Source: an uncultured Sphingomonadaceae bacterium
GTDB taxonomy: Bacteria; Pseudomonadota; Alphaproteobacteria; Sphingomonadales; Sphingomonadaceae
Assembly: GCA_947497455.1 (NCBI GenBank)
Contig: CANMGU010000001.1
Coordinates: 1,240,001 to 1,304,000, forward strand
Direction of reading: 5' to 3'
Length of the DNA: 64,000 nt
The position numbers and the translations under genes were made by a program. The notes beneath the pieces were generated by a model. That model had not been told where the DNA came from, searched no databases, and saw nothing but the letters and a program-made list of their open reading frames with translations. Of this stretch, positions 1 to 64,000 are shown piece after piece (the first letter of the stretch is position 1; each line of letters starts with the position of its first letter).

Positions 1-914
1 GCTATCGCTGCCGCCAGATCATCGGCGTCAAAGGGACGCAGATCTTCCATTGTTTCTCCAACGCCAATCGCATGGATTGGCATATCAAATTGCTTTGCCG
101 CCGCGACCAGAACCCCGCCGCGTGCAGTGCCATCCAATTTGGTCATGATCAGGCCGGTCACTTTCGCCACTTCCTTGAACACTTCAATCTGGGACAAGGC
201 ATTTTGCCCTGTGGTCGCATCCAGCACCAGCACAACATCATGCGGGGCTTCGGGATTGAGCCGTCCCAACACCCGGCGGATCTTGTCTAGCTCATCCATC
301 AGCTCAGAGCGGTTTTGCAGTCGTCCGGCTGTATCGACTATTAACACATCAATACCGGTCGCAGTCGCCTGCTTGACGCCTTCATAGACGATGCTGGCAC
401 TGTCGCCGCCTTCTTTACCGCTGATAATGGGAACACCAAGCCGTTCTGCCCAGACCTTAAGCTGTCCAATGGCTGCGGCGCGAAAAGTATCGCCAGCGGC
501 CAGCATCACGCCATAATCCTGCTCCAAAAACAGATGTGCAAGCTTGGCGATGGTCGTGGTCTTGCCAGAGCCATTGACACCGATAACCAAAATCACTTGC
601 GGGCGAGGAAAGGCATCTATCTCCAATGGGACCGCGACAGGTTCCAATATTTCGGCAATTTCAGACTGAATAATTTCACGAACCGCATGCTCGCTGAGAC
701 CTTTTTCAAATCGTTCTTTGGAGAGTTTCTCTCGGATTGACGCTGCGGTTGCGGGCCCCAGATCAGACATGATCAACGCATCTTCGATATCGTCGAGTGT
801 CGCGTCATCAAGCTTAGCTTTGGTCACAAGACCGGTCAGATTCTCAGTCAGGCGGCCCGATGTCTTGCTGAAACCGCCAAATAGACGATCCTTCCACCCC
901 GGTTTTTCACTCAT
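1..914 (-). CDS. ftsY: Signal recognition particle receptor FtsY (3' end outside window)
   Basis: SRP receptor GTPase that docks ribosome-SRP complexes at the inner membrane for co-translational insertion. The translation shows a short N domain followed by the SRP-GTPase motifs: P-loop GVNGSGKTTTIAKLA, DTFRAAA, DTAGRL and TKLDGTARGG. The N-terminus begins MSEKPGWKDRLFGG, so the acidic A domain seen in E. coli is almost absent, as is common in alphaproteobacteria. The ATG overlaps the TGA of mtaB by four bases, so translation is probably coupled in a dapF-mtaB-ftsY operon. The C-terminal end is cut by the window edge. Its partner ffh lies 4 kb away on the other strand. Confidence 0.96.
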   Translation of the reverse strand, partial: MSEKPGWKDRLFGGFSKTSGRLTENLTGLVTKAKLDDATLDDIEDALIMSDLGPATAASIREKLSKERFEKGLSEHAVREIIQSEIAEILEPVAVPLEIDAFPRPQVILVIGVNGSGKTTTIAKLAHLFLEQDYGVMLAAGDTFRAAAIGQLKVWAERLGVPIISGKEGGDSASIVYEGVKQATATGIDVLIVDTAGRLQNRSELMDELDKIRRVLGRLNPEAPHDVVLVLDATTGQNALSQIEVFKEVAKVTGLIMTKLDGTARGGVLVAAAKQFDMPIHAIGVGETMEDLRPFDADDLAAAI

Positions 915-2176
915 ATGATTTTTCTTCCGATCAGGTTCCGGCCATCAGACGCAATGACTTCGACGGGGATTATCTGGCCTTCTGGCATGGTTTCCTCAAA
1001 ACTGATATGGGCAAAATTCTCGGCATAGCCTGCTTTGCCACTGAGCTCGCACAAGACATGCTGTCGAGAGCCAACAAGACTGTCACGCCAAGCCTGCGCC
1101 TTCTCAGCCACTTTTTGTCGCAATAGCTTGGCGCGCTGCTTGATGACGATACCGTCCACTTGTGGCATCTTTGCTGCTGGTGTGCCTTGGCGCGGTGAGT
1201 AAGGAAATATGTGACCATGAATGACTTTGCACTGGTCGATAATATCCAGACTATTGGCAAACATCGCGTCGGTTTCTGTCGGAAAGCCGGCTATAATATC
1301 GGCACCAATGGCTATCTCAGGGCGCTTGTCCTTCAGACGGGCGACCAGTTCAATCGCCTGTTCTCGGCTGTGGCGGCGTTTCATGCGCTTGAGAATCATA
1401 TTGTCGCCGGACTGTAGCGATAGATGGACATGTGGCATCATCCGTTTCTCGCCAGTAAGAATATCAAACAGCCGATCATCGATTTCGACGCCATCGACTG
1501 ATGAAAGCCGCAGCCGTTTGAGATTTGGAACATGTTTTAAAACCCGTTCAACCAGATGGCCGAGGCTTGGATTGCCCGGCAGGTCGGGACCGTAGCTGGT
1601 CACGTCAACGCCGGTCAGTACAACCTCGTTAAAACCTTTGTCGACCAGCACCTGAACCTGTTCAACAACCTGGCCAGCAGGGACTGAGCGGCTATTGCCA
1701 CGGCCGTAAGGAATGATGCAAAAGGTGCAGCGATGATCGCAGCCATTTTGCACTTCGACAAAGGCGCGGGAACGTTCGGCAAAGGCGCTGACCATATGAG
1801 GTGCGGTTTCCTTGACCTGCATGATGTCAGAGACCCGGATATCCGGTTTGTTGGTATCTAGGCCGAATTTGAAATTATCCGCATCATATTTATCGAAATT
1901 GCCTACCACACCGGATGTTTCGGGCATGGCATCAAACATCGCCGGATCAATCTGGGCCGCACAACCAGTGACCACGACCTTTTTGTCCGGATTATCGCGC
2001 TTGGCACGCCGTATCGCTTGGCGGGTTTGTCGCACGGCTTCATTGGTTACCGCGCAGCTGTTGACGATGATCAGTTGGTCGGCATCCACTTTGGAAGCGG
2101 CAAGGCTTTGCCGTATCGCTTCGCTTTCAGCGATATTGAGGCGGCATCCCATTCCGATGATGTCAGGGCCGCTCAT
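911..2176 (-). CDS. mtaB: tRNA t6A37 methylthiotransferase MtaB
   Basis: Radical-SAM enzyme predicted to convert N6-threonylcarbamoyladenosine-37 to its 2-methylthio form in tRNA. The 421-residue product has the three N-terminal Cys of the UPF0004 domain (about C11, C41, C72) and the radical-SAM triad CDHRCTFC (about 146-153), which bind two 4Fe-4S clusters. The frame stays open further upstream inside dapF, but the ATG at 2176 forms an ATGA overlap with the dapF stop and gives the normal family N-terminus MSGPDIIGMGCRLN. MiaB is the main alternative; the short N-terminal GCRLN segment fits MtaB better. It is the middle gene of dapF-mtaB-ftsY. Confidence 0.9.
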   Translation of the reverse strand: MSGPDIIGMGCRLNIAESEAIRQSLAASKVDADQLIIVNSCAVTNEAVRQTRQAIRRAKRDNPDKKVVVTGCAAQIDPAMFDAMPETSGVVGNFDKYDADNFKFGLDTNKPDIRVSDIMQVKETAPHMVSAFAERSRAFVEVQNGCDHRCTFCIIPYGRGNSRSVPAGQVVEQVQVLVDKGFNEVVLTGVDVTSYGPDLPGNPSLGHLVERVLKHVPNLKRLRLSSVDGVEIDDRLFDILTGEKRMMPHVHLSLQSGDNMILKRMKRRHSREQAIELVARLKDKRPEIAIGADIIAGFPTETDAMFANSLDIIDQCKVIHGHIFPYSPRQGTPAAKMPQVDGIVIKQRAKLLRQKVAEKAQAWRDSLVGSRQHVLCELSGKAGYAENFAHISFEETMPEGQIIPVEVIASDGRNLIGRKII

Positions 2177-2991
2177 CCGAAATCGTTCCAATTTGCTTCG
2201 CCAGCAAAGACATAAGTCGTCGGGCCTTGCATCATGATCGGGCCACCATCTTGCCAAGACAAGATCAATGTACCACCAGGCAAATGCACGTTGACCGGGC
2301 TTTCGACCAACCCGCGCTTGATAGCAGCCACTGCCGTTGCACACGCCCCGGTCCCACAGGCGCGGGTCAGTCCAACGCCGCGTTCCCAAACACGCAGATG
2401 GATCTCGCCAGCTTGCATATGGGCAACATTGACATTCACCCGTTCCGGAAAGAGGGGATCAACTTCAATCATCGGGCCCAGCCGGTCCAGTGCCACTGCA
2501 TTGCTGTTTTCGACAAAGAATATAACGTGCGGATTGCCAACATTGACGGCAGACGGGTCTTGTAAATCCTCCCAGCCGACCGGCATGTGATTCGTGTCCA
2601 TGGCATAGGCGAGAGGGATAGCGTTCCAGTCAAATCTGGGCTCGCCCATATCGACAATCGCACCCTCATCAGTGACATTTCCCGATATCATGCCGCCACT
2701 GGTCTCAATCGATGTCTCGTTGCCAAGCAACTTCACAACGCATCGTGTTGCATTGCCACAGGCTTCGACTTCTCCGCCATCGGCATTATAAATTTGCATG
2801 CGAACATCTGCCTTGCCGGAAGGCTTGAGGATGATGAGTTGATCGCAACCAATGCCGCTATGCCGATTAGCAATCGCGGCCGCCTTGGCCGGGGGCATCG
2901 CCAGATTATCAGATAGACCAGGCGCGCGCGCATCGATAATGACAAAGTCATTGCCCAATCCATGCATCTTGTGAAATTGCCCGATAGTCAT
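2173..2991 (-). CDS. dapF: Diaminopimelate epimerase
   Basis: Converts LL- to meso-diaminopimelate for lysine and peptidoglycan synthesis; cytoplasmic and PLP-independent. The product has 272 residues, normal for the family. Both catalytic cysteines are visible in their conserved settings: GGEVEACGNATRC (C78) and TRACGTGACA (C212). The N-terminus FHKMHGLGNDFVIID is the family signature. It is the first gene of a leftward run in which dapF/mtaB and mtaB/ftsY each overlap by four bases. asd, an earlier step of the same aspartate pathway, is elsewhere in this window. Confidence 0.96.
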   Translation of the reverse strand: MTIGQFHKMHGLGNDFVIIDARAPGLSDNLAMPPAKAAAIANRHSGIGCDQLIILKPSGKADVRMQIYNADGGEVEACGNATRCVVKLLGNETSIETSGGMISGNVTDEGAIVDMGEPRFDWNAIPLAYAMDTNHMPVGWEDLQDPSAVNVGNPHVIFFVENSNAVALDRLGPMIEVDPLFPERVNVNVAHMQAGEIHLRVWERGVGLTRACGTGACATAVAAIKRGLVESPVNVHLPGGTLILSWQDGGPIMMQGPTTYVFAGEANWNDFG

Positions 2992-3064
2992 GATGGGCGA
3001 TTTAGGGATGACAGGGCGGCAAGTCCAGCAATAGAATTAGGCGATTGCCCTCCTCAAAGCTTAA

Positions 3065-4729
3065 TTATCCTGCTTTAAGCTGTGGTTGAGCGACAGGGGC
3101 TTCGACCGCGTCCTCATGCTTGCCCATAGCGGCGGGCTGTGCGGGCAGCAAATTGCGCTCCCCAAGCACTTTACGGGCCTGTTCCATCGACAGTGGGCGA
3201 CCATAATGCCAGCCTTGTCCCTTGGAACAACCCAGATTGCGCAATTCATTCTCAATGGCCTTATCTTCGATACCTTCGGCCGTAATCGGCATGCCAAGGC
3301 TTTCACCGAGGCCAGTAATGGCCTTGACGATAGCTGCGCTTTCGGGGTTTTCGAGGATGGAGGTCACGAAGCTGCGGTCAATTTTGATCCGATCAAAGGG
3401 CAGGGCGCGCAAGTGGGCAAGCGAACTATACCCGGTACCAAAGTCATCCAGCGCAATGCGGATTCCCTGATTTTTGAGACTACCGACAATCGATTGCGCG
3501 AGGCTAAGATTCTCAAACAAAGAGCTTTCTGTAATTTCGATCTCAAGTCGATTTGGCGGAAAGCCAGTCTCAACCAACAGCTTGACGATTTTCTGTGCAA
3601 GCCATGGGTCCAGCAACTGTACTGGAGAGATGTTCACTGAAATTGTCAGGCTAGGATCCCAATGCTTGGCATCTTCAAAGGCCTGACGCATGACGCTCAT
3701 CGACAAGTCGCCGATCATGCCGGTTTCCTCGGCGATCGGAATGAATATTTCTGGAGAAACAAGCCCCTGCGTTGGCGAATCCCAGCGCGCAAGCATCTCA
3801 AATCCGGTCAACTTGCCGGTCGCAAGGTCGATCTGCTGTTCATAATAAGGTACGAATTCATCATTCGGGATGCCCTTGCGCATGCCCGATTCAATCGTGT
3901 TACGCGTTTGCAGTTCCTGCTCCATCGATACATCAAACCAGCAGAAACGATTGCGTCCCTGTTTCTTGGCGCTGTACATGGCGATATCGGCACGGCGCAT
4001 CAGAACATCAACGCCCTCCGATTCAAAGTCAAAACGCGACATCCCGATAGACGTCGTCACCACCAGATGATTGCTATTTTCGACAATGGGCATGGCGATG
4101 CTGTCAATCAGATCATCGGCAATTCTATCAACCATTTCCGGCTGATCCGGATCGAAAATGAAGGCGCACGCAAATTCATCGCCGCCTAGCCGGGCCAGCA
4201 AATTATTCGGAGGAATAACCGCTGCGATCCGTGAAGCGACCTCTTTCAGGACAATGTCGCCGGCACTATGGCCATGCACATCATTGACGGTCTTGAAATT
4301 GTCCAGATCGAGCATCAGGAAAGCGGTGCTTTTGTTTTTACGCTGCGCTGTGGCTATCATGTCCGTGGTTTTTTCGGTCAGTGTCCGGCGATTGAGAAAT
4401 CCGGTCAACGGATCGGTCACGGCAAGCGAATGCGCGCGTTCTTCGGCTGCGGCGCGTTCGGTTACTTCTGCGGCAAGATCGCGATAACGTCGCCAGCCGA
4501 ATAAAATAAGTGCGATATTGAGGAGAAATGCTGAAACCAGCATCTTGTCGCTGCCGCCGCCATATCCAGAAAGCGAGTCAATGGCTTCGTTTATGACGGT
4601 CCCGCCTGTGCCGACGAACATCAGGATTGCGAAGATGACGATCACACTGGTCACGACATCACGCCGCGCCGTGATCGCATGCTTGTTAACGGACTTCACA
4701 TTATTATCTGCCGACATATTTTGCCCCAT
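3065..4729 (-). CDS. Membrane-anchored GGDEF-EAL cyclic-di-GMP protein
   Basis: Predicted c-di-GMP turnover enzyme at the inner membrane. The 554-residue product (from the first ATG) has two transmembrane segments at about 25-50 and 62-79, then a GGDEF domain with intact GGDEF (182-186), then an EAL domain. The EAL signature reads EML (311-313), but the other phosphodiesterase motifs look present: NISP, EITES, DDFGTGYSSL, KIDRSFV, AEGIE and GQGxxxGRP. No RxxD inhibitory site is seen just before GGDEF. An in-frame TTG at 4780 would add 17 residues; ATG 4729 has GGGAAA at suitable spacing. No sensory domain lies outside the short periplasmic loop. Which activity dominates cannot be read from sequence. 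Confidence 0.88.
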   Translation of the reverse strand: MGQNMSADNNVKSVNKHAITARRDVVTSVIVIFAILMFVGTGGTVINEAIDSLSGYGGGSDKMLVSAFLLNIALILFGWRRYRDLAAEVTERAAAEERAHSLAVTDPLTGFLNRRTLTEKTTDMIATAQRKNKSTAFLMLDLDNFKTVNDVHGHSAGDIVLKEVASRIAAVIPPNNLLARLGGDEFACAFIFDPDQPEMVDRIADDLIDSIAMPIVENSNHLVVTTSIGMSRFDFESEGVDVLMRRADIAMYSAKKQGRNRFCWFDVSMEQELQTRNTIESGMRKGIPNDEFVPYYEQQIDLATGKLTGFEMLARWDSPTQGLVSPEIFIPIAEETGMIGDLSMSVMRQAFEDAKHWDPSLTISVNISPVQLLDPWLAQKIVKLLVETGFPPNRLEIEITESSLFENLSLAQSIVGSLKNQGIRIALDDFGTGYSSLAHLRALPFDRIKIDRSFVTSILENPESAAIVKAITGLGESLGMPITAEGIEDKAIENELRNLGCSKGQGWHYGRPLSMEQARKVLGERNLLPAQPAAMGKHEDAVEAPVAQPQLKAG

Positions 4730-4780
4730 GACGGATTTCCCACAATATTTCAGTGTGCTTATTGCCTGAATAATCCTCAA

Positions 4781-4943
4781 TTTCTGGTTAAGACTGCTTA
4801 TATTGAGGAAAGTGTGGGGTTGCAGGGACGATCGAGATCGACTAGGGGCATCGCAAATAGCAACACAAATTGGGTTGCGGTTTCAGTTTCGAGTTAAAAA
4901 ACTCACACGTCGGTCAGCGAGGTTTCGCCCACCGGCGTTTTTT
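4781..4943 (+). ncRNA. Candidate leader or small RNA upstream of ffh
   Basis: The gap between the divergent GGDEF-EAL gene and ffh ends, 66 bases before the ffh start, in a textbook rho-independent terminator pointing rightward. Nothing coding on the plus strand precedes it, so a short untranslated transcript is implied, either a free small RNA or an ffh leader with premature termination. A further small hairpin, GAGTT/AACTC (about 4891-4904), precedes the terminator. I do not see the conserved SRP RNA tetraloop region, so this is not an obvious 4.5S RNA. The 5' end is unknown; the start given is simply the gene boundary. Confidence 0.4.
4908..4943 (+). terminator. Rho-independent terminator upstream of ffh
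   Basis: A 7-bp outer stem (CGTCGGT with ACCGGCG, one G-T pair) and a 4-bp inner stem (GCGA/TCGC around GGTT) are followed directly by six T. It lies 66 bases before the ffh ATG on the same strand, so it either ends a small RNA or attenuates ffh transcription. Confidence 0.7.
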
Positions 4944-5009
4944 GCGTTGCCCGGTTTTGGGTTTGTTTTTTGGGCTGTTTTCAGCCGGTTTGAGAGAAAG
5001 GAAGACGCC

Positions 5010-6473
5010 ATGTTTGACAAGTTAAGCGACCGGCTCGGCGGCGTCTTTGACAAGCTGCGTGGCCGCGGCGCGCTGAAAGAGGAAGATGTCCGCGCAGCGA
5101 TGCGCGAAGTGCGTATTGCTTTGCTTGAAGCGGACGTTGCGCTGCCCGTTGTAAAGGATTTCGTCGAAAAGGTTACCGAACAGGCTGTCGGTCAATCGGT
5201 TCTCAAGTCCATCACGCCGGGCCAACAGGTCGTCAAAATCGTCAATGACGGTTTGGCAGATATGCTGGGTGCGGAAGTCAGTGGCCTGAATCTGGCAGTC
5301 ACGCCGCCTGCAATAATCATGATGGTCGGTTTGCAGGGCTCTGGTAAAACGACAACCACGGCCAAGATCGCCAAACGACTGAAAGACAAAGAGAATAAGA
5401 AGGTCATGATGGCCTCGCTCGACGTCAATCGCCCGGCGGCCCAGGAACAACTGGCAGTGCTGGGCGAGCAGATCAGTGCGGCAACGTTGCCGATTGTTGA
5501 AGGCCAGCAACCGGTTGAGATTGCGAAGCGCGCGCTACAGGCGGCAAAATTGCAGGGTTTCGACGTATTGATGCTCGATACAGCAGGCCGCTTGCATGTC
5601 GATCAACAATTGATGGACGAGATGAAGGCCGTAGCCGATGTCTCTAAGCCGCAAGAAACCTTGCTAGTTGTCGACGCTCTAACCGGTCAGGACGCAGTCA
5701 ATGTCGCGTCCAACTTCTCTGAGCAGGTTGATCTCAGCGGCGTCATTCTCACTCGGATGGATGGCGATGCCCGTGGTGGTGCAGCGCTTTCTATGCGGGC
5801 GGTTACCGGCAAGCCGATCAAATTTGTCGGTGTTGGAGAGAAGATCGATGCGCTGGAGGAATTCCATCCAGAACGCGTTGCTGGCCGCATTTTGGGCATG
5901 GGCGATGTTGTCAGTCTGGTGGAAAAGGCCGCTGCGACCGTTGACAAGGAAGAATCCGAGGCACTGGCCGAGAAAATGGCCAAGGGTCAGTTCGACCTGA
6001 ATGATTTGCGTTCACAGCTTCGTCAGATGACCAAGATGGGCGGTCTCGGGGCGTTGGCCTCGATGATGCCAGGCATGAAAAAGGCCAAGGCAGCTATGGC
6101 GGGCGGCGCAATGGACGACAAGGTTCTGGTGCGCATGGATGCAATTATCGGTTCGATGACCAAGGAAGAACGGGTGCGCCCGGGCTTGCTCAACGCCAAA
6201 CGCAAGGTCCGTGTTGCCAAGGGTTCCGGCACCACCGTGCAGGATGTGAACAAGCTCCTGAAAATGCATCAGGAAATGTCCAAGGCGATGAAGAAGATCA
6301 AGAAAATGGGCGGCATGAAGGGGCTGATGTCGATGTTTGGCGGTGGCGGCGGCGCTGCTGGTGCAGGCATGGGCGGTCAAAATGGCGGCATGTCCGGTAT
6401 GCCGGGCTTGCCCAATATGTCCCCTGGTGGACTACCCCCAGATCTCGCGAATTTATTGAATAAGAAGAAATAG
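5010..6473 (+). CDS. ffh: Signal recognition particle protein Ffh
   Basis: SRP54 GTPase that binds signal peptides together with SRP RNA and delivers ribosomes to FtsY. The 487-residue product has an N domain, a G domain (P-loop GLQGSGKT 107-114, DTAGRLHVD, TRMDGDARGG) and a Met-rich M domain ending in a Gly/Met-rich tail. The frame is open upstream to 4803, but the ATG at 5010 gives the family start MFDKLSDRLGGVFDKLRG and follows a purine-rich GAGAGAAAGGAAG. It probably leads the rpsP-rimM-trmD-rplS run; the gap to rpsP is 43 bases. Confidence 0.97.
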   Translation: MFDKLSDRLGGVFDKLRGRGALKEEDVRAAMREVRIALLEADVALPVVKDFVEKVTEQAVGQSVLKSITPGQQVVKIVNDGLADMLGAEVSGLNLAVTPPAIIMMVGLQGSGKTTTTAKIAKRLKDKENKKVMMASLDVNRPAAQEQLAVLGEQISAATLPIVEGQQPVEIAKRALQAAKLQGFDVLMLDTAGRLHVDQQLMDEMKAVADVSKPQETLLVVDALTGQDAVNVASNFSEQVDLSGVILTRMDGDARGGAALSMRAVTGKPIKFVGVGEKIDALEEFHPERVAGRILGMGDVVSLVEKAAATVDKEESEALAEKMAKGQFDLNDLRSQLRQMTKMGGLGALASMMPGMKKAKAAMAGGAMDDKVLVRMDAIIGSMTKEERVRPGLLNAKRKVRVAKGSGTTVQDVNKLLKMHQEMSKAMKKIKKMGGMKGLMSMFGGGGGAAGAGMGGQNGGMSGMPGLPNMSPGGLPPDLANLLNKKK

Positions 6474-6516
6474 TTTTAGAAATACCATTTATTAGATTGT
6501 TTTAGAAAGGTTTATT

Positions 6517-7062
6517 ATGTCAGTAGCAATGAGAATGGCCCGTGGTGGTTCCAAGAAGCGTCCTTATTACAAGATCGTGATCGCCGATGTCCGTGCGCCC
6601 CGTGACGGTAAGTTTATCGAGCGTATCGGTAGCTACAATCCGCTGCTCGCCAAGGATGACGAAAAGCGTGTGGTTCTGGATGTTGATCGGGCAAAACATT
6701 GGTTGAGTGTTGGCGCCAAGCCGTCAGACCGTGTTGCTCGCTTCCTTGACGCAGCCGGTTTGATGAAGCGCGAAGCGCGGAACAACCCGAACAAAGCGAA
6801 ACCGGGCGAAAAAGCAACCGAGCGTGCTGAAGAGAAAGCGGAAAAAGCTGCCGCTGCAGAAGAAGCTGCGAAAGAAGCCGCAGCCGCGCCTGCTGAGGAA
6901 GCTCCAGCGGAAGAAGCAGCTGCAGAAGCTCCTACAGAAGAAGCGCCAGCCGCTGAAGAAGCTGCCGCTGAAGCACCTACCGAAGAAGCAAAAACCGAAG
7001 AAGCACCAGCTGAAGAGGCTCCTGCTGCTGAGGAAGCGACTGAAGAAAAGTCCGAGGGTTAA
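6517..7062 (+). CDS. rpsP: 30S ribosomal protein S16 with long acidic tail
   Basis: Small-subunit protein. Residues 1 to about 87 are ordinary S16 ([23 protein letters not shown] start). From about residue 88 to 181 there is a low-complexity Lys/Glu then Ala/Glu/Pro tail made of imperfect copies of AEEAPAEEA and EAPTEE. The tail more than doubles the usual length of about 80-90 residues; Ala/Glu tails of this kind are known in sphingomonad S16 and their role is unknown. It is followed three bases later by rimM. Confidence 0.96.
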
Positions 7063-7065
7063 TCC

Positions 7066-7554
7066 TTGGCCAGCGTTGATCCGGACACGTCCGTCCCTCT
7101 TGCCGTCATCATTGGCGCGCATGGGGTGGCGGGCGAGGTTCGGCTCAAACTGTTCTGCGAGAGCCTAGACAGCCTGAAGCAGCACAAAGCCTATAATGAT
7201 GGCGCGTTGACGCTGAAATCCGTCAAGCCCCATAAAATGGGCGCCATCGCCCGATTTACCGAAATTACAGACCGCAATGCAGCAGAGGCTGCGCGTGGCA
7301 CGGAACTATCTATTCCACGTTCGTCACTGCCAGCGCTTGATGACGACGAGTTCTACCATATCGACATTATCGGGCTGCGCTGTGTCTCCGACAATGGCGA
7401 AGAACTGGGCAAGATCTTCGCCATCTACGAATTTGGCGCTGGCGATGTCATCGAAATCGAGCGTGCCAGCGGTAAGAAATTCATGGTTCCCGTGGGTGCC
7501 ATTGATATGCGGAGCGATCCGGCCATTGTTTTGTCGGATTTTGTGGAACCATGA
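7066..7554 (+). CDS. rimM: Ribosome maturation factor RimM
   Basis: 30S assembly factor that binds S19 and helps 16S processing. The 162-residue product shows the N-terminal beta-barrel start LAVIIGAHGVAGEVRLKLF and the C-terminal PRC-barrel half ending in GSDPAIVL-like sequence. The start is a TTG at 7066, three bases after the rpsP stop; no closer ATG gives a full N-terminus. Its TGA overlaps the ATG of the next small gene. Confidence 0.94.
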   Translation: MASVDPDTSVPLAVIIGAHGVAGEVRLKLFCESLDSLKQHKAYNDGALTLKSVKPHKMGAIARFTEITDRNAAEAARGTELSIPRSSLPALDDDEFYHIDIIGLRCVSDNGEELGKIFAIYEFGAGDVIEIERASGKKFMVPVGAIDMRSDPAIVLSDFVEP

Positions 7555-7841
7555 CCGGACCGATAGTCTTTATCGGAATAATCGTAATGGTAGCGGCTTT
7601 CCCAGCCATTATTGGCTGGAAACTGAGCCAAAAGCGCGATCAGCTCGTTCGCATGGCCAGTACGATATTAGCAGGACAGTTTATTCTGACGCCTGGTATG
7701 GCCTTAATCGCCTTTTCCGAAGATCGGGCGGGCGATGAAAATCCGGTACAGACCATAGTGATATATGCTGCGATGGCGCTCATGATCTCGATCATGACTT
7801 TTGTTATCCTCGAGATTCGACAGACGCGGCACGACAAATGA
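7551..7841 (+). CDS. Small three-helix membrane protein within the trmD operon
   Basis: A 96-residue hydrophobic protein I do not recognise. Three likely membrane segments lie at about 4-25, 35-56 and 68-90, separated by charged loops such as KLSQKRDQ and SEDRAGDE. The ATG overlaps the rimM stop by four bases (ATGA), which argues for translation. In most bacteria rimM is followed directly by trmD, so this gene and the next are an insertion into a highly conserved operon. Confidence 0.7.
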   Translation: MTGPIVFIGIIVMVAAFPAIIGWKLSQKRDQLVRMASTILAGQFILTPGMALIAFSEDRAGDENPVQTIVIYAAMALMISIMTFVILEIRQTRHDK

Positions 7842-7914
7842 CCCGTAATGGCCAAATTTTTGCGCTCGAAATATCCCAGACTTGGCTGACGTTTCAGGAA
7901 CTGGAGGCCAGCAA

Positions 7915-8205
7915 ATGGAATTGATCATTGCCATAGCGCTTCTTTTCATATTGTCGATCTTCACAGCATCGCTTGTTCAACGCCTCTTTTCGACTAAATC
8001 CGGCCGAAGCCAGTGGCTCTTATCAGGCGGTTTGAATATGGCCATGATAGTAACAGTGGTTGCCGCTATTGCCGTTTTCCGAGGAACCGGTTTTCATGCT
8101 GACATGGAGAATGGTTTGCTAATTGGATTGGGCGTTGTTTTTGCCCCTGTTGGTTTTGTACTCGGAGCAGTCATATCCAAAAAAATGCAGAAACGGGGAA
8201 AGTGA
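7915..8205 (+). CDS. Second small three-helix membrane protein
   Basis: A 96-residue protein with three predicted membrane segments (about 2-24, 35-55, 66-86) and a basic tail KKMQKRGK. I do not recognise a family. The ATG at 7915 has a GGAGG seven bases upstream (7903-7907); an in-frame TTG at 7882 is less likely. Its stop overlaps the trmD start as ATGA, so it is translationally coupled to trmD. Similar size and topology to the preceding gene suggest a pair, though I see no clear sequence identity. Confidence 0.68.
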
Positions 8206-8951
8206 TGACCTTCACCGCCCAAATTCTAACCCTTTATCCGGACATGTTCCCTGGTCCGCTCGGCACATCATTGGCAGGCAAGGCGCTGGAAGAGGGCAAA
8301 TGGTCCTGCGACCCCATCCAGATGCGCGACTTCGCTACCGACAAACATAAATCCGTGGACGACACGCCAGCTGGTGGCGGTGCGGGCATGGTTTTGCGCG
8401 CTGACGTCATGGCGTCGGCGGTTGATCATGCGCTGGAACGTCAACCGGATGCCCCGATCTTGGCGATGACTCCGCGCGGAAAACCGCTGAAACAGGCGCG
8501 TGTGCGGGAATTGGCTTCCGGTCCGGGTGTCACTATCCTCTGCGGTCGTTTCGAAGGATTTGATGAGCGGATCTTCAACGCGCGGCCGATTGAAGAGGTC
8601 TCGATTGGCGATTATATCCTTTCTGGCGGAGAAATGGGTGCTTTAGTGCTTTTAGACGCTTGCATTCGGCTGCTTCCCGGGGTAATGGGCGCGTCTTCTA
8701 GCGGAGATGATGAAAGTTTCGAAACCGGACTTTTGGAATATCCGCAGTTTACCCGGCCTCAGAAATGGGAAGGGCGTATTATCCCTGAAGTCTTGCGATC
8801 GGGGGATCATGCGAAAATAGCTGCTTGGCGGAAACAAAGGGCAGAGGAAGATACACGGCTAAGGCGGCCCGATTTATGGGAGCATCACAGGGATGCTCCG
8901 GATCAGTCGCCCTCTGGTGCGCGAGGACAGAAAAAGGAAGATCGGTCATGA
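8202..8951 (+). CDS. trmD: tRNA (guanine-N1)-methyltransferase TrmD
   Basis: SPOUT-class enzyme methylating G37 of tRNAs, which prevents +1 frameshifting. The 249-residue product has the knot-forming SAM-binding motifs [10 protein letters not shown] and GDYILSGGE (about 136-144) and the N-terminus [18 protein letters not shown]. Both ends are coupled: ATGA with the small upstream gene and ATGA with rplS. Confidence 0.96.
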
Positions 8952-9337
8952 ACCTGATCCAAACACTTGAGAAAGAAGCTGTAGAAGCATTTGCAGCATC
9001 TAAAGATATCCCGGAATTTCGCGCTGGCGATACGCTGCGCATTGGTGTTCGCGTTGTTGAAGGCGAGCGCGTCCGTACCCAGAATTTTGAAGGTGTGTGC
9101 ATTGCACGGACCAGCCGCGGCATGGGCTCTAGCTTCACCGTTAGAAAGATTTCTTTCGGCGAAGGCGTTGAGCGTGTGTTCCCGCTTTACTCACCGAATA
9201 TCGAATCGATCACAGTGGTCCGCCGCGGTGTCGTTCGTCGTGCGAAACTTTACTATCTGCGCGGCCGCACAGGTAAACGGGCGCGTATTGCGGAACGCCG
9301 CGTGAACCAGCCAGCCAAAGGCGCTGAAGCAAAGTAA
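8948..9337 (+). CDS. rplS: 50S ribosomal protein L19
   Basis: Large-subunit protein at the interface with the 30S. The 129-residue product begins [15 protein letters not shown] and contains the family core [21 protein letters not shown] and [15 protein letters not shown]. The ATG at 8948 overlaps the trmD stop and follows AAAAAGGAAG; longer in-frame starts lie within trmD and are not needed. A terminator follows at 9362. Confidence 0.96.
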
Positions 9338-9361
9338 AGAAAGCTTCATAACAAATTCAGG

Positions 9362-9397
9362 CAGCCGGTTCTCCTCAAAAGGAAAACCGGCTGTTTT
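9362..9397 (+). terminator. Rho-independent terminator after rplS
   Basis: Perfect 9-bp stem CAGCCGGTT/AACCGGCTG extended inside by TCCT/AGGA, followed by TTTT. It closes the ffh-rpsP-rimM-trmD-rplS transcript just before asd. Confidence 0.85.
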
Positions 9398-9421
9398 CAT
9401 ATTCAGCACAGGAAAAGTTTC

Positions 9422-10447
9422 ATGGGTTACAAAGTTGCAGTTGTTGGCGCGACCGGAAATGTCGGACGCGAAATGCTGACCATCCTCGCCGAGCGCGAAT
9501 TTCCAATTGATGAAATTGCGGCTGTGGCCTCATCGCGATCCCACGGTACCGAAGTGGAACTAGGCGATACCGGCAAGATGCTCAAGGTGCAGAATATCGA
9601 GCATTTCGACTTTTCCGGTTGGGATATGGCGCTGTTCGCCGCCGGGTCGGGACCAACAAAGGAATATGCACCAAAGGCAGCTGCCGCTGGCTGTGTCGTC
9701 ATTGACAACAGCTCGCTTTACCGGATGGATCCGGATGTGCCGTTGATTGTGCCCGAAGTGAACCCCGATGCGATTGCAGGCTATAAGGCGCGCAATATCA
9801 TCGCCAACCCCAATTGTTCGACCGCTCAGATGGTTGTCGCGCTCAAGCCGCTTCATGATGCCGCGACAATCAAGCGTGTTGTCGTGTCGACCTATCAATC
9901 CGTTTCCGGCGCCGGCAAAGGCGGTATGGATGAACTGTTCGAACAGTCCCGCGCGATATTTGTCGGTGATCCCAAGGAAAACCAGGTCTTCACCAAGCAG
10001 ATTGCGTTTAACGTGATCCCGCATATCGACGTCTTTCTGGACGATGGTTCAACCAAGGAAGAGTGGAAAATGGTCGTTGAGACCAAGAAAATCCTCGATC
10101 CCAAGATCAAGCTGACCGCCACCTGCGTCCGCGTACCGGTCTTTGTCGGCCATAGCGAAGCGATTCATATTGAGTTTGAGAATGAACTCTCTGCCAAACA
10201 GGCCCAGGAAATTCTACGCGAAGCGCCCGGCATCATGCTGGTCGATAAACGCGAGGACGAAGGCTATGCCACCCCGGTTGAATGTGTCGGCGACAGCGCC
10301 ACCTATATCAGCCGCGTGCGCGAAGATCCGACCGTGGACAATGGCCTGATCATCTGGTGCGTATCCGATAACCTGCGCAAGGGTGCGGCACTCAATGCCG
10401 TGCAGATTGCGGAGTTGCTGGGGCGCAAGCATTTGCAGAAGGGATAA
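9422..10447 (+). CDS. asd: Aspartate-semialdehyde dehydrogenase
   Basis: Reduces aspartyl phosphate to aspartate semialdehyde, the branch point to lysine, threonine, methionine and here also carboxyspermidine. The 341-residue product has the NADP-binding GATGNVGREM at the N-terminus and the catalytic cysteine in NPNCSTAQM (C132). ATG 9422 follows AGGAAAAGTTTC. It is transcribed alone, between the rplS terminator and a hairpin at 10463. Its product feeds both dapF and the carboxyspermidine dehydrogenase at 54.6 kb. Confidence 0.96.
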   Translation: MGYKVAVVGATGNVGREMLTILAEREFPIDEIAAVASSRSHGTEVELGDTGKMLKVQNIEHFDFSGWDMALFAAGSGPTKEYAPKAAAAGCVVIDNSSLYRMDPDVPLIVPEVNPDAIAGYKARNIIANPNCSTAQMVVALKPLHDAATIKRVVVSTYQSVSGAGKGGMDELFEQSRAIFVGDPKENQVFTKQIAFNVIPHIDVFLDDGSTKEEWKMVVETKKILDPKIKLTATCVRVPVFVGHSEAIHIEFENELSAKQAQEILREAPGIMLVDKREDEGYATPVECVGDSATYISRVREDPTVDNGLIIWCVSDNLRKGAALNAVQIAELLGRKHLQKG

Positions 10448-10452
10448 GCGGT

Positions 10453-10578
10453 TCGTCCGGTCTGTCCGCTTTATCCCGAAAGCGGACACTATCTTAGGTC
10501 GTTTTTGATGACCGCAACTGGGCCGATTGCAGACTATCGGGTTTCGGCAGCTTTGGGCGAAAAAGCGGACGTTAGGAT
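10453..10578 (+). repeat. Dispersed intergenic repeat, copy A (core TTGGGCGCAAAAGCGGACGTTAG)
   Basis: Contains the hairpin above plus the core TTTGGGCGAAAAAGCGGAC... at 10552-10575. Related cores occur at 22808-22831 and, inverted, at 29267-29290. All three are between genes. The rest of the gap from 10579 to 10748 holds nothing I can interpret. Confidence 0.5.
10463..10488. repeat. 10-bp stem hairpin after asd, part of dispersed repeat copy A
   Basis: TGTCCGCTTT pairs perfectly with AAAGCGGACA around a six-base loop. It lies 15 bases after the asd stop and could help end that transcript, but lacks a T-run. The GCGGACA sequence recurs in the other intergenic repeat copies. Confidence 0.6.
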
Positions 10579-10748
10579 TGTGGTTGAAACAGTTTAGTTT
10601 GTTGATGCGCAACCTACCGGAGAAAGTTAGAACACTTTCTATGTTTGGGAGGAGGAAGGCCAGCCCGTGGTGTCCCGCCTGTGCAATTTTTCAATTGTGT
10701 CAAAATTCTCAGAAAAATTCCCTGCAAATTTCCAGGAATGAGAGAAAA

Positions 10749-10988
10749 TTAGGCCAGAGTCTGGTTCGCCGCAGACTGCGTCGCGCAGACAATGCTGGAA
10801 AACGCCAAAATCATTGTGTCGGTCACTTGATCATCCCGCGTTGCATCGGTTTTTGCACGAGCCTTCAAATGCAAGATATTCGGTTCACCGGGCGAGCCAT
10901 CCTCGAATTCTGCGAAACATCTTGCGTGACTGGATATAGAGAATTCGACCAAACCGACTATATCCCGCGCCGTTCGCTCCAACACCAT
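10749..10988 (-). CDS. Possible small protein of unknown function (79 aa)
   Basis: A reading frame with coding-like codon use (many GAT, GTC, GCG, TTC, AAG) in an otherwise empty 730-base gap. The product, beginning MVLERTARDIVGLVE, matches no family I know and has no signal or membrane segment. A second frame overlapping its start (10885-11028, 47 residues, MYYIDEAVIYSFQHG) has a better ribosome-binding site, AAAGGAAATTAAAATG. One frameshift could join them, so this may be the remains of a single gene. Confidence 0.3.
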   Translation of the reverse strand: MVLERTARDIVGLVEFSISSHARCFAEFEDGSPGEPNILHLKARAKTDATRDDQVTDTMILAFSSIVCATQSAANQTLA

Positions 10989-11028
10989 GCTGAAAACTAT
11001 AGATCACAGCTTCATCTATGTAGTACAT
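10885..11028 (-). CDS. Possible 47-residue peptide with a good ribosome-binding site
   Basis: ATG at 11028 is preceded by AAAGGAAATTAAA at ideal spacing. The product is MYYIDEAVIYSFQHGVGANG and onward, basic at its C-terminus. It overlaps the 79-residue frame in another phase. It may be a real small gene or the start of a frameshifted one. I do not recognise it. Confidence 0.25.
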   Translation of the reverse strand: MYYIDEAVIYSFQHGVGANGAGYSRFGRILYIQSRKMFRRIRGWLAR

Positions 11029-11119
11029 TTTAATTTCCTTTATCGACGTATTTGCCAGGGAGGGCGTCTACAAATGCAGACAGCGATCTTGTCGGTCTTC
11101 CTGTTCCTGGTTGGGAGGC

Positions 11120-11165
11120 GTGTGATCTCTTGCTCTGCCGATTATGGTTGAGAAAGAGATCACAC
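11120..11165. repeat. 12-bp perfect inverted repeat downstream of the NmrA-like gene
   Basis: GTGTGATCTCTT (11120-11131) and AAGAGATCACAC (11154-11165) are separated by 22 bases. It lies 12 bases beyond the stop of the leftward NmrA-like gene and could fold as its terminator stem, but no T-run follows. A protein-binding palindrome is the other reading. Confidence 0.55.
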
Positions 11166-11177
11166 AGTCGGGGCTAT

Positions 11178-12095
11178 CTAAGATGACAGCGCGTCATCCT
11201 TGACTTTTGGCCATGCTTTGATGTGGTCAGCGACCGAGGTCAACTTCACACTGAAGGTGGTTTCTAGCGCATCGGTATCGATAGCCATCGCATCGCCGTT
11301 GAGTTTTGCGATGGAGCCATAAAGATCGCCAAGGGCGAAAGCGGCTCCGGGGCTGTTGAACGCATCACCAATGCGCTGGCCGAAAGCCTCGGGACTCATC
11401 GGATCGAATGTGACGTCCCGATCGACCCAACCGCTCATAAGTTCGGCAAGTTCATCACCGGTCAGCGCATCGGGTGTTCCAATCTCAAAAGCTTGCCCGA
11501 CGAGATCAGGACGAGAGAGCGCGGCCACGGCCAGCGTTGCCTGATCGATATGCGACGTCCATTGCACTTTCAGATCGCGCGGGGTTGGTGGATAATCGAG
11601 TGTGCCTTCTGAGCGCAGACCGGGTAGGAACACCTCTGGCTGTAGGTTTTCCAGATACACTGCCGATTGTAGGACAATCGACGGAATGCCGGAATTCAAA
11701 ACGGCGTTCATGCCATGCGTTGTTGCATCGACAATTACTGATGAGGGGAAGCGATCGCCGGAGGGACCACCCGTCACGAAGACCAGCAAAGGCAATTGCG
11801 CCTTGTGCGCTGCGCCAAAAAAGGCTGCCGCCCAATTCTGGCTGTCGTCCGGGCCTTCAGGCCGTGGAAAGTGCAGGAACGCGGCGTCCGCACCTTCGAG
11901 TGCAGCGGTGAGTGCGGCTTCGTCCGCCAGATCTGCAGCGACAGCTTCGGCTTCCGGATGCAGCGCACTGATCTTCTGTGCGTCACGGGCAACGGCGCGA
12001 ACCTTATAGCCTTTGGCGAGTGCTTCGCGGACAACGGGTGCACCTTGGGCGCCGGTTGCGCCGAAGATCGTTACGGTTTTGGTAGTATTGGTCAT
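11178..12095 (-). CDS. NmrA-family NAD(P)-binding protein
   Basis: Atypical short-chain dehydrogenase of the NmrA/quinone-oxidoreductase-2 type (305 residues). The Rossmann motif FGATGAQGAPV opens the protein, followed by VRAVARD, the usual NADP-selecting region. Members either reduce quinones or sense the NAD(P) redox state; the catalytic YxxxK is not obvious, so a sensor role is possible. The gene lies 24 bases after the DsbA-like gene on the same strand and is divergent from a LysR regulator, which probably controls both. ATG 12095 follows AAAAGGAGAAT. Confidence 0.85.
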   Translation of the reverse strand: MTNTTKTVTIFGATGAQGAPVVREALAKGYKVRAVARDAQKISALHPEAEAVAADLADEAALTAALEGADAAFLHFPRPEGPDDSQNWAAAFFGAAHKAQLPLLVFVTGGPSGDRFPSSVIVDATTHGMNAVLNSGIPSIVLQSAVYLENLQPEVFLPGLRSEGTLDYPPTPRDLKVQWTSHIDQATLAVAALSRPDLVGQAFEIGTPDALTGDELAELMSGWVDRDVTFDPMSPEAFGQRIGDAFNSPGAAFALGDLYGSIAKLNGDAMAIDTDALETTFSVKLTSVADHIKAWPKVKDDALSS

Positions 12096-12119
12096 GATAT
12101 TCTCCTTTTTGATATGAAT

Positions 12120-12764
12120 TTAGGCAGTGGTGGTAAGTTCGAAGATTTCCTCGATGGCTTCGGGGCGGCCGTAAAAGGCCTGATGGTCAAGCTGTGTCTT
12201 CCTATCCCCATCGATCTTGAGGACGGTGGGAACACCTCTCGATTGGACTTCTTCCATCAGCGCCTTCGCCCGATCAGCAAGAGCGGCGGCCTTGGCTTCA
12301 AGTTCCGGTGTGCCGATGCGCTCGGCGTCCCCTGGTGCAACACCTTCGGCGATGAGGGCTTCGATGATAGCCTGACGATCAGTTGACGATACGCCTTTAC
12401 CGAAATGCAGTGTCTCCAGACGATGACGCACGGCGAACTCTTTTTCGGGGCCCTGATCATGCACCAGCGCTGCCGCCTGCGCCGAAAGCCCGGATTCGAG
12501 AACTTCGGTTTGCGAACGTGCGATCTTGGCCTTGAAAGCTTCGGAAAAGGACTGGCCGGTGAGAGTTTCGACCTGAGGGATGGTTCTTAGGATTTGGTCG
12601 CCTTTGCCTTCGTTCATGCGAGGGGCGGCGGCGCCTTCGAACAGGTGCCGATGGAGCACTTCTACATTTTCACCGGCATCCACGATCGCATCGAAAACGG
12701 GCGCGGCACCATAGCACCAGCCGCAAAATGTATCGTAGACTATGACTGTTTTTTCGTCGGACAT
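12120..12764 (-). CDS. DsbA-family (FrnE-like) thioredoxin-fold protein
   Basis: A 214-residue cytoplasmic protein without signal peptide. It begins with a thioredoxin strand leading to CGWC (C14-C17) and has an inserted helical domain and a cis-Pro loop GVPT near the C-terminus. FrnE-type proteins act as disulfide reductases or isomerases under oxidative stress. It is cotranscribed with the NmrA-like gene; ATG 12764 follows AGGAGAAATATA. The divergent LysR gene starts 126 bases away. Confidence 0.88.
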   Translation of the reverse strand: MSDEKTVIVYDTFCGWCYGAAPVFDAIVDAGENVEVLHRHLFEGAAAPRMNEGKGDQILRTIPQVETLTGQSFSEAFKAKIARSQTEVLESGLSAQAAALVHDQGPEKEFAVRHRLETLHFGKGVSSTDRQAIIEALIAEGVAPGDAERIGTPELEAKAAALADRAKALMEEVQSRGVPTVLKIDGDRKTQLDHQAFYGRPEAIEEIFELTTTA

Positions 12765-12890
12765 TATATTTCTCCTGCTGTGTTCGAAACCGAATTAGCC
12801 AATTGATTTCGTCAGCAAAAGATATATGATTAGGATAGACTGTCAGTTATAAGCTAACAATAGTCACTCATTCAGATCGAGGTGTTTGCC

Positions 12891-13781
12891 ATGACCCGGC
12901 GCAATAACCTGAACAGGCTAGCCCACTTCGTCGCGACGGTTGACGCCGGGACGATTACAGGTGCCGCTGCGGCTCTCGGCATCAGTAAGGCGGTTGTCAG
13001 CAAGCAGTTGCAATTGCTGGAAGCTGATATCGGGACGCCGCTCCTGCTGCGGAACACCCGGCATTTACAACCGACTGAAGCAGGTCGTGTTTTTTATGAG
13101 GATGCCAAATCAGCCCTGACTCAGGCCAATAACGCATATGAGCGTGTTCAAGAGCGCGATCGAAAACCGCGCGGCGTTCTGAGAATCACAGCGCCAGTTG
13201 ATTTTGGCGTTTCCTACGTCGCCCCTTTTGCGGCCCGGTTTCAAGAAGTCTATCCGGACGTCACCGTGAATATGCGTCTTGCCGATAGCCTGGTCGACAT
13301 CATTGAGGATCGGTACGATCTGGCTTTCAGGATTGGTCAGCTTAGCGATTCGAGTAACCGAGCGCGCAAGCTCATGAGCTTTGAGGAGATTGCAGTTTGC
13401 TCACCGACAAGCGCCGCCAAGCTCCAGTCTGAATGTCCAAGCAATCTGAACGGTGCGCCTTTTATACGCAGCCACGCATTTGCCAGCAAAACAGAATGGG
13501 TTTTCGAGAAGGGAGGTGACAAACGGATTATCGTCCCGAAAATCGTTTCCGAGGCAAATATTACGCTTGCGATCCGCGCTTATGTGACGGCGGGCTTCTG
13601 CTTCACCGTTCTGCCGGACTTTCTGGTCAGGGACGAACTGAAAGATGGCAAGCTGACGCGACTTTTTCCTGACTGGTCGTTACGGAACGGAGGAATTTAC
13701 GCCATGACGCCGCCCAACCGCGTCCGTTCCAACGCCTTGCAGCGATTTTTGGAAATGGCAGACAGTGAACTGCTGACATGA
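12891..13781 (+). CDS. LysR-family transcriptional regulator 1
   Basis: A 296-residue regulator with an N-terminal winged helix-turn-helix (TITGAAAALGISKAVVSKQLQLLE) and a C-terminal effector-binding domain. ATG 12891 has GAGGTG six bases upstream; an in-frame GTG at 12882 is the alternative. It is divergent from the DsbA-like/NmrA-like pair with a 126-base shared promoter region, the classic layout for LysR autorepression and target activation. The effector is unknown; the targets suggest quinone, electrophile or disulfide stress. Confidence 0.92.
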   Translation: MTRRNNLNRLAHFVATVDAGTITGAAAALGISKAVVSKQLQLLEADIGTPLLLRNTRHLQPTEAGRVFYEDAKSALTQANNAYERVQERDRKPRGVLRITAPVDFGVSYVAPFAARFQEVYPDVTVNMRLADSLVDIIEDRYDLAFRIGQLSDSSNRARKLMSFEEIAVCSPTSAAKLQSECPSNLNGAPFIRSHAFASKTEWVFEKGGDKRIIVPKIVSEANITLAIRAYVTAGFCFTVLPDFLVRDELKDGKLTRLFPDWSLRNGGIYAMTPPNRVRSNALQRFLEMADSELLT

Positions 13782-13811
13782 TGTGCAGCCCGCTCGGCTA
13801 AGGCTGCGATC

Positions 13812-14249
13812 CTAAAGCGCGGGGTTGACCGGTAAGGCTACGCGATCAGTGATCGCCCGCGTGCTGATATATTTGAGGCAATTGCCGTAGCTCTGGCTAA
13901 CGGTGATATCGAAGCCATTCTGGTCGATACGAGCAATCCGCCCATGCATGCGGTTGCGGCGACGATTGCTGAGATCGATGCCTAGCTCGCTGACCGGCGA
14001 ACCAACGGCCAATGAAGCAAAGGCAGGACTCCGGTCATCCACCGGCTTGGTGATCGTCAGCGTTTTTGCATCAGCTGATGAAACAAAACCTGCCGATCCA
14101 GTCAGGATTGAAGCATAGGGATTACCGTCTTCGCAAACCGTGCTCAAGAAAATATATTCAAGACCGGCAAAGAAAGCGTGATGCTGATCGGGCATCTCAT
14201 CATGCATCAGCCTATCCGTGAGCATGTCGATTTGTTCCCGCATGCCCAT
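13812..14249 (-). CDS. Flavin split-barrel (PNPOx-like) protein
   Basis: A 145-residue member of the pyridoxamine 5'-phosphate oxidase-like FMN-binding split-barrel fold: HHAFFAGLEYIFLSTVCEDGNPYASILTG then GIDLSNRRRNRMHGRI. The same motifs, FFAGLPYLTLAT and GVDFSNRRRNKLAGLI, recur in the N-terminal half of the 659-residue fusion at 19.2 kb, so these are paralogues within one region. It is convergent with LysR 1, and the gap holds a GCAGCC/GGCTGC stem. The reaction cannot be assigned; family members reduce F420, FMN, heme or other redox substrates. Confidence 0.82.
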   Translation of the reverse strand: MGMREQIDMLTDRLMHDEMPDQHHAFFAGLEYIFLSTVCEDGNPYASILTGSAGFVSSADAKTLTITKPVDDRSPAFASLAVGSPVSELGIDLSNRRRNRMHGRIARIDQNGFDITVSQSYGNCLKYISTRAITDRVALPVNPAL

Positions 14250-14296
14250 TTCGTTCTGCAGGCTTAACTCATGCTAGTGGAAATTTTGATCAGCCA

Positions 14297-14692
14297 TCAC
14301 GCAGCGTCCTCAAGATTGGGCGGGCCGTAGGGGCAGTCAATTAGATAGCCCCAGCCACCATTGTCCAATTTCTTGGCGACTTCCGTCGATTGGCCTTCTG
14401 CCATGACCGATCCGTCGGGTGCGATAACCCGCCAGCTCGCCCTGAGCATGGCAGTATCACCCGTAATCACTTCGCTGAAGACGTTGCTTTCGATCCCGGG
14501 GCGCACGTCCAGAAAGCCTTCAAAGGCCTTTCGCGCTCCGTCGAGGCCTACACTCGGCGGTGCATCAGGCGGAAAGAAGACCAGACAATCAGGGTGGAAC
14601 ATTGAAACAATTCCATCCAGATCGCCTTCTTGAAGATATGCGCTGACGCAATCGGCAATTTCGCGTGGTTGCTGTGCTATGTGTTTTGTCAT
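14297..14692 (-). CDS. SnoaL/NTF2-fold protein (DUF4440-like)
   Basis: A 131-residue single-domain protein with the cone-shaped NTF2 fold pattern: an N-terminal helix with YLQEGDLDGIVSMFHPD, then alternating strands ending in WGYLIDCPYGPPN. Such proteins are hydrolases, isomerases or binding proteins for small hydrophobic compounds. It sits 47 bases upstream of the split-barrel gene on the same strand, so they may be cotranscribed. No catalytic residues can be assigned. Confidence 0.75.
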   Translation of the reverse strand: MTKHIAQQPREIADCVSAYLQEGDLDGIVSMFHPDCLVFFPPDAPPSVGLDGARKAFEGFLDVRPGIESNVFSEVITGDTAMLRASWRVIAPDGSVMAEGQSTEVAKKLDNGGWGYLIDCPYGPPNLEDAA

Positions 14693-14814
14693 TGAGGAAC
14701 CTCAATCAGTTTGGGTTGGACGATATCGGTAGCGCAAGGAGTTAAACCAACTTGCGCTGCTATGTTAACTCAAGGGAAGACAGGCCGCGCCGGTATAGCA
14801 CGATCTGCTGGGGA

Positions 14815-15204
14815 TCAGGCCGGCCCATTATTGTCGATGTCCAGGATCATCTTCCAGGCACCAGTCTCATCGCGTTGGTAGACCAAAACCAAGCGACCTT
14901 CAGGGCTTCGCGTTTCTCCGGTGTCGCGCATCTTCATTGTCCCGTAAAAACGACCCGATATGACCGCCACATCGCCAAAGAACTGCAAGTGTTCGATATC
15001 ATATCCCGACGTGATTTCAGCCGCCGCAGCGATACGGGGATTATATTTATCGCGGATGCCCTGCGATCCGATTGTTACGGGCTGGCGTTCGTTTACGGTC
15101 ATGGTGTCAGGGTGGCAGGTTGCGACCATCGCTTCGATGTCGCCAGCATCCAGGCCATTGTTCCAAGCTTCGACGACGGCTTCGATTTCTTCACGTTCTG
15201 TCAT
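14815..15204 (-). CDS. Second SnoaL/NTF2-fold protein
   Basis: A 129-residue protein: MTEREEIEAVVEAWNNGLDAGD, then MVATCHPDTMTV and a C-terminal strand GAWKMILDIDNNGPA. The frame is open upstream, but ATG 15204 follows AAAGGAGAATCA at good spacing. It is divergent from LysR 2 with a 105-base shared gap, so that regulator likely controls it. It resembles ketosteroid isomerase-like stress proteins; function unknown. Confidence 0.78.
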   Translation of the reverse strand: MTEREEIEAVVEAWNNGLDAGDIEAMVATCHPDTMTVNERQPVTIGSQGIRDKYNPRIAAAAEITSGYDIEHLQFFGDVAVISGRFYGTMKMRDTGETRSPEGRLVLVYQRDETGAWKMILDIDNNGPA

Positions 15205-15309
15205 GTTGATTCTCCTTTGTTGCAGTTTTGACTTGCAAAGACAGATAGGCTCATTAGATTGATCTGATAATCCGTATTTTAAAGAACACAGTGTAAGGTA
15301 AAACGAACA

Positions 15310-16206
15310 ATGGAACGGCAACAATTGAGCGATCTGACAATCTTCGCCGAAGTTGCTCGTGCAAAGGGCTTCCGTGCCGCGGCGTCACGTCTGAACCTTC
15401 AGGCAGGCTCAATCAGTGAAGCCGTCCAGCGCTTCGAAGACCGGCTTGGCGTCCGGTTGTTTGAAAGATCGACCCGTTCGGTGGCGCTCACGGCCGCTGG
15501 CGAAAGGCTCTATTCGCGAAGCCTACCGGCTTTGTCCGACCTCGAGGTCGCCATTCAGGAACTGGATGAAGCGAAGGATGCGATCGCGGGCACACTCAAA
15601 CTCAGCGCGCCATACAGCGCCGGGCCATTCTTTCTTGATCGACTTCTCGCTCAGTTTGCCAAGGAATTTCCGGACGTACAAATCGAGCTTATCTATGATG
15701 ACGCCAAGGTCGATCTGGTGACAAGTGGCATTGACGCAGCAATCCGCTCCAACACGCTTCTCGAACAGGATACGCACGCGGTACCCCTCGGACCGAAACT
15801 CAAAATGGCGGTGGTCGCATCACCCGGCTATCTCTCGGAGAGAGGCACACCTAACAGTCCTGACGCTCTTCTCGATCACGATGGGATTTTCTTTGCGTTC
15901 GGCAATTCGGGGAATGTCGCGCCATGGTCATTTCAGGGTCAGGATGGTCCACGCTTGGTCAATCCGAAAAGACGATTTGTCGTCAACAATCTTCGATCGA
16001 TGGTCGAGCTGGCAGGGAGTGGATTGGGCGTGGCCTATGTCTATCGCGAGGCTGCCAGAGAGGCGATCGAGCATGGGCAGCTGGTAAGCCTTTTCGCTGA
16101 TGAAGTCCCTGAGCTTCCGCGCTACTCGCTCAATTACCGAACGAAGCGTCATATGCCTCCACGATTGCGCGCCTTTATTGATCTTGCGAAAAAATTATCT
16201 GCCTAA
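15310..16206 (+). CDS. LysR-family transcriptional regulator 2
   Basis: A 298-residue regulator; the helix-turn-helix is in GFRAAASRLNLQAGSISEAVQRFEDRL, and the effector domain contains the usual DLVTSGIDAAIRS. It is divergent from the second SnoaL-like gene. Its stop is 42 bases from the end of the leftward LysR 3 gene, so two regulators converge here. It lies in a region with two other LysR genes. Confidence 0.92.
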   Translation: MERQQLSDLTIFAEVARAKGFRAAASRLNLQAGSISEAVQRFEDRLGVRLFERSTRSVALTAAGERLYSRSLPALSDLEVAIQELDEAKDAIAGTLKLSAPYSAGPFFLDRLLAQFAKEFPDVQIELIYDDAKVDLVTSGIDAAIRSNTLLEQDTHAVPLGPKLKMAVVASPGYLSERGTPNSPDALLDHDGIFFAFGNSGNVAPWSFQGQDGPRLVNPKRRFVVNNLRSMVELAGSGLGVAYVYREAAREAIEHGQLVSLFADEVPELPRYSLNYRTKRHMPPRLRAFIDLAKKLSA

Positions 16207-16248
16207 CCGTCAACGGATTGCAGAAACTGACCGCGTTCTTGCCATTGC

Positions 16249-17145
16249 TCAATTCAAGACAGCGACCGCACGCAACCGCTGGGAGGCAAGTTCGACGAAC
16301 GCCCGCACCTTTGCCGCTGCACGGCGCCCTTCGACATGCACCAGTTGAATGGGTAAAGGCTCGGGCTCGAAATCCTCGAGCACTGTTTGCAAAGCCCCGT
16401 TTTCGAGGTCGGGTCCGATTTGATAGGACAAGACGCGCGTGAGCCCCCAGCCTTTCCGTGCAACCTCAATTCCCGATGCTACGCTGCTTACCGTGAGACG
16501 TGAATCAACTCGAACCACTTGATCCATCCGATAGCCGAATCTCCACTCTGGAGAAGGGCTGACCGGACTGATCGCGACAGTCTTGTGTGCCGCTAGATCC
16601 TCAGGCGCGCGTGGCATTCCGTGCCGGGCGAAGTAGTCTGGCGATCCACACACCACTCGGCGGACACGGCCGGCCTTCACTGCAGATAGATCAGACGAGG
16701 GCAAATGTCCGATCCGTACCGCGATATCGAACCCTTCCTCCACCAGATTTACAATGCGGTCGACCATGACCACATCGACCGAGACATCAGGATAGAGACT
16801 GAGAAATTCGGTCAGGATAGGCATCACGTAAATACGCCCGAATTCATGTGAGCAAGTCAGCCGTAGCTGGCCGACCGGATTTGTAGCAGCACCGGCTGCG
16901 GCATCATCTGCAGTCTGCAAGTGCTCCAATATTTGCCGCGCATCTTCCAGATAGGCCTGACCTACATCGGTCAGCCGCACGCGCCGTGTAGTTCGCGTGA
17001 ACAGCCGCGCGCCCAAACGGTCTTCAAGCGAGTTTATTCCCCGTGTTACCGAAGGAGCACTGAGCCTTGTTTTGCGCGCACCACCAGCAAAACTTCGCGC
17101 TTCGGCCACTGCTATAAAAACTTCAAGGGCTTGAATTCGGTCCAT
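16249..17145 (-). CDS. LysR-family transcriptional regulator 3
   Basis: A 298-residue regulator beginning MDRIQALEVFIAVAEARSF, the typical start of CrgA-like LysR proteins; an in-frame ATG at 17157 would add four residues. The HTH lies in GGARKTRLSAPSVTRGINSLEDRL. It is divergent from the AhpD-DUF1348-GST-oxidoreductase series, separated by about 130 bases that are AT-rich on the regulator side, so these four genes are its likely regulon. Confidence 0.92.
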   Translation of the reverse strand: MDRIQALEVFIAVAEARSFAGGARKTRLSAPSVTRGINSLEDRLGARLFTRTTRRVRLTDVGQAYLEDARQILEHLQTADDAAAGAATNPVGQLRLTCSHEFGRIYVMPILTEFLSLYPDVSVDVVMVDRIVNLVEEGFDIAVRIGHLPSSDLSAVKAGRVRRVVCGSPDYFARHGMPRAPEDLAAHKTVAISPVSPSPEWRFGYRMDQVVRVDSRLTVSSVASGIEVARKGWGLTRVLSYQIGPDLENGALQTVLEDFEPEPLPIQLVHVEGRRAAAKVRAFVELASQRLRAVAVLN

Positions 17146-17276
17146 AAATCGTCTCATCTATTACTATTAATTTGCAAAACAATCCATTTTAAATTTCATA
17201 TATTCTTCTGGTATCCGGAACACCTTATCTCTCCTTTCACAAGCAGATCATCTGCTCAATCAAATGGAGAAAACAC

Positions 17277-17828
17277 ATGTCCCGAATTCCTACCCCCGAT
17301 ACCATTGCAGGTACGCCGCAGAGTGCCCACCCATTGCTCGAAGCCGTCGAAGGGTCGCTCGGTTCCGTACCGAACCTTTTTCGCCTGGTTGCCAACAGTC
17401 CAGCCACGCTCGAAGGTATGCTTGGCATGAACGGCGCGCTCTCCAGGGGTGCGCTTAACGCAGCAACCCGTGAACGGATCGCACTCGCCATCGCAAACTA
17501 TAATGGTTGCAGCTATTGCAACAGCGCCCATACCTATCTTGCAAAGAGTGTCGCCAAGCTAGATGAGGCCGAGATTGAGGCTAATCGTAATGGTCGTTCC
17601 ACCGATGCCAAGGCGGATGCAGCGGTCCAATTTGCTGTGAAAGTGGCCAAGGAACGTGGTCGTATCACCAATGGAGACCTTGCCGCAGTTAGACTGGTCG
17701 GGTTCTCGGATGCCGAGCTGGTCGAGATTGTTGGTCATGTCGCTTACAATATTCTGACCAACTACCTCAACGAGGCATTCGGCACGGAGATCGATTTCCC
17801 CGTCGTTGAAGCGGCTCGCGCGGCCTGA
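17277..17828 (+). CDS. AhpD-like carboxymuconolactone decarboxylase-family protein
   Basis: A 183-residue peroxidase-related protein. It carries the AhpD redox motif CSYCNSAH in NGCSYCNSAHTYLAK (about 79-86): Cys-x-x-Cys with the proton-relay His. Related proteins reduce peroxides or act as reductase partners of peroxiredoxins. ATG 17277 follows ATGGAGAAAAC. It is the first gene of a rightward set divergent from LysR 3. Confidence 0.9.
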   Translation: MSRIPTPDTIAGTPQSAHPLLEAVEGSLGSVPNLFRLVANSPATLEGMLGMNGALSRGALNAATRERIALAIANYNGCSYCNSAHTYLAKSVAKLDEAEIEANRNGRSTDAKADAAVQFAVKVAKERGRITNGDLAAVRLVGFSDAELVEIVGHVAYNILTNYLNEAFGTEIDFPVVEAARAA

Positions 17829-17836
17829 TCCCCCAT

Positions 17837-17890
17837 GGGAGGTCTGCGGCATCCTCCCCTCCTTCACCCCCACCGCAGACCTCCCTCCAA
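17837..17890 (+). terminator. 13-bp perfect inverted repeat between the AhpD-like and DUF1348 genes
   Basis: GGGAGGTCTGCGG (17837-17849) and CCGCAGACCTCCC (17873-17885) are separated by a pyrimidine-rich loop and followed by TCCAATTTT. It could partly terminate transcription after the AhpD-like gene or stabilise the mRNA. The downstream gene has its own Shine-Dalgarno sequence. Confidence 0.55.
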
Positions 17891-17915
17891 TTTTACCAAG
17901 TGCAGGAGTCAATCC

Positions 17916-18395
17916 ATGGAACAGAAAGAAGCCCTCCGTATGCCGCTACCGCCATTCACGCCCGAAACGGCAATCGAAAAGATCCGCTTGGCAGAAGATG
18001 GCTGGAACTCGCGCAATCCGACGAAAGTGGCGCTCGCCTATACACCCGACAGCAAGTGGCGCAACCGCGCGGAATTTCCGCAGGGCCGTGCACAGATTGA
18101 AGAATTCCTGACCCGGAAATGGGCCAAGGAGCTCGACTACAGGCTGATCAAGGAGCTCTGGGCATTTGATGGTAATCGCATCGCGGTCCGCTACGCCTAC
18201 GAATATCACGATGATAGCGGCAATTGGTTCCGTGCCTATGGCAATGAGAATTGGGAGTTTGACGCCGATGGCTACATGGCTGCGCGCCACGCCAGCATCA
18301 ACGAACACCCGATTGCCGAAGAAGATCGCAAGTTTCACTGGCCGCTTGGTCGACGCCCTGACGATCATCCGGACCTGTCCGATCTCGGCCTCTAA
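17916..18395 (+). CDS. DUF1348 (NTF2-superfamily) protein
   Basis: A 159-residue protein that looks like the widespread DUF1348 family, with its conserved core [26 protein letters not shown], GRxxIEEFLxxKW and [24 protein letters not shown], ending in R-PDDHP-L. ATG 17916 follows CAGGAG. Function is unknown; members are often found with redox and detoxification genes, as here, and are cytoplasmic. The third NTF2-fold protein in 4 kb. Confidence 0.88.
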
Positions 18396-18441
18396 ATACC
18401 CTCCCTCCACTCAACCTCAGAACCACACAAAGGAATTAGTC

Positions 18442-19089
18442 ATGAATACCAACTTCCCCGCCAATGCAGCACCCATCAAGCTTCACCGCGTGGCCAAATC
18501 GGGCCACAGTCATCGGGCAGAACTGATGCTCGCCTTTCTCGACCTGCCATACGAAACGGTTGAAGTGGATATGGCAAATGGCGCTCACAAAGCACCCGAA
18601 TTTCTTGCCATCAGCCCATTCGGTCAAGTTCCAGCAATCGACGATAACGGCACGATGTTGTCGGACTCCAACGGTATCATTGCCTATCTGGCAGAGCGCT
18701 ATGGCGAGACCGCTGAATGGACGGGGCGCGATCCGGTAGAGACAGCAAAGATCCAGCGCTGGCTTTCCGTCGCAGCTGGCGAGATTTTCGCTGGCCCATG
18801 TTGTGCCCGTCTCGTCACGGTCTTTGGCGCACCGTTCGATCATGAGGCTTGCATTGCAAAATCCCATGCCCTGTTCGAGGTCATGGAAAAGCATCTAGAA
18901 GGAAAGAGCTTCCTTGTCGCCGAACGCCTGACTTTGGCCGACGTGGCCGGCTATAGCTACATTGCCCATGCTCCAGAAGGTGGCGTCAGCCTAGATGCCT
19001 ACCCCAATATTCGTAGCTGGCTTGGCCGGATCGAGGCGCAAGATCGCTTTGTCGCAATGGCCCAATCACCTATTCCTGCGGCGGCTTGA
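18442..19089 (+). CDS. Glutathione S-transferase
   Basis: A 215-residue GST with an N-terminal thioredoxin-like domain (KLHRVAKSGHSHRAELMLAFLDLPYE, PFGQVPAIDD, LSDSNGIIAYLAERYG) and an all-helical C-terminal domain ending ADVAGYSYIAHAPEGG. The likely catalytic residue is the Ser/His cluster after the first strand. ATG 18442 follows AAAGGAATTAGTC. It presumably conjugates electrophiles or reduces organic peroxides alongside its neighbours. Confidence 0.9.
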   Translation: MNTNFPANAAPIKLHRVAKSGHSHRAELMLAFLDLPYETVEVDMANGAHKAPEFLAISPFGQVPAIDDNGTMLSDSNGIIAYLAERYGETAEWTGRDPVETAKIQRWLSVAAGEIFAGPCCARLVTVFGAPFDHEACIAKSHALFEVMEKHLEGKSFLVAERLTLADVAGYSYIAHAPEGGVSLDAYPNIRSWLGRIEAQDRFVAMAQSPIPAAA

Positions 19090-19238
19090 CCCAAGCTGGG
19101 GCGCCGTATCATGATTATGACGCAAGACATCCTATATCCCGGACCTAACACTACAATCCGTGATACAGCAATCTCTCTCGCTAGCGCGGCTGATCTGAAG
19201 GTCAGTCGCGCCCAATATCGCCGATGAAAGGATCGAAA

Positions 19239-21218
19239 ATGACCGCAGGACATCCATGGCATAGTGGCGAGGCGCTGATTCAAAAGCGCCGTGGCACACC
19301 GCACGAGCTGACAATTTCCGTGCCAAATTATATCGAAAAGTATATGCCTCAGCAGCACTCGGAATTCTTTGCTGGGCTTCCTTACCTGACATTAGCGACG
19401 CTGGATAAACAGGGGCGGCCCTGGGCTAGTATTCTGGTCACCACTTCGCATAGTGACCCTTCTATTGGCATCACAACATATGGCCGTAACCAGACTGACG
19501 TTGTCGCCGAAGTGAACCCTTACGATCCTTTCGTTCGAGCTTTGGGACCAGACCAGAAACCCTCTGACGATGATCGCCGCCTTTTTGCCGGAGTAGGGGT
19601 CGATTTCTCCAATCGCCGGCGCAACAAACTGGCAGGACTCATCGAGCCCATCTCACTCGACACAATCGGCAAAGTTAGTCTGCGACTGATCTCCGATCAG
19701 CATCTGGGCAATTGCCCCAAATACATCACGGTCCGCTCGCTAGAGCATAAGGCTCGAGAGGCTGAGCTAGCCCTCGATAGCTTTGATGCGCTCACAGCAG
19801 CTTTGCCAGATGCTTCAAAGGATCTGATTGCTCGGGCAAGCACAGTGTTTCTGGCGACAAAACACAGTGAGAACGGTGATGATGCGTCTCTCGACCAAAG
19901 AGATATGGGGCTCAATCATCGCGGTGGAGCTCCGGGCTTTATGCGTTTGTACGAAGAAAGGGGCGGTGACGGCGTCACCACCTATCTGATCCTGCCAGAT
20001 CATTCTGGAAACCGTTTCTATCAGTCATTGGGAAATATCGAAACCGACAGGCAGGTCGGGTTGGCGTTTCCCGATTTTACCACGGGCGATGTTCTCTACG
20101 TCACCGGCCATGCTGAAAACTTGTACGACACTGAAGCAGAAGCAATCATGCCGAGAGTTAGCCTACTTACGCGCATCCAAGTGACTGGAGCCGTGTTTGT
20201 AAAAGGCGCGCTGAACCTGCGACTTGTATCTGAAGAACAGCACTCTCCTTACAATCCTCCTGTACGATATCTTCGGTCTGAATTGGACGCGATGGGCCAT
20301 ATTGCTGATGCGGTTGAGGCATCCAATCCGATTGGAGCAACACTCGTTTCGGCCCGGCAAATCTCCGATACCGTTCGCACATTCACCTTTGATTTGTCGG
20401 AAGAGATTGAAATGCCTATGCCGGGTGGCTTCGGCATCTTCGATTTCTCCGGGATGCTCGATTCTGGGTATAGCCACATGAATGAAACCAATCCTCAAAT
20501 GGTGAACGAAGACTTTGTTCGCACCTGGACTCTCTCAAACGCTCCGGAGTTTGATGCAGAGAAAAACCTGTTCCGATCAACCAATCAGGTCAGTGTGACG
20601 GTCAAGCGCAAACCAGGCGGGCTGATGTCCAACTTCTTGCATAAATATGCGGCCCAAAAGATCGAGCAACCAATGCAGGTGGACTTCAAGGGCGCTGGTG
20701 TCGGGTTTAGTTGCTTTACTCCAGATCCGGCAGGCGGAGCCCCAACTATTCCGGCGAAGATGCTCTGGGTCGCGGGCGGTGTTGGTATCACCCCATTCAT
20801 GGCGATGTGGGACGGGATAAAGAATGTCGCAAAAACCCTCCCCGAACAGATGTCTTCTGAGATCGTCTTGGTGTTCTCCGGGCGCGGCGATGACATCAAC
20901 GTCTTGAGGCATTTTTTGGCGACAAGCAGCGCATTGCCAGAAAGTCTCAGTGTTCGTATCCTTGCTTTTCAAAGCACGGGCGACGCCCTTTCAGAAGCTC
21001 AAACCGCGCTTGATATCCTAACCCTGGAATTTCCCGATGCTGCGTTGAGCATTGAACAAAGGCGTGTTCAACTTTCTGATCTAGAAGCAATCGAGGAGTT
21101 AGCCGACAGAGAGGTATTCCTGTGCGGACCAGATCCCTTGATGGACTGGAGCAAGAACGCGCTTCGTGAGCTCGGCGTCAACGAATCCAAACTGCATCAA
21201 GAGCAATTTGCTTTCTGA
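19239..21218 (+). CDS. PNPOx-like split barrel fused to FAD/NAD ferredoxin-reductase-like module
   Basis: A 659-residue two-part oxidoreductase. Residues 1 to about 350 hold PNPOx-like split-barrel sequence (FFAGLPYLTLATLDKQGRPWASILVT, GVDFSNRRRNKLAGLI, and a second barrel-like stretch around VTGHAENLY). Residues about 364-659 are a ferredoxin-NADP reductase type module: FAD site RTWTLSN (about 427), pyridine-nucleotide motif VAGGVGITPFMAM (about 511) and FLCGPDPLM (about 627). No 2Fe-2S domain follows. Electrons could pass from NAD(P)H through FAD to a cofactor in the barrel. ATG 19239 follows AAAGGATCG; ATG 19224 is the alternative. The real substrate is unknown. Confidence 0.88.
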   Translation: MTAGHPWHSGEALIQKRRGTPHELTISVPNYIEKYMPQQHSEFFAGLPYLTLATLDKQGRPWASILVTTSHSDPSIGITTYGRNQTDVVAEVNPYDPFVRALGPDQKPSDDDRRLFAGVGVDFSNRRRNKLAGLIEPISLDTIGKVSLRLISDQHLGNCPKYITVRSLEHKAREAELALDSFDALTAALPDASKDLIARASTVFLATKHSENGDDASLDQRDMGLNHRGGAPGFMRLYEERGGDGVTTYLILPDHSGNRFYQSLGNIETDRQVGLAFPDFTTGDVLYVTGHAENLYDTEAEAIMPRVSLLTRIQVTGAVFVKGALNLRLVSEEQHSPYNPPVRYLRSELDAMGHIADAVEASNPIGATLVSARQISDTVRTFTFDLSEEIEMPMPGGFGIFDFSGMLDSGYSHMNETNPQMVNEDFVRTWTLSNAPEFDAEKNLFRSTNQVSVTVKRKPGGLMSNFLHKYAAQKIEQPMQVDFKGAGVGFSCFTPDPAGGAPTIPAKMLWVAGGVGITPFMAMWDGIKNVAKTLPEQMSSEIVLVFSGRGDDINVLRHFLATSSALPESLSVRILAFQSTGDALSEAQTALDILTLEFPDAALSIEQRRVQLSDLEAIEELADREVFLCGPDPLMDWSKNALRELGVNESKLHQEQFAF

Positions 21219-21475
21219 TAGTATGCATTGATCAAGACGGAGATAACGTGAGAATTTATGGCGATGGATATATGCAGTGAGACGATTAGGGTAGTCCAGT
21301 TTTAATCTCATGCTCAAGCCCGCTCGAGGACCAGCACCGACATGCTTAGGTTCAGACCTAACTTAAGTGCCAGTCTGCTCGCAGCGGATTGTCTGACTTT
21401 CCCCAAATTGCAGCCAATTAGCTGGTGCAGAGAAACTGATGCTCTCGCTCGAGGTTTTGAGCATGACGTAGGCGC
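21219..21475. other. Non-coding gap between the fusion oxidoreductase and the IS remnant
   Basis: About 260 bases with no supported gene. It may include the outer part of the decayed insertion sequence, but I could not find a clear terminal inverted repeat. Confidence 0.5.
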
Positions 21476-21830
21476 ATGATCAAGAAAGTAACCAATGGTG
21501 CGCTGATGAAACGAATTTTGCTTTGGATCGCGATGGTCCCAAGAAAATGCTCTACAACCGCTTTGTGTGTTGGGCAGAGCATGAGATATGGGAAGACAGC
21601 TTCAGCGCATTGGCTGGGGCCGAGGATGCACCTGACCGACTGTTTATCGACAGTAGCTGCATCAAGGTCGACCGGACAGCCGGAGGCGCAAAGTTGAACG
21701 CAGGTTCTGCCGCTTCAAGGACTGGCGCAGGGTTGCCACACGCTTCGACCGAAAAATCGAAAAACTTCATGGGCACCATCGCCATAGCGGCTGCCGTCAT
21801 CTGGTGGCTCAAATGAGTCTGGACCCTAAT
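21476..21830 (+). mobile_element. IS5-family transposase remnant, internally deleted and frameshifted
   Basis: Pieces of an IS5-type transposase are readable in two frames. One frame gives GPKKMLYNRFVCWAEHEIWED, APDRLFIDSSCIKVDRTAGGAK and, further on, FMGTIAIAAAVIWWL, the normal C-terminal end. Another frame gives RFKDWRRVATRFDRK, which should come just before that end. The central DDE part, about half the protein, is missing. The element is therefore dead. It marks the right edge of the 11-21 kb accessory region. Confidence 0.8.
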
Positions 21831-21940
21831 TCGACCAACCCTAACGTCTGCCGTTAGGATATTGTGATCGCAAAGGCCTATGCTAAGCTTTCTACTGTTC
21901 GACGCATGAGCTATGTGAACCCCTGATTGGGAGATTGTTT

Positions 21941-22744
21941 GTGGCAAGACCAGTTCGAAAATTTGTGGATGGCAAGCGCGGTCAGATACACCTGCGCGTT
22001 GCACATCCGACCCAGACAAATAAACGACCGTTGGCTTGCTTGCATATGAGCCCTAAATCGGGTCGGATTTTTGCCAATTTCATGGAGCAAGCGTCCAATG
22101 ACCGTATTGTCATGGCGCACGACTATCCGGGCTTTGGAGAATCCGATCCTCCACCGGCTGTTCCGCCCGTATCCATCGAAGACTACGCGCAGAGCCTTTG
22201 GGAAGCTGTCGATGCGCTCAATCTGGAAAGCATCGATATAGTGGGTTATCATACCGGTTCTGAAGTCGCAGCAGAAGCGGCGCATCAAAGACCCGATCAA
22301 GTCGGCGGCATTGTAATGATCTCAGCTCCGGTTTTTTCTTCGGACGAACTCAGGCAGATGGAAGAAACCTTTAAACACATTCCCCTGGACATAGAGGGCA
22401 CAAGGTTTCGAACAATGTGGGAAAACGTGGTTCATCATCGCGGTCCGGGTACAGGATTGGAATCTATGGCAATGTCATTTGCCGAGAATCTACGCGTCGG
22501 AGAAAATTATGAATGGGGGCATCGGGCGGCATTCGAATATGCAAGCAGATTCCCTGATATAGTAGCTGGTCTCGCGCATCGCATAACTGTTTTGGTGCCG
22601 GGCGATGAATTGGCGGAATATTCACCGCGTATTGGTCCATATCTCACCAACGGAACAATAATTGACCACCAGGAATGGGGGCACGGTTTTCTGGATGCGC
22701 ATACTGAAGCAGCAGTGGCAGCTGTGAAATTGGCATTGGACTAA
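21941..22744 (+). CDS. Alpha/beta hydrolase-fold protein with His at the nucleophile position
   Basis: A 267-residue alpha/beta-hydrolase relative. The oxyanion region HDYPGFGESDPP and the C-terminal GHGFLDAH with the expected His are present. The nucleophile elbow, normally G-x-Ser-x-G, reads GYHTGS, putting His where the nucleophile should be. The acid may be in PGDEL. It may be non-hydrolytic or use unusual chemistry; I recall related proteins with the same elbow, so it is probably not a sequencing error. A GTG at 21941 is seven bases after GGGAG; TTG 21935 is too close. It stands alone after the IS remnant. Confidence 0.8.
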   Translation: MARPVRKFVDGKRGQIHLRVAHPTQTNKRPLACLHMSPKSGRIFANFMEQASNDRIVMAHDYPGFGESDPPPAVPPVSIEDYAQSLWEAVDALNLESIDIVGYHTGSEVAAEAAHQRPDQVGGIVMISAPVFSSDELRQMEETFKHIPLDIEGTRFRTMWENVVHHRGPGTGLESMAMSFAENLRVGENYEWGHRAAFEYASRFPDIVAGLAHRITVLVPGDELAEYSPRIGPYLTNGTIIDHQEWGHGFLDAHTEAAVAAVKLALD

Positions 22745-23068
22745 AGATGACCGCTGTCCTTTAACGTCCGCTCCTAGGAACTAAGATCTCGGATGCGAAG
22801 GTCTCGGATTGGGGCGCAAAGCGGACACTAGCGTTATGGCAGCCATATCCCGAAAGCGGACGTTTACAATCACATCAACCGTTTTTTGAAATCGTCCGGC
22901 GACTCATCCATTCGTCCTTGCTGATCCAATACAAAGCGACCTCGACCGGCCTTCTTTTTTTGTGGTTTTCGCCGTTACACTCTTTGTTCGCGACATGCCT
23001 ATGCGTCAAAGTCGTGTTACGATGGTTGCCCTAGTAATCTTTATTTCGGGTTCATCTAGTGATTTTAA
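22745..23068. repeat. Intergenic stretch with dispersed repeat copy B
   Basis: The core ATTGGGGCGCAAAGCGGACACTAG is at 22808-22831, followed by CCCGAAAGCGGACGTT, which matches the loop-and-stem of copy A. Inverted pieces (AACGTCCGCT) lie near 22763. From about 22880 to 23068 I see nothing interpretable. Confidence 0.55.
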
Positions 23069-23410
23069 TCAGATGCCGTAGCGTTTTTTGATATAGGCGA
23101 GCACGGCATTACGGCGATTGCCTTTGATCTCAAAGCGACCAGCGCGCACGGCCTGAGCAACTTCAGGCGCTGTTTCACGATTGAGCTTGTTATGATACTC
23201 ACAGCTTTTGCAGGTAATGTACCGGCGCACTTGCGCGCGGCCTTGGACGATCAGACGATCCTCATTTGAGATGCGGCTGTTGGTACCTCGCTTGACTTGC
23301 GTACCCCAATCGTTCCCAGCGGTACCGCGGCCAGTCGATCCCGAAGCAAAAGCCGCAGTAGAACTGGCAAATAACGCTAATAATGTGGCAGAAATCAATA
23401 CTCTCTTCAT
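23069..23410 (-). CDS. Small exported CxxC protein, copy 1
   Basis: A 113-residue protein with a clear signal peptide (MKRVLISATLLALFASSTAAFA-S). The mature part has a Gly/Ser/Thr-rich start, then RRYITCKSCEYHNKL with a CxxC motif, and a C-terminal helix AVLAYIKKRYGI. It aligns with the protein at 27455-27778 over the last 60 residues (ITCKxCEY, VAxxVxAGxF, AVLxYxxxRYxI). The pattern recalls a small c-type cytochrome, but the residue after CxxC is Glu, not His, so heme attachment is not expected. Metal or disulfide chemistry is possible. No named family is known to me. Confidence 0.78.
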   Translation of the reverse strand: MKRVLISATLLALFASSTAAFASGSTGRGTAGNDWGTQVKRGTNSRISNEDRLIVQGRAQVRRYITCKSCEYHNKLNRETAPEVAQAVRAGRFEIKGNRRNAVLAYIKKRYGI

Positions 23411-23503
23411 CGGTTTTAATCTTTCCATACGAACAAAACTTCGCTTTCTTGCGCTCGCGACTTTGCTGACAAGATATTGAGTACCGGAAATTTGGTATCG
23501 ATG

Positions 23504-23535
23504 GAAGAGTAATGTGACCGAAGAATAATGTGACC
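23504..23535. repeat. Two tandem 16-bp units upstream of CxxC copy 1
   Basis: GAAGAGTAATGTGACC is followed at once by GAAGAATAATGTGACC. It lies 94-125 bases before the CxxC start on the promoter side. It could be a direct-repeat operator. The rest of the 23411-23781 gap shows nothing else clear. Confidence 0.5.
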
Positions 23536-23781
23536 GATTGCTACTTTCGCGCGTGTGAACGATGGTCCGCTATGCCGGTTTCTTGTGACCATCATCCTGT
23601 TTCCCCCCCTCGTCTGCGTGAATTTCAGTCCATAAAGAAATGACATCCATTCGTCACCAATGTCTACTATTGTGTCCATAACAGACATAAGCGCAGTGAC
23701 CGCAATATCCCGAAAGTTGGTAATGCAGCACTAATATTGGCAGTGCGAATATCGGTTAACAATGTCACGAGGCGAAACTGA

Positions 23782-24363
23782 ATGCAGCTATTCTGGAAAA
23801 CCCCTCTTATTGGTCCGAGCATATTCGCTGTCTGGGAAATTGACGCCCAGCGGAAATACCGGTTGACAAAAGACGCGATCGAGCGAGCGGATAGGTTGCT
23901 TGAGATTGGCTCAGGCCCCGGCAGCGTTGTAAAGGTTTTTCGTGAACAAGGGCTGGATGTGACCGCGCTAGATATAGCCGACAACAGTATTACGGATGAC
24001 TTGAAGCCGACCATATATGATGGCGATATCATGCCATTTGCGGACCGGTCATTTGATATCGCTTTGCTCCTGACTGTGTTGCACCATACGGCTGAGCCGG
24101 ACAACATCCTGCGGGAAGCCGGGCGTGTTTCAAAAAGATTGATGATTATGGAAGATGTCTATGACACTCCATTCCAGGCCGCTTATACCAAGCTAACGGA
24201 CAAGATTACCAATATGGAATTTATCGGTCATCCCCACAGCAACCGGTCACATGCCGAATGGCTGGAAACTTTTGACCGGATGGGATTCACCCTTCACCAC
24301 AGCGAAATCCATAGATTAGCAAAATTTTACCAGCAGGCGGTCTATATCGTCGACACAGAATGA
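23782..24363 (+). CDS. Class I SAM-dependent methyltransferase
   Basis: A 193-residue small-molecule-type methyltransferase: motif I LLEIGSGPGSVVKVF, the acidic strand TALDIADNS, then the motif FADRSFDIALLLTVLHHTAEPDNILREAGRV. This looks like a UbiE/Methyltransf_11 domain. There are about 35 residues before motif I; ATG 23782 follows CGAGGCG. The substrate is unknown; the neighbours (DUF547, glycosyltransferase, fatty-acid hydroxylase) suggest a lipid or envelope component. Confidence 0.85.
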   Translation: MQLFWKTPLIGPSIFAVWEIDAQRKYRLTKDAIERADRLLEIGSGPGSVVKVFREQGLDVTALDIADNSITDDLKPTIYDGDIMPFADRSFDIALLLTVLHHTAEPDNILREAGRVSKRLMIMEDVYDTPFQAAYTKLTDKITNMEFIGHPHSNRSHAEWLETFDRMGFTLHHSEIHRLAKFYQQAVYIVDTE

Positions 24364-24486
24364 AAAAGCGCGGCGGCGATACTCGCATCTGATCATTTTT
24401 TGGCGCATAGCAACGCTTGCTGGCTTTGGGACGAATATTGGTCATACATTCCGAATACATCACATAATTATTCCGCAAGGCTCGAC

Positions 24487-25434
24487 ATGAAACATCGCTA
24501 TATCGCCCTATTATCCCTTCTCGTTTCTGCGCCCGCACAGGCGGCAGATTTTGATCATTCCAGTTGGAATGCGCTTTTGGCCGATAATGTTGAAATGGTG
24601 CCGGACGGCAGTTCCTCAACTGTAAACTATGCGGAATTTGAGGAAGATCGTGCCGCGCTGAAATCCTATCTGGATGCGATGGCACAGGTCAGCCGTGCGG
24701 AGTTTGATAGCTGGCCGAAACCGGATCAACTCGCTTTCCTGATCAATGCCTATAACGCCTGGACGGTTGAATTAATTCTTACGCAATATCCCGATTTGGT
24801 GTCGATCAAGGAACTGGGATCATTAACTCAGTCACCCTGGCAAAAGTCCTTTATTCCGCTCTTGGATGAGACAGTATCTCTGGACAATATCGAGCATGAC
24901 ATGATCCGCGGCAGCGGACTATACAATGACCCACGCATCCATTTTGGCGTGAACTGTGCAAGCATTGGTTGCCCGGCCTTGCTCAACGAAGCATTTGTTG
25001 GAAGCAAGTTGGAACAACAATTGGAGATGATGACCCAGGGTTTTTTGAGCGACCGCACTCGCAACCGGCTTGAGGATGGAACTCTCGCTGTGTCGAGCAT
25101 CTTCAACTGGTATGGCGGTGATTTCGAACAAGGCTGGCGCGGTGCCGAAACGCTGGACGAATTTTTTGCGCTTTATGCCGATAGCCTCGGATTGTCCGCA
25201 GCTGAAGTCGAAGCGCTTGATGGTGGTGATATGGAAATTACATTTCTGGAATACGACTGGCGGCTCAATGACAACAAAGGACCCGGCATCGCCGAGAACT
25301 CCAACTTTATCTCACCCCTATGGCTGATAAGATCGAACCCTGTTTTGGGGTTCGCTGCCGGTGGTGCTCTTCTGGTCATAATTGGCGGAATCGTAATGAT
25401 TGTCCGTCGCCGTCGCGGGAAGAAAACAGCCTAA
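24487..25434 (+). CDS. DUF547-domain exported protein with C-terminal membrane anchor
   Basis: A 315-residue protein with signal peptide (MKHRYIALLSLLVSAPAQA-A), a DUF547 domain (LAFLINAYNAWTVELILTQYP, DEIEHDMIR-like NIEHDMIRG, HFGVNCASIGCPAL, LDDGTLAVSS-like) and a C-terminal transmembrane helix (GFAAGGALLVIIGGIVMIV) followed by RRRRGKKTA. The tail resembles sorting or stop-transfer anchors, placing the domain outside the cytoplasm. The biochemical role of DUF547 is unknown. ATG 24487 gives a good signal peptide; longer frames do not. Convergent with the glycosyltransferase gene, two bases apart. Confidence 0.85.
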   Translation: MKHRYIALLSLLVSAPAQAADFDHSSWNALLADNVEMVPDGSSSTVNYAEFEEDRAALKSYLDAMAQVSRAEFDSWPKPDQLAFLINAYNAWTVELILTQYPDLVSIKELGSLTQSPWQKSFIPLLDETVSLDNIEHDMIRGSGLYNDPRIHFGVNCASIGCPALLNEAFVGSKLEQQLEMMTQGFLSDRTRNRLEDGTLAVSSIFNWYGGDFEQGWRGAETLDEFFALYADSLGLSAAEVEALDGGDMEITFLEYDWRLNDNKGPGIAENSNFISPLWLIRSNPVLGFAAGGALLVIIGGIVMIVRRRRGKKTA

Positions 25435-25436
25435 GC

Positions 25437-27458
25437 TTAACGGAAGAACGCTTCCCGTCCGATCACATATAATATTTTGTTCCCGGCGAGCAGCACGCCG
25501 CGTACCGTACCGGATATTTTCGATACGCCGATACGGCGGCGGTAATTGGCCGGACGTTCGGCTACGCGCAGATCGTGTTGTACGGCTTTGACCTGCATCT
25601 CAATGGTCCAACCAAAGTCCCGGTCTGCCATATTCAGGCGATCAAGCGCATCGGCACGAATGGCACGAAACGGACCGAGATCGGTCATTCTCTCACCCCA
25701 AATCAGCCATACCAGCCGAGTCGCCAGCGAATTACCAAATTGCTGCGGAAGGGTCATGGCGCCTGTCTGCTTTTGCCCCAAAGCCCGTGATCCGATGACC
25801 AGATCAGCCGTGCCGTCTATCAACGGTGCGATCAAACCCGGTCCTTCTTCCGGCACATCTGCACCGTCACCGTCCATGAACAGGAATATATTCGTGTCTG
25901 CCGGTGCGGCGGCTATTCCCGCCAAACATGCAGCGCCATAGCCGCGCTTCGGTTCGCTTACAATTTTCGCTCCGACGGCCAAAGCCTGTTTGATGGTGCG
26001 GTCCGTAGAGCCATTGTCAGCGACAATGATGCACGGCGGCGCAGACCAGTTTTGCGTCTTAATGCCATGAACAACATATCCGATTGAATTTTCCTCGTTC
26101 AGTGCCGGGATGATGACTGCAACCTGGGGCTGCGCTATTGGTGTGCGTAAAGTCTCTGCCGGATCGCCGGCTTTCTTTTCTCTTTGATAACACCAATAAT
26201 CCCAGAAAATAGCAGCCAGCAATATGATGATCTGAGCCACCCAGGCCATCCAGTGCACTTCAAAATCCCTCAGCGCCGGGTTTTCAAGGTTAAGCCCCGT
26301 CAGATAGCTGAGCGGCAATGCGACTGCCGCCGCGAAAGGCCAGACCATGCGGCTTTTTGTCGCAAACGGTAATATCCACAATAGATACCAGGCGTTCACC
26401 GCGGGTGCGAACAGCAGAATAATGCCGAATATCATCGCTATCGGTGCAACTTCTAAACTGCGGGTTCGGGCATGTAGGACCATGATGATACCAATACCGA
26501 TCAATGCAGCGCTCAGCCTTGCTATCGAGGAAGGTAGCAGGGTATCAAGCAACGCAAAGCCCATGGGGTTATAATACCAATCAGCCGCGAAAACGCCGGT
26601 TGTTTCGAATCCTGCACCCTGTCCCTGGATCAGGAAGATGCCATAGATAACCGCCGATGTTGCGATAGCCGATGCCACGGCCCGCCATCCCATTCGCAAA
26701 AGCAGGGGCCAAAGGGCGAGCGCAACAATTTTGGCACCTGCGGCTAATCCGAAGAATAAGCCAGCGGCCAGCGGATAACGCTTTGCCAATAATATTCCCG
26801 CCAGCAGCAACATTGCCATTATGCCGTCGGGATGAATGTGAATGATTGTTTCTGCCAATACCAAAGGGCACCAAGCATATAGTGCTGCTTTTTCAGGACT
26901 GGTCCAACGTAGCAGCAACGCCACAAGGATCAAGTTGATGACAGCAAAAAATATCCGCAACCCCATCGGATCCGTGCCAGCGGACAGATAGGCCAGCGAG
27001 AATATAAATTGCAACGTTGGGCCGTAAATTGTCGACAAATGCGGATTGTTCACTCCATCCAGGGTCAGCGCAAGCCTGCTATCGGGGAGTGTGTTTCCAA
27101 AAAATTCGGCCGGCGCAACACCATAAGGTGTACCCGATATTATCGACCTCCAGCCATCCCAAATGAACCGGAAATAGTCATCTTCAAAGGCTGCAAAGCC
27201 AAAGATCGCCATGATATGAAGGATCAGGGCAACGCTGAATACCGTTCGGACCGTCAGTACCGTTGATCGCCAGATGCCGATGAAAACGACCAAGTTACCA
27301 AGGCTCAGCAACGCAACATAGGGTAGGACAGGGCTGTCATCGCTTTGCGATAACAACACAAGCCCGGCGGTGGCCGCAATTGCCGCCACCGCCGTCAAAA
27401 TAGTGGAAAATCCCATCGATATGCCGTTAGACCGGGCGACAGTTGACTGTTGGCTCAA
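25437..27458 (-). CDS. GT-C membrane glycosyltransferase fused to GT2 polyprenyl-phosphate glycosyltransferase
   Basis: A 673-residue fusion. Residues 1 to about 435 are very hydrophobic (about ten membrane segments) and have the first-loop signature EDDYFRFIWDGW (about 92-103) typical of GT-C transferases that use polyprenyl-phosphate sugars. Residues about 444-673 are a GT2 domain like dolichyl-phosphate mannose synthase: VAVIIPALNEENSIG, ADNGSTDRT, FLFMDGDGADVP (about 527), GSRALG and NYRRRIGVSKISG. One chain may therefore make the lipid-linked sugar and use it. The TTG start at 27458 overlaps the stop of the CxxC copy 2 gene; ATG 27416 is an alternative. Confidence 0.85.
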   Translation of the reverse strand: MSQQSTVARSNGISMGFSTILTAVAAIAATAGLVLLSQSDDSPVLPYVALLSLGNLVVFIGIWRSTVLTVRTVFSVALILHIMAIFGFAAFEDDYFRFIWDGWRSIISGTPYGVAPAEFFGNTLPDSRLALTLDGVNNPHLSTIYGPTLQFIFSLAYLSAGTDPMGLRIFFAVINLILVALLLRWTSPEKAALYAWCPLVLAETIIHIHPDGIMAMLLLAGILLAKRYPLAAGLFFGLAAGAKIVALALWPLLLRMGWRAVASAIATSAVIYGIFLIQGQGAGFETTGVFAADWYYNPMGFALLDTLLPSSIARLSAALIGIGIIMVLHARTRSLEVAPIAMIFGIILLFAPAVNAWYLLWILPFATKSRMVWPFAAAVALPLSYLTGLNLENPALRDFEVHWMAWVAQIIILLAAIFWDYWCYQREKKAGDPAETLRTPIAQPQVAVIIPALNEENSIGYVVHGIKTQNWSAPPCIIVADNGSTDRTIKQALAVGAKIVSEPKRGYGAACLAGIAAAPADTNIFLFMDGDGADVPEEGPGLIAPLIDGTADLVIGSRALGQKQTGAMTLPQQFGNSLATRLVWLIWGERMTDLGPFRAIRADALDRLNMADRDFGWTIEMQVKAVQHDLRVAERPANYRRRIGVSKISGTVRGVLLAGNKILYVIGREAFFR

Positions 27459-27778
27459 GGGATGATGCTATAACGTTCCGACATATAATAGAGTACGGCT
27501 TGTCGCTGCTTGGCCTTCAGATTAAACTCGCCAGCCTTTACCCTAGCGGCGACTGCGCGCGCGGTTTTACCATCGGTAAAGCCGCCCTTATACTCGCACT
27601 TCTTGCAAGTAATACGCTTATTGAACGCTCTTTTGCCTTTGCTAAACGCCGCTGCACGAGGATCGCGTGGTTGAGACGCGCCAAATCCGTCACCGCCACT
27701 ATAACCGCCGCTAGACGCCAATGCCGGTGCCGCAACCATCACAGATGCTGTTGCCAATATTAAGCACAGCTTTTTCAT
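27455..27778 (-). CDS. Small exported CxxC protein, copy 2
   Basis: A 107-residue protein with a signal peptide (MKKLCLILATASVMVAAPALA-S), a Gly/Ser-rich linker, then KRITCKKCEYKGGF and a C-terminal helix AVLYYMSERYSIIP. It is the paralogue of the protein at 23069-23410; CxxC-Glu and the terminal helix are shared. Its stop overlaps the putative TTG start of the fusion glycosyltransferase, so the two appear translationally coupled, suggesting a related role in the envelope. ATG 27778 follows TTTAGGAGTGCAAT. Confidence 0.8.
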   Translation of the reverse strand: MKKLCLILATASVMVAAPALASSGGYSGGDGFGASQPRDPRAAAFSKGKRAFNKRITCKKCEYKGGFTDGKTARAVAARVKAGEFNLKAKQRQAVLYYMSERYSIIP

Positions 27779-27914
27779 ATTGCACTCCTAAATTTTCTGT
27801 CTGGGTTTTGAACCCTCGGTATAATTTTGGAGAAGCGTAGCATTTATTATCTTATCGGTATAGCAAGGCCATATCCCTTTCTATTTCAGAATATGCGCTG
27901 GAGTACAGAACATG

Positions 27915-28100
27915 TTATGTCCGATACGCTCCTTCGTTTGCGGCAGCACAATCAAGATGAGCCACCTCGGCAAATTGGCTTTCTATTCCGTCATGGACTT
28001 TCGCAAGGCCGCCATCATCGCTGGCGAATAGCATATAACCCGCCGCAATTAACGGACTGCAAAGCAGCAACGCGATTAAAACTTTTGCTTTCCAATTCAT
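27915..28100 (-). CDS. Possible small membrane-anchored protein (61 aa)
   Basis: A short frame with an N-terminal membrane segment (MNWKAKVLIALLLCSPLIAAGYMLF) and a soluble tail. ATG 28100 follows AGGATTGCGGA and lies nine bases after the stop of the fatty-acid-hydroxylase-family gene on the same strand. I recognise no family. It could be a cotranscribed small protein or chance. Confidence 0.4.
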   Translation of the reverse strand: MNWKAKVLIALLLCSPLIAAGYMLFASDDGGLAKVHDGIESQFAEVAHLDCAAANEGAYRT

Positions 28101-28109
28101 TCCGCAATC

Positions 28110-29051
28110 CTAGGTTTTGGGTCCAAAAGGGCGTAGCATGTAGTCGCGTAGCGTAGCGACTGGCGGATATCCATCAATGCCAGTCTTTGGAAATTCTCCA
28201 TCTTTCGGCATATATTGTGTGCCAAATATGCGGTCAAAAAATGAAAAAAAGGACGCATAGTTTTTACCAATATGGCGGACATCACGTGTATGATGCTGAT
28301 GATGGTAAACATTGTCAGCAACAACATGACGCAAGGGCGCAGGAAATGACAGCGCCGGGGCATCAGAATGCATGTAATAATTGGATATGAGGTAAAATGT
28401 CGTCACCAGCATGATATGCTGCTGCGGAGCGTCGATCAAAAGTACCAGCGGCGTGGTGATCAGCAATATGTAGATTACATCCTGCCCGAAATGGGAATAG
28501 CTGCGGGCCGCATTTAAGTCTTCAATCTGATGATGGATGGCGTGAAAGCGCCACAGGAAATCATAGTGATGCAACGCACGATGCAGCCAATATTCCATCA
28601 AGCCCAACAACAAAAGATAAGCTAGCGGAAAAGCGACAAGCACAGGTCCTAGATCACCGGCCGCAAATAGCGGTTGTACGCCCAATGACCTCAGCAAGCT
28701 AAATTCTGCCGCTTGAACCAATATAGAAATCGCTAACGCCGTCACACTATAGATCAAGCCATCGCGATATCGGGCGCGAAAATCGGAAAAGCGCAATTGT
28801 CGCCATTCGATGATGACAAAAAGCCCAGCCACCGCCAAAAAGGTAAAGATACCGTTGGTCAAAGCCACAATCGTGTTCGCGGCCAGCGACCCAATTTCCA
28901 TATCTTGTAACGAAAGCCCCAGTCGTTGCTGTATCCAACCGGCAATATAGAGCAACAGTTCCGCAGCTATCAGCAGTACTGTAAAGGTTGCAATGAAGTG
29001 CCAATAGCCACGTTGTTCGAGCTGCTTGCTGGCAATGTTCGGAATCTTCAC
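28110..29051 (-). CDS. Sterol desaturase/fatty acid hydroxylase superfamily membrane enzyme
   Basis: A 313-residue integral membrane protein with four to six membrane segments and the di-iron histidine clusters of the superfamily: HRALHH, HAIHH and HHQHH. Members hydroxylate or desaturate lipids at the membrane; in sphingomonads, candidate substrates are fatty acids, sphingoid bases or carotenoids. The substrate cannot be read from sequence. It is transcribed leftward, away from a 290-base gap containing repeat copy C. Confidence 0.9.
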   Translation of the reverse strand: MKIPNIASKQLEQRGYWHFIATFTVLLIAAELLLYIAGWIQQRLGLSLQDMEIGSLAANTIVALTNGIFTFLAVAGLFVIIEWRQLRFSDFRARYRDGLIYSVTALAISILVQAAEFSLLRSLGVQPLFAAGDLGPVLVAFPLAYLLLLGLMEYWLHRALHHYDFLWRFHAIHHQIEDLNAARSYSHFGQDVIYILLITTPLVLLIDAPQQHIMLVTTFYLISNYYMHSDAPALSFPAPLRHVVADNVYHHQHHTRDVRHIGKNYASFFSFFDRIFGTQYMPKDGEFPKTGIDGYPPVATLRDYMLRPFGPKT

Positions 29052-29229
29052 TATCGCTCCACCGTCGATCTATTCTAGAAATTGAGGGTCGTATAAGATG
29101 CTGTTCAGTCGAAAGTCCAATCACGTTACAGCGTGTTAGTTTTTTGCCTCTTATGCCACTTATTTTGTTTTTAAAGGCCTGCAACTTTATGCCTACTTTC
29201 GGCGATTGGAGAAATAGCTGTCAACAAGA

Positions 29230-29335
29230 ACGTTGGGTTTTCAGCGGACGTAGAATGAACGGATTTCTAACGTCCGCTTTTGCGCCCAATGCGGACATTG
29301 GACCTTGCCTTACTAATCCATCTCGGTGCAATGAA
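29230..29335 (-). repeat. Dispersed intergenic repeat, copy C (inverted)
   Basis: The core CTAACGTCCGCTTTTGCGCC... at 29267-29290 is the reverse complement of the copy A/B core, with further GCGGAC and CGGACAT pieces on both sides. It fills most of the 29052-29340 gap; the following gene starts immediately after it, so its promoter may lie in the repeat. Confidence 0.5.
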
Positions 29336-29340
29336 CGGAC

Positions 29341-29988
29341 ATGACTTTGCAAGCAGACGTATATTGGTCGTTCCGATCACCCTATAGCTATCTCGCGACC
29401 CGCCGTTATGTTGCGCTGACCCAGGAATATGATCTCGCGATCAATCAGCGTTTCGTCTATCCGCTGGCAATCCGTGAACCCGATTTCTTCGAGAAAAACC
29501 ATCCCAATTGGCTGGCTTATACATTTCGCGATATTTTCCGCGTGGCACAGTTTATGGATATTCCGATGGCGCCGCCCAATCCCGATCCGATTGTGCAGGA
29601 CATCGCTACTCGCAAGATTGCTGATGAACAGCCGCACATCTTTCTGCTCACGCGGATGGGGCAGGCGGCGGCGCGGCGTGGTAAGGGGCTGGAATTTGCG
29701 GATGAAGTATCGCGCCTGATCTGGGGCGGTGTGCAGGGCTGGAATGAAGGCGATCATCTGGAACTGGCGGCAGAGCGGGCCGGGCTTGATCTGCCCGAGT
29801 TGAAAGCCGAAGCCGAGACGCATGCAGAAGCTCTGGACAGCGAGATTGCTGCGAACCAGAATGCACTGGAAGCCGCAGGCCATTGGGGGGTGCCAACTTT
29901 GGTATTCGACGGCGAGCCATTTTTCGGACAAGATAGGATTGAATTGGCAGTCTGGCGGATGAAGCAAAATGGCTTAGCCAAGCGCTGA
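29341..29988 (+). CDS. 2-hydroxychromene-2-carboxylate isomerase-like DsbA-fold protein
   Basis: A 215-residue kappa-GST/DsbA-fold protein: N-terminal strand DVYWSFRSPYSYLATRRYV with the Ser-Pro of the isomerase family instead of CxxC, and the C-terminal GVPTLVFDGEPFFGQDRI. Known members isomerise 2-hydroxychromene-2-carboxylate in aromatic catabolism using glutathione. No other aromatic-degradation genes are adjacent, so the natural substrate here is open. Confidence 0.85.
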   Translation: MTLQADVYWSFRSPYSYLATRRYVALTQEYDLAINQRFVYPLAIREPDFFEKNHPNWLAYTFRDIFRVAQFMDIPMAPPNPDPIVQDIATRKIADEQPHIFLLTRMGQAAARRGKGLEFADEVSRLIWGGVQGWNEGDHLELAAERAGLDLPELKAEAETHAEALDSEIAANQNALEAAGHWGVPTLVFDGEPFFGQDRIELAVWRMKQNGLAKR

Positions 29989-30171
29989 TATTTGCGCTTT
30001 CCTAGCTCATCAAAAACGCTTAACTTGAACGGATGGAAAAACGGCCCTCTGCTTCCCGTCGGTTCAACGGCCATGATGTTCGCAGCAATCGAATTTCCCT
30101 CTCATATCGCGTATTTCTTGTAGGGTTTTCAGGATCATAATTTGACTGGGACGAAAGGAGAAACTCTGGGA

Positions 30172-30621
30172 ATGGAAGGAACATTGACTGGCGGCTGTCT
30201 CTGCGGAGCGGTTCGCTACGCGCTTAAACCCGGATTCAGGATGCGGCCCTATGCTTGCCATTGCACGGATTGCCAGCGGCGAACCGGAAGTGCTTTCAGC
30301 CTGCACATGGGTATCATGGCGAACGACCTGACTATTGAGGGCGAGTTAAATGAGGGGACATTTGTGCAGCCCAGTGGAGCGATCAGCACCATTGCTGGCT
30401 GTGCGAAATGCATGAGCCGCATTTATGCCGCCCACGACAAAAGACCGGGTCTGGCAAGTATCCGTGTCGGCACTCTCGATAATAGCAAGGATGTAAGCCC
30501 CGCAGCGCATTTTTGGATTTCGAGCAAGCAGCCGTGGATCGTTATTCCCGAAGGCGTACCAACCCTTGAAACCCAGCCGCAGTCCAGCGAAGAGTGGCTG
30601 CAATATGTCGGTCCCGAATGA
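30172..30621 (+). CDS. GFA-family (CENP-V/glutathione-dependent formaldehyde-activating-like) protein 1
   Basis: A 149-residue zinc-binding beta-tent protein: GGCLCGAVRYAL, then ACHCTDCQRRTGSAFSLHMGI. The cysteines of the structural and catalytic zinc sites are partly present; the later CxxCG site reads GCAKCMSR. Start chosen at ATG 30172, downstream of AAAGGAG; TTG 30142 is possible. Its TGA overlaps the start of a second GFA gene. Members bind glutathione adducts, but true formaldehyde activity is rare. Confidence 0.88.
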   Translation: MEGTLTGGCLCGAVRYALKPGFRMRPYACHCTDCQRRTGSAFSLHMGIMANDLTIEGELNEGTFVQPSGAISTIAGCAKCMSRIYAAHDKRPGLASIRVGTLDNSKDVSPAAHFWISSKQPWIVIPEGVPTLETQPQSSEEWLQYVGPE

Positions 30622-31061
30622 CTGACACGCATACCGGAGGCTGCCAGTGCGGCGCTGTGCGCTATTCCATCGGCGACACGTTACCACCTGCTTATGCGTG
30701 CCATTGCGGGGAATGCAAGAAGCAGAGCGCAAGCGCTTTTTCAATGTCTATTCCCATGACATATGATGTCTTAACGGTGACTGGCTCACCAGAGGTTTTT
30801 GAAACTACTGCGCATAGTGGAAAACAGAAACATAATTATTTCTGCGGGGATTGCGGAACCCGGCTGTGGCATAGCGGGAGTAATCCGCCGACGGCCATCA
30901 CTCTTAAAGTCGGCACTTTGGATGGTTCGGCAGATATCGCACCGGTCGGCCATCTCTGGGTTTCTAAAAAGCAGGCTGGAATCACGCTGGATCCGCAAAC
31001 GGACCAGCATCAGACTCAGCCAGATGATGTTAGCGCCTGGCGCAATAAGTTGGGACAATGA
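30618..31061 (+). CDS. GFA-family protein 2
   Basis: A 147-residue paralogue: GGCQCGAVRYSI, ACHCGECKKQSASAFSMS and the second zinc site YFCGDCGTRLWH, which is more canonical than in the preceding copy. Overlaps ATGA at both ends, with the first GFA gene and the hydrolase, so three genes are translationally coupled. Shared features show tandem duplication followed by divergence. Confidence 0.9.
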   Translation: MTDTHTGGCQCGAVRYSIGDTLPPAYACHCGECKKQSASAFSMSIPMTYDVLTVTGSPEVFETTAHSGKQKHNYFCGDCGTRLWHSGSNPPTAITLKVGTLDGSADIAPVGHLWVSKKQAGITLDPQTDQHQTQPDDVSAWRNKLGQ

Positions 31062-31834
31062 TTGTGGATGTAAAGAGTTGGGACTTCTCCTCGTTTGATG
31101 GTGTAACACTGAAGATACATGAAGCGGGGCAGGGACGCGCTATCATTCTGCTTCACGGGCTTTTCTCCAATGCGGAAACCAACTGGATCAAATTTGGTCA
31201 TGCAGGAGTTTTGGCGGAAGCGGGTTTCCGGGTGATCATGCCCGATCTGCGCGCGCATGGGCAAAGTGACGCACCGCATGAAGCTCACGCTTATCCGCAG
31301 GATGTACTGATCAAGGATGCATTGGCGCTGATCGAATATCTCGATCTGCAAGACTATGACCTAGGCGGTTTCTCACTGGGTGCCCGAACGACCGCGAAAC
31401 TGCTCACAACTGACATTGCACCTGGAAAAGCAATCCTTGCGGGCATGGGGCTGGAAGGCCTGGCTGGCTGGGATCGTCGGCAGGGCTTTTTTTTGAAAGC
31501 TATAGAGCTTCGCGATACGGCTAAACGCGGTGATCCGCACTGGTTGGCAATCCAGTTCATGAAAAGCCAAAAAGTTGATACGGTGGCTGCGGCGCATTTG
31601 CTCAAGACATTCTCGGATATGCAGCCGGACGCGATAGAGACAATCACGACACCGACGCTGGTGCTTTGCGGATCGGAAGATCGCGATAATGGCAATCCCG
31701 AGGCGCTGGCCGATCTGTTGCCGCATGGGCATCATGTCGCGGTTCCAGGTACGCACATGAGCAGTGTGACAAAGCCGGAAATGGCGCGGGAGATGTTGCG
31801 GTTTTTGAGCGTGGATCAAAAAGGGAGTGAATGA
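31058..31834 (+). CDS. Alpha/beta hydrolase
   Basis: A 258-residue hydrolase with HG oxyanion region (ILLHGLFSNAE), DLRAHGQSDAP, the nucleophile elbow GGFSLGAR with Ser, an acid around CGSEDRDNGNP and the catalytic His in PGTHMSSV. This is an intact triad, unlike the protein at 21.9 kb. It overlaps the second GFA gene and is followed three bases later by the membrane-protein gene. It may be an esterase acting on the same compound as its GFA neighbours, for example a thioester such as an S-acyl-glutathione. Confidence 0.9.
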   Translation: MIVDVKSWDFSSFDGVTLKIHEAGQGRAIILLHGLFSNAETNWIKFGHAGVLAEAGFRVIMPDLRAHGQSDAPHEAHAYPQDVLIKDALALIEYLDLQDYDLGGFSLGARTTAKLLTTDIAPGKAILAGMGLEGLAGWDRRQGFFLKAIELRDTAKRGDPHWLAIQFMKSQKVDTVAAAHLLKTFSDMQPDAIETITTPTLVLCGSEDRDNGNPEALADLLPHGHHVAVPGTHMSSVTKPEMAREMLRFLSVDQKGSE

Positions 31835-31837
31835 AAG

Positions 31838-32365
31838 ATGCCGGGATATATTAGTTGGCGCAATTTCTGGATTTTCTGGCTGGGCGGCATCGCATTGTTC
31901 CTGGTTGTGGTGGTGACCGGCGGGCCGTTGATCACAGACACAGCTCCTGCCGGAATATTGGATCATCAAAGCGCGGCGACGGCCGAACGGGTTGATGCCA
32001 TTCAGCTAAGCTGGGCAGAGGCAGGGAAGATGAACTACGCCAAATGGTCCATGATCGGTGATCTTGTGTTCATCGGTCTTTTTACCATCGGCGGAATATT
32101 GGGCGGGCGGCTAATCTGGCAGGAGGCACAGTCTCCGTCGCTCAAGAAGCTGGGCCTGTTCATGGTGCTCACCTATTTCCTGTTCGGGCTGTTCGACTAT
32201 GTCGAGACCCTGAGTCAGATCACGCAACTCTTGCAGGCAAAAGGCAGTGACACGCTGGCCAGTATCGCTGCTTTTGCACGCCCGCCGAAAATTGCAACCT
32301 GGATCATCGGGACGGTCGGTATGATCGTCGCATTGATCTGGCGATACCGCGAACGACGCGCTTGA
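31838..32365 (+). CDS. Four-helix membrane protein of unknown function
   Basis: A 175-residue protein with about four membrane segments (about 9-29, 68-92, 104-123, 149-168) and a basic C-terminus RYRERRA. I recognise no family. The loop after helix 1 (DTAPAGILDHQSAATAERVDAIQ) is long and probably periplasmic. It is the last gene of the GFA-GFA-hydrolase run. Confidence 0.75.
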   Translation: MPGYISWRNFWIFWLGGIALFLVVVVTGGPLITDTAPAGILDHQSAATAERVDAIQLSWAEAGKMNYAKWSMIGDLVFIGLFTIGGILGGRLIWQEAQSPSLKKLGLFMVLTYFLFGLFDYVETLSQITQLLQAKGSDTLASIAAFARPPKIATWIIGTVGMIVALIWRYRERRA

Positions 32366-32420
32366 CGATCCCGTGAGAAAGTTTCAATTCATACCAAAAT
32401 AAAAGCACAGAGGATTAGCC

Positions 32421-34259
32421 ATGAAAACAGCCGCTTCGATTATCGCCCTGGCCGCTATTGCCGTCAGCGCCCCCGTCCATGCCAAACATCACGAAGAAGG
32501 CGGGATGAAAGATAAAACCAATCCTACGTCAGAAGACGCTAAGAAATTCGTCGAAGAAACCGAGAAAAAGATGTTTGATTTCTCGGTCGATGCCGGTCGG
32601 ATTTACTGGATTAACGCAACCTATATCACTGAAGATACCGATGCCTTGGCAGCTAAGGTCGGTGCCGAGGGAACGACAATGTCGGTTCAGGCTGCGATCG
32701 ATGCTGCGAAATATAACGATGTTCAGGGTCTTGATGCGGTGACCACTCGCAAACTCAACAAATTGCGCGGCGGTATTGTGCTTCCCGCCCCAACTACCGA
32801 AGGCGCTTCAACGGAACTGAATACCATCGCGACCAAGCTGAACTCAGCCTATGGTAAGGGGAAGGGGACCTTGAACGGCGAGGAAATTAACGGTTCTGAT
32901 ATCGAAGCCGCGATGGGTACCAACCGCAATCCGGATGAGCTATCCGAAATGTGGGCAAGCTGGCACAGTAATGTCGGCGCGCCGATGAAGGATGACTATG
33001 CCCGCATGGTTGAGATTGCCAATGAAGGAGCGAAGGAACTCGGCTTTGCCGATGTCGGGGCGATGTGGCGCTCCGGCTATGACATGCCGGCCGATGATTT
33101 CGCCAAGTTGACTGACAAGCTGTGGAGTCAGGTCAAGCCGCTTTATGACGAACTACATTGTTATACGCGGGACAAGCTCAATGCAAAATATGGCGACGAA
33201 GTCCAGGCGAAAACCGGACCAATACGTGCAGATCTGCTTGGCAATATGTGGGCGCAGGAATGGGGCAATATCTATGAAATTGTGGCTCCAGAGGGGGCTG
33301 GTGACATTGGTTTCGATACCACGGAATTGCTGACATCAAAGGGCTATGACGCGATGAAGATGGTCAAAGCGGGTGAGGGGTTCTTCTCATCCCTTGGTTT
33401 TGATCCTCTGCCTGACACGTTCTACGCAAGATCCCAGTTTACAAAGCCAGCAGACCGGGAAGTGGTATGTCACGCCAGCGCTTGGGATATCGACAATGTT
33501 GACGATATCCGGATCAAAATGTGCATCAAGGTCAATGGCGATGATTTTGTGACTATCCATCACGAGCTGGGTCACAACTATTATCAACGCGCTTATAACA
33601 AGCAAAGCTATCTGCATCTCGACGGTGCCAATGACGGTTTCCATGAAGCCATTGGTGATATGATCGCGCTGTCAATCACACCGGAATATCTGGTGCAGGT
33701 CGGCTTGCTGGATGCCGAGAAGGTACCAAGCGCAGACAAGGACGTCGGGCTGCTGTTGCGTCAGGCGATGGACAAGGTCGCATTCCTTCCCTTTGGTCTG
33801 TTGGTAGACAAATGGCGCTGGCAGGTTTTCTCCGGAGACATAAAACCCGCAGAATATACGCAGGCATGGCATGATCTGAAGCAGCAATATCAGGGTATCA
33901 CGCCACCTGTCGATCGGCCCGCTGACGCGTTTGATCCGGGTGCGAAATATCATATCCCAGGCAATACGCCATATTCACGCTATTTTCTGGCGCGCATCCT
34001 GCAGTTTCAATTTTACAAAGCGGCCTGCGATGCAGCGAGTTGGGAAGGACCGCTGCATCGCTGCTCTTTCTATGGAAACAAAGAAGTCGGCGCGCGTTTG
34101 AATGCGATGCTGGAACTCGGCGCGTCCAAGCCTTGGCCAGATGCTCTGGAGGCTTTTACCGGTACGCGCGAAATGGATGGGTCCGCAATGATCAGCTATT
34201 TTGAGCCGTTGATGGATTGGCTGAAAGAAGAGAATAAGGGCAAATCCTGCGGGTGGTAG
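32421..34259 (+). CDS. Exported M2-family (ACE-like) metallopeptidase
   Basis: A 612-residue zinc peptidyl-dipeptidase. It has a signal peptide (MKTAASIIALAAIAVSAPVHA-K), the zinc motif HHELGH (HELGH 381-385) and the third ligand Glu409 in FHEAIGD, 24 residues later, as in angiotensin-converting enzyme. The chloride- and substrate-binding tail region TPYSRYFLARILQFQFY is also recognisable. It acts in the periplasm on dipeptides from peptide C-termini. ATG 32421 follows AGAGGATTAGCC. A terminator follows. Confidence 0.93.
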   Translation: MKTAASIIALAAIAVSAPVHAKHHEEGGMKDKTNPTSEDAKKFVEETEKKMFDFSVDAGRIYWINATYITEDTDALAAKVGAEGTTMSVQAAIDAAKYNDVQGLDAVTTRKLNKLRGGIVLPAPTTEGASTELNTIATKLNSAYGKGKGTLNGEEINGSDIEAAMGTNRNPDELSEMWASWHSNVGAPMKDDYARMVEIANEGAKELGFADVGAMWRSGYDMPADDFAKLTDKLWSQVKPLYDELHCYTRDKLNAKYGDEVQAKTGPIRADLLGNMWAQEWGNIYEIVAPEGAGDIGFDTTELLTSKGYDAMKMVKAGEGFFSSLGFDPLPDTFYARSQFTKPADREVVCHASAWDIDNVDDIRIKMCIKVNGDDFVTIHHELGHNYYQRAYNKQSYLHLDGANDGFHEAIGDMIALSITPEYLVQVGLLDAEKVPSADKDVGLLLRQAMDKVAFLPFGLLVDKWRWQVFSGDIKPAEYTQAWHDLKQQYQGITPPVDRPADAFDPGAKYHIPGNTPYSRYFLARILQFQFYKAACDAASWEGPLHRCSFYGNKEVGARLNAMLELGASKPWPDALEAFTGTREMDGSAMISYFEPLMDWLKEENKGKSCGW

Positions 34260-34267
34260 GCATTAAA

Positions 34268-34303
34268 AAACCGGCGGGAAATTTTCGCTCCCGCCGGTTT
34301 CTT
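34268..34303. terminator. Bidirectional rho-independent terminator
   Basis: AAACCGGCGGGA (34268-34279) pairs with TCCCGCCGGTTT (34289-34300). There is an A-run on the left and T-rich sequence on the right, so it can end both the rightward M2 peptidase transcript and the leftward peroxiredoxin transcript. Confidence 0.85.
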
Positions 34304-34319
34304 CAAAATTTGTATCGCG

Positions 34320-34796
34320 TTAAAGCTGATCGAGCATATAGTCGGCGGCGCTGACTTTGAAGTCGCCCGGTGCCTCGACATTCAATTCTTCAACCACACC
34401 GTCGTTGACAATCATGGAGAAACGCTGACCACGGGTGCCGAGACCAAAACCGGAACCGTCCATCTCAAGGCCAACGGCTTTGGCGAAATCGCCATTGCCA
34501 TCGGCGAGCATGGTGACGTCTTCGGAGCCGGCATCCTTGTTCCAGGCGCCGAGAACAAACGCATCATTGACTGCGGTGCAGGCAATTTCATCGACGCCCT
34601 TGGCTTTCAGCTCGGCGGCTTTTTCAACATAGCCCGGCAGATGCTTGGCCGAACAGGTTGGCGTGTAAGCACCAGGAACAGAAAATAATGCGACCTTTTT
34701 GCCTGCGAAATATTCGGAGGAGCTGACCTGCTCCGGGCCGTTTTCGGTTGCCTTGACCAGGTTTACTTCTGGAATTTTGTCGCCTTTGTTGATCAT
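34320..34796 (-). CDS. Peroxiredoxin, Prx5/hybrid type
   Basis: A 158-residue thiol peroxidase; the peroxidatic Cys48 lies in VPGAYTPTCSAKHLPGYV, and the family signature GFGLGTRGQRFSMIV is near the C-terminus. No fused glutaredoxin domain. It reduces peroxides at the expense of glutathione/glutaredoxin or thioredoxin. ATG 34796 follows AAAAGGAACGATAAT. Monocistronic, convergent with the M2 peptidase. Confidence 0.95.
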   Translation of the reverse strand: MINKGDKIPEVNLVKATENGPEQVSSSEYFAGKKVALFSVPGAYTPTCSAKHLPGYVEKAAELKAKGVDEIACTAVNDAFVLGAWNKDAGSEDVTMLADGNGDFAKAVGLEMDGSGFGLGTRGQRFSMIVNDGVVEELNVEAPGDFKVSAADYMLDQL

Positions 34797-34946
34797 ATTA
34801 TCGTTCCTTTTGTGTTTCGGCAGAGAGTCTGCGAGTCCTATCCATTTGTGGTGACAGCATCATGAAATTGCAAGCAATGGAATGATAATGCTCCGTTTAT
34901 CGAATTTACCATGGGCAGAACATCGCAAGTGACTTATGCTGTGGTC

Positions 34947-35507
34947 ATGGAAGATGCTGTTTATTTCTCCGGCCAGTTTCTGCTGGCAACGCCGGGTATG
35001 GCCGATCCGCGATTTTCTCGTTCGATCATCGCCATCTGTTCTCATGACGAGAACGGTGCGCTGGGAATAAATATTGGCGAGATATCAACTGATATCAGTT
35101 TCCATGGGATATTGGAGCAATTTGACATTGAACCCGAACAACTCGACGATCGCAACGTCTTCGTTGGCGGACCAGTTGAGGTGCATCGCGGTTTCATTCT
35201 TCACAGCCTCGATTTCAACCTATCAGACACTTTGCAAGTTGGTCAGCGCTGGGGGTTGAGCAGTTCGCTCGATATCCTGGGCGCGATCGCCAAAGACCGG
35301 GGTCCCGAAAAATGGATTGCTGCGCTCGGCTATTCCGGTTGGGGTGCGGGGCAACTGGAGCATGAATTGACCCAGAACGGATGGTCGGTCACTCCGGGAG
35401 AATCGGAATGGCTTTACGAGACCAGTGCGAAAGACAAATGGGAAATGGCCTGGCAATCGCAAGGAATCGACCCCAATAAACTATCCGGGCAGTTTGGGAG
35501 CGCGTGA
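34947..35507 (+). CDS. YqgE/AlgH (UPF0301) family protein
   Basis: A 186-residue protein: FSGQFLLATPGMADPRFSRSIIAICSHDENGALGINIG is the family signature, with the later GGPV and GYSGWGAGQLEHEL. Its molecular role is unclear; in Pseudomonas it was linked to alginate regulation. An in-frame ATG at 34911 gives 12 more residues and cannot be ruled out. Confidence 0.92.
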   Translation: MEDAVYFSGQFLLATPGMADPRFSRSIIAICSHDENGALGINIGEISTDISFHGILEQFDIEPEQLDDRNVFVGGPVEVHRGFILHSLDFNLSDTLQVGQRWGLSSSLDILGAIAKDRGPEKWIAALGYSGWGAGQLEHELTQNGWSVTPGESEWLYETSAKDKWEMAWQSQGIDPNKLSGQFGSA

Positions 35508-35645
35508 AATTCCGGCGCAATTGATGTTTATTGAGTGAAATTGGTTACTTGAATGCTGAATATCGCTTAACCAATGCCCTTAGAATTTCTCTAAGCCAGA
35601 AAGAACAGTTTCATAGTCCTCAATGGGAATAGGGGATTATGGGGA

Positions 35646-36143
35646 ATGTCTAAATTTAAGAAATTGATGCTGGTCGGCATAATTGGAAGCATAACAATGG
35701 CTGGATCGGCGCAAGCGGCTTGCTGGGCGCCGGCGGCGGTCGATGCCGCTCATGTTCGGGACTTGCAGTCCCGCCTGATGGTTGCGGCACTGCGTTGTGC
35801 GAAATCGGAGCATGACGTCCTGCCACATTATAACCGCTTCGTGCGCGACAAGAAGCCGTTATTGAAACTGGGCAATGGAATATTGCGCGGCCATTTCGCC
35901 AAAGGCCGGAACAAGAAACAGGCCATGCAGCATTATGATCGCTATGCGGTATCCTTGGCCAACAAATATGGTGCCGGCTCCGGTGATTTGTCCGAGTGCA
36001 AGGCGATGAAAGAGCTAGCAAATTCGGCGGCAGATACAGACAGCAAACTTTCATCGCTGGTGAATATCTCGCAATTCCACGGTTTAACACCGAACCTGCC
36101 AGGCGGCCGTTGTGGGATTGTTATCGCATCGACCGAAAATTGA
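35646..36143 (+). CDS. Exported protein of unknown function
   Basis: A 165-residue protein with a signal peptide (MSKFKKLMLVGIIGSITMAGSAQA-A) and a small mature domain containing four Cys (ACWAP, LRCAKSE, SECKAM, GGRCGIV), probably two disulfides in the periplasm. The middle is helical and basic (HFAKGRNKKQAMQHYDRYA). I know no named family. It lies directly before the ahcY regulatory region and is probably transcribed separately. Confidence 0.75.
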   Translation: MSKFKKLMLVGIIGSITMAGSAQAACWAPAAVDAAHVRDLQSRLMVAALRCAKSEHDVLPHYNRFVRDKKPLLKLGNGILRGHFAKGRNKKQAMQHYDRYAVSLANKYGAGSGDLSECKAMKELANSAADTDSKLSSLVNISQFHGLTPNLPGGRCGIVIASTEN

Positions 36144-36154
36144 TAACTAAATTA

Positions 36155-36180
36155 CAAATATAAAGACATCTTTATATTTG
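36155..36180. promoter_or_regulatory. Candidate SahR/SamR-type operator upstream of ahcY
   Basis: A perfect 12+12 palindrome around CA: CAAATATAAAGA and TCTTTATATTTG. The inner TAAAGA-NN-TCTTTA resembles the sites I recall for the ArsR-family S-adenosylhomocysteine/methionine-cycle repressors SahR and SamR. It sits about 86 bases before the ahcY start. It could also end the preceding gene. Confidence 0.5.
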
Positions 36181-36216
36181 CTTCCAAAGCCGCATGAAGC
36201 TAAGGAATGATGCAAC

Positions 36217-36242
36217 TGCCGCCCGGGATTTCTGGTGCGGCA
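36217..36242 (+). promoter_or_regulatory. Leader hairpin of ahcY
   Basis: TGCCGC-CCGG-loop-CTGG-T-GCGGCA forms a ten-pair stem that ends 24 bases before the start codon. It does not match the SAH riboswitch consensus as I remember it, so a simple structured leader is the safer reading. Confidence 0.4.
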
Positions 36243-36266
36243 ATTCGTCTTTCAAGGAGAATGATT

Positions 36267-37679
36267 GTGGCTACCGCAGCAGATACAGCGAACCAGGACT
36301 ATGTGATCAAGGATATTTCTCTGGCCGATTTCGGGCGCAAGGAAATTGAGATTGCCGAAACTGAAATGCCAGGCCTGATGGCTTTGCGTGAAGAATTTGG
36401 TGCCGAGCAACCTTTGAAAGGCGCCCGGATTACCGGTTCACTGCATATGACAATTCAAACCGCGGTGTTGATAGAGACGCTGTTGGCGCTGGGCGCGACG
36501 GTGCGTTGGGCTTCTTGCAACATATACTCAACGCAGGACCATGCCGCTGCTGCAATTGCTGCGGGTGGTACGCCAGTATTCGCCATTAAAGGCGAGACAC
36601 TCGAAGAATATTGGTCTTATGTAGTGCGCATCTTTGACTGGGGACCTGAAGAAACCTGTAATCTGATCCTCGACGATGGCGGCGACGCCACCATGTTCGC
36701 GCTTTGGGGGGCACGCGTGGAAGCTGGTGAAGAGCTGTTCACGCCAGAAAATGAAGAAGAGGAAGTTTTCGTTGCTACACTGAAGCGCTTTCTGGCCGAA
36801 CGACCAGGTTATCTGACCAAGACTGTCGATACGATCAAAGGCGTTTCGGAAGAAACCACCACCGGTGTCCACCGTCTCTATGACCTCGCCAAGCAAGGCA
36901 AACTGCCTTTCCCGGCGATCAATGTGAACGACAGTGTGACCAAGTCGAAATTCGATAACCTTTACGGCTGCAAAGAGTCGCTGGTTGACGCTGTGCGTCG
37001 GGCCACTGATGTAATGCTGGCCGGTAAAGTCGCCTGTGTCGCTGGCTTTGGTGATGTTGGCAAAGGTTCAGCTGACTCGCTCCGCAATGGCGGAGCGCGG
37101 GTTATCGTGACCGAAGTCGATCCCATTTGTGCCCTGCAGGCTTCGATGGAAGGCTATGAAGTCGTCACCATGGAAGAAGCAACAAAACGCGCTGATATCT
37201 TCGTGACCGCGACAGGCAATAAAGATGTGATCACCGTCGACCACATGCGTGACATGAAAGACCGCGCGATTGTTTGTAATATCGGCCACTTCGACAGCGA
37301 GATCCAGATTGCTGGTCTGCAGAATATGAAATGGAACGAAATCAAACCACAGGTTGATGAAGTTGAATTTCCTGATGGCAAGAAGCTCATCATTCTGGCG
37401 CAGGGACGTTTGGTCAACCTGGGTTGTGCAACCGGTCATCCGAGCTTCGTGATGTCAGCCAGCTTTACGAACCAGGTTATGGCTCAGATTGAATTGTGGC
37501 TGCGCCCTGAGCAGTATAAGAATGACGTTTATGTCCTGCCGAAGCATCTCGACGAGAAAGTGGCTGAGCTACATCTCGCGAAATTGGGCGTGCAACTGAC
37601 GAAATTGTCTCAGGAACAGGCCGAATATATCGGTGTGACACCGGAAGGCCCGTTCAAGCCTGATCACTATCGTTACTAA
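36267..37679 (+). CDS. ahcY: Adenosylhomocysteinase
   Basis: Hydrolyses S-adenosylhomocysteine to adenosine and homocysteine, closing the methyl cycle; NAD-dependent homotetramer. The 470-residue product has the substrate site [14 protein letters not shown] and the NAD-binding [14 protein letters not shown]. The C-terminal end KPDHYRY is the family hallmark. A GTG at 36267 lies seven bases after AAGGAG and gives [16 protein letters not shown]; the nearby ATG at 36261 is too close to that site. A terminator follows. Confidence 0.95.
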
Positions 37680-37687
37680 TGCAATAA

Positions 37688-37721
37688 CCGGATGGGCCTG
37701 ACGGCTCATCCGGATTTCTTT
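37688..37721 (+). terminator. Rho-independent terminator after ahcY
   Basis: CCGGATG-g-GCC-tgac-GGC-t-CATCCGG followed by ATTTCTTT, nine bases after the ahcY stop. Confidence 0.8.
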
Positions 37722-37725
37722 AAGC

Positions 37726-39489
37726 TTAGCGTGCGGTAAAGCGCGTTTTGTCTTTGCCCGGTTTTTTGGGGAAGCTAGGCCATTTGTTCTGGGCCATGCT
37801 GCGCAAACTTGCTGATGCGATGCCTGCTTGCTTTTCATACATCCAATAGTTCCGCATGATGATCGAAACATAGCCACGTGTCTCGACGTAGGGAATGCTC
37901 TCCATGTAGAGCAATGGATCGCCATTATCCCGGATCTCATTGTTCCAGCGCTGAACCGACCCTGGCCCGGCATTATAGGCCGCAGCGACCTTTGGCAGTT
38001 TGCCATCCGTGATCGAGGATTCACTCAGATATTCGAGATAGGATTGCCCATATTCAAGATTGGTTGATGGCTTAAACAGCTGGGTCTTCTCAAATCTTTT
38101 TCCATTGGCGCGTGCGATATCGCCAGCGGTTCCGGGACGCACTTGCATCAGACCGATAGCATTGGCTGGACTTACCGCTTTGCTGCGAAAGGCTGATTCC
38201 TGCAGAGTATGCGCATAGACTAGAGCAGGATCCACGCGCCATCCGCCATCAGGTTTCCATTTCGGTGCAGGAAAACGGGATTGCGCATCAGGTTTAAAAC
38301 CGCGAGGCGCGTGATGCGCCAGCCACAATTGTGTCCGCGGCAGGTTTAATTCACGCGCGAGTTTCAGCAGAGCAGCATGGTCACCGGAATTGCCGATCCG
38401 GGCCTGGTGCCGCAATACTTCGTCAGCAAGACCTTCTTCACCAATTTCGACCAGAGCAATGGCAGATTTGACATTGTCATGTCGTTCCAATGCTTTCCAA
38501 TCACCTTTCGCAAAACCGGCGCTGGATTTTGACTTTGCAATATCCATGCCCAAGGTTTGTGCGGATAGAAGGCCATAAAAGCTGTCACTACGTTTGGCGG
38601 CAGTTTGCAGCTTACCCTGTGCTTTTTGCGGTTGACCACAAACAATATCAGAGCGTGCTCCCCAATAAAGGCCGGCAGCCTGCAGGTCCGAATTGGCCGC
38701 ACGACGACCCACATTATCAAAGGCCGCGCTGGCTGTTTGACAGTCATTCAGTCGCCAAGAGGAAAGTCCTGCGACCCAATCAGCGTGAACGACCCAAGGG
38801 CCACTTCCTTTTTGAGCTTTTTGCGCCATGCGCTGAGCAGAACTGTCATCATTTTCGATATAATAGGACCATGCAATCCGCTGTTCGAGTTCGGTGCGAG
38901 CGTCAATTGACAAAACGTCATTTGCTTCAAAAAGAAGGGCTTCCGCCGATTGCGGGCTATCATTCTTGATGAAGCCCAGGATACGGCCGCGAATGGCATT
39001 GGCCGCACTGTCTGACTTTATGGCATTCGGTTTTTTGCGGATCGGTAGTCCCGGAACATAAGACAGATTGCGACGTTGCGGTAGATCGGGAAGCAGCTGC
39101 GCACCACGTTTCTTTGCCAATCGTCCGAGTTGAGCAGCTTGTGGAATATGAGGCGCTTCACCGACCAGAACAAGCAATGGCCCCAGTTCTGCACGTGGAG
39201 AATTGGCTGCCAGAAAATACTCGGCTTTTGCGATGGATTTCAATGGGCCATTTGGCGCATTGTCGATCAGATTTTTGGCGGTATCCCATTGGTTGCCGCC
39301 CATCGCTTTAAAAAGTGCCCGGTAATGTTCTGACTGTTTGCGCTTCAATTGCGAAGGAATATCCTTTGCTACCGAGGAGCTTTTGAACAAAACCGCCCCA
39401 CCATCCTGCGCGATCACCGGAGAGAGTGGAAGAGATACGAGAGCAGATGTGAGGGCAATTTTCAATTTTGCCGGGAACTGTTTTTTCAC
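37726..39489 (-). CDS. Soluble lytic transglycosylase (Slt70-like)
   Basis: Periplasmic murein hydrolase that cleaves the MurNAc-GlcNAc bond with 1,6-anhydro formation. The 587-residue product has a signal-like N-terminus (VKKQFPAKLKIALTSALVSLPLSPVIAQ), a long superhelical domain and a C-terminal LT domain with catalytic Glu in TLQESAFRSKAVS, AIGLMQVRPGTA and AAYNAGPGSV. A GTG at 39489 is preceded by AAGGA at about ten bases and gives a proper signal peptide; ATG 39528 adds a charged extension inside the upstream gene. It follows the UDG-like gene by five bases. Confidence 0.9.
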   Translation of the reverse strand: MKKQFPAKLKIALTSALVSLPLSPVIAQDGGAVLFKSSSVAKDIPSQLKRKQSEHYRALFKAMGGNQWDTAKNLIDNAPNGPLKSIAKAEYFLAANSPRAELGPLLVLVGEAPHIPQAAQLGRLAKKRGAQLLPDLPQRRNLSYVPGLPIRKKPNAIKSDSAANAIRGRILGFIKNDSPQSAEALLFEANDVLSIDARTELEQRIAWSYYIENDDSSAQRMAQKAQKGSGPWVVHADWVAGLSSWRLNDCQTASAAFDNVGRRAANSDLQAAGLYWGARSDIVCGQPQKAQGKLQTAAKRSDSFYGLLSAQTLGMDIAKSKSSAGFAKGDWKALERHDNVKSAIALVEIGEEGLADEVLRHQARIGNSGDHAALLKLARELNLPRTQLWLAHHAPRGFKPDAQSRFPAPKWKPDGGWRVDPALVYAHTLQESAFRSKAVSPANAIGLMQVRPGTAGDIARANGKRFEKTQLFKPSTNLEYGQSYLEYLSESSITDGKLPKVAAAYNAGPGSVQRWNNEIRDNGDPLLYMESIPYVETRGYVSIIMRNYWMYEKQAGIASASLRSMAQNKWPSFPKKPGKDKTRFTAR

Positions 39490-39494
39490 TACGC

Positions 39495-40283
39495 TTAAAT
39501 CCTTGTCAGCAATTGCAAATCTTTCCACGCCTCCGCTTTGAATTCCGGTCTTTCGACTAAAATCCGCGGATGAAAGGTCGCGATCGCCTCTGTTTTGGAT
39601 GAAATATGGTTAACAAATAGTTTATTTTTACGCGCCGCAAGCAAATTTTCGTTGAAAAACAGCTGGGAGGGCGTGTCACCAAAGAATATGATTCTCTTGG
39701 GCTGGACCAGTCCGATATGATGCAACATTCGTTTCGTGAGCACATCATGATATTGGGAATCGATCCGACCATCATAGGACCGGGCCAGCGAGATGGATGC
39801 GGAATAGGTATTTTGCGAATCGCAGCCGATCGCCTTCAACATGTTGACCAATAATGCAGCACTTTTTTCGGAATAGAGAGAATTTTGCGCCAAACCGCTT
39901 TGCTCCGGCATTCCGACAATCGTCATAATTTCTGGCGCGATCACACCAGTAGGCAGAACAAGACTGCTCGACCATTGGGCTTCAACCAGGTTTTCCGGCA
40001 TTGATAACCAGGTCAGGAACGTGTCGTGTTTTTTGGGGTAATCGGTATTGAAGTTCTGGTGTTCAGGGGCATTTTTTGCGGGCTGCGGCTTGCTTTCCGT
40101 AGGGGCAGCCTTGTCGATTGCTATGGGTTCTCTGAGCTTCGCCACCGGAGCCGTCTCTGCAAGAAGCGACGCTGGATTGCGGTTATAGTGCAAGTCAACA
40201 CCCGCCAGGCTCCACCAGTCGCGAAGGCTTTTTATCTGCCGCGAAGACGTGTTTTCAGGATGTGCAGGTGTAGAAAAATTCAT
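39495..40283 (-). CDS. Uracil-DNA glycosylase superfamily protein, degenerate
   Basis: A 262-residue protein with the layout of alphaproteobacterial family-4-like UDGs: LRDWWSLAGVDLHY at the start and the C-terminal HPRILVERPEFKAEAWKDLQLL. Motif A, normally GEAPG-xxED, is replaced by VGMPEQSGLAQNSLY, and only one cysteine is left, so the 4Fe-4S cluster of family 4 cannot form. A Pro/Lys-rich linker (about 60-88) separates the N-terminus. It may be a pseudoenzyme, DNA-binding protein or a glycosylase of altered type. Confidence 0.75.
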   Translation of the reverse strand: MNFSTPAHPENTSSRQIKSLRDWWSLAGVDLHYNRNPASLLAETAPVAKLREPIAIDKAAPTESKPQPAKNAPEHQNFNTDYPKKHDTFLTWLSMPENLVEAQWSSSLVLPTGVIAPEIMTIVGMPEQSGLAQNSLYSEKSAALLVNMLKAIGCDSQNTYSASISLARSYDGRIDSQYHDVLTKRMLHHIGLVQPKRIIFFGDTPSQLFFNENLLAARKNKLFVNHISSKTEAIATFHPRILVERPEFKAEAWKDLQLLTRI

Positions 40284-40411
40284 CTATGCATAGAGTCATG
40301 AGTTGACGAATTGGTCAATTGGCGGGCAAGCATGTTTCTGTCCAAAGGGTTGCCGTTTGCGGTAGGACGAATGTAAGAAATTTTTATCGAGTTGAATACA
40401 GGAAAAATGCG

Positions 40412-42067
40412 ATGAGTGAACGAGAATCTATGCCTTATGACGTGGTCATTGTTGGTGGCGGGCCAGCGGGACTAAGCGCGGCTATCCGATTCAAACAATT
40501 GGCGGACGAAGCCGGCAAAGATCTCTCCGTGTGCATACTGGAAAAAGGCTCGGAAATTGGCGCGCACATATTGTCGGGCGCGGTCGTGGATCCCAAAGCA
40601 CTTGATGAACTTTTGCCCAACTGGCGTGAAGAAGACTGTCCCATGGCAGCTGTTCCCGTGACCGACAATCAACACTGGGTGCTGACCAAGAACAAGAAAT
40701 ACTCGATTCCCCACATCATGACGCCGCCGTTCATGCATAATAAGGGAACCTATACCGGTTCTCTCGGAAATCTATGCCGCTGGCTGGGTGAGCGTGCCGA
40801 GAATATGGGAGTTGAAATCTTTCCTGGCTTTGCCGCTGCTGAAATCCTCTACAATGAGGATGGCTCGGTTAAAGGTGTTGCAACGGGTGATATGGGAGTG
40901 GCTCGCGATGGCAGTCACAAACCTGATTATCAACCGGGCCTGGAACTTCATGCCAAATATACTTTCTTTGCAGAGGGTGTGCGCGGACATCTCACAAAGA
41001 TTCTTAAAGAAAAATTTGCGTTGGATAAGGACAGCGAACCACAGATCTATGGTCTGGGGATCAAGGAACTTTGGGATATCGAACCTGACAAGCATGTCCC
41101 TGGACGAGTCATTCATAGCCAGGGATGGCCGCTGACAGCTGGCGCCAATGGTGGCGGATTTCTCTATCATCAGGCTGATAATCAAGTGGCGCTGGGTTTT
41201 GTCACATGGCTCAACTATGAAAACCCTTATCTGTCACCATTTGAAGAAATGCAGCGGTGGAAACAACATCCTGAAATCCGTAAGATTTTGGAAGGTGGCA
41301 AACGTATTTCTTATGGCGCTCGCGCCATTAACGATGGCGGGTTCCAATCCGTGCCAAAACTGTTTTTTCCAGGCGGCGCCCTGATCGGTTGTTCCGCCGG
41401 TTTTGTGAATGTTCCGCGGATCAAGGGTACGCACACCGCCATGAAAACCGGTATGATGGCGGCTGAGGCGGCATTTGAAGCCATTGTGGCTGATCGGCAA
41501 AGCGATGAGCTGGCCGCCTATGGCACCGCATATGAAAATAGCTGGGTTCGCGAAGAACTCCGCGTTGTTCGTAATGTGTTGCCAGCCGCTGAAAAATATG
41601 GCGACTTCCTCGGGTCGATCATTGCCGGTATCAATATGTGGGCGGAAAATTTCAAAATCAAAATGCCGTTCACAATGAAGCATCATCCGGATCATACACG
41701 ACTGAAACGGGCAGAACATTGTGAACCCATCGAATATCCAAAACCCGATGGTGTTATCAGCTTTGATCGCCTGTCTTCGGTGTTCCTATCCAATACAAAC
41801 CATGAGGAAGATCAGCCGGTTCACTTGCAATTGAAGGATGCGTCCATGCCGGTTGATGTGAACCTGCCCATATTTGCAGGCCCATCTCAGCGTTACTGTC
41901 CGGCGGGCGTTTATGAATTTGTCGAGGGTGAAGACGGCAATCCGAAATTTCAAATCAATGCGCAAAATTGCGTCCATTGTAAAACCTGTGATATCAAAGA
42001 CCCGAACCAGAATATTAACTGGGTTGTTCCGGAAGGCGGTGGAGGTCCCAATTACCCCAATATGTAA
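40412..42067 (+). CDS. etfD: Electron transfer flavoprotein-ubiquinone oxidoreductase
   Basis: Inner-membrane-associated FAD and 4Fe-4S enzyme passing electrons from ETF to ubiquinone during fatty- and amino-acid oxidation. The 551-residue product has the FAD motif DVVIVGGGPAGLSAAIRF and GCSAGFVNVPRIKGTHTAMKTGM. The C-terminal ferredoxin-like CVHCKTCDIKDP with the earlier Cys in YCPAGVYEF supplies the cluster ligands. ATG 40412 follows CAGGAAAAATGC; the longer frame is not needed. Its end overlaps the start region of the TPR gene. Confidence 0.95.
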   Translation: MSERESMPYDVVIVGGGPAGLSAAIRFKQLADEAGKDLSVCILEKGSEIGAHILSGAVVDPKALDELLPNWREEDCPMAAVPVTDNQHWVLTKNKKYSIPHIMTPPFMHNKGTYTGSLGNLCRWLGERAENMGVEIFPGFAAAEILYNEDGSVKGVATGDMGVARDGSHKPDYQPGLELHAKYTFFAEGVRGHLTKILKEKFALDKDSEPQIYGLGIKELWDIEPDKHVPGRVIHSQGWPLTAGANGGGFLYHQADNQVALGFVTWLNYENPYLSPFEEMQRWKQHPEIRKILEGGKRISYGARAINDGGFQSVPKLFFPGGALIGCSAGFVNVPRIKGTHTAMKTGMMAAEAAFEAIVADRQSDELAAYGTAYENSWVREELRVVRNVLPAAEKYGDFLGSIIAGINMWAENFKIKMPFTMKHHPDHTRLKRAEHCEPIEYPKPDGVISFDRLSSVFLSNTNHEEDQPVHLQLKDASMPVDVNLPIFAGPSQRYCPAGVYEFVEGEDGNPKFQINAQNCVHCKTCDIKDPNQNINWVVPEGGGGPNYPNM

Positions 42068-43721
42068 GATAGGTTTCAGCGGTGTTCTGATCGCCGTTAT
42101 GATCAGCAGTCCTGCATTGGCCAAGCGCAGTGACGGTGCCAATGCGCTGAACCGATATGTCGAAGCGCGTCTGACGGAATCATCGGACAGGCCCGCGGCT
42201 GCCGCCATTTATGCTGAATCGCTGAAAGAACAGCCCGATAATTTGTTGCTGGCCAGCAAGGCTTATGTAAAGGCCATCGAGGTCGGAGATTTTGATCTCG
42301 CGATCAAGGCCGTTCGGACCCTCGATCTGCGTGGGCAGGTTGATGCCGAAATGCCTTTGTTGCTGTTCGCCGATGCGTTCGCGCGAGATGATTTCAAGGC
42401 GGCAGAGCAGGCCATAGTTGAGCTGGAAGCGCTCGGAAATTTCGGGTTTTTGTCGCCTTTACTCAACGCGTGGCTAGCCACGGCGTCAGGACAAAGCCCT
42501 CTGGCCGATCTTGCAGTAGCAAAGAAGGACAGTACCGCATCCTATTATCATCAGGAACAGCTGATATTGCATGCATTAGCGCGTGGTCACGACGCCGATG
42601 TCATGCAGTTAATCGATGCCCTGGTCGATCAGAATGAAGTGCGCATGGCGCCTATTCGGATAATTGCAGCACGGCATTTTCTTGCCAAAAAAGACATAGA
42701 GCAGGCGCTGAAAATACTGAACCGCGAGCGCACCGGTCCTGAAGCAAAGATGGTACGCGATATTCAAGCCGGCAATGCGCGAAAACTGGCGCAGAAGGTG
42801 GATGCCCAGGTCGGGACAGGTTTCCTGTTGCAAAGAATGGCATCGGACTTGGGATCTCAGCGCGCCTATTTTCTTGGCCTAGTCGGTGCACAGGCCGCTG
42901 CGCGCGTTTTCCCCGACAGTGATTATGGACATCTTATCCTCGGTGAGGCGTACGGAAATAGCGAGAATAACGCCGCCGCCCGCAAGAAGCTGAAAAATAT
43001 AACGCGTGAGAGCGTATATGCGTTACTTGCGATCAGCCGTGAGATTGCGGGATATGTTGATGATGAAGACTATGGTGCCGCCAAGACCAGATTGAACGAC
43101 GTCATCTCCAAAAATCCAGAAGCACCTGAGTTACGGATATTGTCGGGACAGCTTCTGCAGGTTAGCGGCGACAATGAAGCGGCTGCTGATGCCTTCAAAC
43201 AAGCAATTGCACTGGCCGAAAAGCGCAATTTTTCGAGCGACTTGTTGGCCAGTTATTGGCTTTCGCTAGGCAGCGCGCAAGAACAGGCTGGGCTTTGGCC
43301 TGCTGGCCTGGAATCGCTTAGAAAAGCGAATGAATTGCAGCCCAATTCGGCGACAATATTAAACTATCTGGGCTATGCGCAGCTGGAGCGCCGTGAAAAT
43401 ACTGAATTTGCGATTGAGGCGATCAGGAAAGCGCACAAGATACGTTCGTCTTCTCCGGCGATTACGGATTCGCTCGGATGGGCCTATTTTGTCACGGGCG
43501 AGCATGAAAAGGCCGTTGGATATCTGGAGCGGGCACGGGCAGGGGAACCACAAGACCCGACAATCAATGAGCATCTCGGGGATGCCTATTGGGCGGTTGG
43601 CCGCAAATATGAAGCGCGCTATGCTTGGAAATCAGCAAAATTATTTGCCGAAGCAGAAGACATGAAGCGGCTCGCTGAAAAAATCGATCTGGGACTGCAA
43701 GCGGACCTCGTTTCGCCCTGA
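42039..43721 (+). CDS. Exported tetratricopeptide-repeat protein
   Basis: A 560-residue protein with a signal peptide (KIGFSGVLIAVMISSPALA-K) and many helical TPR-like units, clearest at the C-terminus: GLWPAGLESLRKANELQPNSATILNYLGYAQLERREN and GEHEKAVGYLERARAGEPQDPTINEHLGDAYW. It is probably a periplasmic scaffold or lipoprotein-like assembly factor. The start is uncertain: GTG 42039 gives a full signal peptide and overlaps ETF-QO by 29 bases, while ATG 42099 would truncate it. It overlaps ispE by one base. Confidence 0.85.
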   Translation: MEVPITPICKIGFSGVLIAVMISSPALAKRSDGANALNRYVEARLTESSDRPAAAAIYAESLKEQPDNLLLASKAYVKAIEVGDFDLAIKAVRTLDLRGQVDAEMPLLLFADAFARDDFKAAEQAIVELEALGNFGFLSPLLNAWLATASGQSPLADLAVAKKDSTASYYHQEQLILHALARGHDADVMQLIDALVDQNEVRMAPIRIIAARHFLAKKDIEQALKILNRERTGPEAKMVRDIQAGNARKLAQKVDAQVGTGFLLQRMASDLGSQRAYFLGLVGAQAAARVFPDSDYGHLILGEAYGNSENNAAARKKLKNITRESVYALLAISREIAGYVDDEDYGAAKTRLNDVISKNPEAPELRILSGQLLQVSGDNEAAADAFKQAIALAEKRNFSSDLLASYWLSLGSAQEQAGLWPAGLESLRKANELQPNSATILNYLGYAQLERRENTEFAIEAIRKAHKIRSSSPAITDSLGWAYFVTGEHEKAVGYLERARAGEPQDPTINEHLGDAYWAVGRKYEARYAWKSAKLFAEAEDMKRLAEKIDLGLQADLVSP

Positions 43722-44575
43722 TGGCAGCAAAAGACTTGAAATCGGCGGATAGCGAACTTGCCTGCGCGAAGATAAATCTTGCGCTGCATGTCCGGCGAAA
43801 AATGCCCAATGGCTATCATGAACTTGAGACGGTTTTTGCCTTTGTCGATTGCGGTGATGTCGTCTCCGTCAAGCCGGGAAAGGGGATTGGTCTCTCGATA
43901 ATCGGCCCCTTTTCCGGGGGGTTGAGCATAGTTGATAACCTGGTGCTTGATGCGGCGAAACTGCTGGCTTCACATTCCGATCATTCACATGGCGCTGATA
44001 TCATCCTGGACAAGCGTCTGCCGGTCGCATCCGGCATCGGCGGCGGTTCTGCTGATGCTGCAGCGACCTTGCGTTTGCTAAATCGTTTCTGGAATACCCG
44101 GTTATCGACATTGCAATTGGCTGAGCTGTCAGAGCCGCTCGGTGCCGATGTCCCCGCATGCGTCCTCAGCGAGACCTGCGTCGGGAAAGGTATCGGACAG
44201 CATCTGCTACCTATCGAAAATGGTGCGCTGAGTGGCTGTCATGCATTGCTGATAAATCCGTGTATTCCCGTCTCGACTGCAGCGGTTTTCGCGGATTGGG
44301 ATGGCATTGATCATGGCGCGCTTCAGGGGAATAATGCCAAGGATATGGCCTTGTCGGGCCGCAACGACCTGCAAAAACCAGCAGAACAGCTTGTCCCGCT
44401 CATCGGTGATATTTTGAACAGGCTGGGCCAAACTGAACCGATAATGGCGCGCATGTCGGGATCTGGTGCGACCTGTTTCGCTCTTTATGAAACAGCAGAA
44501 GAGGCAGCTGCGGCCGAGCAAACTGTCAAGCTGGCCTTGCCAGATGTTTGGACCATGATCGGGGGATTGAAATGA
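43721..44575 (+). CDS. ispE: 4-diphosphocytidyl-2-C-methyl-D-erythritol kinase
   Basis: GHMP kinase of the MEP isoprenoid pathway, phosphorylating CDP-ME at the 2-OH. The 284-residue product has ACAKINLALHVRRKMPNGYHELETVF and the Gly-rich ATP loop PVASGIGGGSADAAATLRLL. Starts at TGATG overlap with the TPR gene and ends at an ATGA overlap with the next gene, so the three are coupled. Confidence 0.95.
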   Translation: MAAKDLKSADSELACAKINLALHVRRKMPNGYHELETVFAFVDCGDVVSVKPGKGIGLSIIGPFSGGLSIVDNLVLDAAKLLASHSDHSHGADIILDKRLPVASGIGGGSADAAATLRLLNRFWNTRLSTLQLAELSEPLGADVPACVLSETCVGKGIGQHLLPIENGALSGCHALLINPCIPVSTAAVFADWDGIDHGALQGNNAKDMALSGRNDLQKPAEQLVPLIGDILNRLGQTEPIMARMSGSGATCFALYETAEEAAAAEQTVKLALPDVWTMIGGLK

Positions 44576-45300
44576 CAGATGCTTTCGATATTTTTGGCGC
44601 TCCGGAAGACCGGGGTGTGCTGATCGTGGTTGATCATGCGTCCAATCATGTGCCGTCCGATATCGAACTTGGCATCGCCGCTGAATTGCTGGAAGAGCAT
44701 ATTGCCTATGATATCGGAGTCGCCAATATCGCTCGTTATATGTCCGAGTCACCCGGCTATCTAGCGATTTTGGGCACGGTTTCGCGCCTGGTTGTGGATT
44801 TAAACCGCTTTTCCGATGAATCTGGAGTGATACCGGAGCATAGTGACGGCGTGATTCTAACCGGCAATGCCATCAGTGATGAACAGAGGAAAGCGCGCCT
44901 TGAACGATTTTTCCATCCCTATCATGTGAGGGTTGCTGAGTTAATCGAAGACATGGATCCCGCGATGGTGCTGTTTCTGCACAGTTTCACGCCGCAGCTG
45001 CGGACCAATGGGACGGAGGCGAAAAGGCCGTGGGAGATCGGCGTTCTGTATAATGAATATGAAACCGCCTCGCGTCTTGCCATCCAGTTCCTTGAACAAG
45101 AAAATTTGGTGGTTGGCGATCAGCAGCCTTATTCCGGCAAAGACCTTCATGCGACGATGAAAAGACAAGCGGAGGATATCGGTAAAGCCTATACTGAAAT
45201 CGAAATCCGACAGGATCTGGTTACGGACGAAACCGGACAGCGCCGTTTTGCCGAAATAATGTTACGAATGTGCGAGAAAATTCGAACAGGGCTTGCGTGA
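44572..45300 (+). CDS. N-formylglutamate amidohydrolase family protein
   Basis: A 242-residue zinc hydrolase: GVLIVVDHASNHVPSDI at the N-terminus, HSFTPQL in the middle and an IEIRQDLV segment, as in HutG2-type N-formylglutamate deformylases. No other histidine-utilisation genes are nearby, so the substrate may be another N-formyl amino acid. The ATG at 44572 overlaps the ispE stop. Confidence 0.9.
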   Translation: MTDAFDIFGAPEDRGVLIVVDHASNHVPSDIELGIAAELLEEHIAYDIGVANIARYMSESPGYLAILGTVSRLVVDLNRFSDESGVIPEHSDGVILTGNAISDEQRKARLERFFHPYHVRVAELIEDMDPAMVLFLHSFTPQLRTNGTEAKRPWEIGVLYNEYETASRLAIQFLEQENLVVGDQQPYSGKDLHATMKRQAEDIGKAYTEIEIRQDLVTDETGQRRFAEIMLRMCEKIRTGLA

Positions 45301-45360
45301 AGGCCTCAGTTTTGGAAGGAGGATCGGCAAATATAGCTCCCTCTTTTGCAGGACCAATAA

Positions 45361-47082
45361 ATGACCCGGACGTTCGATAAATCCAACCTACCAAGCCGCC
45401 ATGTCAGCGTCGGCCCGGAACGCGCACCGCAGCGCAGCTATTATTATGCCATGGGCATGACCGAGGAAGATATCGCCAAACCCTTTGTCGGTATTGCGTC
45501 GGCAGGTAATGATAGCGCGCCTTGCAACACATTGCTGGATGCGCAGGCGGATAGGGCGCGCGAAGGCGTCATCGAAGCCGGCGGTACACCGCGCCGGTTC
45601 AATACCATCACCGTAACCGACGGTATTGCCATGGGACATCAGGGGATGAAATCCTCGCTCGTGTCTCGTGAAGTTATAGCGGATTCGGTCGAAGTCAGTG
45701 TGCGCGGTCATTGCTATGACGCGGTCATTGGTTATGCCGGCTGTGACAAAAGCCTGCCCGGCATGATGATGGCAATGTTGCGCCTCAATGTGCCATCTAT
45801 CTTCGTTTACGGCGGTTCCATTCTGCCAGGTCGTTTCCATGATGAAGATGTCACTGTTGTCGATGTTTTTGAAGCGGTTGGCCAGCATAGCGCCGGAAAC
45901 TGCCCGTTACAGGAGCTAATTGAACTCGAGAAAGTCGCCTGTCCCGGACATGGCGCCTGTGGTGGTCAATTCACTGCCAACACCATGGCCTGCGTCGCCG
46001 AGGCGATCGGATTGTCATTGCCTAACAGCAATATGGCTCCGGCACCCTATGAGAGCCGTGATGATATGGCGGTGGCGGCAGGACGTCAGGTTATGGACCT
46101 GATCGAACGCAATCTGCGGCCGCGCGATATCTGCACCAGAGAGGCTTTTGTGAATGCGGCCCGTATTGTCGCAGCTACAGGCGGATCAACCAATGCGGCG
46201 CTGCACCTGCCAGCCATGGCTAGCGAAGCGGGTATTGATTTTGATCTGTTTGATGTTGCAGAAGCCTTCAAATCTACGCCTTATCTGGCTGATTTGAAGC
46301 CCGGCGGCAAATATGTGGCCAGAGACATGCACAATGCCGGCGGCGTCTATATGCTGATGAAAACCATGATGGATAATGATCTGCTCAACGGTGACTGCAT
46401 CACAGTAACCGGAAAAACTTTGGGTGAGAATATCGATGAGATTACATGGAATAGTGACCAGAAGGTCATATATGATGTGAAGAATGCGATTACCGAAACA
46501 GGCGGTGTGGTCGGTTTGAAGGGAACGCTGGCGCCGGAAGGTGCAATTGTGAAGGTCGCCGGAATGGCACGCCTGCAATTTCGTGGCCCTGCGCAGATAT
46601 TCGAATGTGAAGAAGATGCCTTTGGCGCGGTTGAAAAACGCGAAATTAAGGAAGGCTCTGTAATTATTATCCGCAACGAAGGACCGAAAGGCGGCCCGGG
46701 TATGCGTGAAATGCTGGCCACAACGGCAGCGCTCTATGGTCAGGGCATGGGCGAAAAAGTTGCCCTCATCACCGATGGCCGTTTTTCAGGCGCAACGCGG
46801 GGTTTTTGTATCGGTCATGTCGGTCCGGAAGCGGCCGATGGCGGTCCAATCGGCTTGGTAGAAGAAGGTGACATCATCAATATCGATGCGGAGGCCGGTA
46901 CAATCGATCTCGAAGTCGATGAAAAAACACTGGAAGAGCGCCGTTCACAATATACACCCCATGTGAATGATTATGGGTCAGGTGCATTATGGCGCTATTC
47001 TCAGAATGTGGGGCCGGCCTATAAGGGCGCTGTTACCCATCCCGGAGCGAAAGCAGAAAAACATGTCTACGCGGATATTTAG
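45361..47082 (+). CDS. ilvD: Dihydroxy-acid dehydratase
   Basis: Iron-sulfur dehydratase making 2-keto acids for valine, leucine and isoleucine. The 573-residue product shows the cluster cysteines in [13 protein letters not shown] and [16 protein letters not shown] plus the Ser-containing [11 protein letters not shown] near the C-terminus. ATG 45361 lies 60 bases after the previous gene, which may hold a promoter. Its end overlaps the next gene by 20 bases. Confidence 0.96.
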
Positions 47083-47503
47083 CAGTTTTACGATCCTCTT
47101 GCTGGTCACAGCTTGCGGAAAACCGGACAACAGCATCCTGGCAGAGGCTGAGGATAGTGCAGTGGCGCAAGCTGCTGATGATGGCAGGATCGAATGTGCG
47201 ATCAATGGCGACAGTAGTTTTTCCAGCGGTTGTCAAACCGAACGTCTGTCTGGGGAAAATGGTGTGACCCTGATCGTCCGGCATCCCGATGGAGGCTTTC
47301 GCCGGTTTAATGTCCTTACCGACGGTCGCGGATTGGAAGCTGCCGATGGTTCGGAGAAAGCCACGATCGAAATTGTCGAAGATAATAGGATTTTGGTGAG
47401 CGTGGGTTCGGACAAATATCTTATGTCAGCGCGCATGAAGACATCTGACACGGCAGATGCCGCCAATCAAGCGGACGAGCCGGCACTACAAGCCGGGAAC
47501 TAG
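47063..47503 (+). CDS. Putative lipoprotein of unknown function
   Basis: A 146-residue protein with a lipobox LLLVTAC (Cys18) after a hydrophobic stretch, so it is probably lipidated. The mature part contains a cysteine pair ([18 protein letters not shown]) and beta-strand-rich sequence ([18 protein letters not shown]), ending in an Ala/Asp/Gln-rich tail. No family is recognised. It starts inside ilvD, overlapping by 20 bases, which suggests coupling; the next gene starts 8 bases after it. Confidence 0.7.
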
Positions 47504-47510
47504 GCGCGTT

Positions 47511-48914
47511 GTGCTCAATCATGGGCATATCCTGACAGCCGCACAGATGCAGGCAGCTGAGCAGCAACTCATAGATGGCGGAACATCAGTAGTTGAGCTT
47601 ATGCACAGGGCGGGAACTGGTGCCGCTGACTATATCTGGCGGGCCGCGCCACATTGCCCCACCTTGGTGCTCTGTGGACCCGGCAATAATGGCGGTGACG
47701 GCTATGTCATTGCCCAGGCGTTGCTTGAAAAAGGGATCGACGTCGCTATCGCGGCGAGCGGTGAACCTGCCACGGATGCTTCAAGGAATGCAAGATCTCT
47801 GTGGCGAGGACAAACATTTGCGTTGCAAGATGCTCGACCGGCAAAACAATTTGTCGATTGCCTGTTTGGAACCGGACTGACCCGACCTGTATCCGGTGTC
47901 CTGTTAGATCACCTCCAGCGCCTGTTCGATGGAGCAAATCGACGAGTAGCGGTTGATCTTCCCAGTGGCATTGAAACCGATACCGGGGCGACCCTTAATC
48001 CGGTGTCCCAATTTGACCTGACCACTGCGCTCGGAGCCTTCAAACCAGCGCATTATCTTGCGCCAGCTTGTGGGTTAATCGGAGACCTGGTCGGGGTCGA
48101 TATCGGCGTTGACACAGCCTCGGATGTCCAACTGCTTGCGCGGCCGAAAACTGAACCGCCAAAGACAGGCGATCATAAATATACAAGAGGTTTGGTTGCA
48201 GTTGTCGCTGGCAATATGCCGGGAGCAGCCAAATTGGCCGCCCTGGCTGCGCAGCGATCAGGAGCAGGTTATGTAAAGATCTTCGCTGAAACCGGATTTT
48301 CATCACCCAGCAATAGTATCGTTGTCAAACCTCATGAGAATGGAGTTCAGCTTCAAAGCCAATTGTCCGACGACAGGATTGCGATCATTGTCATCGGGCC
48401 AGGGCTTGGACGTGATAGACATGCGGAAAGCCTGCTGGATCTGGTTTTAGATATAGACAAGCCGGTTTTGCTCGATGCCGATAGTTTAATCCTTTTAGGG
48501 GGAACAGATCTTAGCCTTTTGAAGGATCGATCAGCACCAGTCATTATGACCCCACATGCCGGTGAGTTTGCGGTAATGTCTGAAAACGGCAAAAGTTCGA
48601 AAATCGATCTCACGAAAATACTGGCTGCCGACAGCGGTGCGGTTGTCGTTCACAAGGGCAGCGACAGTGTGATTGCCAGTCCTGAAGGTGCAGTGTCTTT
48701 GGCATCCTCGTCGTCAAGCTGGCTTTCTACAGCAGGAACCGGAGATGTTCTTGCCGGAATGATCGCGGCCCGGTTTGCGAATGAGAATGATGCTTTTCTG
48801 GCTGCAAAACAGGGGCAGTGGCTGCATAGCCGTGCAGCGAAACTCGCCGGTCCCAGTTTTTCGCCGGAGATACTGATTGATCATATCCCGAAAGCGCTAC
48901 AAGAGTGCCTATGA
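47511..48914 (+). CDS. nnr: Bifunctional NAD(P)H-hydrate repair enzyme (epimerase and dehydratase)
   Basis: Repairs damaged NAD(P)H hydrates. The 467-residue product has an N-terminal YjeF epimerase domain (CGPGNNGGDGYVIAQAL, VDLPSGIETDTG) and a C-terminal ADP/ATP-dependent dehydratase domain (DADSLILL, MTPHAGEFA, TAGTGDVLAGMIAA). GTG 47511 starts MLNHGHILTAAQMQAAEQ, the usual position for the family. Coupled at its end to the RNA methyltransferase by ATGA. Confidence 0.93.
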   Translation: MLNHGHILTAAQMQAAEQQLIDGGTSVVELMHRAGTGAADYIWRAAPHCPTLVLCGPGNNGGDGYVIAQALLEKGIDVAIAASGEPATDASRNARSLWRGQTFALQDARPAKQFVDCLFGTGLTRPVSGVLLDHLQRLFDGANRRVAVDLPSGIETDTGATLNPVSQFDLTTALGAFKPAHYLAPACGLIGDLVGVDIGVDTASDVQLLARPKTEPPKTGDHKYTRGLVAVVAGNMPGAAKLAALAAQRSGAGYVKIFAETGFSSPSNSIVVKPHENGVQLQSQLSDDRIAIIVIGPGLGRDRHAESLLDLVLDIDKPVLLDADSLILLGGTDLSLLKDRSAPVIMTPHAGEFAVMSENGKSSKIDLTKILAADSGAVVVHKGSDSVIASPEGAVSLASSSSSWLSTAGTGDVLAGMIAARFANENDAFLAAKQGQWLHSRAAKLAGPSFSPEILIDHIPKALQECL

Positions 48915-50122
48915 GCACTGAAACCGATTCCAATCTTATCTTGCGCGTTGCAGCCAAAGGCGATGGTGTCACCGCTGATGGCCGCCACGTCGCCTTTTCA
49001 GCGCCGCTTGATCGGCTGAATGATGAAGGCGGTCTCATAAAAGGGCCGCATCATGTTGACGCGCCTTGCCAGCATTTCAAGGAATGCGGCGGGTGCAGCT
49101 TGCAACAGCTGGATCATGAGAGTTACGCGCAATTTGTAATTGATCGTGTTGCTTATGCGCTGGAGGGGCAGGGGCTTAGTGCAGGAATACTGCATCCACC
49201 GCAGATATCGAAACCGCATAGTCGAATTAGAGCCAGCTTACGGGCAGCGATGATGGGCAAGAGCTTCAAGCTCGGGTTTAGCGGCGCAGGCAGCCACCGG
49301 ATTATTGACCTTAAGCAATGTGAAATCATGCGGCCCGAGCTTTTTGCCGTGATTGATCCATTGCGCAATTTTCTAAAATCGGTTGCGCGCCGCAAGCATG
49401 ACATGAATGTCGAGATGAGCCTGTCCGACCAGGGTGTCGATCTCTGCATCAAAAATTATGAGCCGGAAAGCCTGGAGCAACGCGAGGCACTGGCGGCTTT
49501 TGCGCAGGCCAATGATCTCGCCCGACTTTCCGTGGACAATGGTTATGGCCCCGAAACCCAGTGGGAACCGGAGCCCGTTACCGTGACATTTAACGGTGTA
49601 GCCGTGGCCTTGCCGCATAACAGCTTCCTGCAGCCTACTGGTGATGGCAAAGCAGCATTAGTCGCAGCGATGCTGGAAACTGTTGGTGATGCCAAATTGG
49701 TTGCGGATCTGTTTGCTGGTCTGGGCACGTTCACATTTGCACTAGGTGACAGTCACAAGGTCTATGCTGCAGAAGGTTCTCGTGACGCTATTGGCGCATT
49801 GAAAATGGCCGCTAACCTGTCGGGTCGCCAAATATTTACGGAGCATCGCGATCTGTTCCGGCGTCCCCTTAGTCCAGAGGAATTGAACCGATTTGGAGCG
49901 GTTATATTAGATCCGCCCCGTGCCGGTGCGCGTGATCAGATTGCCCAGATCGCGCAATCCAATGTGCCGAAAATTTGCTACATCAGTTGCAACCCTGCAA
50001 GCTTTGCGCGCGATGCGAAGCAACTTTGCGATGCGGGGTATAAGCTGGATTCGCTGTGGCCAGTTGGTCAGTTTCTATGGTCCACGCATGTGGAGTTGGT
50101 TTCTAGCTTCACGAAAACCTAG
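48911..50122 (+). CDS. RumA/TrmA-family 23S rRNA (uracil-5-)-methyltransferase
   Basis: A 403-residue class I SAM enzyme predicted to form m5U in RNA. It shows the 4Fe-4S motif CQHFKECGGCSLQQL, the SAM motif DLFAGLGTFTFAL, DPPRAGARDQIA and the catalytic Cys in CYISCNPASFARD. There is no clear N-terminal TRAM domain, or only a short one. Start ATG 48911 overlaps the stop of nnr by four bases. RlmD (m5U1939) is the best guess; RlmC or a TrmA role is possible. Confidence 0.9.
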   Translation: MSTETDSNLILRVAAKGDGVTADGRHVAFSAPLDRLNDEGGLIKGPHHVDAPCQHFKECGGCSLQQLDHESYAQFVIDRVAYALEGQGLSAGILHPPQISKPHSRIRASLRAAMMGKSFKLGFSGAGSHRIIDLKQCEIMRPELFAVIDPLRNFLKSVARRKHDMNVEMSLSDQGVDLCIKNYEPESLEQREALAAFAQANDLARLSVDNGYGPETQWEPEPVTVTFNGVAVALPHNSFLQPTGDGKAALVAAMLETVGDAKLVADLFAGLGTFTFALGDSHKVYAAEGSRDAIGALKMAANLSGRQIFTEHRDLFRRPLSPEELNRFGAVILDPPRAGARDQIAQIAQSNVPKICYISCNPASFARDAKQLCDAGYKLDSLWPVGQFLWSTHVELVSSFTKT

Positions 50123-50132
50123 CTGGAACAAT

Positions 50133-51092
50133 CTAGTCTTCTGACCAGTTCACCCCGGCCTTTGACCGCGTATCAACCGTCAGGTCAAACACGTCTGCTC
50201 TGGAATAATGGCCGTCAACATCCAGTGCCGCCTTGGCTTCCTTACCGGCATCAAGATCAATCTCAGCTGTCAGGATCATGGCTTTTTCGCCCGCCGCTGC
50301 AAGGACAGTCGCATCGGGGGTGACAATGATGCTCTGCCCAAATTGCAGCTGCGTGTCCGGAATTTCCTTGAATAGTGCTAGAGCTTCGGCATTGCCGCCA
50401 ACCAGTTGCAGACCTTCGAGCAGATCATCGCGATGTAGCAAGGTGCCCGCCGCCAGCACATGGCAGCCGCCCTCAAAGGCGTAGTGTCGCGAGGCAATTT
50501 GATAGGTTTCTCTCACCGTCGGCCAAGCCGCGACATGGACGTCTTCGCGCAAGTTATGCATCGCGGCGCGGGCGAGCGGCATCCAGTGCTCCCAGCAAAT
50601 CAGGTTTCCGGCGCGGCCCCAGTCCGCCTGATGCACATCAATGGTCGAGCCGTCACCGCGGTTCCAGATCAGGCGCTCTCCATGGGTTGGAACCAGTTTG
50701 CGATGGTTTAGCACAGGCATGTTCGGGCGGAACAGCATCTGATTATTGTAAAGGCTCGAGCGCAGTCGTTCATGCACGCCGATGGAAATGCAGAGCTCTT
50801 GCGCATCGGCCAGTTCCTGCAGCGGCGTCAGTCGCGGGTCGTTCTCGACAATCGCCTGATCCATGAGAATACGGTGCAACGCCTTGCTGCCCGGATGGTC
50901 CCACAAGGCTGCCCCCGGCGCCTCGTCGAGCCAGATTGGATAGCCGCCGAGAAACGTCTCGCCAAAACCGATCATCCGTGCGCCCTGATCGCTGGCCTCT
51001 CGGCTGAGACTGACCGCCTGTTGGATACCCTTGTCGATACACAGGGGAACCGGTGCCGCCTGAACTATTGCGACATTCAAAAGGTTGGGCAT
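50133..51092 (-). CDS. Nitrilase
   Basis: A 319-residue carbon-nitrogen hydrolase. The catalytic triad is readable: Glu in GFGETFLGGYPIWLD, Lys in HRKLVPTHGERLIW and Cys in NLICWEHWMPLAR, with HW typical of true nitrilases rather than amidases. It would convert nitriles directly to acids and ammonia. It is the last gene of the leftward polyamine/MAPEG run, 18 bases after the first MAPEG gene; a link to polyamine metabolism is not evident. Confidence 0.9.
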   Translation of the reverse strand: MPNLLNVAIVQAAPVPLCIDKGIQQAVSLSREASDQGARMIGFGETFLGGYPIWLDEAPGAALWDHPGSKALHRILMDQAIVENDPRLTPLQELADAQELCISIGVHERLRSSLYNNQMLFRPNMPVLNHRKLVPTHGERLIWNRGDGSTIDVHQADWGRAGNLICWEHWMPLARAAMHNLREDVHVAAWPTVRETYQIASRHYAFEGGCHVLAAGTLLHRDDLLEGLQLVGGNAEALALFKEIPDTQLQFGQSIIVTPDATVLAAAGEKAMILTAEIDLDAGKEAKAALDVDGHYSRADVFDLTVDTRSKAGVNWSED

Positions 51093-51110
51093 GGTAAGGA
51101 CCGTTTCTGG

Positions 51111-51545
51111 TTAGTGGAACACCGCAAGCGCTGCGTGGATGGCGAGAGCGATAATACACAGGCTGGATAATGCAAATACCAAAAAGCGATACAAGATCTT
51201 GTTTACCGTCGCCTGGATCAGGCTGTGCACGACACGCAAGCCAACATAAGCCCATGCGATGGTCAGGTTCAGACCGTCTCCCTGTCCGACAATTGCCAAC
51301 ACGATGCACACGGCATAGAATAGTGTCGGTTCGGTAAGCAGGTGGTTATAATTATGCGCCTTCCACTGCACTTCCGGTGGCAGCAGAGCGTCCAGACCAC
51401 CAGCGGTGGATTCGCGGCTCAATTTGTCGGGATCAACCTGCGCCTTGCTCATCGCTGGAAGACGCGTGACATACATCCAAAGCCACATCAGCATGGTCCA
51501 CAATATGAGCGCTACAACCGGCTGTAAAATAGGACTATTTTCCAT
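51111..51545 (-). CDS. MAPEG-family membrane protein 1
   Basis: A 144-residue four-helix membrane protein with LPAMSKAQVDPDKLS after the first helix, HNYNHLLTEPTLFYAVCIVLA and AYVGLRVVHSLIQATVN, the bacterial MAPEG pattern. Such proteins may have glutathione transferase or peroxidase activity at the membrane. It is about half identical in motif positions to the next gene: tandem duplication. Confidence 0.88.
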   Translation of the reverse strand: MENSPILQPVVALILWTMLMWLWMYVTRLPAMSKAQVDPDKLSRESTAGGLDALLPPEVQWKAHNYNHLLTEPTLFYAVCIVLAIVGQGDGLNLTIAWAYVGLRVVHSLIQATVNKILYRFLVFALSSLCIIALAIHAALAVFH

Positions 51546-51574
51546 TTTCTTCCCCCCAAAAAATCACATAAAAA

Positions 51575-52003
51575 TCATACAAAAGTCGTAAAAAACGCAT
51601 TCATGGCCATGATCAGCAGACAGATGGTCGACGCCACGAACAGCAAAAAACGAACATTAACGAGATTGACCGTCGCCTGCCAGATGCTGTGAGCGATCCG
51701 CAGTAAAACATAGGCCCAGGCGAGCCAGAGGTTGATCCCGGTTCCGGCCTCGGCAATCGCCAGGATGATAACGGTGGCATAAAACAGGGTCGGTTGCTCC
51801 ATCAAATGGGTATAATTATGGGACTTACACGCGACTTTGTCGGGCATGTTGGGGTCGATGTCAGGCCCGCGCCCGCCGGGCTTTGCCGTTATGTCCAATC
51901 CCATTTTCTTGGCTGCCGGAAGCCGCGTTCCAGCCATCCAGAACAGCATGATGATTGACCAGATGACGAGCAGCGCCGCGGGCGCTAAAATTGCAGTGCT
52001 CAT
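51575..52003 (-). CDS. MAPEG-family membrane protein 2
   Basis: A 142-residue paralogue: LPAAKKMGLDIT, CKSHNYTHLMEQPTLFYATVIILA and AYVLLRIAHSIWQATVNLVNVRFLLF. Four membrane segments. It lies 29 bases before MAPEG 1 and 70 bases after ornithine decarboxylase on the same strand. ATG 52003 follows GGGAGGATATC. Confidence 0.88.
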   Translation of the reverse strand: MSTAILAPAALLVIWSIIMLFWMAGTRLPAAKKMGLDITAKPGGRGPDIDPNMPDKVACKSHNYTHLMEQPTLFYATVIILAIAEAGTGINLWLAWAYVLLRIAHSIWQATVNLVNVRFLLFVASTICLLIMAMNAFFTTFV

Positions 52004-52073
52004 GATATCCTCCCAAATATGGGCGGAACCTGCGTCACATATTGTAAATTGTCAAACGCAACTTAAACGGCCG

Positions 52074-53273
52074 CTATGCGCCGGGGAAAGACACCACATT
52101 TTCGTGGTCGGTCCGGTCGAGATTATCGCCGACATAAACGCTCGCCATGGGCTCATCCTCGACATCATAGTCGTCGATCGATCCATAGCCGTTAAACTTG
52201 GTCCGCATCGCCGATCCATAAGCGCCGAGCATACCGATTTCGATATAGTCGCCAGCCTTCACGTCAACGGGCAGGACAAAGGGTCCGGCCATGTGATCCA
52301 TATCGTCGCATGTCGGTCCATAGAAGCTATATTCGGTCAATGCCGCTTCGTCCGAGCCCTTACCCAATAACTGCACTGGAAAACGCCAGCCAATATGGGC
52401 GGCATCAAATAATGTGCCGTAAGCGCCATCGTTGATGTACAACTCGTCACCGCGGCGTTGTTCGACTTTAACAATCAGCGAATTATATTCTGCTGCCAGT
52501 GCGCGACCTGGCTCGCACCAGAGTTCGGCGGAATAGCTGATCGGTAAATCTTCAAACGTCCGATCAATCGCACTGAAATAGTGGTTGAGCGACGGTGGGG
52601 CCATGTCGGGATAGATGGATGGAAACCCGCCCCCGACATTGACAATGTCCACGGTGACAGATGCTTCGACAATCGCAGTTCGAACACGTTCCAATGCATG
52701 GACATAGGCAAGCGGTGTCATCGCCTGACTGCCGACGTGGAAACATATTCCCAACTGGTCGGCGGCCTGACGGGTGCGCTGCAAGAGGATCGCGGATTTA
52801 TCAACATCAATGCCAAATTTCGAAGCCAGACTAATCTGCGCAAATTCCGAAGCCACCTTGATACGGACACAAAGCGTCAAGTCTTCTGCGCCATTCGTCG
52901 CCCGTTCAATCTTCTCCAGTTCTTCGATAGAATCCAGCGAGAATACGCGCACACCATGATCATAATACGCTTCGCGTATCACCGCTTCCGATTTGATCGG
53001 ATGCATGAAGCACAGGACAGCATCGGGCAACGTCCGGTGGACCAGACGCACTTCATCAATCGAAGCAACATCATAATGGGTCACGCCCGCGCAGAACAAC
53101 AGCTTTAAAAGCGCTGGTGAGGGATTCGCCTTTACTGCATAAAGCGACTTGCCGGGAAACTGCTCGACAAAATAACGCGCCGCGCGCCGCGCAGCGTGCG
53201 GGCGGTTCAGCAAAACGGGAATGTCGGGGCAAAGAGCCTTCGTCAGCTCCTGCGCATCATGGAAATTGTGCAA
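52074..53273 (-). CDS. Ornithine decarboxylase, eukaryotic-type fold
   Basis: PLP enzyme of the alanine-racemase fold (group IV) converting ornithine to putrescine. PLP Lys in YAVKANPSP, the Gly-rich phosphate site NVGGGFPSIYPD, the WCEPGRALAAEY segment and the substrate Cys in GPTCDDMD are all visible. The frame runs to 53372. I prefer a TTG start at 53273, about ten bases after AAGGGGG, giving 399 residues; ATG 53336 gives 420. It supplies putrescine to the two genes upstream. Lysine decarboxylase side activity is possible. Confidence 0.85.
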   Translation of the reverse strand: MHNFHDAQELTKALCPDIPVLLNRPHAARRAARYFVEQFPGKSLYAVKANPSPALLKLLFCAGVTHYDVASIDEVRLVHRTLPDAVLCFMHPIKSEAVIREAYYDHGVRVFSLDSIEELEKIERATNGAEDLTLCVRIKVASEFAQISLASKFGIDVDKSAILLQRTRQAADQLGICFHVGSQAMTPLAYVHALERVRTAIVEASVTVDIVNVGGGFPSIYPDMAPPSLNHYFSAIDRTFEDLPISYSAELWCEPGRALAAEYNSLIVKVEQRRGDELYINDGAYGTLFDAAHIGWRFPVQLLGKGSDEAALTEYSFYGPTCDDMDHMAGPFVLPVDVKAGDYIEIGMLGAYGSAMRTKFNGYGSIDDYDVEDEPMASVYVGDNLDRTDHENVVSFPGA

Positions 53274-53448
53274 CTCAAGGGACCCCCTTAGATTTAAAGA
53301 TCGATTGAGCTGCCTTGCGGATTCGCAAGCGGCCATGGGGCAGCGACGGCGGCTATATGGCCGTTGTGACAATCTGTAAAGTCTCTATGGCCGATAAATA
53401 TGGCACAAATGCGGAGATTTGTTGCGATGCAGCAATTTTTACGAGATT

Positions 53449-54612
53449 TTAGCTCAACCGATCCCGAAATTCGGTCCAGTCAAACTGCTTCACGCAGCGC
53501 AGATCATCAGTCTCGCTATTCCACAGCCAGATGGAGGGCAGGGGCACACCGTTAAACGTATTGGTCTTGACCATCGAATAATGGGCCTGATCGAGAAACG
53601 CGATCCGCTGGCCAACATGCGCAGGTTCCGGAAGCTGATAGTCGCCGATAATATCGCCGGCTAAACAGCTTGGTCCACCAAGTCTGATAGCGTCCCCGTC
53701 ACTGGCTTCTCCAAGCATAGCAGGACGATAAGGCGCTTCAATAACATCCGGCATATGGCAGGTGGCGGATAGGTCCGTGATACCAATGGGCATACCGTTC
53801 TCGAATAGGTCCAGTATCTCGCCGACCAATATCCCGGCATCAAGCGCGACCGCTTCACCCGGTTCGAGGTAAATTTCGCAGCCGGAGTTCGCTTTTAAGT
53901 TGGAGAGGAATTGCACCAGCGCCTCGCGATCATAGTCATCCCGCGTGATATGATGACCGCCGCCCAGATTGATCCAATCCAGCTGATCAAAATAGGGAGC
54001 AATCAGCGGTTCGATCTTGGCCCAGGTTTGTTCCAATGCATCAAAATTCTGCTCACAAAGATTGTGAAAATGAATGCCGGAAATAGCGTTGAAATGATCC
54101 GCCTGTAGCTGCGACACCGGAAATCCCAATCGACTATGCTGTTGGCTAGGGTCATATTTTGGCGTTTCACCCAGCGCAATTTCAGGGTTCAAACGCAGAC
54201 CAATGTCGCAGTCATCGAGACTCAGGCCAGCTTCACTTTTCCATCTTTCAATCTGGGTCGGATTGTTGAACGTGACATGATCAGACACGGCAGCGATCTC
54301 GATAAGATCGTCCGCTTTATAGGCAGGTGAGTATGTGCTGATAGAGCCTTTAAAATGCTCACTGGCGAGCTTCGCTTCCCAAAGCCCGGACGCACAAAAG
54401 CCGTCAAGATATTGATCGATCAGCGGCGCCAGGGACCACATCGAAAACGCTTTAAGCGCAAGCAGCACTTTCGCACCGGACCGCGCCTTTACATCAGTCA
54501 ATATCTCAAGGTTCCGACGAACAGCCACTTCATCTATGACAAAGGAAGGCGAGGGAACCCGCGCCAGATCAAAATGCGCAAATGCGCCGGGATCGCCTGC
54601 CTTGGTTTCCAT
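53449..54612 (-). CDS. nspC: Carboxynorspermidine/carboxyspermidine decarboxylase
   Basis: A 387-residue PLP enzyme of the alanine-racemase fold, with Lys in VLLALKAFSMWS, HFHNLCEQNFDAL, NLGGGHHITRDDYD and LEPGEAVALDAG. It removes the carboxyl group from carboxyspermidine to give spermidine. The start codon follows the stop of the dehydrogenase gene without a gap (TAG then ATG). About 175 bases separate it from ornithine decarboxylase. Confidence 0.93.
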   Translation of the reverse strand: METKAGDPGAFAHFDLARVPSPSFVIDEVAVRRNLEILTDVKARSGAKVLLALKAFSMWSLAPLIDQYLDGFCASGLWEAKLASEHFKGSISTYSPAYKADDLIEIAAVSDHVTFNNPTQIERWKSEAGLSLDDCDIGLRLNPEIALGETPKYDPSQQHSRLGFPVSQLQADHFNAISGIHFHNLCEQNFDALEQTWAKIEPLIAPYFDQLDWINLGGGHHITRDDYDREALVQFLSNLKANSGCEIYLEPGEAVALDAGILVGEILDLFENGMPIGITDLSATCHMPDVIEAPYRPAMLGEASDGDAIRLGGPSCLAGDIIGDYQLPEPAHVGQRIAFLDQAHYSMVKTNTFNGVPLPSIWLWNSETDDLRCVKQFDWTEFRDRLS

Positions 54613-55830
54613 CTAGAATGCTAAGGGCCCGTCAAGCTCTTCGAGCGTCCAAGGTAAGCCATGTTCGTTCAGCATCTCCATAAACGGATCAGGGTCAAAT
54701 TCTTCCATATTGAAGACTCCATCGCCGCTCCATTGCCCGGACAACATCAGCGCCGATCCAATCATTGCTGGCACGCCAGTTGTGTAGCTCACTCCCTGAT
54801 TGCCGGTTTCTTCAAACGCGGCTTCGTGGCTGCAGATATTTTTGACGTAAAGGGTTTTCTGGACACCATCTTTTTCGCCGGTCGCAATCACCCCGATATT
54901 GGTGTTGCCTTTGGTCGTTTCGCCAAGGCTCGCCGGTTCGGGCAATACCGCTTTCAGAAATTGCAGCGGAATGATCTCGCGCCCTTCATACATGACCGGA
55001 TCAATGCGGGTCATGCCAACATTTTGCAGCACTTCCAGATGGGTGAGATAAGCATCGCCAAAGGTCATCCAGAAACGAATGCGCTTGATCTCCGGAATAT
55101 GGGTTTTGAGGGATTCAATCTCTTCATGGTACATCAGATACATGTTCTTCGGGCCAACAGCCTCGAAATCAAATTCCTGTTTATGGGATAGAGCAGGGGT
55201 TTCGACCCAGTCGCCATTTTCCCAGTGACGCGCGGGGGCTGTCACTTCGCGAATATTGATTTCCGGATTGAAATTGGTTGCGAAATGCTGGCCATGGTCG
55301 CCGCCATTGCAATCCAATATGTCGACCGTGTCGATCCGGTCGAAATGATGCTTCTTCAGCCATGATGTGAAAATGGAAGTGACCCCTGGATCGAAGCCGG
55401 ACCCAAGCAGCGCCATAATGCCTGCATCCTTGAAGCGATCCTGATAGTCCCATTGCCATTTATATTCGAACTTGGCTTCATCACGCGGCTCATAATTGGC
55501 GGTATCGAGATAGTCGGTTTTTGTGGCGAGGCACGCGTCCATGATCGGCAAGTCCTGATAAGGCAGAGCCAGATTCACAACGAGAGCGGGGTGCACTTGT
55601 TGGATAAGCGCGGTCATCGCGGGTACGTCATCCGCATCGATTTGGGTGGTTTCAATAGATACGCCAGTACGATCCTTAACAGACTCGGCAATGGCCTCAC
55701 ATTTGGAGACCGTACGACTGGCCAGTATGATCCCGGAAAACGGACCTTTTTCTGCGGCTATCAGCTGCGCCATCTTGTGCACGGCGACCGAACTGACACC
55801 GCCTGCACCAATCACCAGAACCTTGCTCAT
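54613..55830 (-). CDS. Carboxyspermidine dehydrogenase (saccharopine dehydrogenase-like)
   Basis: A 405-residue NADP enzyme: Rossmann start MSKVLVIGAGGVSSVAVHKMA, the C-terminal saccharopine-reductase domain with LLGSGFDPGVTSIFTSW. It condenses aspartate semialdehyde with putrescine by reductive amination to carboxyspermidine, so it connects asd with the polyamine genes. ATG 55830 follows GAGTGGA; GTG 55839 is less likely. It heads the leftward polyamine run and diverges from the dehydratase gene. Confidence 0.92.
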   Translation of the reverse strand: MSKVLVIGAGGVSSVAVHKMAQLIAAEKGPFSGIILASRTVSKCEAIAESVKDRTGVSIETTQIDADDVPAMTALIQQVHPALVVNLALPYQDLPIMDACLATKTDYLDTANYEPRDEAKFEYKWQWDYQDRFKDAGIMALLGSGFDPGVTSIFTSWLKKHHFDRIDTVDILDCNGGDHGQHFATNFNPEINIREVTAPARHWENGDWVETPALSHKQEFDFEAVGPKNMYLMYHEEIESLKTHIPEIKRIRFWMTFGDAYLTHLEVLQNVGMTRIDPVMYEGREIIPLQFLKAVLPEPASLGETTKGNTNIGVIATGEKDGVQKTLYVKNICSHEAAFEETGNQGVSYTTGVPAMIGSALMLSGQWSGDGVFNMEEFDPDPFMEMLNEHGLPWTLEELDGPLAF

Positions 55831-55883
55831 ATTATCCACTCATTTCGCTAGAGGAATCATCTAACCGCATATAGAAGGACGCC

Positions 55884-56864
55884 ATGACAGAGCAATTACT
55901 TTTGGACCCGACCCGCAAACCAAGTGCAGCGGGGGTTGAACGAGCCGCAGGCAAGGTTGCCGATATTCTTCCCAAAACGCCGCTTTTACCGCTGACTGTT
56001 GATGGAAAGACAATCTGGTGCAAGGCGGAAAGCCTCCAACCTATCGGCGCCTTCAAAATACGCGGTGGCTGGCATCGTCTGACTGATCTCAGTGCAGAGC
56101 AACGCAAGTGCGGCGTAGTGGCCTTTTCGAGCGGTAATCATGCACAAGGTGTCGCATGGGCAGCGCAGCGCCTCGGAATGAAGGCGACGATCATCATGCC
56201 TGCCGATGCACCACTGGCGAAACTGGAGAATACCAAGAAACTGGGAGCGGAAGTGATTACCTATGATCGTCTCACCGATTCCCGCGAACAGCTGGCGGCA
56301 GAACTAGCGGGTGAAAGTGGGGCGGTTGTGGTTCCCAGCTTTGATGATCCGTGGATTATCGAAGGGCAGGGCAGCGCCGGTGTCGAAATTCGCGAACAGA
56401 TGGTCGCGCAGGCCGGTGTGCCGCCCGATCATCTGGTGGCCTGCTGTGGTGGTGGCGGGCTTGCTTCCGGCATATCATTGGTCAATCCCGAGGCAGATAT
56501 AACGGTGGTTGAACCAGAAGGCTGGGACGATATGAAACGATCGCTGGAAGGCGGCAGTATTGTTCCTGTGCAGGATAATCCGCCGCCCACAGATTGTGAT
56601 GCGCTGCAAACGCTTTTGGTTTCGCCTCTGACTTTTGATATTTTGAAGGCGCGCAACGCTCATGCTGTGGCTGTAACCAAAGCGGAAGTACATCATGCAA
56701 TGCGGGTTGCGTTTGAAAAATTGCGTCTGGTTGTGGAACCAGGCGGGGCCGTTGCATTGGCTGCGATTTTGTCAGGTAAGGCCGCTGTAACGGACAGAAC
56801 AGCCATTACAATTTCTGGTGGCAATGTTGATCCGGAACGGTTTACTGGGATAATAGGTGCTTGA
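55884..56864 (+). CDS. Threonine/serine dehydratase (fold type II PLP enzyme)
   Basis: A 326-residue enzyme resembling catabolic threonine dehydratase or serine racemase. PLP Lys in LQPIGAFKIRGGW, SSGNHAQGVAWAA and the Gly loop CCGGGGLASGIS are visible. It lacks the C-terminal ACT-like regulatory domain of biosynthetic IlvA. It lies 54 bases from the divergent carboxyspermidine dehydrogenase and 38 bases before the sigma factor, so it might share that transcript. Confidence 0.92.
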   Translation: MTEQLLLDPTRKPSAAGVERAAGKVADILPKTPLLPLTVDGKTIWCKAESLQPIGAFKIRGGWHRLTDLSAEQRKCGVVAFSSGNHAQGVAWAAQRLGMKATIIMPADAPLAKLENTKKLGAEVITYDRLTDSREQLAAELAGESGAVVVPSFDDPWIIEGQGSAGVEIREQMVAQAGVPPDHLVACCGGGGLASGISLVNPEADITVVEPEGWDDMKRSLEGGSIVPVQDNPPPTDCDALQTLLVSPLTFDILKARNAHAVAVTKAEVHHAMRVAFEKLRLVVEPGGAVALAAILSGKAAVTDRTAITISGGNVDPERFTGIIGA

Positions 56865-56902
56865 AACTTCGGTAAAATGTCATAGTCTCTGTGGCGGAGA
56901 TC

Positions 56903-57472
56903 ATGCCCCAATCCAGTGAAACAGATCGCGCCCGCGCGCAGCTTTCTGCCTTGATCAGCCAGGCCGCCGATGGTGACCGTCAGGCGTTCCAGGATATATA
57001 TAATCTCACGTCGGCGAAACTTTTTGGCGTTTGCCTCCGTATCTTAAATGATCGCCAGGCAGCGGAAGATGCGCTGCAGGACGTTTATGTTAAAGTCTGG
57101 CGCAATGCCGGGCGATTCAATGCGCAACGTGCCAGTCCGATAACCTGGCTGGCCACGATAGCTCGCAACACCGCTATTGACCGGAAACGATCAGGCGGTT
57201 CCAGGGTTATGGTTTCAGAGGATGCCATAAGGAATATGGCAGGGGATGAGCAAAGTGCCTTGGAGAGGCTCGAAAAACAGGAAGGTGCGGATATTTTGAA
57301 CAAATGCCTCGATAGTCTGGAAGCACGGCAGCGCAATGTTATCCGTACGGCTTTCTTTGAAGGGCATAGCTACAATGAATTGGCACAACAGCTGGGCACG
57401 CCTTTAGGGACTGTAAAAAGCTGGGTTCGGCGGGGATTGAAGCGTTTGAAGGATTGCATGGACGATGGTTGA
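56903..57472 (+). CDS. ECF-family RNA polymerase sigma factor
   Basis: A 189-residue sigma-70 relative with region 2 (FQDIYNLTSAKLFGVCLRILNDRQAAEDALQDVYVKVW) and region 4 (LDSLEARQRNVIRTAFFEGHSYNELAQQLGTPLGTVKSWVRRGLKRLKDCM). It resembles the SigK-type ECF sigma factors paired with RskA-like anti-sigma factors. ATG 56903 follows CGGAGATC; GTG 56891 is the alternative. Overlaps its anti-sigma gene by 8 bases. Confidence 0.94.
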   Translation: MPQSSETDRARAQLSALISQAADGDRQAFQDIYNLTSAKLFGVCLRILNDRQAAEDALQDVYVKVWRNAGRFNAQRASPITWLATIARNTAIDRKRSGGSRVMVSEDAIRNMAGDEQSALERLEKQEGADILNKCLDSLEARQRNVIRTAFFEGHSYNELAQQLGTPLGTVKSWVRRGLKRLKDCMDDG

Positions 57473-58181
57473 AGAAACAGACCCACTGAAGGATATTGAG
57501 GCACCGGATGATGAAACTCTGGCGGCCGAGCTGGTACTGGGGTTGCTGGATGGCGATGACAAGGCAGCGGCGCTGCGCAAGCAATTGTCTGATCCCGCAT
57601 TTGCCAAGGCGATTGATGGTTGGAATGAACGCATTGATCCACTCTTTCAGGAAATCCAGGATGTAGAGCCTAGGGTGTCGGTCTGGGAGGGAATAGAAAA
57701 CCGGATTCATGACGGATCGTCGTCCGATACAGTGGTGCAGTTGAAACGCTGGCGCGTGGGGGCGATAGCGTCCGGTGCGCTGGCCGCCTGTCTGGCGCTT
57801 GCATTGATTGTCGGTCCTGGCCCCTTTGCGCCAACTTCCGAGCCCGCCACTATTGCGGTTGCGCAACTGACCGGAAACATTGAGGGGCTGGTGCTCGCCG
57901 TGTCCTATGACCCCCAGACCGCCGAGATGCGGGTTGATGTTGACGGCATGCCAGATACCGACACCGCCCCGGAAATCTGGATCGTTGGCCAAGATGGCGT
58001 CTCCCGCTCCCTAGGCCAGATCGGCCGCGACGGCGTCAGTCAGATGACCGTCCCCAGCGACCACCGAGAATTCATCAATTCGGCGGCAACTTTACAACTA
58101 ACCATGGAGCCTCCGTCAGAAACTCCCCACGCCAAACCCACCGGAGAACCCGTCGCAACGGGCAAGATCACATTTATTTGA
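57465..58181 (+). CDS. RskA-like membrane anti-sigma factor
   Basis: A 238-residue protein. The N-terminal part (DETLAAELVLGLLDGDDKAAALRKQL) is the sigma-binding region of anti-sigma-K-type proteins. One membrane helix lies at about 93-113 (GAIASGALAACLALALIVG), and a C-terminal periplasmic domain (VQLTGNIEGLVLAVSYDPQTAEMRVDVDGMPD, EIWIVGQDGVSRSLG) matches the RskA C-terminal family. It should hold the ECF factor until a periplasmic signal triggers proteolysis. Overlaps the sigma gene by 8 bases. Confidence 0.9.
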   Translation: MVEETDPLKDIEAPDDETLAAELVLGLLDGDDKAAALRKQLSDPAFAKAIDGWNERIDPLFQEIQDVEPRVSVWEGIENRIHDGSSSDTVVQLKRWRVGAIASGALAACLALALIVGPGPFAPTSEPATIAVAQLTGNIEGLVLAVSYDPQTAEMRVDVDGMPDTDTAPEIWIVGQDGVSRSLGQIGRDGVSQMTVPSDHREFINSAATLQLTMEPPSETPHAKPTGEPVATGKITFI

Positions 58182-58212
58182 GCCATCGTGCATCCGTTTG
58201 ATTATTCTCTCC

Positions 58213-58259
58213 GTAACTCCTCGCATATCCATCTTCGGATATGAATTTTTAGGAGTTAC
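58213..58259 (+). promoter_or_regulatory. Leader hairpin hiding the fasciclin Shine-Dalgarno sequence
   Basis: GTAACTCCT (58213-58221) pairs perfectly with AGGAGTTAC (58251-58259), which contains the ribosome-binding site. A second 7-bp stem, CATATCC/GGATATG (58224-58230, 58237-58243), stacks inside. The asymmetric internal loop is T-rich. Translation would be closed until the stem opens, so an RNA thermometer or other translational switch is plausible. Confidence 0.55.
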
Positions 58260-58263
58260 CCCC

Positions 58264-58815
58264 ATGAAGAATATTCGTTTTTCCAAAGTCGCAATAGCAT
58301 TAGTCGGTTCGCTCGCATTGATAAGCGGCGGCGGAGCTTATGCTAAGCATCACGCGGAAATGTCCTCACAGAATATCGTCGAGAAAGCGGCCAGTACCGA
58401 TGACTTTTCTACTCTGGTCGCTGCTGTCACCGCCGCTGATCTGGTCGCGACATTATCAAGCGATGGCCCGTTCACTGTGTTCGCGCCGCTAAACTCGGCC
58501 TTCGGAAAGCTTCCCGCTGGTACAGTTGAAACCCTCGTTAAACCGGAAAACAAAGCGACTTTAACTTCGATATTAACCTACCATGTTGTCTCTGGCCGCT
58601 TCAAAGCCAAGGATGTCATTGGCTTGATCAAGAAAGCGCCTGATGGAGTCGCTTCCATTCCGACTGTCCAGGGCGGTGTTCTAAAAGCATCAATGGGAAG
58701 CGATGGTTCGCTGACTCTGACTGATGCGAAAGGCGGTATGTCAAAAGTTGTTATGGCCGATGTAAATCAATCCAACGGTGTCATCCATGCCATTGATACA
58801 GTTGTAATGCCTTAA
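58264..58815 (+). CDS. Exported fasciclin-domain protein
   Basis: A 183-residue secreted protein: signal peptide (MKNIRFSKVAIALVGSLALISGGGAYA-K) and one FAS1 domain, with AADLVATLSSDGPFTVFAPLNSAFGKLP (H1 region) and MADVNQSNGVIHAIDTVVMP (H2 region). FAS1 domains mediate adhesion or extracellular binding. ATG 58264 is five bases after AGGAGTTACC. It lies 82 bases after the anti-sigma gene and is a likely target of the ECF factor. A strong terminator follows. Confidence 0.93.
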   Translation: MKNIRFSKVAIALVGSLALISGGGAYAKHHAEMSSQNIVEKAASTDDFSTLVAAVTAADLVATLSSDGPFTVFAPLNSAFGKLPAGTVETLVKPENKATLTSILTYHVVSGRFKAKDVIGLIKKAPDGVASIPTVQGGVLKASMGSDGSLTLTDAKGGMSKVVMADVNQSNGVIHAIDTVVMP

Positions 58816-58838
58816 CTGCCAGATATTTCGATCCCCTA

Positions 58839-58876
58839 TGGTCCGCAGAACTCCGGCTCTGCGGGCCATTTTATTT
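58839..58876. terminator. Rho-independent terminator between fasciclin and DNA ligase genes
   Basis: TGGTCCGCAGA (58839-58849) pairs with TCTGCGGGCCA (58858-58868), with one G-T pair, followed by TTTTATTTT. It ends the rightward sigma-anti-sigma-fasciclin transcript and can serve the leftward ligase, which stops at its edge. Confidence 0.85.
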
Positions 58877-60450
58877 TAGGTGACCATCTTTTTCAGAGTA
58901 GCAACCTGGTCGGCTTCTGCGGCGGGTTTGTCTGTTCTAATTCTTGATATTCGTGGAAAACGCATGGCCAGGCCAGATTTGTGACGTTTGCTTTGGTGTA
59001 TGGAATCAAAGGCGACCTCCAAAACCATTGTCTTTTCAACTTCGCGAACCGGTCCGAAGCGATTTATCGTGTTCTTACGTACAAACCGGTCCAGCATTTT
59101 TAGTTCCTCATTGGTAAATCCGGAATAGGCTTTTCCAACGGGATACAGCTCGCCATCTTCCGTCCAACAGCCAAAAGTATAATCGGAGTAGAAAGACGAT
59201 CTTTTGCCTGATCCGCGTTGGGCATACATCATCACACAATCTGCAACCAACGGGTCGCGTTTCCATTTGTACCAGAGACCTGTTTTTCTGCCTGACAAGT
59301 AGGCGCTGTCTCGACGTTTGAGCATCACGCCTTCTATGGCAGCATCACGTGTGCCTTCTCTCAATTCGGTCAGATGATTAAAGTCGCGCGCTTCCAAAAT
59401 CGATGAGATATCAAATCGCTCAATATCCAAGAGCGGAACGAATTTTTCCAATTCTTTTCTACGATATGTCCAGCTTTGCTCCCTTAGATCTATGTCCCCA
59501 TTGAATAGAATGTCATACAATCGAACAAACGCCGGATAATCATTCAGCATCTTCGCAGAGACTTTCTTGCGTCCTAATCTCTGCTGTAACGCGTTAAAAC
59601 TTGCCGCTTCGCCACCCTGAAATTCACCTCGGACCAAAAGCTCTCCATCGACAACACCAGTTGATTGAAAGGCGTTTGCGATGTCGGGAAAGGCTGCCGT
59701 GATGTCATCTCCACCACGACTGAAGAGTTTCGTTTCATGACCGGTTCCGGCTATCTGAATGCGAATGCCATCCCATTTCCATTCGGCAGCATAGTCGGTC
59801 ATATCAACTATTTTGTCTTCCAAGGGATGCGCTAGCATAAATGGTCGGAAAAACGCGACACCGTCCAAATCTGGCCGTTCAGCATTTCCCTCACCCCAAG
59901 CGAATAGCTCAGAATAGGGCGGCGTCAGAGCATGCCAAACCTCTTCAATATCCTCGACGGCTAGATCAAACGCTTGGCCAAGAGCGGTTTTCGCCAAGCG
60001 TGCTGAAACACCTACCCGCATTCCGCCAGTAGCGAACTTCAGCAGCGCATATCGCTCATTTGGCGTCATGCGATCCATGAAGTTTGAAAGTAATTTTGGG
60101 GCATCGGATCGACTGACAGCAGCCAGCTCGTCGACAATTTCTCCAATTGAGGGCGTATCAAAGGCTTCAACATCTTTGATGTCAGGCCAGATCAGTGCGA
60201 TGGTTTCTGCGGTATCGCCAACAAAATCCCGGCTTAACTTGAATAGCGTTTCGTCAACGCGCTCCATCGCCATGTTGCGCATAGCCGATGCCTTCACATT
60301 GGGAAAATCAAGATCCCCGGTCAATGCTGCCAGGACCCATCCACGATCGGGATCAGATGCTTTTTTCAGATAGTCACTGATCAGGCGTAATTTGCCATTG
60401 CGAGATCGTGTGTAAATCAGGTTATCGAGGAGGTTTGAAAACGCATGCAT
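58876..60450 (-). CDS. ATP-dependent DNA ligase of the bacterial LigC/damage-response type
   Basis: A 524-residue ligase with an N-terminal helical DNA-binding domain and a nucleotidyltransferase/OB core. The adenylated Lys is in AAEWKWDGIR (K225); later motifs include VVDGELLV and EGVMLKRRDSAYLSGRKTGLWYKWKRDPL. It belongs to the ligase class found with an MBL-fold exonuclease, which here is its immediate upstream neighbour. ATG 60450 lies three bases after that gene's stop. The DEXH helicase and phosphoesterase often found with this pair are not seen here. Confidence 0.93.
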   Translation of the reverse strand: MHAFSNLLDNLIYTRSRNGKLRLISDYLKKASDPDRGWVLAALTGDLDFPNVKASAMRNMAMERVDETLFKLSRDFVGDTAETIALIWPDIKDVEAFDTPSIGEIVDELAAVSRSDAPKLLSNFMDRMTPNERYALLKFATGGMRVGVSARLAKTALGQAFDLAVEDIEEVWHALTPPYSELFAWGEGNAERPDLDGVAFFRPFMLAHPLEDKIVDMTDYAAEWKWDGIRIQIAGTGHETKLFSRGGDDITAAFPDIANAFQSTGVVDGELLVRGEFQGGEAASFNALQQRLGRKKVSAKMLNDYPAFVRLYDILFNGDIDLREQSWTYRRKELEKFVPLLDIERFDISSILEARDFNHLTELREGTRDAAIEGVMLKRRDSAYLSGRKTGLWYKWKRDPLVADCVMMYAQRGSGKRSSFYSDYTFGCWTEDGELYPVGKAYSGFTNEELKMLDRFVRKNTINRFGPVREVEKTMVLEVAFDSIHQSKRHKSGLAMRFPRISRIRTDKPAAEADQVATLKKMVT

Positions 60451-60453
60451 CGT

Positions 60454-61458
60454 TTAGTCATCCTCCTCTTCGCGGCCAACCATTTCCAGTGCTCTGGCCT
60501 TCATCTGATTCAGTTCACACCAGCGTACGAGTGCATCCTCTCTTCCATGTGTCACCCAAGTTTCCGACGGAGCGACGTCCTTCATAGTCTGGGTAAGCTC
60601 GTCCCAATCGGCGTGATCGGACATGATCAGCGGAAGTTCGACGTTACGCTGTCGCGCGCGTTGTCGAACACGCATCCATCCAGAAGCCATCGCAGTGAGG
60701 GGATCTGGAAGCCTTCTGCTCCAGCGATCATTCAGGGCCGATGGCGGCGCCACTATAATTGCGCCGCGCATATCATCCTTTTTGGTATCCATAACGGATC
60801 GGATATCGCCTAAGTCGACACCCAGTGTCTGGTATAGATGGCACATTTTTTCCAGAGCGCCATGCAGGTAAATAGGACTATGATATCCAGCCTTTCGCAA
60901 CTCTCCAATCACCCGCTGTGCTTTGCCTAGGGCGTAAGCGCCTACCAAGATGCAGCGATCAGGATTTGCTGTTCTGGCAGAAAGCAATTTATCTATTTCA
61001 ATTGCCGTGTCGGGATGTCTGAAAACCGGTAGTGCGAAAGTCGCTTCCGTGATGAAAACATCGCAAGGCACGACTTCGAAGGGAGCGCAGGTGGGATCAG
61101 CTCTGCGTTTATAGTCTCCCGTAGCAACGACCCGTTCTCCGGCATATTCCATCAATATCTGGGCTGATCCCAAAACATGACCTGCCGAATGATAGCTGAT
61201 TTTTACCCCGCCAAGTTCAAAACCGTCACCATATGAAATGGCCTGTCCAGAGGTGACGCCATAGCGCAAGCCCATGATCGCTAGAGTTTCAGGTGTTGCC
61301 CAGACTTTCTCGTGTCCGCTTCGTGCGTGATCAGCATGACCATGCGTCACCAATGCTCTAGAGACTGGTCTGGAAGGGTCTATCCACGCATCAGCTGGCT
61401 TGATGTAAATACCATGTGGATGGGGTTCTATCCATTGGGCAGCTTTGGTCATGCCCAT
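60454..61458 (-). CDS. Ligase-associated MBL-fold DNA exonuclease
   Basis: A 334-residue metallo-beta-lactamase/beta-CASP protein related to SNM1/Artemis. Metal motif VTHGHADHARSGH, then YHSAGHVLGSAQIL and DYKRRADPTCAPFE, with a C-terminal MSDHADWDEL. It is predicted to process DNA ends for the ligase encoded three bases downstream. Start ATG 61458; ATG 61452 is possible. Confidence 0.92.
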   Translation of the reverse strand: MGMTKAAQWIEPHPHGIYIKPADAWIDPSRPVSRALVTHGHADHARSGHEKVWATPETLAIMGLRYGVTSGQAISYGDGFELGGVKISYHSAGHVLGSAQILMEYAGERVVATGDYKRRADPTCAPFEVVPCDVFITEATFALPVFRHPDTAIEIDKLLSARTANPDRCILVGAYALGKAQRVIGELRKAGYHSPIYLHGALEKMCHLYQTLGVDLGDIRSVMDTKKDDMRGAIIVAPPSALNDRWSRRLPDPLTAMASGWMRVRQRARQRNVELPLIMSDHADWDELTQTMKDVAPSETWVTHGREDALVRWCELNQMKARALEMVGREEEDD

Positions 61459-61498
61459 CTATAGTGTCGAAATCGGAAAAAGCTCCAGGAAAACTGGA

Positions 61499-62713
61499 CT
61501 AAGCTGCCAGCTTCAATTCCATCCGGCTCCAGATTTCAACAAGGGCCTCTGTAAGATCTGCCATCATTTCTTCAGTGTGAACCGGGCCAGGAGTGAAACG
61601 CAGCCGCTCAAGACCGCGCGGAACCGTCGGATAGTTTATCGGCTGCACATATACACCATATTCAGCTAGCAAAATATCGCTGATTTTCTTAGCTTTGATT
61701 GGATCACCCACTAGTAGTGGTACGATATGCGTCGTCGAACCCATCACTGGGAGCCCGGCGTTAGAGAACATGTCTTTCAACGTCTGGGCAGCGGCTTGCT
61801 GGCCTTCTCTTTCGGCATTGGACTTTTTCAGGTGGCGCACACTCGCCAGTGCACCAGCGACGAGGACAGGGGACAGGCTGGTGGTAAAGATAAAACCGGG
61901 TGCATAAGATCTAATGACGTCGATTATCTTTTGATCAGCAGTAATATATCCCCCCATTACTCCAACCGCCTTAGCCAGAGTACCCTCAATGATCGTTATA
62001 CGATCCGCGGCACCATCACGTTCCGAAATTCCGCCACCACGAGTGCCGTACATCCCGACCGCATGCACTTCGTCGCAATAGGTGAGGGCGTTATATTTGT
62101 CTGCGAGGTCGCAAATATCGTGCAATGGGGCAACATCCCCATCCATGGAGTAAATGCTCTCGAAAGCGATTAATTTTGGTGCATCAGATTCTTCTGCGGC
62201 AAGCAATTCTTCGAGATGCTCAAGATCATTGTGCCGAAAGATGCGTTTTTCGCATCCGCTATTTTTGATGCCCGCAATCATTGAAGCATGGTTCAATTCA
62301 TCGGAGAAAATGATGCAACCGGGCAGTATTTTTGTAAGTGTCGATAGCGTGGCTTCATTGGAAACATAGCCTGAGGTAAAAAGCAAAGCTCCAGATTTGC
62401 CGTGCAATTCCGCTAGCTCGTTTTCAAGCTCGACATGATAGTGGGTGTTGCCGCCAATATTGCGCGTGCCACCGGAGCCTGCGCCAACGTCATGCAACGC
62501 TTCTTCCATGGCAGCGATCACATCGGGATGCTGCCCCATCGCGAGATAATCGTTGGAGCACCAGACGGTTACCGGTTTTGGCCCGTTGTGATGAGCAAAA
62601 CAGCGAGCGTTAGGAAAAGTTCCTTTATTCCGTAAGATATCGATAAAAACCCGATAGCGGCCTTCACTGTGAAGACGGTCAATCGCTTGAGAAAAAACCT
62701 TGTCGTAATCCAC
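61499..62713 (-). CDS. hemA: 5-aminolevulinate synthase
   Basis: PLP enzyme of the alpha-oxoamine synthase family condensing glycine with succinyl-CoA, the first step of tetrapyrrole synthesis in alphaproteobacteria. The 404-residue product begins [23 protein letters not shown] and contains [46 protein letters not shown] and the PLP Lys in [12 protein letters not shown]. Family length is normal. About 108 bases separate it from murI; the leader shows nothing clear. Confidence 0.96.
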
Positions 62714-62821
62714 TTTAGACTATTCCCTGTTCCATATTCTTACCAAGCGATCCTATGAAATGGCCATTAACGACCTTTTTTCTTAATTTCCAGCGCGAAC
62801 CACTCGCAATAAGCGCTACAC

Positions 62822-63628
62822 TTACAACGCCTCCAGTGTGGTAAGCCCAAATGTCTCCAGCGCTGATTGATAGGAGGATAGTTGTTCGACGGAGCCGGTT
62901 GTCACAAAAACCCCGTTTTTCGGTGATTTTGGCCACGATACATGCCGGGTAAGATCAGCAATCCGTCTTGCAATCCCTGGTGATCCATCAATAAATTGAA
63001 TATCTCTAACAAAAGATTTCTGCAACTCGTCTTGCACCAATGGGAAATGCGTACAGGCCAAAATAACCGTGTCAATTTGATCGCCATATTCCTGTTCTGT
63101 GAGACCGGAAACCGCCTTGGCTATGATTTTGGGGTCTGGCACCTCATCGCGTAACCTGGCTTCGGCAGCGTAGACAAGATCTGGTGCGCCAAATCTCAGA
63201 ATTTTCTTATCTGCTGCGAACTCTGCGGCCAATCTGTCGACATAGGGTTGCCGGATCGTGGCCTTCGTGCCGAGAAGGCCAATGACGCCTGTCTTCGTCA
63301 TCTGGCTGGCGGGCTTTATCGCTGGTACAGTGCCGACGACCGGGATATCCAGAACGGACCGGACCACATCCAGCGCTATAGTCGATGCGGTATTGCATGC
63401 GATTGTCACCAATTGCGGTTTATAGCGTTCTACCAAACGCCCTAAAAGCAACGGAATGCGGGTGGAAAGCTCTTCTTCTGATTTCATTCCGTAGGGCATG
63501 CCAGCATAATCCGCAGCGTAAATAATTGGTGCGGTGGGCATTAGTTTTTGCGACTCTCGCAAAATGGAGAGCCCCCCGATACCCGTATCAAAAAACAATA
63601 GTGGTGCTGTTGCTTGTTCGGCTTTCAT
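62822..63628 (-). CDS. murI: Glutamate racemase
   Basis: Makes D-glutamate for peptidoglycan. The 268-residue product has FFDTGIGGLSILRE, the two catalytic cysteines in TIACNTASTIAL and LACTHFPLVQDEL, and YAADYAGMPYG. ATG 63628 follows AAGGGACGTG; GTG 63631 is the alternative. Divergent from plsY. Confidence 0.95.
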   Translation of the reverse strand: MKAEQATAPLLFFDTGIGGLSILRESQKLMPTAPIIYAADYAGMPYGMKSEEELSTRIPLLLGRLVERYKPQLVTIACNTASTIALDVVRSVLDIPVVGTVPAIKPASQMTKTGVIGLLGTKATIRQPYVDRLAAEFAADKKILRFGAPDLVYAAEARLRDEVPDPKIIAKAVSGLTEQEYGDQIDTVILACTHFPLVQDELQKSFVRDIQFIDGSPGIARRIADLTRHVSWPKSPKNGVFVTTGSVEQLSSYQSALETFGLTTLEAL

Positions 63629-63775
63629 CACGTCCCTTAAGCACGGTTAACACAAGGCATCAACTGTCTCAGCTGATCCTACAACCAATTGAACTTACCT
63701 GTTTTTACAACGCAAAAGCCTTGCTCAATTGCTTTCTTACAGATAGCTCCCGGAAATCAAAGGGGATTTGATACG

Positions 63776-64000
63776 ATGCAATCCATGTGGATTGAACCAA
63801 TTCTAGCTGTTTTCGTCGGCTATATGCTGGGTGCAATACCGTTCGGCCTGCTGTTAACACGGTTAACAGGTGGTGGTGATTTGCGGGATATTGGATCGGG
63901 AAATATTGGTGCGACCAATGTTTTGCGGACAGGTAACAAGGCGATTGCCGCGCTGACACTTTTACTGGATGTTGGCAAAGGGGCTGTGGCGGTACTGATT
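63776..64000 (+). CDS. plsY: Glycerol-3-phosphate acyltransferase PlsY (3' end outside window)
   Basis: Inner-membrane enzyme transferring an acyl group from acyl-phosphate to glycerol-3-phosphate. The 75 residues present include the first membrane segment and the family signature [36 protein letters not shown] and [17 protein letters not shown] 63776 follows AAAGGGGATTTG; a second ATG at 63785 would remove three residues. Cut by the window edge. Confidence 0.95.

Follow-up and report, generated by a model that had tools for sequence, protein, structure and literature searches.

ALG3 and GPI mannosyltransferase I are single-domain ER enzymes with a GT-C fold, and their structures have been solved with Dol-P-Man. 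In bacteria, the passages of PMC7389260 devoted to the CsbB-GtcA-YfhO and GtlA-GtcA-GtlB systems describe a cytosolic glycosyltransferase that makes a C55-P-sugar and an outward-facing glycosyltransferase, with a GT-C fold in Listeria, that spends it. M. tuberculosis PpgS (Rv3631) is presented as a polyprenyl-P sugar synthase in the corresponding passages of PMC3485146, where a separate enzyme, Rv3779, is said to spend the sugar, GalNAc. The same passages depict mycobacterial Ppm1 as a DPM-like GT2 preceded by a membrane domain, the two being one protein in some species and the products of two genes in others, with the first domain anchored by six transmembrane segments (PMC3485146). For the Synechocystis arsenosugar pathway, the relevant passages of PMC8552651 (citing Xue 2019) mention ArsS together with ArsM only for its initial steps.

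The window analysed here, a stretch of 64,000 nucleotides from an uncultured Sphingomonadaceae bacterium, carries a gene whose product joins a GT-C to a DPM-like GT2:

25437..27458, minus strand: fused GT-C::GT2 gene, a single ORF of 673 aa with both folds predicted
26169..27458, minus strand: GT-C membrane domain, residues 1-430, with a GT87/ALG3/GPI-mannosyltransferase-like fold in the AlphaFold2 model (Z 24.8 to ALG3 over residues 15-426)
27153..27182, minus strand: motif DDYFRFIWDG (residues 93-102) in the acidic first outer loop, recognised by conservation of D94
25440..26138, minus strand: GT2 (DPM-synthase-like) domain, residues 441-673 (PF00535; Z 24.4 to DPM synthase 5mlz)
25866..25874, minus strand: DxD motif D529-G530-D531 of the GT2 domain, read from the sequence (family consensus DxDxSDxP)

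The likeness to three-component periplasmic glycosylation lies in the combination of a maker and an outward spender glycosyltransferase; here, however, GT2 and GT-C form one chain and the neighbours are nucleoside-sugar genes. PpgS and Rv3779 are also maker and spender, but unfused and acting with GalNAc. Ppm1 shares the placement of a DPM-like GT2 behind a membrane domain and differs in the nature of that first domain, which to our knowledge is no GT-C transferase.

The ORF begins with a TTG codon, which shares the letters TTGA with the stop codon of the small gene upstream, and it contains 0 internal stops. The first-pass annotation had read both enzymes in one polypeptide, an observation confirmed by the intact ORF, the PF00535 match and the AlphaFold2 folds. 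Both domains are found in one ORF of 653-800 aa at 26 of the 27 Sphingomonadales loci (L021-L046, among the 80 loci listed in the genome scan), the 27th (L047) starting at a contig end with the GT2 alone visible; this recurrence rules out a sequencing accident, a frameshift or an annotation artefact. The Sphingomonadales fusions are a single clade. Full-length homologues with 81-91% identity occur in 8 of 59 other related genomes, and the window's own genome carries a second fused copy, a paralogue with 80% identity across all 673 residues.

The C-terminal half matches Pfam Glycos_transf_2 (PF00535, 2.5e-19) and is structurally similar to DPM synthase (5mlz; Z 24.4, 221 residues aligned, 2.5 A) and to ArnC (Z 22.8). 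The nearest NCBIfam models include polyprenyl-P sugar synthases, all under their cut-offs (AglJ at 121.6 of 325 bits, dolichyl-P hexose transferase at 63.8 bits, PpgS at 47.6 of 370), and an equivalog-level match to a characterised synthase is not reached among them. This half has the features of a GT-A/GT2 catalytic domain with its DxD and is predicted to transfer a sugar to polyprenyl phosphate.

The model of the whole 673-aa protein, from which the GT-C fold matches were taken, is confident (pLDDT 93, pTM 0.90). Its N-terminal half aligns with the Dol-P-Man user ALG3 over 329 residues (Z 24.8, 3.7 A), then with GPI mannosyltransferase I (Z 22.2), PimE (Z 18.8) and ALG6 (Z 18.7); sequence identity to ALG3 and GPI mannosyltransferase I is 13-16%. 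In GT-C enzymes the first loop, with its conserved acidic residue(s), faces outward. DDYFRFIWDG had been proposed as this loop signature, and conservation bears the proposal out: D94 is found in 43/43 unfused rows and 97% of the 30 fused rows, which include the window's own copy, and R97 and G102 in 100% of both sets. Model alignment A1 combined the query with 100 relatives out of 124 distinct ones. D94, R97, W100, D101, G102, Y145, H209, K243, W357 and Y358 are each kept in at least 91% of the unfused and at least 97% of the fused rows, and all 13 conserved GT-C residues that were checked are present in the window copy. Pfam GT87 (PF09594) gives no match to the 673-aa protein at E<=1, although it matches 25 of 33 unfused partners at E<=0.01 as well as a fusion from Miltoncostaea; the window protein is therefore designated GT87-like only. 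The modelled N-terminal half has the GT-C superfamily fold and the conserved acidic loop, and is predicted to use a polyprenyl-phosphate sugar.

That the two activities normally reside in separate proteins, as was noted at first pass, fits the relatives outside Sphingomonadales: among the 80 loci listed in the genome scan the halves are separate genes at 41 and one gene at 26. The split genes co-occur in Bacteroidota, Planctomycetota, Omnitrophota, Actinomycetota and elsewhere, and in 43 split loci their order is GT2>GT-C adjacent (14), GT-C>GT2 (4) or GT2>CESA-like>GT-C (23). The unfused halves, mostly neighbouring genes, co-evolve: the mirror-tree correlation of 40 unfused pairs is 0.902, with 0 of 2000 permutations as high, for midpoint-rooted trees (a quick GT-C tree and a GT2 tree with unsettled bootstrap) built from 70 loci holding both halves after near-copies and truncated loci were left out.

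Many relatives lie beside genes that bear arsenosugar-biosynthesis names, a context that suggests an envelope molecule of new identity. All 12 of the 60 related genomes that have the GT2/GT-C pair also have a radical SAM gene (found in 27/60, 15 of these 27 being without the pair) and TIGR04282 (28/60). With kinship ignored, the co-occurrence p values are 1.2e-5 and 2.2e-5, respectively, or 2.8e-5 and 4.7e-5 when the window's own genome is removed. Around 28 fused loci the flanks hold genes for DUF547 (23), TIGR04282 (19, the window remnant counted), radical SAM (15), MTAP (11) and ArsM-like (10) proteins; these are lower bounds since the flanks span at most 8-10 kb and are often clipped where contigs end. 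The fused and split neighbour counts leave out L001-L020, L047, L102, L105 and L106 (near-copies, short or contig-end loci) and treat 12 loci that do not carry both labels as a separate, third group.

At ArsM-type motifs, three cysteines of the ArsM-like neighbours are conserved in 16, 17 and 17 of 17 rows, and the enzyme of one relative reaches 150.7 of 263 bits for arsenite methyltransferase and 85.6 of 400 for AsSugarArsM. Of the 12 pair-bearing related genomes 8 have a cluster-type ArsM, of 13 fusion-bearing genomes searched only 7 have it, and the search of the window's own genome gave no match. Judged by profile scores, the Sphingomonad radical SAM protein is not ArsS (TIGR04167): its core alone matches the model, with 55 bits against a cut-off of 300 (54.5-61.4 bits in Sphingomonadales genomes G060-G063 and 23.8 in G064), such sub-cut-off matches being found also in 14/14 control genomes. 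The window genome's own radical SAM protein is 72% identical to one scoring 55.5 bits. ArsS exceeds the cut-off in 11 of 20 genomes searched, every one outside Sphingomonadales. The cluster-type radical SAM gene is found in 9 of 12 other fusion genomes and, as a fragment of 57 residues where a contig begins, in one more. TIGR04283 is the best family for the neighbour of the fused paralogue, under its cut-off (160.7 of 182 bits). The likeness to arsenosugar biosynthesis consists of TIGR04282, a TIGR04283-like GT2, an ArsM-like protein and, in some Bacteroidota, ArsS near the pair; the difference from the Synechocystis ArsM/ArsS route is the non-ArsS radical SAM protein of Sphingomonads.

We favour the hypothesis, with a probability of about 0.55, that the fused protein is a two-step enzyme, first making and then spending a polyprenyl-phosphate sugar; this would most likely be an unusual ribose and might carry arsenic in some relatives. 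What computation shows is the fusion, the two folds, the conserved motifs, the co-evolving halves and the gene context, whereas donor, acceptor, flipping and arsenic are inferred as follows. ArsM and the radical SAM enzyme would build a 5'-deoxyadenosine-type nucleoside, from which an MTAP-type phosphorylase would free the sugar-1-phosphate for conversion to a nucleotide sugar by the CofC-like TIGR04282 protein. The C-terminal GT2 would load the sugar from this donor onto polyprenyl phosphate at the cytosolic face, a putative separate flippase would turn the lipid-linked sugar across the membrane, and at the outer side of the inner membrane the N-terminal GT-C would pass it to an acceptor. A 5-modified ribose is plausible as the sugar, with dimethylarsenic a plausible substituent in some relatives, whose product would then be an arsenosugar lipid or glycan. 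Counting against the arsenic are the window genome's missing match to cluster-type ArsM, the non-ArsS radical SAM protein of Sphingomonads and the two of 12 other fusion genomes in which no such radical SAM gene was found. The earlier statement that the glycan is unknown formally stands, but the gene context points to a nucleoside-derived, arsenosugar-type ribose. The GT2 site is probably cytosolic and the GT-C site outside, as the precedent of GT2/flippase/GT-C systems and the charged REKK end of the last helix indicate. With a flip needed between sites on opposite membrane faces, straight channelling of the sugar to the transfer step, which the first-pass annotation had put forward, is unsupported, and the fusion could do no more than keep the two steps close together.

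A possible alternative, clearly less probable than the two-step ribose enzyme, is ordinary envelope glycosylation in the style of ArnC/ArnT or CsbB/YfhO, with a common hexose or pentose transferred to lipid or polysaccharide and the arsenosugar-type genes as mere frequent neighbours. Fold and motifs would suit any polyprenyl-P sugar pair. A cellulose-synthase-like GT2 separates the genes in Bacteroidota relatives (23/43 split loci), 11 of 29 GT-C-bearing Bacteroidota genomes have no ArsS over the cut-off, and in two of the 12 other fusion genomes, those of Erythrobacter rubeus (G064) and a Porphyrobacter MAG (G083), the cluster-type radical SAM gene was not found. The constant presence of radical SAM and TIGR04282 in 12/12 pair-bearing related genomes argues against mere neighbourhood, as does the recurrence of MTAP, DUF2064 and epimerase genes alongside the pair, which extends to a plasmid of Arthrobacter. 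Where ArsS and GT-C lie on one contig in Bacteroidota, they are within about 27 kb of each other in 6 of 9 genomes, read by hand. ArsS is found in 18 of the 29 GT-C-bearing Bacteroidota genomes versus 58/148 overall (p 0.005), and in 17/28 (p 0.008) without the centre genome G069, whose two genes were known beforehand; among the 20 strongest GT-C matches it is found in 15 (p 0.0006), the score cut having been chosen after viewing the list and the uncut figure being the 18/29. Six of the 43 split loci have ArsS nearby, and four of these six belong to Pontibacter. Other front ends near GT2/GT-C pairs are a SPASM radical SAM protein with an aminotransferase in Methylobacterium and the CESA-like GT2 in Bacteroidota, and the stretch examined around the Arthrobacter pair holds no radical SAM gene. 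Since related pairs occur with these other front ends, the sugar may differ by lineage.

The immediate surroundings of the fused gene are as follows:

23782..24363, plus strand: class I SAM methyltransferase (PF08241), a neighbour common to close relatives, 6/28 fused loci
24400..25434, plus strand: DUF547 protein (PF04784, 8.5e-23), convergent neighbour, near the genes in 23/28 fused and 13/43 split loci
27455..27778, minus strand: small secreted-looking CxxC protein of 107 aa, overlapping the fused gene start by TTGA, its family near the fusion in 17/28 fused loci
27845..27952, plus strand: TIGR04282 gene remnant (residues 133-168), 86% identical to L022/L026 over 36 residues
27951..28100, minus strand: rhodanese gene remnant (first 50 codons), 74-80% identical to the rhodanese of L021/L022/L026
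28110..29051, minus strand: fatty-acid-hydroxylase family protein (PF04116), conserved neighbour, 18/28 fused loci

The window copy sits in the leftover of an arsenosugar-type cluster, more of which is retained around the fused paralogue: the TIGR04282 protein there (G000 C1:467186) is over its cut-off, with 182.4 bits versus 134, while the window has a remnant only. The rhodanese and TIGR04282 remnants abut at 27951/27952, the genes that separate them in relatives being absent. The fused gene could itself be decaying along with its deleted partners, leaving the paralogue as the only working copy, and the comparison with the nearest relative, L002, would agree with this: the N-terminal half has more amino-acid changes (30 codons) than silent ones (15), with dN/dS 0.66. 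These 30 changed codons fall 10 on the window branch and 16 on that of L002, with 4 unplaced. Decay nevertheless appears quite improbable. The ORF is intact, it retains 13/13 checked GT-C residues and the DxD, its C-terminal half has dN/dS 0.10 versus L002, and both halves lie at about 0.1 versus the paralogue and within 0.07-0.16 when L007, L009 and L022 are also compared; versus L027 and L028 no value is obtainable, silent sites being saturated. Lastly, a role of the N-terminal half as a plain membrane anchor for the GT2, which the first-pass annotation had named as its own refutation and which the lack of a Pfam match in this half might favour, is very improbable and is ruled out by the GT-C fold over 329 residues (Z 24.8), the invariant catalytic-type residues, and the GT87 matches of 25/33 unfused partners.

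An extension of the two-step hypothesis, which we regard as speculative and rather unlikely, is that the GT2/GT-C module supplies the late steps still missing from the bacterial route to arsenosugars and arsenolipids. In this scheme TIGR04282 would activate 5-arsenoribose-1-phosphate, GT2 would load it on polyprenyl phosphate and, after a flip, GT-C would hand it to phosphatidylglycerol or a different lipid. Arsenosugar phospholipids would then be assembled on the outer face of the membrane and the Sphingomonadales fusion would be the one-chain version of this route. The fusion acts as a Rosetta stone, indicating that the separate GT2 and GT-C genes of other phyla serve one product, to which the gene context lends a testable identity; with the enzyme pair in hand, the joining of arsenoribose to glycerol or lipid becomes directly testable. 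Titles and abstract starts among the matches listed in the open-access literature mention neither a GT-C::GT2 fusion nor a tie of the pair to arsenosugars.

Among seven Bacteroidota GT-C matches with open frames of 626-701 aa, the six in which the GT-C profile matched again have no GT2 profile match in the chain at E<=1e-6, and at the seventh, L114, no called ORF matched any profile. A second GT-C::GT2 fusion is found in Actinomycetota, on a plasmid of Miltoncostaea oceani (WP_217924567, 651 aa). It is annotated as GT2 only and scores 32.4 bits for GT87 (cut-off 25). This fusion is probably of separate origin: the GT2 tree speaks against one clade with the Sphingomonadales fusions (p-AU 0.04), the GT-C tree does not (p-AU 0.17), both being quick trees with long branches built from 33 and 31 chosen rows, respectively. 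Its GT87 and GT2 domains follow the same order as in the window protein, and genes for a radical SAM protein and for DUF2064 lie on either side of it.

The fused glycosyltransferase (GT) is encoded by one reading frame:

25437-27458, minus strand, fused GT ORF of 673 residues that begins at TTG and has 0 internal stops

In the sequence TTGA its start codon overlaps the stop codon of an upstream small gene, which fits translational coupling of the two genes. Pfam assigns residues 448-605 to Glycos_transf_2 (2.5e-19) and gives no match for the amino-terminal half. The nearest NCBIfam models to the carboxyl-terminal half, all below their cut-offs, include the polyprenyl-phosphate sugar synthases AglJ, dolichyl-phosphate hexose transferase and PpgS; a model outside the lipid-sugar enzymes, that of glucosyl-3-phosphoglycerate synthase, ranks among them by score. 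We favour, with a probability of about 0.85, the hypothesis that the protein both makes and uses a lipid-linked sugar.

The AlphaFold2 model built on a 101-row alignment (pTM 0.90, mean pLDDT 93.1) has GT2 enzymes at the top Foldseek ranks, namely GpgS and ArnC followed by PcManGT, GtrB and DPM synthase. VIA re-alignment recovers both halves. Residues 15-426 align with the structure of yeast ALG3 in complex with Dol-P-Man (Z 24.8, 329 residues, 3.7 Å) and with GPI mannosyltransferase I (Z 22.2), PimE (18.8) and ALG6 (18.7). For residues 441-671 the counterparts are DPM synthase (Z 24.4, 221 residues aligned, 2.5 Å), then GpgS (Z about 24) and ArnC (22.8). A GPI transamidase chain, presumably PIG-U, also matches residues 15-426 in VIA (Z about 20), and a common fold alone is no proof of function. 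Judged from the alignments, the residues needed by a GT-C enzyme are present: D94 is kept in 43/43 unfused rows and 97% of the 30 fused rows, R97 and G102 are invariant in both kinds of row, and at least 97% of rows retain W100, Y145, H209, K243, W357 and Y358. Since the ALG3-type fold and these conserved residues occur together, a plain membrane anchor, the reading against which the first-pass annotation had set its GT-C assignment, is excluded as far as computation can do so.

REKK closes the last helix (403-430), and a short linker leads from there to the GT2 domain, which suggests that this domain lies on the cytosolic side. The acidic loop of GT-C enzymes points outward. In known three-component systems, as described in PMC7389260, the C55-P-sugar is made inside, flipped and spent outside. 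The first-pass annotation had proposed direct channelling of the sugar to the transfer step; this is not supported, the two active sites being read as on opposite faces, so that an inside-made sugar would have to be flipped before its use outside. What the fusion can do is keep both enzymes close to a shared flipping site.

GT2 and GT-C enzymes commonly occur as unfused pairs. A scan of 84,980 species genomes gave 136 stretches encoding relatives, and 80 loci were kept: 26 have both domains in one ORF (L021-L046), all in Sphingomonadales, one further Sphingomonadales locus (L047) is interrupted by a contig end, 41 carry the two as separate genes of one locus, and the other 12 lack a label for at least one of the two genes. 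With two split loci of related genomes the split set reaches 43, ordered GT2, cellulose-synthase-like GT2, GT-C (23 loci), GT2 directly before GT-C (14) or GT-C before GT2 (4); 25/33 unfused GT-C partners match Pfam GT87. In both trees a single branch separates the 30 fused rows from the others (GT2 support 100/99; GT-C quick tree 100). The GT2 and GT-C distance matrices of 40 unfused pairs correlate at r = 0.902, with 0/2000 permutations as high, which supports co-inheritance of the halves and is not by itself evidence of contact because it includes shared species history.

A plasmid of Miltoncostaea oceani (Actinomycetota) carries a GT87::GT2 fusion of 651 residues with the same domain order, flanked by radical SAM and DUF2064 genes. 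When this and the Sphingomonadales fusions are tested as one clade, the value is 0.04 with GT2 and 0.17 with GT-C; the plasmid gene probably stems from a second fusion event. In this plasmid locus (L107, 5915-9102) the DUF2064 neighbour is a DUF2064-NUDIX protein and the fusion is annotated merely as GT2. Six Bacteroidota GT-C proteins (L111, L112, L113, L115, L116, L117; 604-701 residues) have an unexplained extra carboxyl-terminal part that gives no match to the GT2 profile. Ppm1, already known, likewise joins a DPM-like GT2 and a membrane domain in one chain, according to PMC3485146. Among the matches listed from the open-access literature, no GT-C::GT2 fusion tied to arsenosugar-type genes was found.

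Locus gene maps, with family labels taken from representative proteins, place the fusion in a recurring arsenosugar-type gene cluster. Its fullest order (L022, L024, L026) is FA hydroxylase, rhodanese, PiT transporter, MTAP-type phosphorylase, radical SAM, ArsM-like methyltransferase, SDR, TIGR04283-like GT2, TIGR04282, small CxxC protein (labelled in L024 and L026), fused GT, DUF547 and methyltransferase. Within the flanking sequence retrieved for 28 fused loci, DUF547 occurs in 23, TIGR04282 in 19 (the window's remnant included), radical SAM in 15, rhodanese and MTAP in 11 each, and ArsM-like genes in 10. An FA-hydroxylase/OlsE-like protein (window 28110-29051) is linked to the fusion in 18/28 loci, so lipid modification may be part of the pathway. 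The DUF547 protein (window 24400-25434), which accompanies the GT pair across several phyla, has a signal-like amino terminus and a carboxyl-terminal transmembrane tail with arginines. The fused gene is flanked by two divergent copies (27455-27778, 23069-23428) of a small, secreted-looking protein bearing the motif CKKCEY/CKSCEY (CxxC); neither reached a Pfam cut-off, and the family lies near the fusion in 17/28 loci. True ArsS occurs in the flanks of 6/43 split loci, four of them Pontibacter; the name ArsS for these genes rests on two coordinate matches (L054, L055) to TIGR04167 hits plus similarity. Plasmid sets comprise GT2, DUF2064, methyltransferase, GT87, MTAP and epimerase in Arthrobacter (radical SAM being absent from the stretch covered), TIGR04282, GT87, radical SAM/SPASM, GT2 and aminotransferase in Methylobacterium, and GT87 with GT2, DUF2064 and another GT in Pseudoalteromonas.

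The pair is present in 12/60 related genomes, the window's own included (nine fused, one cut by a contig end, two split and overlapping), against 27 with radical SAM, 28 with TIGR04282, 12 with ArsM-like and 27 with DUF547 genes. Radical SAM and TIGR04282 are both present in every one of the 12 pair genomes (chance 1.2e-5 and 2.2e-5; 2.8e-5 and 4.7e-5 without the window's own genome; kinship not corrected), and 15/27 radical SAM genomes have no pair; this pattern suggests that the pair is an optional addition to a radical SAM/TIGR04282 core. Radical SAM also accompanies ArsM in 12/12 ArsM genomes of this set. Among 148 Bacteroidota genomes, 29 have GT-C, 58 ArsS and 18 both (p 0.005; 0.008 without the centre genome). 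In 9/18 both lie on one contig, within about 27 kb in six and hundreds of kb apart in three, distances being read by hand from match lists.

By family assignments, MTAP would yield a sugar-1-phosphate, TIGR04282 (a CofC-like nucleotidyltransferase by family) would make the nucleotide sugar, GT2 would form the polyprenyl-P sugar and GT-C would transfer the sugar; for a 5-substituted 5-deoxyribose these steps form a coherent pathway. The ArsM-like neighbours retain three cysteines (16, 17 and 17 of 17 rows) of the kind through which ArsM enzymes bind As(III). In Synechocystis, ArsS acts with ArsM in the first steps of arsenosugar formation (Xue 2019, as cited in PMC8552651), and known lipids include arsenosugar phospholipids and phytyl arsenosugars (PMC7345539). 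Against arsenic, cluster-type ArsM has no match in the window's genome and occurs in only 7/13 searched fusion genomes; the sphingomonad radical SAM resembles ArsS in the core alone and was not found in two of 12 further fusion genomes (present in nine, a contig-end piece in one); and other lineages join the pair to different front ends. Because of these points our confidence is graded downward from the double enzyme: a nucleoside-derived ribose as the sugar has about an even chance, and arsenic, in at least the full-cluster relatives, is doubtful.

The window shares FA hydroxylase, small protein, fused GT, DUF547 and methyltransferase with L021, L022 and L026 (80-94% identity). Between FA hydroxylase and small protein only two adjoining stubs are left:

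28100-27951, rhodanese stub, residues 1-50 (first 50 codons)
27845-27952, TIGR04282 stub, residues 133-168

The window lacks the central part of the cluster, and 27845-28100 is a deletion scar. The lost part includes the ArsM-like gene in all three relatives and radical SAM and MTAP in L022 and L026; the nearest relative, L021, is without both there. A fused paralogue (80% identity) is encoded at a second locus of the same genome (L101, G000 C1:461265-463283), where its neighbours are FA hydroxylase, rhodanese, small protein, DUF547, MTAP, radical SAM, TIGR04283-like GT2 and TIGR04282, with no ArsM at the locus. The window ORF is intact with its key residues kept, and comparing it with the paralogue and with orthologues L007, L009 and L022 gives dN/dS values of 0.07-0.16. 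Against L002, the amino-terminal half has near-identical silent sites (dS 0.05) and a dN/dS of 0.66, which could alternatively reflect relaxed selection; the carboxyl-terminal half has dS 0.66 and dN/dS 0.10. Since dS changes near codon 400-417 (window 26208-26261), at the domain boundary, the comparison points to recombination there.
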